IMG/VR virus record: IMGVR_UViG_3300005663_000197
Coordinates: 1 to 23,767 of that record
Direction: 5' to 3' (one strand)
Length of the DNA: 23,767 nt
Origin: a virus
Part shown: positions 1 through 23,767 of the stretch, piece by piece
How positions within the stretch are numbered: position 1 is the stretch's first letter
Layout of the letters: every line of letters starts with the position of its first letter
Position numbers and translations under genes: made by a program
Notes under the pieces: model-generated
The model's input: the letters and a program-made list of their open reading frames with translations, nothing else
Told to the model about the DNA's origin: nothing
The model's database searches: none

Positions 1-2
1 TG

Positions 3-569
3 AGGGTTAAATCTGCGGGGGATTTTGGCATTGGAACGAATAATCCTGGAGCAAAACTTGAAATACTTAACGCAGGAGACCAACTAAAACTATCCTTTGA
101 TGGAACAGATAATGCTATTTTTGCAGTAGATACTAATGGCGTTTTGACCATAACTCCAAGTGGGGCTGCGGTTGATTTTGCTTTCAAAGCTCTAATCAAT
201 GTCTTAGATTTAGACCTTGGTAGTGAGTCCGCCGCGGGTACCATCTGGGCTATGTTAACCGCTGCAAATGCTGGCACAGCTTTGGTCATTAATTCAAGGG
301 ACTCCATAGATATCCATAGAGCAAGATTAGGCTTGAGCGGCGGTGTTGATACTGCGGTATGGGCATGGTTTAATAGTACCCACACAGGGATAGTGCTGAG
401 TGGTGCCTTAGATGTTGATACCCAGCACATAAAAATGAAGGAAACTACTGACCCTACCGCAATAGCTGATGAGGCTCTGCTATATGCCAGGTTAGTTAAT
501 GGAGGCAAAACGGAGCTGGTGGTTCGTTTTCAAAGTGGTGCGGTTCAGGTATTGGCAACAGAACCCTAA
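3..569 (+). CDS. Phage fibre-like structural protein (C-terminal part, open at 5' end)
   Basis: The reading frame is open from base 3 with no start needed, so the gene begins upstream of the window. The visible 188 residues start with a 'GIGTNNPGAKLEI' segment of the kind repeated in tail-fibre and trimeric beta-helix proteins. They end with a 'LLYARLVNGGKTELVVRFQSG' type terminus, also common in phage fibre or spike proteins. There are many small and beta-prone residues, no membrane segment and no cysteines. It lies directly before the head-tail connector genes, where capsid and decoration genes usually are, so a head fibre or decoration role is possible. That role is inferred from position only. 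A TTG at 144 could look like a start but the frame is coding well before it. Confidence 0.75.
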   Translation, partial: RVKSAGDFGIGTNNPGAKLEILNAGDQLKLSFDGTDNAIFAVDTNGVLTITPSGAAVDFAFKALINVLDLDLGSESAAGTIWAMLTAANAGTALVINSRDSIDIHRARLGLSGGVDTAVWAWFNSTHTGIVLSGALDVDTQHIKMKETTDPTAIADEALLYARLVNGGKTELVVRFQSGAVQVLATEP

Positions 570-580
570 AGGAGTAACTA

Positions 581-775
581 ATGGAAATTAACATAGAAGA
601 ACAGGAAGCAAGGTTGAAAGCTGAGACACAGAAGATTGGAGAGCAACTAGGTGAGGTGCAGAGGCAGATAAACCAACTCCAACAGAGGCAGCAACTCCTA
701 ATCAATGAAGCTCTAAAGAACCAAGGAGCATTGGATTTGATTAAGAACCTGAATGGCAGGACTATAGCGGGGTAA
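581..775 (+). CDS. Small coiled-coil protein, 64 aa
   Basis: Starts at an ATG with a good AAAGGAG site overlapping the end of the fibre-like gene. The protein is almost entirely one amphipathic helix rich in Glu, Gln, Lys and Arg with heptad-spaced Leu and Ile (residues 5-55), so a coiled coil is expected. It lies between a fibre-like gene and the head-tail connector. It might be a small virion or assembly protein, but no family is recognised and no function is claimed. Confidence 0.75.
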   Translation: MEINIEEQEARLKAETQKIGEQLGEVQRQINQLQQRQQLLINEALKNQGALDLIKNLNGRTIAG

Positions 776-778
776 ACT

Positions 779-1138
779 ATGGCTTATACTTATGACATAA
801 CTACTAGCATCGGTCAAGTGAGAAGGCTAATCAACGATACTGATATCACTCCAACCACCGATGCGCAGTTCAACGATGAGGAGATATCTTTCTTTTTAGA
901 CCTGGGCAACAACTCAGTGCTCATGGCTGCCTCTTATGCTCTGGAATCCTGGGCGGCCGCTATTACCGGCAGCCTGAAGTCTGAGAAGATAGGTGACTAC
1001 TCCTACACGAAGGATGAGGCCAGTAAGAAGATAGAGCTGGCTAAGAAGTATAGTGATGAGGCGGCGGCCGTTCCTTATATGACATGGTCGGAGTGGGATT
1101 TATCCGGGGGTAGCAGCATCACGGCCGAGGAGGATTAG
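779..1138 (+). CDS. Head-tail connector (adaptor) protein
   Basis: A 119-residue protein with the helical pattern of phage adaptor proteins that sit under the portal (HK97 gp6 / SPP1 gp15 class). It opens with 'IGQVRRLINDTD', continues with an acidic 'FNDEEISFFLD' helix and an Ala-rich helix around 'ALESWAA', and has a late helix with repeated Lys ('ASKKIELAKKYSDEA'). Length fits the family. It starts 3 bases after the previous stop and is followed by head-closure and gp10-like genes, the usual order. Assignment rests on pattern and synteny, not on catalytic residues. Confidence 0.8.
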   Translation: MAYTYDITTSIGQVRRLINDTDITPTTDAQFNDEEISFFLDLGNNSVLMAASYALESWAAAITGSLKSEKIGDYSYTKDEASKKIELAKKYSDEAAAVPYMTWSEWDLSGGSSITAEED

Positions 1139-1315
1139 ATGGAATTTGGCAAATTAGCCATTGTTGTCAAGCCTCACAATGGCAAGGGATTTGAGGTATA
1201 TCCACCAAAGTACCTGAGATTGAAGGTATTAAAATGGGCAATTGAATTTCGTTTTGGGTGCGTTAAAGATAGCCTCAAGGCACTGGAGATTATCCTTGCA
1301 GGTGGTCGACCTTAA
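1139..1315 (+). CDS. Small hypothetical protein, 58 aa
   Basis: The ATG overlaps the preceding stop (TAGATG) and the stop overlaps the next start (TAATG), so the ORF is fitted exactly into the structural operon. The product is basic, with a hydrophobic start 'KLAIVVKPHNGKGFEV' and a Trp/Phe-rich middle. No family is recognised. The exact translational coupling on both sides is the main evidence that it is real. Confidence 0.7.
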   Translation: MEFGKLAIVVKPHNGKGFEVYPPKYLRLKVLKWAIEFRFGCVKDSLKALEIILAGGRP

Positions 1316-1641
1316 TGAGCTATACCTCTTTACTGATAGATACCTGCACCACTCAACGCTTCACTGAGGGCGTTGCCGATGACTACGGGCGTCCAGCCAT
1401 AACTTGGGCTAACGAGCTTGAAGACCAGGCTTGCCGGCTGGTAGCTATGCCCGGAGTCGAGTTAAAAGTCGGGGCAGAGATTGTGGTTGCTGACTATAAG
1501 CTCTTCGTCCAGAATATCGATATCGTGGAACAAGACCGCGTGGTCATCGGTGGGCTTACCTATGAGGTGCTACTGGTCCAGGACTACTCGGACGATACGA
1601 CCACTCATCATAAACAATGCTGGCTAAGGATAAGCAGATAA
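1315..1641 (+). CDS. Head-tail joining / head closure protein
   Basis: A 108-residue beta-rich protein resembling the head-closure ring family (SPP1 gp16, HK97 gp7, Phage_H_T_join). Typical signs are an N-terminal 'LLIDTCTTQR' strand, a central loop region, and an 'ADYKLFVQ...VVIGGLTYEVLLVQD' tail, where the family often has strands describing electric-like 'D.....I..GRxYEV'. It is coupled by TAATG on both sides. In the virion it would seal the connector before tail attachment. Function is inferred from pattern and gene order. Confidence 0.75.
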   Translation: MSYTSLLIDTCTTQRFTEGVADDYGRPAITWANELEDQACRLVAMPGVELKVGAEIVVADYKLFVQNIDIVEQDRVVIGGLTYEVLLVQDYSDDTTTHHKQCWLRISR

Positions 1642-1994
1642 TGGCAAAGATAACAGCGAAATGGGCTACCAATCTGAAAACGAAAGAGGCGACCAACGAG
1701 GTCAAGGCTGCAACAAGAGCCGGGCTGAGGGACGTAGTAACGGTTATCGCTGGTGAGGCCATCAAGGGGAGCCCTGTTTGGACCGGCAACAACCGAAGGT
1801 CAATAAAGTTCGAGGTCGGCCCGGGGGGTGAGGTGGCCAGGAAAGAGTTGGAGGGGGCTATTTATTCTACTTCGGGTTATGGTGGGATACTAGAAACAGG
1901 TAGCGTCAAAATGGCCGCTCGCCCTTATTTCAAGCCGGCATTAGACAGGCACGTCAAGGATTTACCGAAGCAGATCAAGGCACATTTACCATAA
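1641..1994 (+). CDS. HK97 gp10-like tail component
   Basis: The start at 1641 is chosen because it forms a TAATG overlap with the head-closure stop; an in-frame ATG at 1617 would give 8 more residues inside the upstream gene. The 117-residue product has the hallmarks of the HK97 gp10 family: an early helix, 'GSPVWTGNNRRSI', a 'GGILETGSVKMAARPYFKPAL' segment and a helical end. This protein works in tail completion or head-tail joining in HK97-type phages. Confidence 0.85.
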   Translation: MAKITAKWATNLKTKEATNEVKAATRAGLRDVVTVIAGEAIKGSPVWTGNNRRSIKFEVGPGGEVARKELEGAIYSTSGYGGILETGSVKMAARPYFKPALDRHVKDLPKQIKAHLP

Positions 1995-2012
1995 TAAAGG
2001 AGCGTGAATCAA

Positions 2013-2246
2013 ATGGAGATAATAATTTTCTTACTGTTTGGCTTTCCTATCCTAGTTGCGCTGGCGATAATCATTGGTATAGCCGTGGTTAGAACGCAGA
2101 GCTCTGCGAAGCGGCAGGCCGCGCAGATGGTGGAAAGTGGCAAGATTACCAAGGACTTCGACAGGGTGTCAAAAATCTTGGCGGCAATGACTAATGACCT
2201 CGAAGCAGTTGCCTTATGGCAGAAGCTCCAGGAGCTGAAGCATTAA
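2013..2246 (+). CDS. Small single-pass membrane protein, 77 aa
   Basis: The ATG at 2013 lies about ten bases after AAAGGAG; a GTG at 2004 is in frame but too close to that site. Residues 3-27 form one strongly hydrophobic segment (Ile, Leu, Phe, Val rich), followed by a charged helix. Its place among tail-completion genes is odd for a membrane protein. It could be a small moron or an accessory assembly factor. Its stop overlaps the start of the tail terminator gene (TAATG). Confidence 0.7.
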   Translation: MEIIIFLLFGFPILVALAIIIGIAVVRTQSSAKRQAAQMVESGKITKDFDRVSKILAAMTNDLEAVALWQKLQELKH

Positions 2247-2659
2247 TGGCTATAGCAGATACCAACGCAATCATAGTCAGCTATCTAACGACGTCATCGA
2301 CAAAAGTGGACCCTCTTATCGCTTTGGTGGCTAGTCGGGTATATTGTCCTCGGTTGCCAGAGAAGGCAACCCTGCCGGCAGTGGGCTTGTTTACGCGTGG
2401 GGGCGCACCAAACCCCCATATTCCGGGGATACTCACGCCATCGGTCCAGTTCGATTGTTGGGCTGCCAATTCGATAGATGCCAGGAATGTTTACCGGAAG
2501 CTCTATGATGCTCTCCAGGGTATCCAGAATGTGACGGTAGGAAGCTACCAGATAATGTCAGCTATTGAAGAAACCAGTGGCCAGGACTTGGTCGATGTGG
2601 AGATTCCGAATTACTTTAGAGTCCTGAGCTTTTTTCTCTTTATGATAAGAGCCGAATAA
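2246..2659 (+). CDS. Tail terminator / tail completion protein (DUF3168-like)
   Basis: The start at 2246 forms TAATG with the upstream gene and has AGGAG in front; an in-frame ATG at 2216 would run into the upstream frame. The 137-residue product fits the tail-terminator class: an N-terminal helix, 'SRVYCPRLPEKATLPAVGLF', then 'FDCWAANSIDARNVYRKLYDALQG' and a beta-rich end. In siphoviruses this protein caps the tail tube and joins it to the head. It sits just before the tail-tube gene, as expected. Confidence 0.8.
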   Translation: MAIADTNAIIVSYLTTSSTKVDPLIALVASRVYCPRLPEKATLPAVGLFTRGGAPNPHIPGILTPSVQFDCWAANSIDARNVYRKLYDALQGIQNVTVGSYQIMSAIEETSGQDLVDVEIPNYFRVLSFFLFMIRAE

Positions 2660-2675
2660 ATACGGGAGGATTTTT

Positions 2676-2867
2676 ATGAGTAAAAAAGATGACCAAAAAA
2701 ATACCAGTGGTGAAGTAGGTTCCTTAGAAGAAGTATTAGGAGAGGTGGAGGAGCCGGAGACAGATTCAACTCCGGAGGTCGAATCCGAGCCACCTGTGGA
2801 ACCGGAGATGAGACCAGGAATGACTAAAGAAGATTATTACAAGGAATTATTCCAAGGAGGTAGATAA
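2676..2867 (+). CDS. Small acidic, disordered protein, 63 aa
   Basis: Preceded by GGGAGGA. The product is dominated by Glu, Pro, Ser and Thr (residues 10-48), with very few hydrophobic residues, and ends in 'MTKEDYYKELFQGGR', which looks like a short helix. It lies two bases before the major tail protein start. Low-complexity acidic proteins of this size are common between the tail terminator and tube genes in this class of phage, but no family function is known to me. Confidence 0.7.
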   Translation: MSKKDDQKNTSGEVGSLEEVLGEVEEPETDSTPEVESEPPVEPEMRPGMTKEDYYKELFQGGR

Positions 2868-2869
2868 TC

Positions 2870-3943
2870 ATGGCAAAGAATAGTCAAAATGTACTAACAG
2901 GGGTGGCGGAATTGGCTGTCAGGCAGCCGCTTGATGCTCTTGCGCAGTGGTCTACGATTCAGCAATTTGCCGGGGTGGAATCGGTTAGACTCTATAAAGG
3001 TGGCTCTGGGAATGCGGGCAGTACCCACTTCCAGATGGTGCCGCCTACCGGTATCACGCTTGCCAATTGGACAACCGGTATTTCTGCCGGTCATTATAGC
3101 TTTTATCACTATCTGCAAGCAATTAGAGCTAACTGGGTCCAGATGGAGTTCAGGTTTGAAGACCCCAACAGTGATGCCTGGGTGGAAATTACCTGGATGG
3201 GTCTTCAGAATGCCCTGGGAACGGCGGCTTGGGTGCAGCAGATTTTGCTTGACGCGGATGAGGGTGGTTATGGCGGTATTGGTGAATTGGGAGCCTCCTT
3301 CTTTAACTTTGGTCCGCTAACGGCTATGAGTGGCATGGCAGCAGCTATCGACGGCGAGGGAGTGGTTACTGATTCTTCTGATTGGATACTTGAAAGAGTA
3401 AGGTTGGAACTGTGGGAAGCGGCACCCGAGAGAACCTGCTATGTCGATAGCATCGTCATCAACAATGTAGCTTACACCATCGAGCCGGGTGGAACGGCTC
3501 CGGCAATGTCCCTTTCGAGTCCATTTGTCGAGGTCGGCTACACTGAGGATGGAGTCACCATTACCTATACGGGTGATACAGCCGATGTCGAGGTTGAGGA
3601 GGAGACATTCCCCATTGACCGGGTGCTTACTAAGGAAACGGCTGAGATTACCTGCAACATGGCTGAGAGTTCTCTGGCTAATCTCAATAATGCGATGGCT
3701 GGTGCTGTGCTGGTTGGAAATCTTCTAACCATAGGGGCAGGAGTTAATAAAACCATGAATCTCCGCATACAGGCAATTACACCGGCAGGCTTCCTCAGAC
3801 AGATATTTATTCCCAAGGCCACTGCTACCGGAGCCGTCGGTATGGCCTACAAGAAGGGTGAGAAGACTATAGTCCCGGTAACTTTCCAGGCACTGAAACC
3901 GGCTAACGAGCCGGCTGTGACCATAGTCGACAATGCGGCATAA
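2870..3943 (+). CDS. Major tail (tube) protein with a large extra N-terminal domain
   Basis: 357 residues. Residues 1-20 ('NVLTGVAELAVRQP') and about 215-357 ('EDGVTITYTGDTADVEVEEE', 'ITCNMAESSLANLNNAMAG', 'GMAYKKGEKTIVPVTFQAL') read as one continuous small tail-tube protein, the usual size of which is about 150-200 residues. Between them lies about 190 residues of beta-rich, Trp/Gly-rich sequence ending in 'ERTCYVDSIVINNVAYTIEP', which looks like a jelly-roll or carbohydrate-binding-like sandwich. The insertion falls in the N-terminal loop of the tube fold, so the domain would probably decorate the outside of the tail. Tube identity is firm; the insert's fold is inferred. Confidence 0.85.
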   Translation: MAKNSQNVLTGVAELAVRQPLDALAQWSTIQQFAGVESVRLYKGGSGNAGSTHFQMVPPTGITLANWTTGISAGHYSFYHYLQAIRANWVQMEFRFEDPNSDAWVEITWMGLQNALGTAAWVQQILLDADEGGYGGIGELGASFFNFGPLTAMSGMAAAIDGEGVVTDSSDWILERVRLELWEAAPERTCYVDSIVINNVAYTIEPGGTAPAMSLSSPFVEVGYTEDGVTITYTGDTADVEVEEETFPIDRVLTKETAEITCNMAESSLANLNNAMAGAVLVGNLLTIGAGVNKTMNLRIQAITPAGFLRQIFIPKATATGAVGMAYKKGEKTIVPVTFQALKPANEPAVTIVDNAA

Positions 3944-3977
3944 ATTAGCCGTTAATAAGAGCTAAAAGGAGCGGAAA

Positions 3978-4370
3978 ATGGAAGAGCGAAATGAGGAGCA
4001 GAAGATAGCCCAGGCCTCGATTGAGGTAATCTTGGGGGGAGATAAATATCAAATCAAACCCCTGGTTATCCGTGATTCAAGGGAGTGGCGCCATAAAATT
4101 ATTAAACTGATTGCGCCACTCCCTAATACAGTAACCCGGCTTAACATAGATAGTGTTTCTGAATTCGAGGAGTCTCTGAGGGAAATGCTGGTGACGAATC
4201 CTGATGAGGTGCTCAATCTATTCTTTGAGTATGCTAAGGAGCTGAACAAGAAAGAGATTGAGGCGAAAGCAACTGATGCTGAGATGGCCATAGCATTTCA
4301 GGAGGTGGTTAAGGTAGCCTTCCCTTTAGCGGAAAGTCTCCCGAAGGTGATGGCGAGGCTGGCTCAATAG
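3978..4370 (+). CDS. Tail assembly chaperone, zero-frame product (gpG-like)
   Basis: A 130-residue, mostly helical acidic protein between the tail-tube and tape-measure genes, the fixed position of tail assembly chaperones. It begins with a beta-type 'EVILGGDKYQIKPLVIRDSREW' segment and then has a helical body. Good AAAGGAG site. The chaperone coats the tape measure and recruits tube subunits. Near its end lies a heptamer suited to -1 frameshifting at 4322, which would make a longer G-T form. Confidence 0.8.
   Translation: MEERNEEQKIAQASIEVILGGDKYQIKPLVIRDSREWRHKIIKLIAPLPNTVTRLNIDSVSEFEESLREMLVTNPDEVLNLFFEYAKELNKKEIEAKATDAEMAIAFQEVVKVAFPLAESLPKVMARLAQ
4322..4328 (+). promoter_or_regulatory. 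Probable -1 frameshift slippery heptamer (CCCTTTA)
   Basis: In the zero frame of the chaperone gene the bases read C CCT TTA, the X XXY YYZ pattern needed for tandem slippage by one base back. The -1 frame is open from 4313 and runs past the zero-frame stop to 4594. The heptamer falls within this short overlap, exactly where it must be. Frameshifting at this gene pair is widespread in long-tailed phages. Confidence 0.7.
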
Positions 4371-4594
4371 GAGCTGCCTTTGAACTATGTATGGCTGAGT
4401 GGCATGTTACCCCAGATTACATCGTGAATAACTGGACTAATGAACTTCTCGACCTGATGGTAAAGAAACTTAATGAACGGTGGGAGCGACAAAGCCAAGC
4501 GATAAAACATCCGGAAGAATTAGAGAAAGAGAGAGAATTTGTGGAACAACCATTCTTTGGAAATACGGATTTTATAAAGGTGGTTAAGAACTAA
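4328..4594 (+). CDS. Tail assembly chaperone C-terminal (T) extension, made by -1 frameshift
   Basis: In the -1 frame, reading goes from the slippery site through 'GSIGAAFELCMAEWHVTPDYI' to a helical charged end. The fusion with the upstream product would be about 205 residues. The only in-frame ATG (4391) lacks a Shine-Dalgarno site at a usable distance, which supports frameshifting over independent initiation. The last bases overlap the 3' end of the opposite-strand HNH gene by 11 bases. Confidence 0.7.
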   Translation, partial: SGKSPEGDGEAGSIGAAFELCMAEWHVTPDYIVNNWTNELLDLMVKKLNERWERQSQAIKHPEELEKEREFVEQPFFGNTDFIKVVKN

Positions 4595-5294
4595 ATGGCG
4601 ATAAATTGTCATCTAACTTCCTAACTTTGTCTTCTAAAAATTTGATGCGTTTAGCTTTTTCAGCTAGGACAAGGCTATGAGCACGAGTAGACAGGCCAGC
4701 AAGATTTTCAGGGCGGTTGTCATTCTTAATTCCATTCAGATGATGAACTATCCACCCCTTGGGCAATGGCTTATGGTGAGTATCCTCCCAAACAAGAATG
4801 TGTTCACCTATATAGCCGTTCACTCCGCTTCTCAGGTGGTTTGGATTATATACTCGAATGTAACCAGTACGAGTTTCATAGGTTCGATAGCCATTGTAGC
4901 GAGGGTGCATATCACCTTTCTTGAATCCCATTTGAGGATATTTGCGATAAGCCAACTTGATAGCTTCACCAGAACTCCTCAACTTGAGACCATTGTCATC
5001 AAAGAGCCGTTTCAGAGTATAAAAAGATATGCCCAATTGCTGATAAGTTTCTCCAAAGGAAAGTTCTTTATCATAGTAAAGTTCTTTAGCCCTTGGGAGC
5101 ATAGATATAATCCTGTTACCCTGACCTTTCCGATAAATCGCTGGAGTCTTTGGCGGGATACCACAAAGACGCATATTCCTACGGATGGTGTCCTTGCAAA
5201 CTCCAAGCCTGTTAGCAACCTCGTGTATTTTAAGGTTCTCGGTATGATAAAGTCGGTTAATAATATCTTTGTTTATAGGGATTGGTTTTGGCAT
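4584..5294 (-). CDS. HNH homing endonuclease with N-terminal helix-turn-helix repeats
   Basis: 236 residues on the strand opposite to its neighbours. Two helix-turn-helix-like segments (about 20-45, 'IHEVANRLGVCKDTIRRNM', and 75-101) should bind DNA. An HNH nuclease domain lies at about 130-206, with 'GEHILVWE' (His165), 'GWIVHHLNGIKNDNRPENL' (His184/185, Asn193, Asn197). The ATG at 5294 has an AGAGGG site. It has its own consensus promoter and converges on the chaperone gene, so it is a free-standing mobile endonuclease inserted in an intergenic gap rather than part of an intron. The neighbouring tape measure start looks altered. Confidence 0.9.
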   Translation of the reverse strand: MPKPIPINKDIINRLYHTENLKIHEVANRLGVCKDTIRRNMRLCGIPPKTPAIYRKGQGNRIISMLPRAKELYYDKELSFGETYQQLGISFYTLKRLFDDNGLKLRSSGEAIKLAYRKYPQMGFKKGDMHPRYNGYRTYETRTGYIRVYNPNHLRSGVNGYIGEHILVWEDTHHKPLPKGWIVHHLNGIKNDNRPENLAGLSTRAHSLVLAEKAKRIKFLEDKVRKLDDNLSPFSS

Positions 5295-5316
5295 TTCTCA
5301 CCCTCTCTTGCTATTA

Positions 5317-5345
5317 ATTGTAGCACAGCTGAGAACGTATGTCAA
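5317..5345 (-). promoter_or_regulatory. Sigma-70 promoter for the HNH endonuclease gene
   Basis: On the minus strand TTGACA (5340-5345) and TACAAT (5317-5322) are separated by exactly 17 bases. The HNH start codon is at 5294, about 15 bases beyond the expected start point. A near-perfect promoter lets the endonuclease be expressed independently of the late operon running the other way. Confidence 0.8.
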
Positions 5346-5361
5346 CGCCAATTCTTATTAA

Positions 5362-7593
5362 GTGAGGTGTAATATTAGTATCTCCATTGGCGATGCTCTA
5401 TTAACGCTCGGGGTCGATACCAAAGACCTTGACAAAGGGATGAAGACCCTGGGCGATAGCATCAAGAAGCATCAGAAGGCCATTGGCATCGGTATGACCG
5501 CTGTCGGTGCAACTATCCTAGCTGTGGGTGGTATGACGATTAAAACTGCCTCAGACATAGAGGAGATGACCGCGAAGTTTGATGTGGTTTTCGGTGAAAC
5601 CGCTCAGGGTGTCAAGGAGTGGGCTAAAATAACAGCTGATGCTATGGGCCGGTCCCGGTTCGCCATGATGGAAATGGCCGCCTCAGTCCAGGACACTTTT
5701 GTCCCCATGGGTTTTGCCAGAGACCAGGCAGCTGAGATGTCGAAGACCCTGACAGCTCTGGCTATCGATGTCGGGTCTTTCAATAACAAACTGGACACCG
5801 ATGTCATGAGGGACTTCCAGTCAGCCTTGGTGGGGAACACTGAAACAGTCCGAAAGTACGGTATTGTTATCACGGCCTCTGGGATAGAGCAGGAGATTTT
5901 GAATCAGGGTTGGGTTGATAACAAGAAAGACATCACGGAGGCCATGAAGATTCAGGCCCGGATGAATATGATTCTGGCCGGCACCACTGATGCTCAGGGC
6001 GATGCTATAAGGACATCTGCTAGCTTTGCTAACCAAATGAAACGGCTCCAGGCGCGAACGGAGGTGGTGTCAGCAACTATTGGAACCGTTCTATTGCCGG
6101 TAGTGACATCATTGGTCAGTATAGTTGGCGAATCCGTTGATAAGATAGCTCAGTGGACATCTGAAAATCCGAAGTTGACAAAAGTTATTGTTCTCGGGAC
6201 TATTGCATTCGGAGCGCTTTTGACTGTTTTCGGTACTCTACTATTGATTCTGCCGGGTATCACCGCTGGTCTATTGCTACTCAAGAATGCTCACTTGGCA
6301 TCCATCATTGTTACCAAATTGGTTACGGCCGCTCAGTGGTTGTGGAATGCAGCTCTAACAGCTAATCCGATTGGTTTAATTATCGTTGCTATCGGTGCGT
6401 TGATTGCTGCGGGGATCGCTTTATACAAGAATTGGGATAGGATAACAGCATTGTTTCTTTCAGATGCCCAGAAGGCTCAGAGGGAAATAGAGCGAATGGC
6501 CGATGAGATGACTGAGACTATACGAACTCAGTTGGAAGAGGAGCGAAAGCTCAAACTTCAAGCGATCGATGATGAACGGACTGCGGCTCAAAAGGGACAC
6601 GACGATCAGATTGATAAACTCCGGGAAACCTATGGACTTTTAGAGCGTGAAGATGAGAAGTATCAGGACAATAGATTAGATAATGCTCGAAGGGCTACCG
6701 ATGAGGCTATTAAACTCATTGACGAAGAGCTTATCGCCAGGCTCAAGCTTCTTGATGATGAGACGGCAGCCACCATCTCCGGACTTCAAGACCAAATAGA
6801 GGCTCTCGACAACCTGACCAAGGAAGAAGAGCAGATAGCTCGAGAGGCAGAGCGAGAGAGACGTCTGGCTGAATTGGAAGCGGCTATCAACTCTGCGGAT
6901 ACACAGGAAAAAAGAAATCAGGCTCTTGATGCATTGGATGAATTCCGGGCTCAATTAGTCCAGGAGCGGATGCTAGAGGCCAGAAGAGATGAGAGAGATG
7001 ACCTTCGTGACCGGATAGATGAGGCGAGAAAAGCGGCCACAGACCAGCGTCAAATACTCAAGGATGAGGCAACGGCAGAAAAGACGCTATTAAACACAGC
7101 TCTAAAAGAACAGCTGGTCCGAATAGAGGATGAGCGTATCGCTGAGGAAGAAGCCGCAGCCGAAATACTGGCTAATAAACTTGAAAAATTAGCCGAGACT
7201 GAAGAAGCTCTTATCGCCCATTATGAAACACAACTGGAAGAGACTCAGTTGCACGTCGCCGCCATCAATGCAGCCACCGCCGAGCTCAAAGATAGGACTG
7301 TGGTTATTACCACAGTCCATAGAACTGTGAGAGCCGGTCGTGGGGGAGGAGCTAGCCCGCCGCCTCCATCTCGCGAAGGACTGGCTACCGGCGGAATAGC
7401 TATGCGTCCTATGATAGCTAACATAGCTGAAAGGGAGCCGGAAGCCGTGATTCCTCTGAGTAAATTGGGAAGCATGGTGGGTCAGCAAATGATGACGATT
7501 ATCTGGGAAGTGGATGGGCGTCAAATGGCAAGAACTATTATGCCTTTCGCTGTAGGTACAATAAGACTCAAACAGGGAATTAGGAGTATATAA
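5362..7593 (+). CDS. Tail tape measure protein
   Basis: 743 residues if the GTG at 5362 is used. It sets tail length and is threaded through the tube. Typical features are hydrophobic segments near residues 40-58, about 275-310 and 'NPIGLIIVAIGALIAAGIALYK', a long charged coiled coil from about 375 to 650 rich in Glu, Arg, Ala and Leu, and a C-terminal 'GGIAMRPMIANIAEREPEAV' motif shared by many tape measures. The start is unusual: the family-like beginning 'SISIGDALLTLGVD' has ATT at 5374 where ATG would be expected, placed correctly behind GAGGTG. Initiation may therefore be at ATT (739 residues) or at the GTG, which has no good site. The stop overlaps the hub gene (TAATG). Confidence 0.92.
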   Translation: MRCNISISIGDALLTLGVDTKDLDKGMKTLGDSIKKHQKAIGIGMTAVGATILAVGGMTIKTASDIEEMTAKFDVVFGETAQGVKEWAKITADAMGRSRFAMMEMAASVQDTFVPMGFARDQAAEMSKTLTALAIDVGSFNNKLDTDVMRDFQSALVGNTETVRKYGIVITASGIEQEILNQGWVDNKKDITEAMKIQARMNMILAGTTDAQGDAIRTSASFANQMKRLQARTEVVSATIGTVLLPVVTSLVSIVGESVDKIAQWTSENPKLTKVIVLGTIAFGALLTVFGTLLLILPGITAGLLLLKNAHLASIIVTKLVTAAQWLWNAALTANPIGLIIVAIGALIAAGIALYKNWDRITALFLSDAQKAQREIERMADEMTETIRTQLEEERKLKLQAIDDERTAAQKGHDDQIDKLRETYGLLEREDEKYQDNRLDNARRATDEAIKLIDEELIARLKLLDDETAATISGLQDQIEALDNLTKEEEQIAREAERERRLAELEAAINSADTQEKRNQALDALDEFRAQLVQERMLEARRDERDDLRDRIDEARKAATDQRQILKDEATAEKTLLNTALKEQLVRIEDERIAEEEAAAEILANKLEKLAETEEALIAHYETQLEETQLHVAAINAATAELKDRTVVITTVHRTVRAGRGGGASPPPPSREGLATGGIAMRPMIANIAEREPEAVIPLSKLGSMVGQQMMTIIWEVDGRQMARTIMPFAVGTIRLKQGIRSI

Positions 7594-9134
7594 TGCCGGT
7601 CACAGCCACCATTGATGGCAATTCTATTCAGATAGTAAAGCGCAGCCTGGAGATTGAGAATCGCATCGAGGAGCGCTCGATTGCTTCATTCGTGGTGGAA
7701 GATACTGCGGGGTCGGGGAGCTACGCCGAGGGGATGCCGGTGTCAATCTCGGACCCCGATGCGAATGTCATCTTTGCCGGATTCTTGGCCCGTCCCGGGA
7801 AAGCCCGAGTCGGCGCCACTGGCAGTGTGCTTGTTCATGATATAAGCTGCATGGACAATCACTACCTTGCCGATAAGCGTCTGGTGGTGAAGGTCTATAC
7901 CAGCCAAACTCTAAAAGTGATTGTCGAAGACATCGTCACTGATTACCTGGCTGCAGAAGGTGTGACTATCGGCGAAGTTCAGACTGGCCCGGTTATTGCG
8001 TCAGCCATATTCAACTACGTCAAGGCATCGGAATGCTTTGATTCTCTAAAGGATATTTCCGGGTTTACCTGGTACATCGACAAGGACAAGAAACTCTACT
8101 TCATCGATAGAACGACTAATTCAGCTACCTGGAATTTAGATGGAGTAACCTATCGACCTATCAAGGGAAGTGTGCATTTGTCGACCGGCAATCCTCTGTA
8201 CCGGAACAAACAGTATGTCAGAGGCGGCACTGGCTTAACTGATGAACAGACAGAAGACTTCACTGCTGATGGGGTAGTTACAGCTTTCACTGTTGGTTAC
8301 CCTATTTCCATCGCTCCGACTATCACAGAAGATGCTGGAGGAAAGACAGTCGGAATTAAAGGTATAGATACGGGGAAAGATTACTATTGGAGTAAAGGAG
8401 ATGCCACTGTAGTAGCTGATTCTGCTCCGGCTAATGGTGTGGCTGTTCAGGTAGTTTATAAAGGTGAATATCCCTTAATAGCTTTAGCTGAAGATACCCC
8501 GGAAATTACAGCCCGGTTAGCCATTGAAGGTAGCGGAACCGGTATCGTTGAGGAAATAGTTACTGAGGCTCAATGGGACACGGTTGCTGGCATCCGGGAA
8601 TCAGCCAAGGGCAAGATTCAGGAATATGCCCGGGAAGGTGAGCGGTTCACTTATCGTACGATAGACCCTGGTTTGGCTCCTGGTCAACTGCAAGAAATAA
8701 CCTATTCTCCATTCGGCTTTTCTGCTCATGAGATGCTCATCGAGTCTGTATCGGTATCTACCATGGGTGGAGAACTGGTTTTTTATGATGTCGTTTGCAT
8801 TACCGGACCATCTGAGGGTAGTTGGTCCAGGTTCTTTTCAGGCATGCTCAAGAGGCAAGATGATCAGATCAAGATTGGTGATTCACTCTTGATTGTATTA
8901 CTTCAGACCCCGGAAACAGTAAAAGTCACTGAGGTGACGGAATTACATTCGGATGATTTTAGCGGGGGCGAAGTCAATCGATGGTTGACTGCAGCTCCGA
9001 TTGATGCAGGTTCACTTGTCAATGTCGAGCATGAACGGGTAAAGGTGACAGAGGTAACCACTGAGGTCATTCATCTCACCGAGGCTTATGAATGGGATGA
9101 TGGAAGTGATTGGGGGTTTGCTACCTGGAAGTAG
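7593..9134 (+). CDS. Distal tail hub / baseplate protein
   Basis: 513 residues following the tape measure with a TAATG overlap. The N-terminal 200 residues, with 'RSIASFVVEDTAGSGSYAEG', 'VIFAGFLARP' and 'FDSLKDISGFTWYIDKDKKL', have the pattern of tail hub proteins related to gp27 and late-control D proteins, which form the ring at the tail tip. Residues about 430-513 form an extension with two 'VKVTEV' strands and an ending 'WDDGSDWGFATW', resembling short C-terminal modules of other phage tip proteins. No lysozyme motif was seen. Confidence 0.75.
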   Translation: MPVTATIDGNSIQIVKRSLEIENRIEERSIASFVVEDTAGSGSYAEGMPVSISDPDANVIFAGFLARPGKARVGATGSVLVHDISCMDNHYLADKRLVVKVYTSQTLKVIVEDIVTDYLAAEGVTIGEVQTGPVIASAIFNYVKASECFDSLKDISGFTWYIDKDKKLYFIDRTTNSATWNLDGVTYRPIKGSVHLSTGNPLYRNKQYVRGGTGLTDEQTEDFTADGVVTAFTVGYPISIAPTITEDAGGKTVGIKGIDTGKDYYWSKGDATVVADSAPANGVAVQVVYKGEYPLIALAEDTPEITARLAIEGSGTGIVEEIVTEAQWDTVAGIRESAKGKIQEYAREGERFTYRTIDPGLAPGQLQEITYSPFGFSAHEMLIESVSVSTMGGELVFYDVVCITGPSEGSWSRFFSGMLKRQDDQIKIGDSLLIVLLQTPETVKVTEVTELHSDDFSGGEVNRWLTAAPIDAGSLVNVEHERVKVTEVTTEVIHLTEAYEWDDGSDWGFATWK

Positions 9135-9143
9135 AGGAGAAAT

Positions 9144-9683
9144 ATGGTAGAGAAAAAGAATGTTAAATTAACGGAATCGCAAAACGTAATTATAGGTGGA
9201 AGAGGGGTTCTCATTGCCACTAAAGCTGGCACTCGGAAATATAATAAGGATGGTAAACTCATCGACCCGGGTGAGATTGTAGCCATTGTTAAGACACCTA
9301 ATATTGTTTGTAATGAAGGGCTATTACTTCTCTCAGCCTTTACGATTGATGAATCAGCCGTTTATGATGTTGGTTTAACTTATGCTGAAATAGGTAGTGA
9401 CAATACTGCCCCGGCTGCTGGTGATACTACTTTGACGACTTTTTTCAAACGGCTAGTTGTGACAGCTAAGACAAGGTTAGCTTATGAGACGACGTTCTCT
9501 ACCTTTTTCTCCGCGGCCAATTCTACGGTCTTTATTAAAGAAGCTGGTATCTGGGGAGGAAGTAATGCGGCGGCCGGGGAAGCCACTGGATTACTGTTTG
9601 CTCATTGGCTGGCTTCATTTGATAATTCAGGTGGGCTATATGACATTACTATAAACTACATTCTGACGATCGCAAGAGGTTAA
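9144..9683 (+). CDS. Tail fibre or tip protein, beta-rich
   Basis: 179 residues with a GGAG site. The N-terminal 70 residues include 'GRGVLIATKAGTRKYNKDGK' and the rest is rich in Thr, Ala and Gly, with 'TYAEIGSDNTAPAAGDTTLT' and 'FIKEAGIWGG'. This pattern is common in tail-tip and collar-fibre proteins that carry an aligned beta-sandwich. It follows the hub and precedes another fibre-like protein. A receptor-binding or adaptor role is likely but inferred. Confidence 0.65.
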   Translation: MVEKKNVKLTESQNVIIGGRGVLIATKAGTRKYNKDGKLIDPGEIVAIVKTPNIVCNEGLLLLSAFTIDESAVYDVGLTYAEIGSDNTAPAAGDTTLTTFFKRLVVTAKTRLAYETTFSTFFSAANSTVFIKEAGIWGGSNAAAGEATGLLFAHWLASFDNSGGLYDITINYILTIARG

Positions 9684-9685
9684 AA

Positions 9686-10153
9686 ATGGCAATAGTTACC
9701 GGACAAGATATATTAGCAGCGGATGTAAACGCTCGCTCAGCAGGGCATATCACTATACTTCTCCATAATTATGACAGTATCGGTCAAGGAACTTGGGTGT
9801 ACGCTCAAGATTCCCCCACAATGTTCAATGGCATTTTCTACCCTAGCAGTGCTGCTAATCTTGATAATATCACTTACAAAGCCTTTCTAGCTGTGGGAAC
9901 TTACACAATAAGGCTTGTATGCAGTACAAATACTGCCAATGGAATTATCGATTTCGACATTGACGCTGTTGAGGTAGCCAGTTTTGACACTTATGCCGGT
10001 TCCCTTATTAAAAATGTTATATTTACTCAGACGGGTATTGTTGTAGCAACGGGTGGACTAAAATCTATAAAAATGAGAGCTGATGGCAAAAATGGCAGCT
10101 CTAGTGGTTTCACAATAAATCCCATAATTCTTGGCTTATGGAGGACAGTATGA
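9686..10153 (+). CDS. Fibre-like protein with jelly-roll type C-terminal domain
   Basis: 155 residues. The N-terminal 'TGQDILAADVNA' resembles short anchors on phage fibres. The remainder has alternating beta strands ('TYTIRLVCSTNTANGIIDFD', 'KNVIFTQTGIVVATGGLKSI', 'KMRADGKNG') ending in 'LGLWRT', a pattern of trimeric jelly-roll receptor-binding heads. It starts two bases after the previous stop. It is a good candidate for the host-recognition tip, with the assignment based on fold-like pattern and place. Confidence 0.65.
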   Translation: MAIVTGQDILAADVNARSAGHITILLHNYDSIGQGTWVYAQDSPTMFNGIFYPSSAANLDNITYKAFLAVGTYTIRLVCSTNTANGIIDFDIDAVEVASFDTYAGSLIKNVIFTQTGIVVATGGLKSIKMRADGKNGSSSGFTINPIILGLWRTV

Positions 10154-10389
10154 TAGTTCAGTTTCATGTGTCGAGACAAAAGGCCATGTATTTAGCACAG
10201 CAAGGGTTTTCTGTGGAACGTCAGAAACATTCAGGGCTAGTCACCATTGATATTGACCTTATCACTGATGCTGAGTTGTTAAAGTTGGGGGTAGCCAGGG
10301 GTAACTTGCCTACTCCACCGCGTGACCTATACGCAGAAATGGACGGGTTAAAAAGTATAGTGGACGACTTAGAATCTAGGGGAGCTTAA
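10150..10389 (+). CDS. Small hypothetical protein, 79 aa
   Basis: The ATG at 10150 overlaps the previous stop (ATGA) and has GGAGG five bases in front; an ATG at 10138 is in frame but lies within that site. The protein has a strand-like start 'MIVQFHVSRQKAMYLAQQGF', an 'LVTIDID' strand and an acidic helical end. It sits between fibre genes and a holin-like gene. No family recognised. Confidence 0.7.
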   Translation: MIVQFHVSRQKAMYLAQQGFSVERQKHSGLVTIDIDLITDAELLKLGVARGNLPTPPRDLYAEMDGLKSIVDDLESRGA

Positions 10390-10390
10390 C

Positions 10391-10639
10391 ATGGCAGGTA
10401 ATGATATGCTAGACGACCTCGAGTTCGAAAACCAGATGAATGCTTTGGGAGATGACCAACTCGAACTTATCAAGTTTGTAGCTCGACATCAATTCTCCAC
10501 TAATAGAGTTTTCAATAAACGGATCACCAAGCTGGAGAAGCAAAATAAAAAGGTGTTTGGAGTGGTAGGCGGCGCCGGCGCCATTCTCGCAAGCGCTTTC
10601 ATTGCAGCTCTGGATTATCTATTCAAGCGAGGGCCATAG
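10391..10639 (+). CDS. Small membrane protein, holin or XhlA-like candidate
   Basis: 82 residues: an acidic N-terminus, an amphipathic helix with charged heptads (about 20-52), then a single Gly/Ala-rich hydrophobic segment (about 55-75) and a short basic end 'FKRGP'. This layout resembles hemolysin XhlA-type and other small lysis-associated proteins that end late operons. It is the last gene before the terminator. No endolysin is visible in the window, so the lysis role is a guess. Confidence 0.65.
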   Translation: MAGNDMLDDLEFENQMNALGDDQLELIKFVARHQFSTNRVFNKRITKLEKQNKKVFGVVGGAGAILASAFIAALDYLFKRGP

Positions 10640-10695
10640 GCTATTACCACAAGGCACAGAATCGTTTTCTGGGCGGTTTACCACTGTATCAAGTT

Positions 10696-10741
10696 ACCCC
10701 TTATCTTTACCTTTGATGGTATCGATAAGGGGTTCTTTTTT
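10696..10741 (+). terminator. Strong intrinsic terminator closing the late operon
   Basis: ACCCCTTATC at 10696-10705 pairs perfectly with GATAAGGGGT at 10724-10733. An inner TACC/GGTA stem extends the hairpin around a six-base loop. A T-rich run (10733-10741, interrupted by one C) follows. It lies about 56 bases after the holin-like gene and separates the structural module from the next promoter. Confidence 0.9.
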
Positions 10742-10766
10742 GTCTAAAACTATTTTCTAAAAAGAC

Positions 10767-10796
10767 TTGACAACCGTGTAACAAACGTGCTATAAA
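10767..10796 (+). promoter_or_regulatory. Sigma-70 promoter P1, leaderless for the first XRE gene
   Basis: TTGACA (10767-10772) and TATAAA (10791-10796) are 18 bases apart. Only five bases separate the -10 from the ATG at 10802, so transcription should start on or next to the start codon, leaving no room for a ribosome-binding site. It shares AAAAGACTTGACAA with promoter P2. Confidence 0.8.
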
Positions 10797-10801
10797 AAGA
10801 T

Positions 10802-10972
10802 ATGAATATAAAAGACTTACGCAAAGCATTAAACCTTACCCAGGCGCAGATGGCTGTTAAACTCGGGGTAGCTGAGTTTACTGTCAGAAGGTGGGAGGCT
10901 GGTACTCATAAACCTTCCCAGCTCGCTCTCCGGCAATTAGCCAGGCTAGAAAAGAAGATTAAAAGGGGGTAA
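10802..10972 (+). CDS. Mini XRE-family transcriptional regulator, 56 aa
   Basis: Too short for most gene callers. It is one helix-turn-helix of the Cro/CI (XRE) kind and nearly nothing else: 'LRKALNLTQAQMAVKLGVAE' then 'TVRRWEAGTHKPS', followed by a basic C-terminal helix. A cytoplasmic DNA-binding role is expected. It is the first gene after the late terminator, and its ATG lies at the predicted transcription start, so it would be translated from a leaderless message. A paralogue lies at 17533-17700 in the same arrangement. Confidence 0.85.
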   Translation: MNIKDLRKALNLTQAQMAVKLGVAEFTVRRWEAGTHKPSQLALRQLARLEKKIKRG

Positions 10973-10979
10973 AAGGAAA

Positions 10980-11297
10980 ATGAGTCAATTATACAGACAT
11001 AGATGGCATTGGAGTAAGCCTGAGAGTGGTCAGCGTCAATGTCAGATTTGCGGTAAAGTATCAACAATCAGGAGTCATTCCGGCATGGGTGACTGTATTC
11101 CTGCGCCAGCCTATGCAAATCCAGACCCCATAGTTCACGTTATACTCGATGCTCTTTGGGCTATTATGAATGATGACCGCATAAAGCATTGGGTTGAACA
11201 TGGATACGGCTCAAGCTCACCTGATGTTATCGGCGCTTTAGATATGTACGTAATTGATGCGGAGAACTTGGCAAAGAAGATAAGGTCACTAATCTAA
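10980..11297 (+). CDS. Hypothetical protein with an N-terminal Cys pair, 105 aa
   Basis: The ATG follows AAAAGGA. Residues about 21-40 hold 'CQICGKVSTIRSHSGMGDC', a CxxC with a later His and Cys, so a small zinc site is possible. The C-terminal half is helical with 'VIHVILDALWAIMNDD'-like acidic and aromatic content. No family recognised. It follows the XRE gene by seven bases and is likely in the same transcript. Confidence 0.7.
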   Translation: MSQLYRHRWHWSKPESGQRQCQICGKVSTIRSHSGMGDCIPAPAYANPDPIVHVILDALWAIMNDDRIKHWVEHGYGSSSPDVIGALDMYVIDAENLAKKIRSLI

Positions 11298-11333
11298 CCA
11301 ATCAACGATTAGACTTCTGAAAGGAGAGAGTGA

Positions 11334-11537
11334 ATGGATGTAAAAGATTGGGTATTTAGTCATAAGATTTGCTCACATTTTAATGACCCACCTGTTAGTG
11401 ATGATGATTTAGAATTCATAGAATCATGGTGGGTATTCTGTGAATACGAAGATAGATGCCAGGAGAAAGACTCCTGCCCTGTTTTGCCGGATAGCCCAAT
11501 GTTTCCAAGAATAATAAAGGATGGTGAAAGAGAATGA
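11334..11537 (+). CDS. Small acidic Trp/Cys-rich hypothetical protein, 67 aa
   Basis: Good AAAGGAG site. The product is rich in Asp, Glu, Trp and Cys ('FIESWWVFCEYEDRCQEKD'), with four Cys and one His in 67 residues, which could bind a metal. It overlaps the next small ORF by ATGA. Function unknown. Confidence 0.65.
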   Translation: MDVKDWVFSHKICSHFNDPPVSDDDLEFIESWWVFCEYEDRCQEKDSCPVLPDSPMFPRIIKDGERE

Positions 11538-11626
11538 AGTACCCGGAGAATGACCCCGCTTACCACCACTGGCTGAATATGCCAGGCTCTAAGCCGGTGA
11601 AGAAACCAATAAAGAAGGAGAAGTGA
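11534..11626 (+). CDS. Very small basic protein, 30 aa
   Basis: An ATGA overlap couples it to the previous gene, and its stop is one base from the next ATG. The product is 'MKYPENDPAYHHWLNMPGSK' followed by a Lys/Pro tail. There is only a weak ribosome site, so translation would rely on coupling. Its tight fit is the only support. Confidence 0.45.
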   Translation: MKYPENDPAYHHWLNMPGSKPVKKPIKKEK

Positions 11627-11627
11627 T

Positions 11628-11813
11628 ATGGGAATGACCTTAACAGAGAACACATATCCTGATTGTCCTAATGTTCAACACAAGAGAGTGGGTGATGAGA
11701 GCTATGACATATGTGAGACAAATACTAAACCTTGTGTGATAGAACACGGTCTTTATGAATGTGAGACGTATAATTTATTTCTAAAGGAGGAAGGATATGA
11801 ATATAACAGTTAG
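11628..11813 (+). CDS. Small Cys-rich hypothetical protein, 61 aa
   Basis: Preceded by AAGGAG. Contains four Cys with an intervening His ('CPNVQHKRV', 'YDICETNTKPC', 'HGLYEC'), compatible with a small zinc fold. It overlaps the following gene by 17 bases. Function unknown. Confidence 0.65.
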   Translation: MGMTLTENTYPDCPNVQHKRVGDESYDICETNTKPCVIEHGLYECETYNLFLKEEGYEYNS

Positions 11814-12219
11814 TTCAACTAAGGTACTGAGTAAAGGGACCAATAAACACGGGGATTGGAAACTGGTCAAGGTCTTAACTCAGGATACCGAATACACTAC
11901 CTTTGCTGATGGTGCTGAGAACCTTGCTCCTGGGACGGTCATTAACATCACCGATATGGACGAAGATGCTAAGGGTAAGAAGTTCAAGAAATATGATGTC
12001 ATCAACGGGTCACAGCCCACTCCAGAAAGCCCTGAGAAGCCCATAGAGCGTACTAAAGATAGGGATGCTATGATTATGGAGGCTATGTGGTTCAAGGAGC
12101 TAGGAAACCGCATTGGTGATAATAGCCTGGAAAGGGACTGGCCTAAAACTCACGAAAGGATTGCGAATGATTATTACCGTGAGATGGCGAAGCATACAGG
12201 GGTTAAGTTTGCAGAATAA
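11797..12219 (+). CDS. Putative OB-fold single-strand DNA-binding-like protein
   Basis: 140 residues with a strong AAGGAGG site. The first 70 residues form a strand-rich module, 'VLSKGTNKHGDWKLVKVLTQ' then 'YTTFADGAENLAPGTVINIT', with a pattern like small phage OB-fold proteins that bind single-stranded DNA. A Pro-rich linker (about 72-88) leads to a helical charged domain. It precedes the adenine methyltransferase by TAATG. The role in replication or recombination is inferred from pattern only. Confidence 0.6.
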   Translation: MNITVSSTKVLSKGTNKHGDWKLVKVLTQDTEYTTFADGAENLAPGTVINITDMDEDAKGKKFKKYDVINGSQPTPESPEKPIERTKDRDAMIMEAMWFKELGNRIGDNSLERDWPKTHERIANDYYREMAKHTGVKFAE

Positions 12220-12785
12220 TGTTGAAGCATGGGAGGCTCTTGGGGATGCCATTGTCCAGTAAGAAATACCAGATAATATATGCTGACCCACCTTGGGATA
12301 TGGGGTTTATAAAATTAAAGCGTAGACCTAACCAAGTGGAGATGCCTTATCCAACTATGAGCCTGCAGGAAATATGTAATATGGGGATAGATTTGAGGCC
12401 ATATCTAGCTAAAGACTGTGGTCTGTTTCTTTGGACTACTCATAAGTGGTTGCCTGATGCTTTTAAGGTTGTTAAGGACTGGGGTTTCAAATATCATTGC
12501 CTTCTAACGTGGGATAAGACTAATGGAATGTCTCTTTGTGGATTCACTAGACGGACAGAGTTTTTATTGTATGGGTATCGAGGTAAAATAAACGTCAACC
12601 AAAGAGGAAAGTTTATCCCTACGTTATTCACAGAGAAACTTACGGCACATTCAATAAAACCACAAGTTATCTATGATATTCTTGAGAGCAACACGCCCGA
12701 GCCACGCCTTGAACTCTTTGCTAGGCAGAAACGTGAAGGATGGGACTGCTGGGGCAACGAAGTAGAGAGTGATATAGAATTATGA
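12219..12785 (+). CDS. MT-A70 family DNA adenine N6-methyltransferase
   Basis: 188 residues. The catalytic DPPW motif is at 23-26 after a 'YQIIYA' strand, and 'MPYPTMSLQEI', 'LFLWTTHKWLPDAF', 'TRRTEFLLYGYRGK', 'IKPQVIYDIL' and 'RLELFARQKREGWDCWGNE' follow in the usual order. It transfers a methyl group from S-adenosylmethionine to N6 of adenine. There is no adjacent recognisable restriction enzyme of matching type, so protection of phage DNA or regulation is more likely than a full restriction system. TAATG and ATGA overlaps link it to both neighbours. Confidence 0.92.
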   Translation: MLKHGRLLGMPLSSKKYQIIYADPPWDMGFIKLKRRPNQVEMPYPTMSLQEICNMGIDLRPYLAKDCGLFLWTTHKWLPDAFKVVKDWGFKYHCLLTWDKTNGMSLCGFTRRTEFLLYGYRGKINVNQRGKFIPTLFTEKLTAHSIKPQVIYDILESNTPEPRLELFARQKREGWDCWGNEVESDIEL

Positions 12786-13060
12786 AGTGGAATGGCCTAA
12801 AAAGAGTCTCCAATAAACAAAAGAAAGAGGTAGCCCTTAGGTCGAAGCTCAAAAAAGAGCTATTAGAGGAACAAATCGCAGAACATGGCTTTACATTCTG
12901 TATGACTTGCGGTGGTCCCGGGGATTGGCGTGGTCTTTCCCTAAGTCACATTATCCCACTGAGCCGTGGAGGGAAAACGGAAAGGGGCAATGTGATTATA
13001 GAGTGCTACCCTGACCATCAGCGTTTTGAGAAGAAGCCGGAATTAAGGGGGAAGATATGA
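12782..13060 (+). CDS. Small HNH endonuclease family protein, 92 aa
   Basis: Begins by ATGA overlap with the methyltransferase. A basic N-terminal helix leads to an HNH domain with 'CMTCGGPGDW' (CxxC), 'LSHIIPLSRGGKTERGNVII' (conserved His and Asn) and 'ECYPDHQRFEKK' (the second Cys and His). Length matches the compact HNH proteins often coded near phage replication genes. It might nick or cut DNA during packaging or exclusion. The target is unknown. Confidence 0.85.
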   Translation: MKWNGLKRVSNKQKKEVALRSKLKKELLEEQIAEHGFTFCMTCGGPGDWRGLSLSHIIPLSRGGKTERGNVIIECYPDHQRFEKKPELRGKI

Positions 13061-14111
13061 AAGAGACTGGGATAATGATGTCCGGGGACCATCCAAAGAA
13101 GGTGCTGGATGGAATTAAGACACAGACTAGAAGGGTGATTAAGCCTCAGCCCATCGGTAAGTTTGGCGGAGTTAGTGAACGATTTGCTATGGCTAGTCAT
13201 TGTCCATATGGTCAGGTAGGCGACAGGCTGTACTTGGTGAGTCCGACATCCTGTACCGCTTGACAGATGATAGAATATATGCTATCCTTACAATGGAGGT
13301 GCAAGATGGAAGATATAAAACTGACGAATGGTGTCCTTCTCAAAGCTATCCCAGTCTCCCTCAACGAGGATTACATGGCAGGCTCGGATGGTCAAATCTA
13401 CTCACGAACAAAATACAAGGGCTTTGGGCGGAAGGAATACGTGGACTGGTATCCGCTAAAAGGTCACACTACGGGGAAATACTTAGCGATAACAATGAGC
13501 CACGAGAATCAGAGAACTACCAAGACTGTTCACCGTCTGATATGCATGACTTTTCATGGGATGCCCCTATACCCGTCATATCAGACCAGGCATTTAGATG
13601 GGAACGGACAAAACAACTTGCCAAGCAATCTGAAGTGGGGAACTCAAGAGGAAAACTGGATGGACAGAAAGATACACGGACACGGGAACGAGGGGCAAAA
13701 GCATCCAATGGCAAAGCTCACGGACTTCCAGATGAAGGCATTGAAATGGGCGGTAGAGGGCGGATTAGTCAGTCAGCACCACGCAGCGAAGGTTCTTGGG
13801 ATGTCGCAGGCTGGCATCTCCGCAGTTGTCCATCGACAATCCTTAGATTAAGACCCTCAATCCATATGCCCCGATGGGCTTCCCGGATAACCCTTGAGAT
13901 TACTGAGGTCAGAGTGGAGAGGATTAGGGAAATAACTGAGGAAGATGCAAAATCAGAGGGCATTATCGGGGTGCATACTGCTATGGGCGTTCTATATAAA
14001 CCAGCCTTTTCTCGCTTGTGGGATTCCCTCAATGCCAAACGTGGCTATGGATGGGAAGTCAACCCCTGGCTGTGGGCCTTAACCTTCAAACTAATTTCAC
14101 AAAAGACTTGA
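13057..14111 (+). pseudogene. ASCH-domain protein gene split by a homing endonuclease and a one-base frameshift
   Basis: The N-terminal part, in the frame of 13057, reads 'KVLDGIKTQTRRVIKPQP' and 'CPYGQVGDRLYL', the start of a well-known phage ASCH-domain (PUA-like) family, then goes out of frame at about 13236 and stops at 13263. In the frame of 13200 the family continues as 'ESDILYR...GRYKTDEW' up to 13331, and resumes at 13851 with 'RPSIHMPRWASRITLEITEV' and 'DSLNAKRGYGWEVNPWLW'. Adding one base and removing 13332-13850 (519 bases) gives a 178-residue protein, the normal family length. The intervening bases code for an HNH endonuclease in the other frame. Read-through in the ASCH frame is fully open across the insert. 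Confidence 0.85.
13306..13851 (+). CDS. NUMOD4/HNH-type homing endonuclease nested in the ASCH gene
   Basis: 181 residues from the ATG at 13306, which has GGAGGTG five bases upstream; a weaker in-frame ATG exists at 13267. Residues 11-40 ('LKAIPVSLNEDYMAGSDGQI') match the NUMOD4-like DNA-binding start. The HNH domain spans about 74-120 with 'VHRLICMTFHG', 'RHLDGNGQNNLPSNLKWGT'. A C-terminal helix-turn-helix is at about 137-178. The ribosome site, start codon and first eight codons lie in the ASCH sequence, and the stop TAA spans the right junction. There is no room for an intron, so it is a bare mobile endonuclease. Confidence 0.85.
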   Translation: MEDIKLTNGVLLKAIPVSLNEDYMAGSDGQIYSRTKYKGFGRKEYVDWYPLKGHTTGKYLAITMSHENQRTTKTVHRLICMTFHGMPLYPSYQTRHLDGNGQNNLPSNLKWGTQEENWMDRKIHGHGNEGQKHPMAKLTDFQMKALKWAVEGGLVSQHHAAKVLGMSQAGISAVVHRQSLD

Positions 14112-14136
14112 CAAACAAGGCAATGAAGTTTATTAT
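14108..14136 (+). promoter_or_regulatory. Sigma-70 promoter P2, leaderless for the DUF5659-like gene
   Basis: TTGACA (14108-14113) overlaps the ASCH stop codon, and TATTAT (14131-14136) follows after exactly 17 bases. The ATG at 14145 is eight bases beyond the -10, at the expected transcription start. AAAAGACTTGACAA is shared with P1. Confidence 0.8.
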
Positions 14137-14144
14137 CTGAGTAT

Positions 14145-14390
14145 ATGAATATGAATAATGAAGATACACTACAAATTAGCGATTTACCATTAGCAACTTT
14201 CCTTTACGCAAAGGGCATTATCTTACAGGATATTATCGACAGCCCTGATGACGCTAGAAGGAAAGTTTTTGTTTTTTCTAAACCACCTGAAGAACTTCTG
14301 GCTGCCTTTCAATCCGGCAATGCTCACATAAATGTTCTTGCTTTTAACAATGCCCAAAATACCTTGAAGGGTTTGGTGAATAGACGATGA
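14145..14390 (+). CDS. DUF5659-like small protein, 81 aa
   Basis: The pattern 'ISDLPLATFLYAKGIILQDI', 'RRKVFVFSKPPEELLAAFQS' and a final helix matches the DUF5659-type phage proteins, whose function is not known. Three in-frame ATGs occur near the start (14145, 14151 and later). The first fits the leaderless promoter and no ribosome site is visible. It is followed by a coupled gene with an ATGA overlap. Confidence 0.7.
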   Translation: MNMNNEDTLQISDLPLATFLYAKGIILQDIIDSPDDARRKVFVFSKPPEELLAAFQSGNAHINVLAFNNAQNTLKGLVNRR

Positions 14391-14671
14391 AAACATACAA
14401 AGAGCTTGTAAGGGAATGCCCTGAGTTAGGGGAGGCTTTCGCTGAGTTCGAGAACCGTATCTCTTACCTGGAGAATAGCCAACCATACCATCAAGAGGCG
14501 GCAACTATTCAGTCTCAAAATGAAAACCCTACGCTCAAAGAGGCGGCAGAACCTTGGGCTAGCAAACAGTGGGATGTAATCAATCAACTAAGGGCAATGG
14601 TCTTATATTTACAAGAAAAAGTAAACAAGAGTACGGATAAGAAGAAACGTACCAAGCTTACTATTAAGTAA
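14387..14671 (+). CDS. Helical coiled-coil hypothetical protein, 94 aa
   Basis: ATGA overlap with the DUF5659-like gene. The product is charged and mostly helical: 'CPELGEAFAEFENRISYLEN', then a Gln/Glu-rich linker and a second helix 'INQLRAMVLYLQEKVNKS' ending in a Lys-rich tail. It resembles small dimerising phage proteins. No family recognised. Confidence 0.65.
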   Translation: MKTYKELVRECPELGEAFAEFENRISYLENSQPYHQEAATIQSQNENPTLKEAAEPWASKQWDVINQLRAMVLYLQEKVNKSTDKKKRTKLTIK

Positions 14672-14764
14672 GTATTTATATATAGGGGGGTAGTAACAAT
14701 TCGACAGTTTGTAGGGCATTTTAAGGTGGGAATTAACCCAAAACTAGGCTCTTTTAGCTTTGAT

Positions 14765-14842
14765 GTTACTATTGTTACTGTTGTACCCCCGTGTTACAAA
14801 TTGTTACAGAGTTACTAATGTTACGGTTGTTACTATTGTTAC
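14765..14842 (+). repeat. GTTAC iteron array upstream of the replication ATPase
   Basis: Eight copies of GTTAC begin at 14765, 14774, 14793, 14803, 14811, 14820, 14829 and 14838, most of them 8-10 bases apart. The first and last pairs form an identical 14-mer GTTACTATTGTTAC at 14765 and 14829. It lies in a 183-base gap without a gene (14672-14854), in front of a helicase-like ATPase, so an origin or an operator is likely. The rest of the gap shows nothing clear. Confidence 0.6.
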
Positions 14843-14854
14843 AAGGTGGTAGTC

Positions 14855-15727
14855 GTGGCTGATATAACAAGAAAGGATATAGAGGACTGGATAGGAACCA
14901 TCCCAACGGGTGAGTTTCATTACAAAGAAGTCCTTGATGGGCAGATTGACCCTGCTAGTTTCGGGTTGCTCAGAAAGTATATGCACGACATATGCAATAC
15001 AAAGGAGCCTATTTGTGAGTCAGTCGGCAGAAGGGATGGGTACTATATTGCGATTGACAATCATGCTCACCCTCTTGACTGGCAGAGTGTTGGCAGTAAG
15101 ATTGATTCGGGTTTGGTGTTACCTTTGGAGTTAAGGAAATATGCGTTCATCTATCCTGATACGACTATTGTATTAGCCGGTGCTAAGAGTTCCGGTAAGA
15201 CAGGGTTTCTTCTCAGGGTGGTAGTAATGAATATGAATAGGGTGAGGGTAGAACTTTTAACGAACCTGGAGGGCGGACTAGCTATGTTGAAAGATAGATT
15301 CGATGCTATGGATATTGACATACCGGTGCCCGCACCTTTCAGTGTAAAGTTTGTCACTGACCATTTTCATCAGTATATAAAGCACCCTAATACACTCTAT
15401 GTTATTGATTATATAGATGCTCCTGAAGGGACCGACTTTTATATGATTGGAGCTCAGGTTAAAAAGATAGACCAGAAACTTCAAGGTCTTGGTTCCAATG
15501 CGGTGATTGGGTTGCAGAAGCCAGCCGGGAGAGACACAGCCTTTGGGGGAGAGCAGACACTTAAAGCTGCAACACTTTACCTGGCAATGGACTCTAATAA
15601 ACTAAAGATAGTAGATGCCAAAGTACCGGCAGACAAAACGGTGCATCCAAAAAATATGGCGTGGACTTTCCTCTATAACAATGAAGGAACTAGCTTCGAG
15701 AATATACAACCTTATCATGGAGATTAA
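14855..15727 (+). CDS. RecA/DnaB-fold replication ATPase
   Basis: The GTG at 14855 is chosen because AAGGTGG lies in front; an upstream GTG at 14846 lies inside that site. The N-terminal 90 residues form a helical, possibly winged-helix module. A RecA-like core follows with Walker A 'GAKSSGKT' (109-116) and Walker B 'LYVIDYID' (181-188), then 'VKKIDQKLQGLGSNAVIGLQKP'. It resembles single-domain phage helicases and RepA-type ATPases that act in replication or recombination, probably as a ring on DNA. Its neighbours, an iteron array and an RNA ligase, suit that role. No toprim or DEAD motifs were seen. Confidence 0.75.
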   Translation: MADITRKDIEDWIGTIPTGEFHYKEVLDGQIDPASFGLLRKYMHDICNTKEPICESVGRRDGYYIAIDNHAHPLDWQSVGSKIDSGLVLPLELRKYAFIYPDTTIVLAGAKSSGKTGFLLRVVVMNMNRVRVELLTNLEGGLAMLKDRFDAMDIDIPVPAPFSVKFVTDHFHQYIKHPNTLYVIDYIDAPEGTDFYMIGAQVKKIDQKLQGLGSNAVIGLQKPAGRDTAFGGEQTLKAATLYLAMDSNKLKIVDAKVPADKTVHPKNMAWTFLYNNEGTSFENIQPYHGD

Positions 15728-15736
15728 AGGAGTAAT

Positions 15737-15892
15737 ATGACAGACGAAGAAGCAAAGAAACTAGCAGAAGAACATTGGGCTTACACAGAAAAGATACTAG
15801 GAGTCGTTGCGACCAGTTCCGTGCTGATAACGCAACTGAAAACAGTCTACATTCTCGCTTTTATTCACGGGATAAAACACGGGACCAAATAA
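15737..15892 (+). CDS. Small phage protein, 51 aa
   Basis: Nine bases after the ATPase, with AAAGGAG at good distance. The pattern, an acidic start 'EEAKKLAEEHWAYTEKIL', then a hydrophobic middle and 'YILAFIHGIKHG' near the end, is like a common short protein in siphovirus early operons that ends with 'AFxHGxKHG'. Function unknown. A longer frame starting at 15775 overlaps it but does not carry a ribosome site; the real neighbour starts at 15919. Confidence 0.75.
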   Translation: MTDEEAKKLAEEHWAYTEKILGVVATSSVLITQLKTVYILAFIHGIKHGTK

Positions 15893-15918
15893 CCCCATCA
15901 GTTAAGGAGTTTGAGAAG

Positions 15919-16539
15919 ATGAAAGAATATCATAAAATTCAAAGTATCTACAAGAGGGATGAACAAACCCATAAGTTCATCGAGGGTAACTTTTCACTCC
16001 CAGAGTTCGAGTACCTGAAAGATAATAAGTGGGAGTTTACCGAGAAGATTGACGGCACAAACATCCGTATTGGTTGGAATGGCGTGGCTATGAACATTGG
16101 TGGGAGAACGGACAATGCTCAGATACCTACTTACCTGTACCAGAAACTCACGGAGCTTTTCAGTGATGAGAAGTTAGCATCAGTCTTTCCTGACGCCGAT
16201 GATGTAATGCTCTGTGGTGAGGGATACGGTGCTAAGATACAAAAAGGTGGTGGTAACTATATCCCTGACGGCGTAGACTTCATTCTCTTTGATGTGCTAA
16301 TCGGTGATTGGTGGCTGAGAAGGTATGATGTTGAAGACATAGCTCTATCGCTTGGCATTAAGACTGTACATATTATTGGTCGAGGTACATTAGAAGATGC
16401 CGTGCAGGGTGTTAAGAATGGTGTCACTTCTGCCTTCGGTGATTTCCTTGCTGAAGGATTAGTGATACGTCCTACCACCGAACTCAAAACGAGAAGCGGA
16501 CACCGCATTATCACGAAACTCAAACATAAAGACTTCTAA
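15919..16539 (+). CDS. ATP-dependent RNA ligase (Rnl family)
   Basis: 206 residues from the ATG at 15919, preceded by a modest AAGGAG. The nucleotidyltransferase motifs appear in order: motif I 'EKIDGTNIR' with the adenylated Lys43, motif III 'CGEGYGAKIQKGG', IIIa 'DFILFDVLIGDWWL', IV 'EGLVIRP' (179-185) and V 'KLKHKDF' (Lys200, Lys202). It joins RNA ends after self-adenylation, and in phages is often an RNA-repair enzyme that counters host tRNA cleavage. It is short and lacks a clear accessory domain. A partner kinase is not in the window. Confidence 0.9.
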   Translation: MKEYHKIQSIYKRDEQTHKFIEGNFSLPEFEYLKDNKWEFTEKIDGTNIRIGWNGVAMNIGGRTDNAQIPTYLYQKLTELFSDEKLASVFPDADDVMLCGEGYGAKIQKGGGNYIPDGVDFILFDVLIGDWWLRRYDVEDIALSLGIKTVHIIGRGTLEDAVQGVKNGVTSAFGDFLAEGLVIRPTTELKTRSGHRIITKLKHKDF

Positions 16540-16602
16540 CCTAATACACATTAAGGAGAATAAAGATGGAAGAGAGACCTGGGAGTGATGAAGCGATAAA
16601 AC
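16539..16602 (+). repeat. 64-bp direct repeat, copy 1 (leader plus first 12 codons)
   Basis: Identical to 19884-19947. It includes the ribosome site and the first residues MEERPGSDEAIK of the downstream gene. The identity stops abruptly just after codon 12, so it covers the 5' leader and start of the gene. Confidence 0.95.
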
Positions 16603-16793
16603 GTCTCAATTTTCCTATACCTGATGGTATAACAATTGGGGAAAATATATTCTACTTTGCCCAAGGAGTAGCCAAGGCCCAGTTAAAGAAGGTGGTGGAC
16701 GGGAGACCCAGGGACTTTGATGGGGAGACTGTGAAACTACACTTTACTAAGCAGGAATGGCAATCCATATTAGAGGAGGTGAAAGATGATTGA
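16566..16793 (+). CDS. Chimeric small protein sharing an N-terminus with 19911 gene, 75 aa
   Basis: Residues 1-12 are identical to the start of the 171-residue protein at 19911, then the sequence is unrelated ('RLNFPIPDGITIGENIFYFA' and 'KLHFTKQEWQSILEEVKDD'). The 'RPGSDEAIK' start normally belongs to a known phage Cys-containing family that continues with a 'GCxCP' motif, which is missing here. The gene looks like a recombinant that took its leader and start from the other copy. AAGGAG site; ends by overlap with the next gene. Function unknown. Confidence 0.7.
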   Translation: MEERPGSDEAIKRLNFPIPDGITIGENIFYFAQGVAKAQLKKVVDGRPRDFDGETVKLHFTKQEWQSILEEVKDD

Positions 16794-16980
16794 GTTTAAT
16801 TTTATTAACTACAGACTGCAAATCGTGGTTACCAAACTGGATGATACGGGAAGAGCTAGTGTGACGCTAGATGATAAGAACGGGCAGGCTTGCAAGCTTA
16901 TTCTCTCACCTGAAAATGCGAATACTTTAGGTAGCCTTCTGGAAGGTATGAATAAGCCATATCCTAAATTTAGACGTTGA
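16786..16980 (+). CDS. Small hypothetical protein, 64 aa
   Basis: Overlaps the previous stop by 8 bases with GAGGTG in front. It is beta-rich at the start ('IEFNFINYRLQIVVTKLDDT', 'ASVTLDD') and helical at the end, with no motif recognised. The place between two other small genes suggests it is in the same transcript. Confidence 0.65.
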   Translation: MIEFNFINYRLQIVVTKLDDTGRASVTLDDKNGQACKLILSPENANTLGSLLEGMNKPYPKFRR

Positions 16981-16994
16981 TATGGGAGGTAAAC

Positions 16995-17177
16995 ATGGAA
17001 CCTGAATCAGTTATTAAATGTGGAGCAGCAATAGGGCAGATATTTGCGGCAGGCTTTTTCAGTGGCGTAGGACTGATAATGCTAATTCTTTCTATCACAG
17101 CATGGAGCATCTACAGGGCCAACCGGCCAGGGAAGTCTAAATGCATAGAGGAAGGAGAGGGCAGCTGTGAACATTGA
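16995..17177 (+). CDS. Small single-pass membrane protein, 60 aa
   Basis: The ATG at 16995 has GGGAGG eight bases in front; a TTG at 16977 is in frame but is not needed. Residues about 14-42 are strongly hydrophobic ('FFSGVGLIMLILSITAWSIY'), and the C-terminus is charged with two Cys. Its end overlaps the start of the DnaA-like gene. It could be a regulator or inhibitor on the membrane. Function unknown. Confidence 0.65.
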   Translation: MEPESVIKCGAAIGQIFAAGFFSGVGLIMLILSITAWSIYRANRPGKSKCIEEGEGSCEH

Positions 17178-17514
17178 AGCCCTCAGCGATATTGGAGAAC
17201 GAAACCAGCCGGTCACTATGGGGTTGATTATCGGGACGGTGGCAGCCGTGTTTGTGGTCGATACCTCTGCGTTAATCGGACGCGGCCGGACGGCGGAGGT
17301 TGCCCAGGCCCGGCAGGCGGCTATGTATGTGATGAGTATGACGGATAAATATACGTTGGCTGCTATCGGCGGCTCTCTGGGTGGCCGGAGTCCTGCCACC
17401 GTTAGTCATGGCTTTCAGGTTATTGCCAAGTCAATAAAACGGCAGATCACCCTGCGCAATAAAATTAAGGAAGTCCAAGGTATCCTCTCGAGGGGGCTTG
17501 ACAGAACCGCCTAG
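17167..17514 (+). CDS. Stand-alone DnaA domain IV-like DNA-binding protein (copy A)
   Basis: 115 residues from a GTG that has GGAGAGG in front and overlaps the previous stop. From about 28 to 105 it follows the C-terminal helix-turn-helix of DnaA: 'RTAEVAQARQAAMYVMS', 'YTLAAIGGSLGGRSPATVSH' and a final helix. The segment 72-82, 'GGRSPATVSHG', corresponds to the DnaA signature 'GGRDHTTVLHA'. There is no AAA+ domain. Such a protein could bind DNA at an origin and compete with or recruit host proteins. A paralogue is at 18626, flanking an initiator gene. Function is inferred. Confidence 0.8.
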   Translation: MNIEALSDIGERNQPVTMGLIIGTVAAVFVVDTSALIGRGRTAEVAQARQAAMYVMSMTDKYTLAAIGGSLGGRSPATVSHGFQVIAKSIKRQITLRNKIKEVQGILSRGLDRTA

Positions 17515-17526
17515 TCGTGGTATATA
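17498..17526 (+). promoter_or_regulatory. Sigma-70 promoter P3, leaderless for the second XRE gene
   Basis: TTGACA (17498-17503) and TATATA (17521-17526) are 17 bases apart. The ATG at 17533 is six bases beyond the -10, at the expected start point. The -35 lies within the last codons of the DnaA-like gene. Confidence 0.8.
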
Positions 17527-17532
17527 TAGATT

Positions 17533-17700
17533 ATGGATAGTATAGCTATAAAAACATTGAGGAAGAAGTTAGGATTGACCCAGAAGGAGCTAGCAGCTCG
17601 AGTCCGGGTTGACGCAATCACGGTTAGTCGCTGGGAGAGAGGGGAGCAGAAACCTTCTTCCCAGGCTGAAAGGCAACTGACAAGACTAAAAAAGAAGTAA
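17533..17700 (+). CDS. Second mini XRE-family regulator, 55 aa
   Basis: One compact Cro/CI-type helix-turn-helix: 'LRKKLGLTQKELAARVRVDA', 'ITVSRWERGEQKP', and a Lys-rich C-terminal helix. It is clearly related to the 56-residue protein at 10802, about half identical by eye, including 'KPS' and 'RQL.RL'. Like its paralogue it is placed straight after a strong promoter with no leader. It starts the initiator gene's transcript and could be a Cro-like switch for replication. The operator is unknown. Confidence 0.85.
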   Translation: MDSIAIKTLRKKLGLTQKELAARVRVDAITVSRWERGEQKPSSQAERQLTRLKKK

Positions 17701-17709
17701 GGGTAAGCC

Positions 17710-18510
17710 ATGAAAAGCAAGGTCTTATTCGACAAGTCGCCTTTAGTCATTGACCGGGACTTGGCGCAGATAGTCGGATTACACGAAGCGATTATTGTTC
17801 AGCAAATCCACTATTGGCTAGTTGGCAATGAAGAACGCACTAACAATTTCCGTGATGGCTTTTATTGGACCTTCAATTCCTACCGGGAATGGCAGCAAAC
17901 TTTCAACTTCTGGAGCGCCAGGACTATCCAGAGATTAATCCTAGACCTTCAACAAAAAGGCATTCTTGTTGTTGGTAACTTCAATCGGCTAAAAATAGAC
18001 AAGACTAAATGGTATCGAATAGACTATGACAAACTGTCGTCATGGTCGCCCACAAATGACATTAAAGACGAACTGTCGTCAACACAACGACAAACTGGCA
18101 CCATGGTTACGAAAGAAGTTCTTGACCATGGTGCCAGTTTGTCGTCACCATTACCAGAGACTAACGCAAAGACTACCACAGAGACTAACATCAAAGAAAG
18201 AATAGAGAAGGGAGAACCTTCTCCCCCGCTTAACTTGGTAGAACAAATATTCATCGCTATGAGGTCCTATTATGGTTATCCTGATAAGATTGACCAAGAC
18301 CCGATCCCCAATTATGGTAAAGAAGGGAAGTCCATAAAAAGGATGCTTGAGAGAGGTCTGACCCCCAAGCAGATATTAGAGTGCTGGATAGACAAATGCA
18401 AGAAAGCCGGCATCTTCAAATCAATGGTCTACGTGAATGAGGATATAAGAGTGGAGTTGCCGGTGGATAAGTTTGAAAATCAGAAATACAGCCATATTGT
18501 GCACCGATGA
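17710..18510 (+). CDS. Phage replication initiator / replisome organiser
   Basis: 266 residues. Residues 1-112 form a winged-helix DNA-binding domain with 'PLVIDRDLAQIVGLHEAIIV' and 'QQIHYWLVG', then 'YREWQQTFNFWSARTIQRLI', typical of replication proteins in phages. A Ser/Thr-rich linker (about 107-165) is encoded by a cluster of inverted repeats, as in lambda O. The C-terminal 100 residues are helical with 'SIKRMLERGLTPKQILECWI', which may recruit helicase or its loader. It sits between the two DnaA-like genes and is followed by a zinc-ribbon protein. Confidence 0.8.
   Translation: MKSKVLFDKSPLVIDRDLAQIVGLHEAIIVQQIHYWLVGNEERTNNFRDGFYWTFNSYREWQQTFNFWSARTIQRLILDLQQKGILVVGNFNRLKIDKTKWYRIDYDKLSSWSPTNDIKDELSSTQRQTGTMVTKEVLDHGASLSSPLPETNAKTTTETNIKERIEKGEPSPPLNLVEQIFIAMRSYYGYPDKIDQDPIPNYGKEGKSIKRMLERGLTPKQILECWIDKCKKAGIFKSMVYVNEDIRVELPVDKFENQKYSHIVHR
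18028..18145 (+). other. Candidate replication origin: inverted-repeat cluster inside the initiator gene
   Basis: Four related elements occur in the linker region: GACAAACTGTCGTCATGG at 18028, GACGAACTGTCGTC at 18067 and two 21-bp arms, 18087-18107 and 18125-18145, that are perfect reverse complements with a 17-base loop. All share the core ACAAACTG/CAGTTTGT or TCGTC. Origins in lambdoid and related phages lie at this place, inside the gene of the initiator that binds them. The position in a low-complexity linker is consistent. No A/T-rich melting tract was identified with certainty. Confidence 0.6.
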
Positions 18511-18629
18511 ATAAACCTATTCGACCTTGTATCTGCGGCTCAAATGAATGGTGGTGGCGTGAGCCTTCTAATTTTGGCCCGGGTGGATGGTTGTGCTCAT
18601 GGTGCCACCCGGAACCGGAGGACAAATGA
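18507..18629 (+). CDS. Mini zinc-ribbon protein, 40 aa
   Basis: ATGA overlaps on both sides couple it to the initiator gene and to the DnaA-like gene. It has 'CICGSNEWWWREP' near the start and 'LCSWCHPEPED' near the end, giving two Cys pairs, CxC and CxxC, with a following His, as in small zinc ribbons of phage replication operons. It may act with the initiator. Function unknown. Confidence 0.75.
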   Translation: MNKPIRPCICGSNEWWWREPSNFGPGGWLCSWCHPEPEDK

Positions 18630-19066
18630 AACCGGACCAGATAATTACTCTGAGAGATAAACCTTGTCAGATTGAGTTGCCCGCAGCTGATATTAAAGCC
18701 GCGGTTGCCGATGCCTTTTCTGTGTCGGTCGAGGTCTTAGAAAGTAAGGGCCGGGAGGATTATATCGCATTAGCCAGGCAAGTAGCCATGTATTTAATCC
18801 GGCAGAATACGTCTTTATCTCTATTGGAAACAGGAAGTTACCTGGGGGATCGGAGCCCGGCCACTGTATCTTTTGGTTACCAGAAAATAGCCAATGCGCT
18901 TAACGATAATCCCTGCTTAAAAGGGAAGGTTGATGAAATTAAGAGAGTGTTAAAAGGAGTATTAAAACAGGTTTGCGGGTGTCTCCCGATCTCAAAACTA
19001 TCGGTTCCGGATGCGGAATGGGGGGAGCGGAAGAAACCGAGCCCGCAAGCCGAAGGAGTAATATGA
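18626..19066 (+). CDS. Stand-alone DnaA domain IV-like DNA-binding protein (copy B)
   Basis: 146 residues from the ATG at 18626, which has GGAGG at good distance and overlaps the previous stop; an in-frame ATG at 18587 gives an unlikely extension. Residues about 24-105 match DnaA domain IV: 'VADAFSVSVEVLESKGREDY', 'ALARQVAMYLIRQ', and 'GDRSPATVSFGYQKIA' (74-89) as the recognition region. It is a paralogue of copy A, but with a longer N-terminus and a C-terminal tail having two Cys. There is no ATPase domain. It may bind the nearby origin-like repeats. Confidence 0.8.
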   Translation: MKPDQIITLRDKPCQIELPAADIKAAVADAFSVSVEVLESKGREDYIALARQVAMYLIRQNTSLSLLETGSYLGDRSPATVSFGYQKIANALNDNPCLKGKVDEIKRVLKGVLKQVCGCLPISKLSVPDAEWGERKKPSPQAEGVI

Positions 19067-19899
19067 ATAAAACACAAATAGAATGGGCTTTGAATCCTGA
19101 TGGTACACCGGGCTACACCTGGAATCCGATTACCGGCTGCTTGAATGGTTGCGAATACTGCTACGCCCGGAAGTTGGCTAATACACGGCTTTTCAAACGG
19201 TATCTTGATGAGCGTGGTATCTTAGCTCCTGAATGGGATGGTGATATATCTAGCCAGATTGACCCCTTCTATCCCCGCTTTTGGGAAGATAGATTACTTG
19301 ACCTCAAGACGAAAAAACCTGGACGTCATATTTTCCACAAACCAAGGGGTATATTTGTTTGTGATATGTCCGACTTATTTGGCATAGGTGTGCCTACAGA
19401 ATGGACAGGAAAGGTGATGGACACCATTAAAGAATGTCCACAGCACCGCTTCTATCTCCTGACGAAGCAGCCACAGAACCTCATCAAGTTCAGCCCCTTC
19501 CCTGATAACTGTTACGTTGGGATTACTGCTACTGATGCGCAGTCTTGTTTGAGCGGGTTAAGGGGATTAGAAGAAGTTGGTGCTCACGTCAAGTTCATTA
19601 GTTTTGAGCCGCTACTTGGCCATATTGGCGGTCTGTGGCTTGAAGATTGGCTAAAGAGTGGAACAGGTATATCTTGGGTCATTCTAGGTAGCCAGACAAA
19701 GCCCACAGCGATGCCAAAAATAGAGTGGGTTCAGGAGATAGTCGAGGCTGCGGATAAGGTTGGGGTCAAAGTGTTCCTGAAGCATAACCTCTATCCGCTA
19801 ATACTCAAGGAAGGGTGGGCAAACGACATATTTTGGCGACCACAACCTAATCGATTATTAGATTCAGAATTAAGGCAGGAGATACCTAATACACATTAA
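19063..19899 (+). CDS. DUF5131 (phage Gp37/Gp68 family) protein
   Basis: 278 residues from the ATG at 19063 with GAAGGAG in front. The start 'KTQIEWALNPDGTPGYTWNP' followed by 'ITGCLNGCEYCYARKLA' has a radical-SAM-like CxxxCxxC (Cys26, Cys30, Cys33). Later come 'IFVCDMSDLFG', 'HRFYLLTKQPQNL' and 'ISFEPLLG', all signatures of the Gp37/Gp68 family found in phages and mobile elements. Its reaction is not known to me; members often sit near a three-Cys-motif partner, which is not visible here. It starts a run of accessory genes and ends at the second 64-bp repeat. Confidence 0.9.
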   Translation: MNKTQIEWALNPDGTPGYTWNPITGCLNGCEYCYARKLANTRLFKRYLDERGILAPEWDGDISSQIDPFYPRFWEDRLLDLKTKKPGRHIFHKPRGIFVCDMSDLFGIGVPTEWTGKVMDTIKECPQHRFYLLTKQPQNLIKFSPFPDNCYVGITATDAQSCLSGLRGLEEVGAHVKFISFEPLLGHIGGLWLEDWLKSGTGISWVILGSQTKPTAMPKIEWVQEIVEAADKVGVKVFLKHNLYPLILKEGWANDIFWRPQPNRLLDSELRQEIPNTH

Positions 19900-19947
19900 G
19901 GAGAATAAAGATGGAAGAGAGACCTGGGAGTGATGAAGCGATAAAAC
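19884..19947 (+). repeat. 64-bp direct repeat, copy 2 (leader plus first 12 codons)
   Basis: Identical to 16539-16602. It begins inside the last codons of the DUF5131 gene and ends after codon 12 of the gene at 19911. A shorter version of the same leader, ACCTAATAC then AAGGAGAATAAAGATG, occurs at 20860-20892. Confidence 0.95.
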
Positions 19948-20426
19948 AAGGGTGTCGATGTCCCGTTATGGACAACCAAGTTGGGGTGGGTGGTATGTTC
20001 CAGCGTCCCGTTATATATCTCGACTGTCCTGTTCACGGGGATAAACCAGCCCCATTGTTGACACCAGAAAGACCCACACTTACAGAAGACCAATTCCATA
20101 GGGTTTGGACTGAAGCCGTAGGGCGTGAAGGATACAGTAAAGCATTATTCCAAGAGGTGCTAACTGCTCTTCAAAGCAATGGTGGGATAGCCCAACTCCT
20201 CAAAGTGAAAAGACCTGATGATTTGAGGGAGAAGTTATTGGAGTATTTCTGGGATGCGAAATATAGGCGGTCACAGGAATACAAAGTTTACATCTTGCAC
20301 GAAGCAGAAACATGGCAGGAATGTCTAGCTAAGGGGCTTCACCCGGGAGTGATTGAAAAATATAGGGAAGAATGCAAGGAAGTTAAGGAACTCCTAGCCT
20401 TGATAGATGAGAAGGAGAGGGAATGA
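19911..20426 (+). CDS. Mosaic phage protein with N-terminal Cys motif, 171 aa
   Basis: The N-terminus 'RPGSDEAIKQGCRCPVMDN' through 'IYLDCPVHGD' matches a small, common phage family with paired Cys and a DCPxH ending, probably a zinc site. It is fused to a helical module (about 58-105) and a stretch 'AQLLKVKRPDDLREKLLEYF' that also occurs in the protein at 20890, and a helical C-terminus. It appears built from separate modules. Function unknown. Confidence 0.75.
   Translation: MEERPGSDEAIKQGCRCPVMDNQVGVGGMFQRPVIYLDCPVHGDKPAPLLTPERPTLTEDQFHRVWTEAVGREGYSKALFQEVLTALQSNGGIAQLLKVKRPDDLREKLLEYFWDAKYRRSQEYKVYILHEAETWQECLAKGLHPGVIEKYREECKEVKELLALIDEKERE
20189..20219 (+). repeat. 31-bp direct repeat inside a coding module, copy 1
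   Basis: Identical to 20985-21015. It codes for the same residues, AQLLKVKRPD, in both genes, in the same reading frame. It therefore marks a shared protein module. Confidence 0.9.
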
Positions 20427-20521
20427 TGTTTTATTATATTTTGCGATATGTTCCACCCACTACGGCTGGTAATGATGGCTACTATTACCTTGAGCGACAT
20501 AGCTATATGGAATGGAGGTAA
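20423..20521 (+). CDS. Very small Tyr-rich protein, 32 aa
   Basis: The ATG at 20423 overlaps the previous stop (ATGA) and GGAGAGGG lies in front. The product has several Tyr residues ('MMFYYILRYVPPTTAGNDGY', 'YYLERHSYMEWR'). Two in-frame ATGs are adjacent. Support is tight coupling and spacing only; function unknown. Confidence 0.5.
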   Translation: MMFYYILRYVPPTTAGNDGYYYLERHSYMEWR

Positions 20522-20532
20522 GGGAGAGACTG

Positions 20533-20865
20533 ATGGATAAGGATGAGATTAGCCAGGAAAGACAAGAGAAGTTTTGGGGGGAACTCGGCGTACGCAAAGC
20601 CAACACATTCTGGATAACGCCCAATGGCGATGTCTGGCAAGCACTTCCCATAGACCTCAATAATTTATTTAAGTATGCTCCTTTACTTTGCGATGCTGAC
20701 TTGAGTGTTAATTTTCACGAAGTCCACTGGGTAGATGGCCAGATGTTTACCCACTGCACCATTACAAAAGACTTCAATAAAGTAGGCGAAGCCACAGTAG
20801 AAGGAAAACTAAAAGAAGTAGCTGCCGCCGCATTATTCCTGGCTATTGAAAAAATCTTGACCTAA
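20533..20865 (+). CDS. Phage ABA-sandwich-like small protein, 110 aa
   Basis: The ATG at 20533 has AGGGAGAG in front; an ATG at 20512 is in frame but has no site. The sequence 'EKFWGELGV', 'FWITPNGDVWQALPIDLNNL', 'FKYAPLL' and a beta-strand tail followed by an Ala-rich helix 'EVAAAALFLAIEKIL' resembles the small alpha-beta-alpha proteins common in phage accessory regions, which have a 'PPiDLNxLFKYA' signature. Function unknown. Match is from memory of the pattern. Confidence 0.65.
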   Translation: MDKDEISQERQEKFWGELGVRKANTFWITPNGDVWQALPIDLNNLFKYAPLLCDADLSVNFHEVHWVDGQMFTHCTITKDFNKVGEATVEGKLKEVAAAALFLAIEKILT

Positions 20866-20889
20866 TACTTTGTTTAAAGGAGAATAAAG

Positions 20890-21153
20890 ATGAAATTGAC
20901 ACCAGAAGACATTGAACAAATATATATAGAGTGCGGGGTACTAAATAAGCCCTCCTTATCTTACTTGAATGAAAGGTTATGTGAAGCCCAACTCCTCAAA
21001 GTGAAAAGACCTGATAAGGAGAAGATAGCTGAAGCACTTTACTATTTTGACAAACCCATAGAATATCATTGCTGGGAATTATCACACCTTCAGGACTTCT
21101 ATCTTAATCGAGCAGACCAAATCCTATCCTTATTTGATGGAGAGAGGGGATGA
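20890..21153 (+). CDS. Hypothetical protein sharing a module with 19911 gene, 87 aa
   Basis: A leader like that of 16566 and 19911 (AAGGAGAATAAAG) precedes the ATG. The N-terminal 'KLTPEDIEQIYIECG' is followed by 'LCEAQLLKVKRPDKEKIAEA', encoded by the 31-bp repeat, and an acidic C-terminus 'ADQILSLFDGERG'. This suggests a small family of modular proteins. Function unknown. Confidence 0.7.
   Translation: MKLTPEDIEQIYIECGVLNKPSLSYLNERLCEAQLLKVKRPDKEKIAEALYYFDKPIEYHCWELSHLQDFYLNRADQILSLFDGERG
20985..21015 (+). repeat. 31-bp direct repeat inside a coding module, copy 2
   Basis: Identical to 20189-20219, in the same frame, about 800 bases away. Confidence 0.9.
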
Positions 21154-21446
21154 CAACTGGAAGGAAAGTTCTTGATGAAGTTGTGGGGAATGTTGAATGC
21201 CCCGACTGTGATTATAGCCTTGGTATGAAGCGGTGGTTTATGGGTATGGACTACATTACACCTTGGGGCGAAGATAACTTATGTCCGCGATGCAAAGGAA
21301 CGAAAGAAGTGCCACTTACAGTAGAAAATCTTATAGCACTTTGGAGGGCGGGAAAGGTGGTGGAGCTTAAAACTGAACCACCCAAGAAACAATATTTTAG
21401 TAAGATACCGCCTGGTGGCCCACCTTTCGGCTGGACACATATGTAA
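21150..21446 (+). CDS. Zinc-ribbon protein, 98 aa
   Basis: ATGA overlap with the previous gene. Two CxxC pairs, 'VECPDCDYSLG' and 'LCPRCKGTKEV', separated by about 26 residues, form a treble-clef or DnaJ-like zinc ribbon. A helix and a Pro-rich end ('KIPPGGPPFGW') follow. Probably a small nucleic-acid or protein-binding factor. Function unknown. Confidence 0.75.
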   Translation: MTTGRKVLDEVVGNVECPDCDYSLGMKRWFMGMDYITPWGEDNLCPRCKGTKEVPLTVENLIALWRAGKVVELKTEPPKKQYFSKIPPGGPPFGWTHM

Positions 21447-21467
21447 CTTGTAAAGAGGGAGGGACTA

Positions 21468-21557
21468 ATGACAAACGACCAGAAGAACAGATATTTAGAC
21501 ATACTCCAGGGTCATATTAACTTTGAGAAGTGGAGAAGGAGAAAAGATGGAATCTAA
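21468..21557 (+). CDS. Very small basic helical protein, 29 aa
   Basis: A strong GGGAGG site six bases before ATG. The product is one basic helix with several Arg and Lys near the end ('HINFEKWRRRKDGI'). It overlaps the next small ORF by 11 bases. Possibly a small DNA-binding peptide or simply unassigned. Confidence 0.5.
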   Translation: MTNDQKNRYLDILQGHINFEKWRRRKDGI

Positions 21558-21678
21558 TACGTGCTCTACCTGTGGGAAAAGAATATACCAAACTAAATCA
21601 GGACAGTGGAAGCATATACCTTATCATGGGAGCGTTTATCCTCATAATGCGAAACCGTCTATTGAGTCAATAAAGTAG
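21547..21678 (+). CDS. Mini zinc-finger-like protein, 43 aa
   Basis: AAGGAG lies seven bases before the ATG. 'CSTCGKRIYQTKSGQWKH' has a CxxC, and His residues follow ('IPYHGSVYPH'), making a small CCHH site possible. No family recognised. It overlaps the previous small ORF. Confidence 0.6.
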   Translation: MESNTCSTCGKRIYQTKSGQWKHIPYHGSVYPHNAKPSIESIK

Positions 21679-21691
21679 AGAGTGAATAGCA

Positions 21692-22045
21692 ATGGTAACT
21701 GAAGTACCTATAAGCGAAGCAGACTTAGGCACCTGGCTTGAGGGTTTGCTGGATACCTATGGCTGGTTATGGTGTCATTTTAGACCGGCTAGAACACAGG
21801 ATAGCTGGAGAACGGCAATCACAGGGCACAAAGGATGGCTCGACTACACTTGTATCAGGGGAGCTAGGTTTGTAGTGATAGAATTAAAATCTGAGAAGGG
21901 GAAACTGAGCCCGGAGCAAAAGGATTGGCACGATGCCATTGATTTGCTTAACAGAATAAGAATACAGAAGGGCTACAAGAACCCAATCGAGAAGTATATT
22001 GTGAGACCATCAGACAGAGACTTTATTGAGAAATTGCTAGTATAA
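21692..22045 (+). CDS. VRR-NUC domain nuclease
   Basis: 117 residues. The sequence 'TYGWLWCHFRPART', 'GHKGWLDYTCIRGARFVVIE' and 'LKSEKGKLSPEQKDWHDAI' carries the PD-(D/E)xK-type core: Asp in 'WLDY', then 'IELKSEKG' with Glu and Lys, and a Gln in 'SPEQ'. This is the single-domain virus-type replication-repair nuclease, likely a Holliday-junction or branched-DNA cutter in phage recombination. The ribosome site is weak. Confidence 0.9.
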   Translation: MVTEVPISEADLGTWLEGLLDTYGWLWCHFRPARTQDSWRTAITGHKGWLDYTCIRGARFVVIELKSEKGKLSPEQKDWHDAIDLLNRIRIQKGYKNPIEKYIVRPSDRDFIEKLLV

Positions 22046-22064
22046 AGTAAGGAGGGTGACAGGA

Positions 22065-22178
22065 ATGGGGATTTACACATATGAAACTATAGATGGTAAA
22101 TGGTGGCTGTTCATAAATGGAGAGCCTATAAGACTTCTCACGGATGAAGAGGCAGTTAATGTTATATGGGGGAAATGA
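22065..22178 (+). CDS. Small hypothetical protein, 37 aa
   Basis: GGAGGG lies eight to nine bases in front of the ATG. 'YTYETIDGKWWLFINGEPIR' looks like two beta strands and a turn, followed by a short helix 'TDEEAVNVIWGK'. Similar small proteins of this style are common in early phage operons. It overlaps the following ORF (ATGA). Confidence 0.6.
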   Translation: MGIYTYETIDGKWWLFINGEPIRLLTDEEAVNVIWGK

Positions 22179-22321
22179 GGAAAATGATTATTATATGCGA
22201 GAAAACAGATTGTAAACACAACAAGGAAAACAATTCTATGCAAAAGATAATGATTTGTCACAAAGGGACTGTCAAGGTTAACAAGCGGGGGTTCTGCCAA
22301 TCAAAAGAAAGGATAACCTAG
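22175..22321 (+). CDS. Small Cys-rich protein, 48 aa
   Basis: ATGA overlap with the previous gene and GGGGG in front; an ATG at 22184 is also possible. It has 'CEKTDCKHN' near the start and 'CHKGTVKVNKRGFC' later, giving four Cys and two His in a compact zinc-like pattern. Function unknown. Confidence 0.6.
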   Translation: MRKMIIICEKTDCKHNKENNSMQKIMICHKGTVKVNKRGFCQSKERIT

Positions 22322-22351
22322 AAGCCCAATAATCATAAGGAGGAGAAGGAA

Positions 22352-22816
22352 ATGAACTTACAGCCGATAACATTAAAGGAAGCTATGCGGTTTGTGAATG
22401 ACAACCATCGGCATCATAGGGCGCCTCAAGGTGGTCTATTCGCAATTGGTTTATCAGAGAGAGATATTGTTATTGGAGTGGCAATCGTTGGTAGACCTGT
22501 GGCTCGTATGCTTCAAAATGGTTATACGGCTGAAGTGACTCGTCTGTGTGTAAAAGAAGGCTACTATAATGCGTGTTCGATGCTTTACTCGGCTTGCTGG
22601 AGAGCTGCTAGGGCTATGGGATACAAACGCTTGATAACCTATATACTCCAATCCGAGAGTGGTAAATCTCTTGAGGCATCGGGTTATAAGTTAGTCGGTG
22701 AAGCAGGTGGTGGAACCTGGAATAGAGAAGACAGGCCAAGGGTTGACACTCATCCAACAGAGCAGAAGAAACTATTTGAAGTAGTCAAAGTAAAGAGTGG
22801 AGGTGCTGAAAGATGA
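22352..22816 (+). CDS. XF1762-like GNAT-fold acetyltransferase
   Basis: 154 residues with a GGAGGAG site. The pattern 'DNHRHHRAPQGGLFAIGL', 'VIGVAIVGRPVARMLQNG', 'AEVTRLCVKEGYYNACSMLY', 'RAARAMGYKRLITYIL' and 'ESGKSLEASGY' matches the XF1762 family of phage proteins related to GNAT acetyltransferases. It probably modifies a small molecule, protein or nucleotide using acetyl-CoA, but the substrate is not known. Confidence 0.85.
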   Translation: MNLQPITLKEAMRFVNDNHRHHRAPQGGLFAIGLSERDIVIGVAIVGRPVARMLQNGYTAEVTRLCVKEGYYNACSMLYSACWRAARAMGYKRLITYILQSESGKSLEASGYKLVGEAGGGTWNREDRPRVDTHPTEQKKLFEVVKVKSGGAER

Positions 22817-23049
22817 AGAAGATATTGCTAGTTGCCTTGTTAGTTTTTGCTTCCTGTATGGTTTATTCCCCGGTGGAAGCCTCAGAGCCAAATCTACGCA
22901 TTGAAGATATGACGGAGCAACAGCTATATTCCCAGGTAAACTACTGGCTTAAAGAAGCTGAAAATACTAAAACTTCATGGAGAATTACATCGAGGTCTAA
23001 TATGGCTCAGGTTTATCAGAACGAACTACTTTTAAGGAGTAAGCAATGA
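22813..23049 (+). CDS. Small exported protein with signal peptide, 78 aa
   Basis: ATGA overlap with the acetyltransferase gene. Residues 1-24 form a signal peptide: two Lys, a hydrophobic core 'ILLVALLVFASCMVY', and a likely cleavage after 'SPVEA'. A lipoprotein-type cleavage at the Cys within 'FASC' is possible but imperfect. The mature part is short and helical. It may be a lysogenic-conversion or superinfection factor; no family recognised. Confidence 0.7.
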   Translation: MKKILLVALLVFASCMVYSPVEASEPNLRIEDMTEQQLYSQVNYWLKEAENTKTSWRITSRSNMAQVYQNELLLRSKQ

Positions 23050-23252
23050 CCAACCTTGAGAGACTTGAGAAGGCTTTGGAAATCAGGGATGCGTTATGGG
23101 TGCTGTATATGATAGCTGAGAGGGAGAGGATAGCCAGAATATCAAGTGAACTTCACGGTGGAGAGGGCGGAACACCTTGCCGAGTGTGTTATAAATTAGC
23201 TGACCAAATATTAAAGGAGCGTGTCAAATGGCTAAATGTTTCAGGTGCTTAA
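23046..23252 (+). CDS. Small helical hypothetical protein, 68 aa
   Basis: ATGA overlap with the previous gene and TTAAGGAG at good distance. It is a charged helix with a central 'HGGEGGTPCRVCYKLADQIL' that has a CxxC and the style of small phage proteins with 'PCxxCxxLADxIL'. Its end overlaps the start of the zinc-ribbon gene. Function unknown. Confidence 0.65.
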   Translation: MTNLERLEKALEIRDALWVLYMIAERERIARISSELHGGEGGTPCRVCYKLADQILKERVKWLNVSGA

Positions 23253-23404
23253 TGGTGATTATTGAACAGGAGGACGAGTATGACGGCGATGTTCTTCAAT
23301 GCTTGGCTTGCGGTCACAAGGTCAATCTGGATGGTAGCTCTATACCTACTTTCCCAGAGAGAATAAGGGAGCCAAGAATGCCTAAGAAGAAGGGGGTGAA
23401 ATGA
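23228..23404 (+). CDS. Small zinc-ribbon protein, 58 aa
   Basis: AAGGAG at good distance. Two CxxC pairs, 'CFRC' near the start and 'CLACGHK' at about 25-31, form a rubredoxin-like zinc ribbon with a basic tail 'PRMPKKKGVK'. It overlaps the previous gene by 25 bases. Possibly a small nucleic-acid-binding factor. Confidence 0.7.
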   Translation: MAKCFRCLMVIIEQEDEYDGDVLQCLACGHKVNLDGSSIPTFPERIREPRMPKKKGVK

Positions 23405-23420
23405 ATAAAAAGGAGGGTAT

Positions 23421-23767
23421 ATGTATAAGGTAAAGACAATAGAATGGAATCTGGAAGGGGAAGAACTGATTAAGTATGCCCGGTCCATAGGGCTCAAGAC
23501 AAAGGCATTCTTTATCTTGGGCTACCCAGGGGAAACGAAAGAGACAATGAAAATGACAGTGGATTACGCGGGTAATCTCGGTGCGGATTGGTGTCTGTTC
23601 TTTCCAGCCACACCCTTACCCGGGACCGATATGGAACGGAGAGTGAGGGCTAACGGCTGGCTGGCTGATCCGAATCTTGATTACCGGTATTATTTTCACA
23701 GGGCAAACATAAGGACTCCCGAGTTCGACCCTGAATATGTTGTGAATCTAAAGGAGGAGGCAAACCG
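23421..23767 (+). CDS. Radical-SAM enzyme C-terminal fragment (open at 3' end)
   Basis: The ATG at 23421 has AAAAGGAGGG in front and the frame stays open to the end of the window. Residues 1-115 match only the downstream half of B12-binding-type radical-SAM enzymes: 'ARSIGLKTKAFFILGYPGET', 'ETMKMTVDYAGNLGAD', 'PLPGTDMERRVRANGWLAD'. The N-terminal cobalamin-binding region and the CxxxCxxC iron-sulfur motif are absent, and no such coding sequence lies upstream. It is therefore a truncated or split enzyme, perhaps a captured fragment, and may be inactive or work with another subunit. Confidence 0.8.
   Translation, partial: MYKVKTIEWNLEGEELIKYARSIGLKTKAFFILGYPGETKETMKMTVDYAGNLGADWCLFFPATPLPGTDMERRVRANGWLADPNLDYRYYFHRANIRTPEFDPEYVVNLKEEAN

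Follow-up and report, generated by a model that had tools for sequence, protein, structure and literature searches.

How can an endonuclease gene be lodged within another gene, in a different reading frame, and the host gene still be read? The question is raised by a locus in a virus record of 23,767 bases, the whole of which we call the window. Here an ORF for an HNH endonuclease (ATG at 13306, TAA at 13849–13851) is nested within an ASCH-like gene, on the same strand and in frame +1 relative to it. The reading that we favor, with a probability of about 0.8, is that of a selfish HNH homing element which resides in ASCH-like phage genes and does without splicing. The features of the window are listed below; L060 is the contig with the nearest relative of the locus.

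13057–13263, + strand: N-terminal part of the ASCH-like gene (PHROG 874), a 68-aa ORF (phrog_874, E = 6e-13; alignments to 80 loci)
To about 13239, + strand: end of the conserved N-terminal sequence (..CPYGQVGDRLYL), with TGA at 13261–13263
13236–13253, + strand: left junction with frameshift, 37 nt (net) shorter than in L060
13249–13850, + strand: putative mobile element; left edge approximate, DNA identity with L060 jumping at about 13249 and dropping past 13851
13254–13292, + strand: YRLTDDRIYAILT segment in the ASCH-frame reading, part of the element in most copies
13260–13288, + strand: promoter-like TTGACA-17-TATCCT with extended -10, overlapping the YRLTDD segment
13295–13301, + strand: Shine-Dalgarno sequence GGAGGTG of the HNH gene
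13306–13851, + strand: HNH_3 homing-type endonuclease of 181 aa with an HTH-like C-terminal end (PF13392, phrog_59)
13197–14111, + strand: open stretch of 304 codons in the ASCH frame, covering insert and C-terminal part
13851–14111, + strand: C-terminal part of the ASCH-like gene (RPSIHMPRWASR...; phrog_874, E = 1.2e-32)

The two parts of the host gene thus match PHROG 874, members of which are annotated as ASCH in several phages. Two intact relatives scored 14.9 and 18.8 bits against Pfam ASCH (PF04266), below the cut-off of 21.2. A fold search with an insert-bearing relative gave ASCH, YqfB and DUF984 structures as best matches, all weak (E 0.04–0.3). We call the gene ASCH-like because it falls below the Pfam cut-off though its best, if weak, fold matches are ASCH. 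Intact genes of this kind have a YRAD/YRATD motif in their second loop, similar to YRLTDD; one insert-free example (L101) is close to the gene of Aeromonas phage ST4.

The nested ORF matches HNH_3 (PF13392) with E = 2.6e-8 and 33.8 bits (cut-off 24.8) and phrog_59 with E = 1.7e-28; residues H76, H96, D98, N103 and N108 are invariant in the alignment. These matches confirm what an earlier note, made by a model from the letters alone, had claimed: an HNH endonuclease coded in another frame within the ASCH-like gene. Its stop codon does lie at the right junction, where the ASCH-like C-terminal part (RPSIHMPRW) shares the last base of the stop. The note also spoke of an antisense-frame insert; in fact both overlapping frames, HNH and ASCH, are read from one strand. 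An AlphaFold model of the HNH protein, built from 11 sequences, had a mean pLDDT of 59.6 and was set aside as poor.

The surroundings deserve a brief description. A second, unrelated HNH gene (PF01844; 12782–13060) lies directly 5′ of the ASCH-like gene, its stop overlapping the ASCH start (ATGA), and an MT-A70 methyltransferase gene occupies 12219–12785. The gene directly 5′ of ASCH in L082 and L084 is apparently DUF5131-like, as recognized by eye; the window has a DUF5131 gene at 18973–19899. Farther along are genes for an RNA ligase (15775–16539; PF09414, E = 1e-17) and a Mom-family protein (22352–22813; PF25680), the latter suggesting modified phage DNA. A near-consensus promoter-like sequence, TTGACA-17-TATTAT, is found at 14108–14136, right at the ASCH stop.

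Where does the element begin? The N-terminal part of the window gene (13057–13263) is in frame 1, and the insert and the C-terminal part are open in frame 0. In L060 all parts share one frame, and there are 37 nt more (net) between GACAGGCTG and TACCGC. DNA similarity of the two loci is about 50% over the N-terminal part and rises to about 89% from about 13249; identity falls after 13851. The YRLTDD segment 5′ of the HNH gene recurs in copies placed elsewhere in ASCH, the motif being absent in L084 and L178. Both the similarity jump and the recurring segment place the left junction near 13249 and not at 13331, as first proposed, and the insert measures about 600 nt instead of 519. With the element starting at about 13249, the Shine-Dalgarno sequence, the ATG and the first codons belong to it and travel with it; they are not borrowed from ASCH. 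The YRLTDD segment was probably taken for ASCH because intact genes have the similar YRAD/YRATD.

The claim that the ASCH frame is open through the insert, resuming in the same frame with RPSIHMPRW at 13851, is right in part: the stretch 13197–14111 is open and the family sequence does resume there, but the N-terminal part is in a different frame. The longer ASCH product envisaged earlier is therefore not to be expected from the window, although in 12 relatives it is readable. A -1 ribosomal frameshift was considered as a rescue, and no slippery heptamer was present in 13190–13263. Searching contigs with the window's element returned only that of L060, and with its right flank, none. Among the loci found, no element-free allele was near enough to place the junctions to the base. 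The window copy is a partly decayed example of the element: as the left-junction indel breaks the host reading, production of the endonuclease is likely and that of a complete ASCH protein unlikely.

Alternatively, the two halves of the window gene could be separately translated subunits, a gene in pieces. The N-terminal part ends at its own TGA, and an ATG at 13293 could start the C-terminal part in its frame. We consider this unlikely: that ATG is a candidate start with no ribosome site of its own assigned to it, 12 relatives keep a single ORF, and the indel may be a sequencing error in a metagenomic contig.

The ribosome sites of the endonuclease gene differ among copies. The Shine-Dalgarno sequence before its start is strong in the window (GGAGGTG); among the 14 copies described below it is good in five, weak in two and not clear in seven, which leaves translation of these seven unexplained. 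A sigma-70 promoter (TTGACA-17-TATCCT) 5′ of the HNH gene was rejected, since three sites of this type were found against 3.0 expected by chance; nor is the sequence conserved in all copies. L083 and L091 keep the amino acids of the YRLTDD segment and have lost the promoter hexamer, so the conserved feature is rather the peptide.

Scans of viral and genome contigs brought the family to 14 distinct copies, the window included. The 13 others (L060, L082–L085, L089–L091, L096–L098, L099 and L178, to which L179 is identical) are spread over divergent phage contigs and, in one case (L099), a contig from a Syntrophaceae MAG. The latter was the only yield of the second genome-contig scan; a first, with six sequences, gave no copy. 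All 14 lie inside an ASCH-like gene in the same relative frame, one of these genes being a remnant. In 12, N-terminal part, insert and C-terminal part form one ORF with conserved motifs kept, the exceptions being the frame-broken window and the remnant L098. In L098 (2739–3623) an intact HNH gene, its host frame still stop-free, is left with ASCH mostly deleted around it, apparently a stage of decay. A Klebsiella plasmid HNH gene (H81) adjoins dnaE; it is adjacent, not nested.

Three insertion arrangements were seen. In most copies KPQP and GxRLWVRE flank the element, and the first variable loop is gone. In the window and L060 the element lies between GDRLW and RPSIHMPRW, the second loop being mostly or wholly missing, and in L178, where both loops are present, its neighbors are GDRL and GSRLWVRE. 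The arrangements fit a transfer by recombination in conserved motifs that removes the intervening variable loop. They are also more variable than strict homing predicts, which counts against the homing-element reading.

What keeps the host gene readable? Within the insert, ASCH-frame stops number zero in 14 of 14 copies. When the HNH protein was held fixed and each gene's own synonymous codons were permuted, 3.2–9.6 such stops were expected per copy, with P from 0.018 down to <5e-5 for each (0.00015 for the window copy alone). Stops are not depleted in the third frame. In this phase a stop arises only where a T-ending codon precedes AA, AG or GA, and in 13 copies T-ending codons are used there in 0 of 465 cases against 397 of 1320 elsewhere (Fisher P = 1e-60). 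A joint P is not to be taken literally because the copies are related. Despite this kinship, however, their protein identity is 55–81%, a distance over which synonymous sites have been substituted repeatedly.

Could the ASCH-frame reading of the insert be a functional protein segment, making this true dual coding and not just tolerance? The YRLTDD block, which lies outside the HNH coding region, varies by 0.41, 0.27 and 0.57 at ASCH codon positions 1, 2 and 3, over eight codons only, and is modeled by AlphaFold as a hairpin and a helix with moderate confidence. Against this, conservation in the overlap averages 35% in the ASCH frame vs. 64% in the HNH frame, the ASCH-frame reading of the insert is predicted to be disordered, and L084 and L178 do without the YRLTDD motif. 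Functional dual coding is accordingly doubtful. The element may once have captured the motif from an ASCH gene.

It is less probable still that HNH codon usage or base composition alone leaves the frame open and that the ASCH gene is dead. The frame-broken window copy and the ASCH remnant of L098 would suit such a view, as would the free-standing HNH gene of Petruchio, which also has zero stops in that frame. But the other nine of ten free-standing relatives carry 4–30 stops in the corresponding frame, and the ten use T-ending codons in 144 of 404 cases before AA, AG or GA and 282 of 899 elsewhere, that is, without avoidance. Adding the fourteenth copy (L178, 0 of 35) makes the count in the nested genes 0 of 500. 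The ASCH frame stays stop-free even at 38% GC (L084), and 12 copies have both ASCH halves in frame with motifs conserved. A dead ASCH gene is possible for the window copy alone and strongly disfavored at the level of the family: what keeps the host frame free of stops is selection, not chance.

Removal of the insert from the host product as an RNA intron or a protein intein is scarcely credible, and the earlier note rightly saw neither around the HNH gene: although HNH genes are frequently carried by group I introns, and relatives of the window HNH lie in interrupted phage genes (e.g., the phage Silence terminase and the ULINTec6 primase), the HNH gene takes up all of the element except the first 55 nt or so at the left and thus leaves no room for an intron core, no group I catalytic core or intron-type Rfam match at E ≤ 5 was found, introns need no stop-free host frame yet 14 of 14 copies have one, and no Pfam intein model matches the ASCH-frame reading, the endonuclease not being in frame with the host.

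How, then, might a selfish homing element without splicing operate here? Translation of the endonuclease would begin at its own start codon in the +1 frame, and ribosomes making the host protein would stay in the host frame and pass through the element. The resulting ASCH protein would carry some 170–200 additional aa in a loop, for the most part unstructured. Such a product is plausible from modeling: in the AlphaFold model of the L083 ORF the ASCH halves are mostly at pLDDT 70–94 and the insert (residues 118–226) is mostly below 50, with a hairpin and helices at its start at moderate confidence. Selection for a readable host gene has purged host-frame stops from the endonuclease gene. The element presumably cuts element-free ASCH genes and is copied in by repair. 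Likely homology arms are the conserved ASCH motifs KTQTRR-KPQP, GDRLWVRE and RPSIHMPRW on either side, and their acting as arms would explain the loss of the adjoining variable loop. The sequences themselves show the nested frames, the avoidance of stops, the one HNH clade and the decoupled histories; the read-through product and its activity, as well as cleavage and homing, are what we infer.

The relationships among copies bear on mobility. Mean identity is 64% for the HNH proteins vs. 45% for the ASCH C-terminal flanks, the flank comparison resting on short, divergent segments. The two identities are uncorrelated (r = -0.2), HNH being the higher in 98% of 66 pairs. Such decoupling is as expected of a mobile element, and the distribution suggests that this one is mobile. 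The overprinted HNHs group in a single clade (99/98), whose sister clade (91/91) consists of the HNHs of Aeromonas phage ST4 (L086, 2237–3343; ST4_051, OR261032) and contig L100, where a related HNH_3 is fused in frame in the same ASCH-like host gene. There a single fused protein results, in contrast to the out-of-frame HNH of the window type. Since the sister of the out-of-frame clade sits in frame in ASCH, the HNH lineage seems to be associated with ASCH genes whether in frame or out of frame. ST4_051 is annotated as a hypothetical protein, and because host ORFs get called so, nested nucleases are missed by annotation.

The earlier note knew of no well-described case of this arrangement, but there is a precedent. 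In the ShiLan domain, first described in PMC9957025, phage methylases harbor an HNH that is encoded out of frame (Arsenault et al., 2025; PMC11855218). The latter paper does not mention ASCH, and a literature search, mostly outside subscription journals, found no further report of such elements. The likenesses are an HNH_3 in another frame of the host gene, a stop-free host frame, no intron or intein, a stop codon at the right edge and, apparently, a patchy distribution. In the ShiLan genome that we checked, the host frame is also stop-depleted (0 vs. 2.3 expected, P = 0.016). There the HNH is in the other phase (+2, vs. +1 here), and only the HNH_3 core is shared with the HNH of the ASCH elements, with 33% identity over 64 aa. 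The host is a methylase there and ASCH-like here; the HNH C-terminus has zinc fingers there and is HTH-like here; and ShiLan is reported to lack the Shine-Dalgarno sequence that half of the ASCH-element copies have. Unlike ShiLan, the ASCH element comes in 14 divergent copies and brings an extra host-frame segment.

Other homing endonucleases differ more. Phage Aeh1 mobE in nrdA and T4 mobA in the topoisomerase gene are also inserted without splicing, but there the host gene ends up in pieces that are translated separately, whereas the ASCH element keeps the host frame open. The free-standing HNH_3/NUMOD4 phage homing endonucleases (Twort, Ibantik, Microcystis phage Mae-Yong1326-1) have homologous HNHs; they are not overprinted and have stops in the corresponding frame.

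The ASCH elements are thus an independent second family of the ShiLan kind, in which neither RNA nor protein splicing is needed. We think it rather probable that a recurrent further mode of gene occupation exists besides the intron, the intein and the free-standing gene, one in which synonymous choice keeps the host frame stop-free and the host is translated through, and that the ASCH elements and ShiLan came to it independently and in different phases. ShiLan, a single recent curiosity, would then become one instance of a strategy that recurs, and statistics speak for selection in the host frame. A selfish gene would be limited in its choice of codons by the reading frame of the gene that hosts it. 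Such loci may also offer a natural test bed for gene overprinting, as one knows in principle which gene invaded, in what direction, and what the two products are.

Follow-up and report, generated by a model that had tools for sequence, protein, structure and literature searches.

The window, that is, the whole stretch of DNA analysed here, is 23,767 bases long; it is recorded as a linear virus sequence and represents a fragment of a phage genome. On its + strand lies a replication cassette bounded by two genes predicted to encode stand-alone DnaA domain IV proteins: copy A (17167 to 17514; 115 aa, GTG start), recognised by Pfam, AF2/Foldseek, DNA-level matches, and GC content, and copy B (18626 to 19066; 146 aa, ATG start), recognised by Pfam and AF2/Foldseek and ending in a poorly ordered C-terminal tail. 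Between them, on the same strand, are a small XRE/HTH_3 regulator of 55 aa (17533 to 17700; HTH_3, 46.5 bits), a DnaD-like helicase loader/replication initiator (17710 to 18510; PHROG 6493, E 4.5e-38; PHROG 11233, E 1.6e-27), and a zinc-ribbon-like ORF of 40 aa (18507 to 18629), whose CxC...CxxC motif was read directly, which has no Pfam or PHROG match, and which overlaps the initiator stop and the B start. A DUF5131/radical-SAM-like phage gene (19063 to 19899, +; PF07505, 129 bits) follows, its start overlapping the B stop. Because the initiator, ribbon, B, and DUF5131 genes are connected by start-on-stop (ATGA) overlaps, they form one tight unit, and the sequence-only reading of this DNA, which had A and B enclosing the XRE gene, the initiator, and a zinc ribbon in a compact cassette, drew the locus correctly. 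No convincing DnaA-IV neighbour was seen at 57 DnaD-like loci, so the pairing of DnaA-IV with an initiator is no general trait of that initiator family. A second small XRE gene (10802 to 10972) resembles the one in the cassette and follows a TTGACA segment of promoter-like character, of which another copy lies at 14088 to 14114.

Two further features of the window are candidates for a phage replication origin. The first is an intergenic array of eight GTTAC repeats (14765 to 14842, +), which may alternatively be an operator: it abuts the ribosome-binding site of a P-loop ATPase-like gene (14846 to 15727, +) whose GxxxxGKT-like motif was read directly and whose product has no significant match in Pfam, PHROG, or the PDB. 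The repeats are mostly spaced by 9 bp, and eight of them fall in 78 bp, where 500 Markov-resampled (dinucleotide-frequency) sequences never held more than three. The second is an inverted repeat inside the initiator gene (18087 to 18145, no strand assigned), with 27-nt arms that are 93% complementary and a 5-nt loop (59 bp in total).

Both A and B pass the Bac_DnaA_C profile (PF08299), with 56.0 and 63.0 bits against a gathering threshold of 31.5 bits. The NCBIfam DnaA models align with the two proteins only over the C-terminal end (the last ~100 residues; 61 and 69 bits, under the full-DnaA cutoff of 344 bits), and by these models the AAA+ domain III and domain I are absent, as the sequence-only reading had stated of the AAA+ part. 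AlphaFold (AF2) models with pLDDT of 85 (A) and 81 (B) were compared by Foldseek with domain IV bound to box DNA from M. tuberculosis (the DnaA-DBD of 3PVP) and E. coli (1J1V). Model A superposes on either structure with an rmsd of 1.0–1.1 Å, and model B with 0.7–0.8 Å on 3PVP and 0.8 Å on 1J1V; both adopt the six-helix fold of domain IV (TMt 0.93–0.97). The profile search and structure prediction proposed in the sequence-only reading thus each bear out its assignment, with 56 and 63 bits in the one and a match to DnaA-DBD/DNA-box crystal structures at 0.7–1.1 Å in the other. On these models A and B are genuine lone DnaA domain IV proteins, and by sequence they are not DnaA initiator proteins, since domains III and I are missing. 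Over 100 aa, A and B share 37% identity. Copy A also matches weakly (15.3 bits) a short ‘hypothetical protein’ family, PRK06030.1-2 (NF004687), which we take to be a family of bacterial stand-alone DnaA_C proteins; this lies far under the cutoff of 181, and A is no member.

With domain IV of DnaA (PF08299; 1J1V, 3PVP), A and B share the fold, the helix-turn-helix, the minor-groove arginine equivalent to R399, the TV pair, and helix 5, but they are unfused to an AAA+ domain and carry S-P-A in place of D-H-T/S. E. coli DnaA reads the TTA half of the box with Arg399, placed in the minor groove, and TnCACA with the helix that begins at residue 434; the R399A and T435M proteins are defective (PMC5742627). 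The arginine is conserved in alignments as R41 in A (17287 to 17289) and R43 in B (18752 to 18754). In the alignment to 1J1V, the E. coli triplet D433-H434-T435 becomes S-P-A in both proteins, within a common reader motif, RSPATVS (A, 17386 to 17406; B, 18851 to 18871). The coordinates of the two genes given earlier proved exact, and the helix-turn-helix motif remarked on then is found as LGGRSPATVSHG in A and LGDRSPATVSFG in B. Judged by these residues, neither protein has the D433-H434-T435 reader of the classical DnaA box, TTATCCACA.

The window itself points to the host. A prophage-like region of genome G300 shows synteny with its tail module across ~11 genes, at aa identities of up to 59%; homologues of early genes of the window occur in G302, and a homologue of its 2870–3943 gene occurs in G307. 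These three genomes fall in one order, which was reached from a Dehalococcoidia MAG. Ori-Finder proposed TTATCGAAA as the DnaA box of Dehalococcoides (PMC2275245), and three genomes of the order carry this box, which suggests Dehalococcoidales as its name. The phage thus appears to infect an order of Dehalococcoidia, probably Dehalococcoidales. The prophage-like region of G300 (contig C114, loci L272 and L276), whose terminase and tail genes show synteny with the window, also has DnaC-like loader ORFs; a second DnaA-IV match did not turn up in that genome. Another genome of the same class (G188, locus L293, 1477 to 1707) has a lone DnaA-IV ORF of 76 aa with GRDHSSV and a helicase-like ORF in the region. 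Within the tail module of the window, an HNH-type endonuclease ORF, probably a homing endonuclease, lies on the opposite strand (4584 to 5294, −), and related ORFs are present in locus L271.

The unusual helix of A and B is also that of the host order. Full-length DnaA in most genomes of the order reads [GD]R[SNTAG][PA][SA]TVS, with exact RSPATVS in G355 and G360. In a domain IV tree built on all columns, A and B nest inside the host-order DnaA clade (SH-aLRT 99 and 97). Without the ten motif columns, A remains close to the same rows, though not with strong support, and the placement of B is unstable. A common origin of the two copies, as opposed to two captures, is not rejected in the full tree (p-AU 0.39). 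By sequence, then, A and B have the [SNTAG][PA][SA]TVS reader motif and the clade placement of the variant host-order type, and differ from the full-length proteins in lacking domains I–III and in an identity of 44–48% at best to any sampled host DnaA. That the reading helix is kept at such overall identity suggests selection on it, although residues common to A, B, and host DnaA could be ancestry alone. Sequence, predicted fold, and ancestry together support the earlier proposal that the phage makes DnaA-type readers as separate subunits.

The ancestry of copy A can be followed somewhat further. Its GC content is ~55% against a background of ~42%, short stretches of its DNA match host dnaA (40 bp at 90% and 113 bp at 72%), and it retains a remnant of the domain III–IV linker, EALSDIG, where locus L018 has RALSDIA. 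Together these features fit an origin of A from the 3′ end of a dnaA gene captured from a host in this order.

What such a helix may read is indicated by the host genomes. Five low-branching members of the order retain DH or NH at the motif, so the variant helix probably arose once within the order. ‘DH’-motif genomes have TTATNCACA beside dnaA and variant-motif genomes have GTTATNRAAA. TTWTNCACA sites flank dnaA in DH-type L142, L153, and G226 and in NH-type L143; in variant members, GTTAT(C/A/G)(G/A)AAA sites lie beside dnaA, mostly in a single strand orientation. Counted over both dnaA flanks, GTTATNRAAA adjoins dnaA in 18 of 39 variant genomes and in none of 34 DH-type genomes (p 1.2e-6), whereas TTWTNCACA does so in 5/39 and 18/34, respectively (p 3.3e-4); these are raw genome counts, uncorrected for phylogeny, and probably reflect one well-marked switch. 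The remaining 21 of the 39 variant genomes have no GTTATNRAAA next to dnaA; in G006, G349, and G348, a different gene lies downstream of dnaA with no adjoining box, and dnaA seems to have been relocated there. An unsupervised de novo motif search of the dnaA-downstream regions of variant genomes recovered AAGTTATCAAA/AGTTATCAAAA in ~30 of 40. The recognition helix and the dnaA-adjacent box of this order therefore show an apparent joint switch at the sequence level, which points to DnaA-box specificity having changed naturally within a single bacterial order; residues and boxes are available from either side of the change. Set side by side, loci L142, L143, L153, and L183 (G226) and the variant loci (L126–L152 and others) pair a helix change from DH to NP, SP, or SA with the box change. 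Two other candidates were discarded: GATGGTGG repeats, enriched downstream of host dnaA, are coding sequence of the next, obg-like gene and no origin element, and an EM motif model of width 13 ended up describing simple AT-richness.

Neither type of box is enriched in the window, the fragment that our counts cover. There is no strict TTATCCACA, and TTWTNCACA-like sites (≤1 mismatch) number 37 against 43.8 expected, with no classical cluster. The sequence-only reading had seen no classical DnaA box, and its observation holds; given the host-order helix and the box change, none is expected in this phage. Exact TTATCGAAA is likewise absent, and GTTATNRAAA (≤1 mismatch) occurs at chance level (15 against 13.9 expected), its one exact copy lying within the tape-measure gene. 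The idea that A and B have a non-classical target was right in kind; the best candidate is the host GTTATNRAAA box.

Viral protein collections contain many lone DnaA-C proteins (BFVD entries), and A and B, as short, lone domain IV proteins encoded near replication genes, belong to this phage class. With the ‘DnaA C-terminal’ proteins of Freya_1, Gundel_1, phi19:3, and RHph_N28_2, they share size, the lone domain IV, and the replication-gene neighbourhood; in these four phages and in Arctus_1, the stand-alone DnaA-IV gene lies near replication-protein or DUF1376 genes. They differ in being two copies with the variant motif of the host order, whereas 8/9 stand-alone DnaA-IV proteins from phages of other bacteria have the usual DH motif (phage proteins alone compared). 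The kind is thus known, if uncharacterised (we found no paper on the function of phage lone DnaA domain IV proteins), and the S-P-A triplet common to the host order is new. Close relatives of A, B, or the P-loop gene were not present in viral_contigs; the alignments led there to four or five loci, all of them distantly related lone DnaA-IV genes. A whole-window megablast against phages gave no match. Many ‘phage’ matches from faecal and some isolate records were set aside, as they look like bacterial DnaA on bacterial contigs.

We consider it an even call that A and B, as competitors lacking AAA+, bind the DnaA boxes of the host and that the phage DnaD-like loader meanwhile diverts the helicase. 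Both proteins would derive from the DnaA of the phage’s Dehalococcoidia host order; with the host-order reading helix kept, they should recognise the changed host box, of the predicted GTTATNRAAA type, and not TTATCCACA. As products of the early replication operon, they would occupy DnaA boxes at host oriC, in the dnaA–obg region and elsewhere, and would hold down host initiation, since proteins without AAA+ and domain I should form no initiation complex. Meanwhile, the DnaD-like loader would take the host helicase to the phage origin. We infer the host-box binding, the initiation block, the timing, and the benefit; host-like reader residues, combined with a host-type box that is unenriched in the phage window, favour binding to host DnaA boxes. 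The sequence-only reading had offered two uses, steering the phage’s own origin or competing with host DnaA, and it is the second that gains support from these two findings. A need for two copies is not obvious for a competitor. A phage-derived factor that lowers host initiation has a precedent in prophage YfdR, which binds E. coli DnaA and whose gene cluster inhibits initiation when overexpressed (PMC4776307); for A and B such an effect is only proposed, and their target would be the DNA sites of DnaA, as opposed to the protein itself that YfdR binds.

Somewhat more tentatively, the pair may be anti-initiators that track a re-coded host origin, domain IV decoys having matched the host switch from TTATCCACA to GTTATNRAAA. 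If so, the decoys would offer a naturally occurring means to probe a bacterial origin whose code has changed. Unusual reader residues that match an unusual host clade make the target predictable (GTTATNRAAA) and testable on short DNA duplexes: competition for host boxes predicts binding to the host-type box over the GTTAC array and to the array over the classical box (duplexes GTTATCGAAAA, GTTATCCACAA).

The main rival, which we think unlikely though still a serious contender, is that the phage replicon uses A and B as its origin-recognition subunits, which would act on the GTTAC array or the inverted repeat of the initiator gene and recruit the DnaD-like loader. The neighbourhood of lone DnaA-IV genes in other phages fits this role equally well, A and B flank the initiator in one operon, and the array, far beyond chance, matches the host box in its 5′ GTTA half, the half read by the conserved arginine. 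Its 3′ half does not match, however, and we judge the 9-bp packing tight for domain IV; nor would a private target demand host-like reader residues. In B. subtilis, DnaD is engaged through parts of DnaA other than domain IV, and those parts are absent from A and B.

DnaA is also a known transcription regulator, and A and B might act as transcription factors at host-type or GTTAC-like boxes, regulating host dnaA or phage early genes. The abutment of the array on the P-loop gene start and the XRE regulator within the A/B unit speak for such a role, but we regard it as improbable: no sigma-70-like promoter was found at the array, host-type boxes are unenriched in the window, and the array could equally well be bound by the XRE protein. 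That A and B are functionless leftovers of host dnaA 3′ ends, captured and passively carried along, would fit the linker remnant, short DNA similarity, and host-like GC of A, but is very improbable: both frames are intact, have diverged, and possess clear ribosome-binding sites (B being start-on-stop coupled), the fold is intact and the reader residues are conserved, and genes of this kind recur across many phages.

The early region of the window also encodes an RNA ligase family protein (15919 to 16539; PF09414, 65.7 bits). A 64-nt exact repeat (16539 to 16602 and 19884 to 19947) places the same ribosome-binding site and first ~13 codons (MEERPGSDEAIK) before two different genes, and a 31-nt exact repeat (20189 to 20219 and 20985 to 21015) lies within two neighbouring coding regions.
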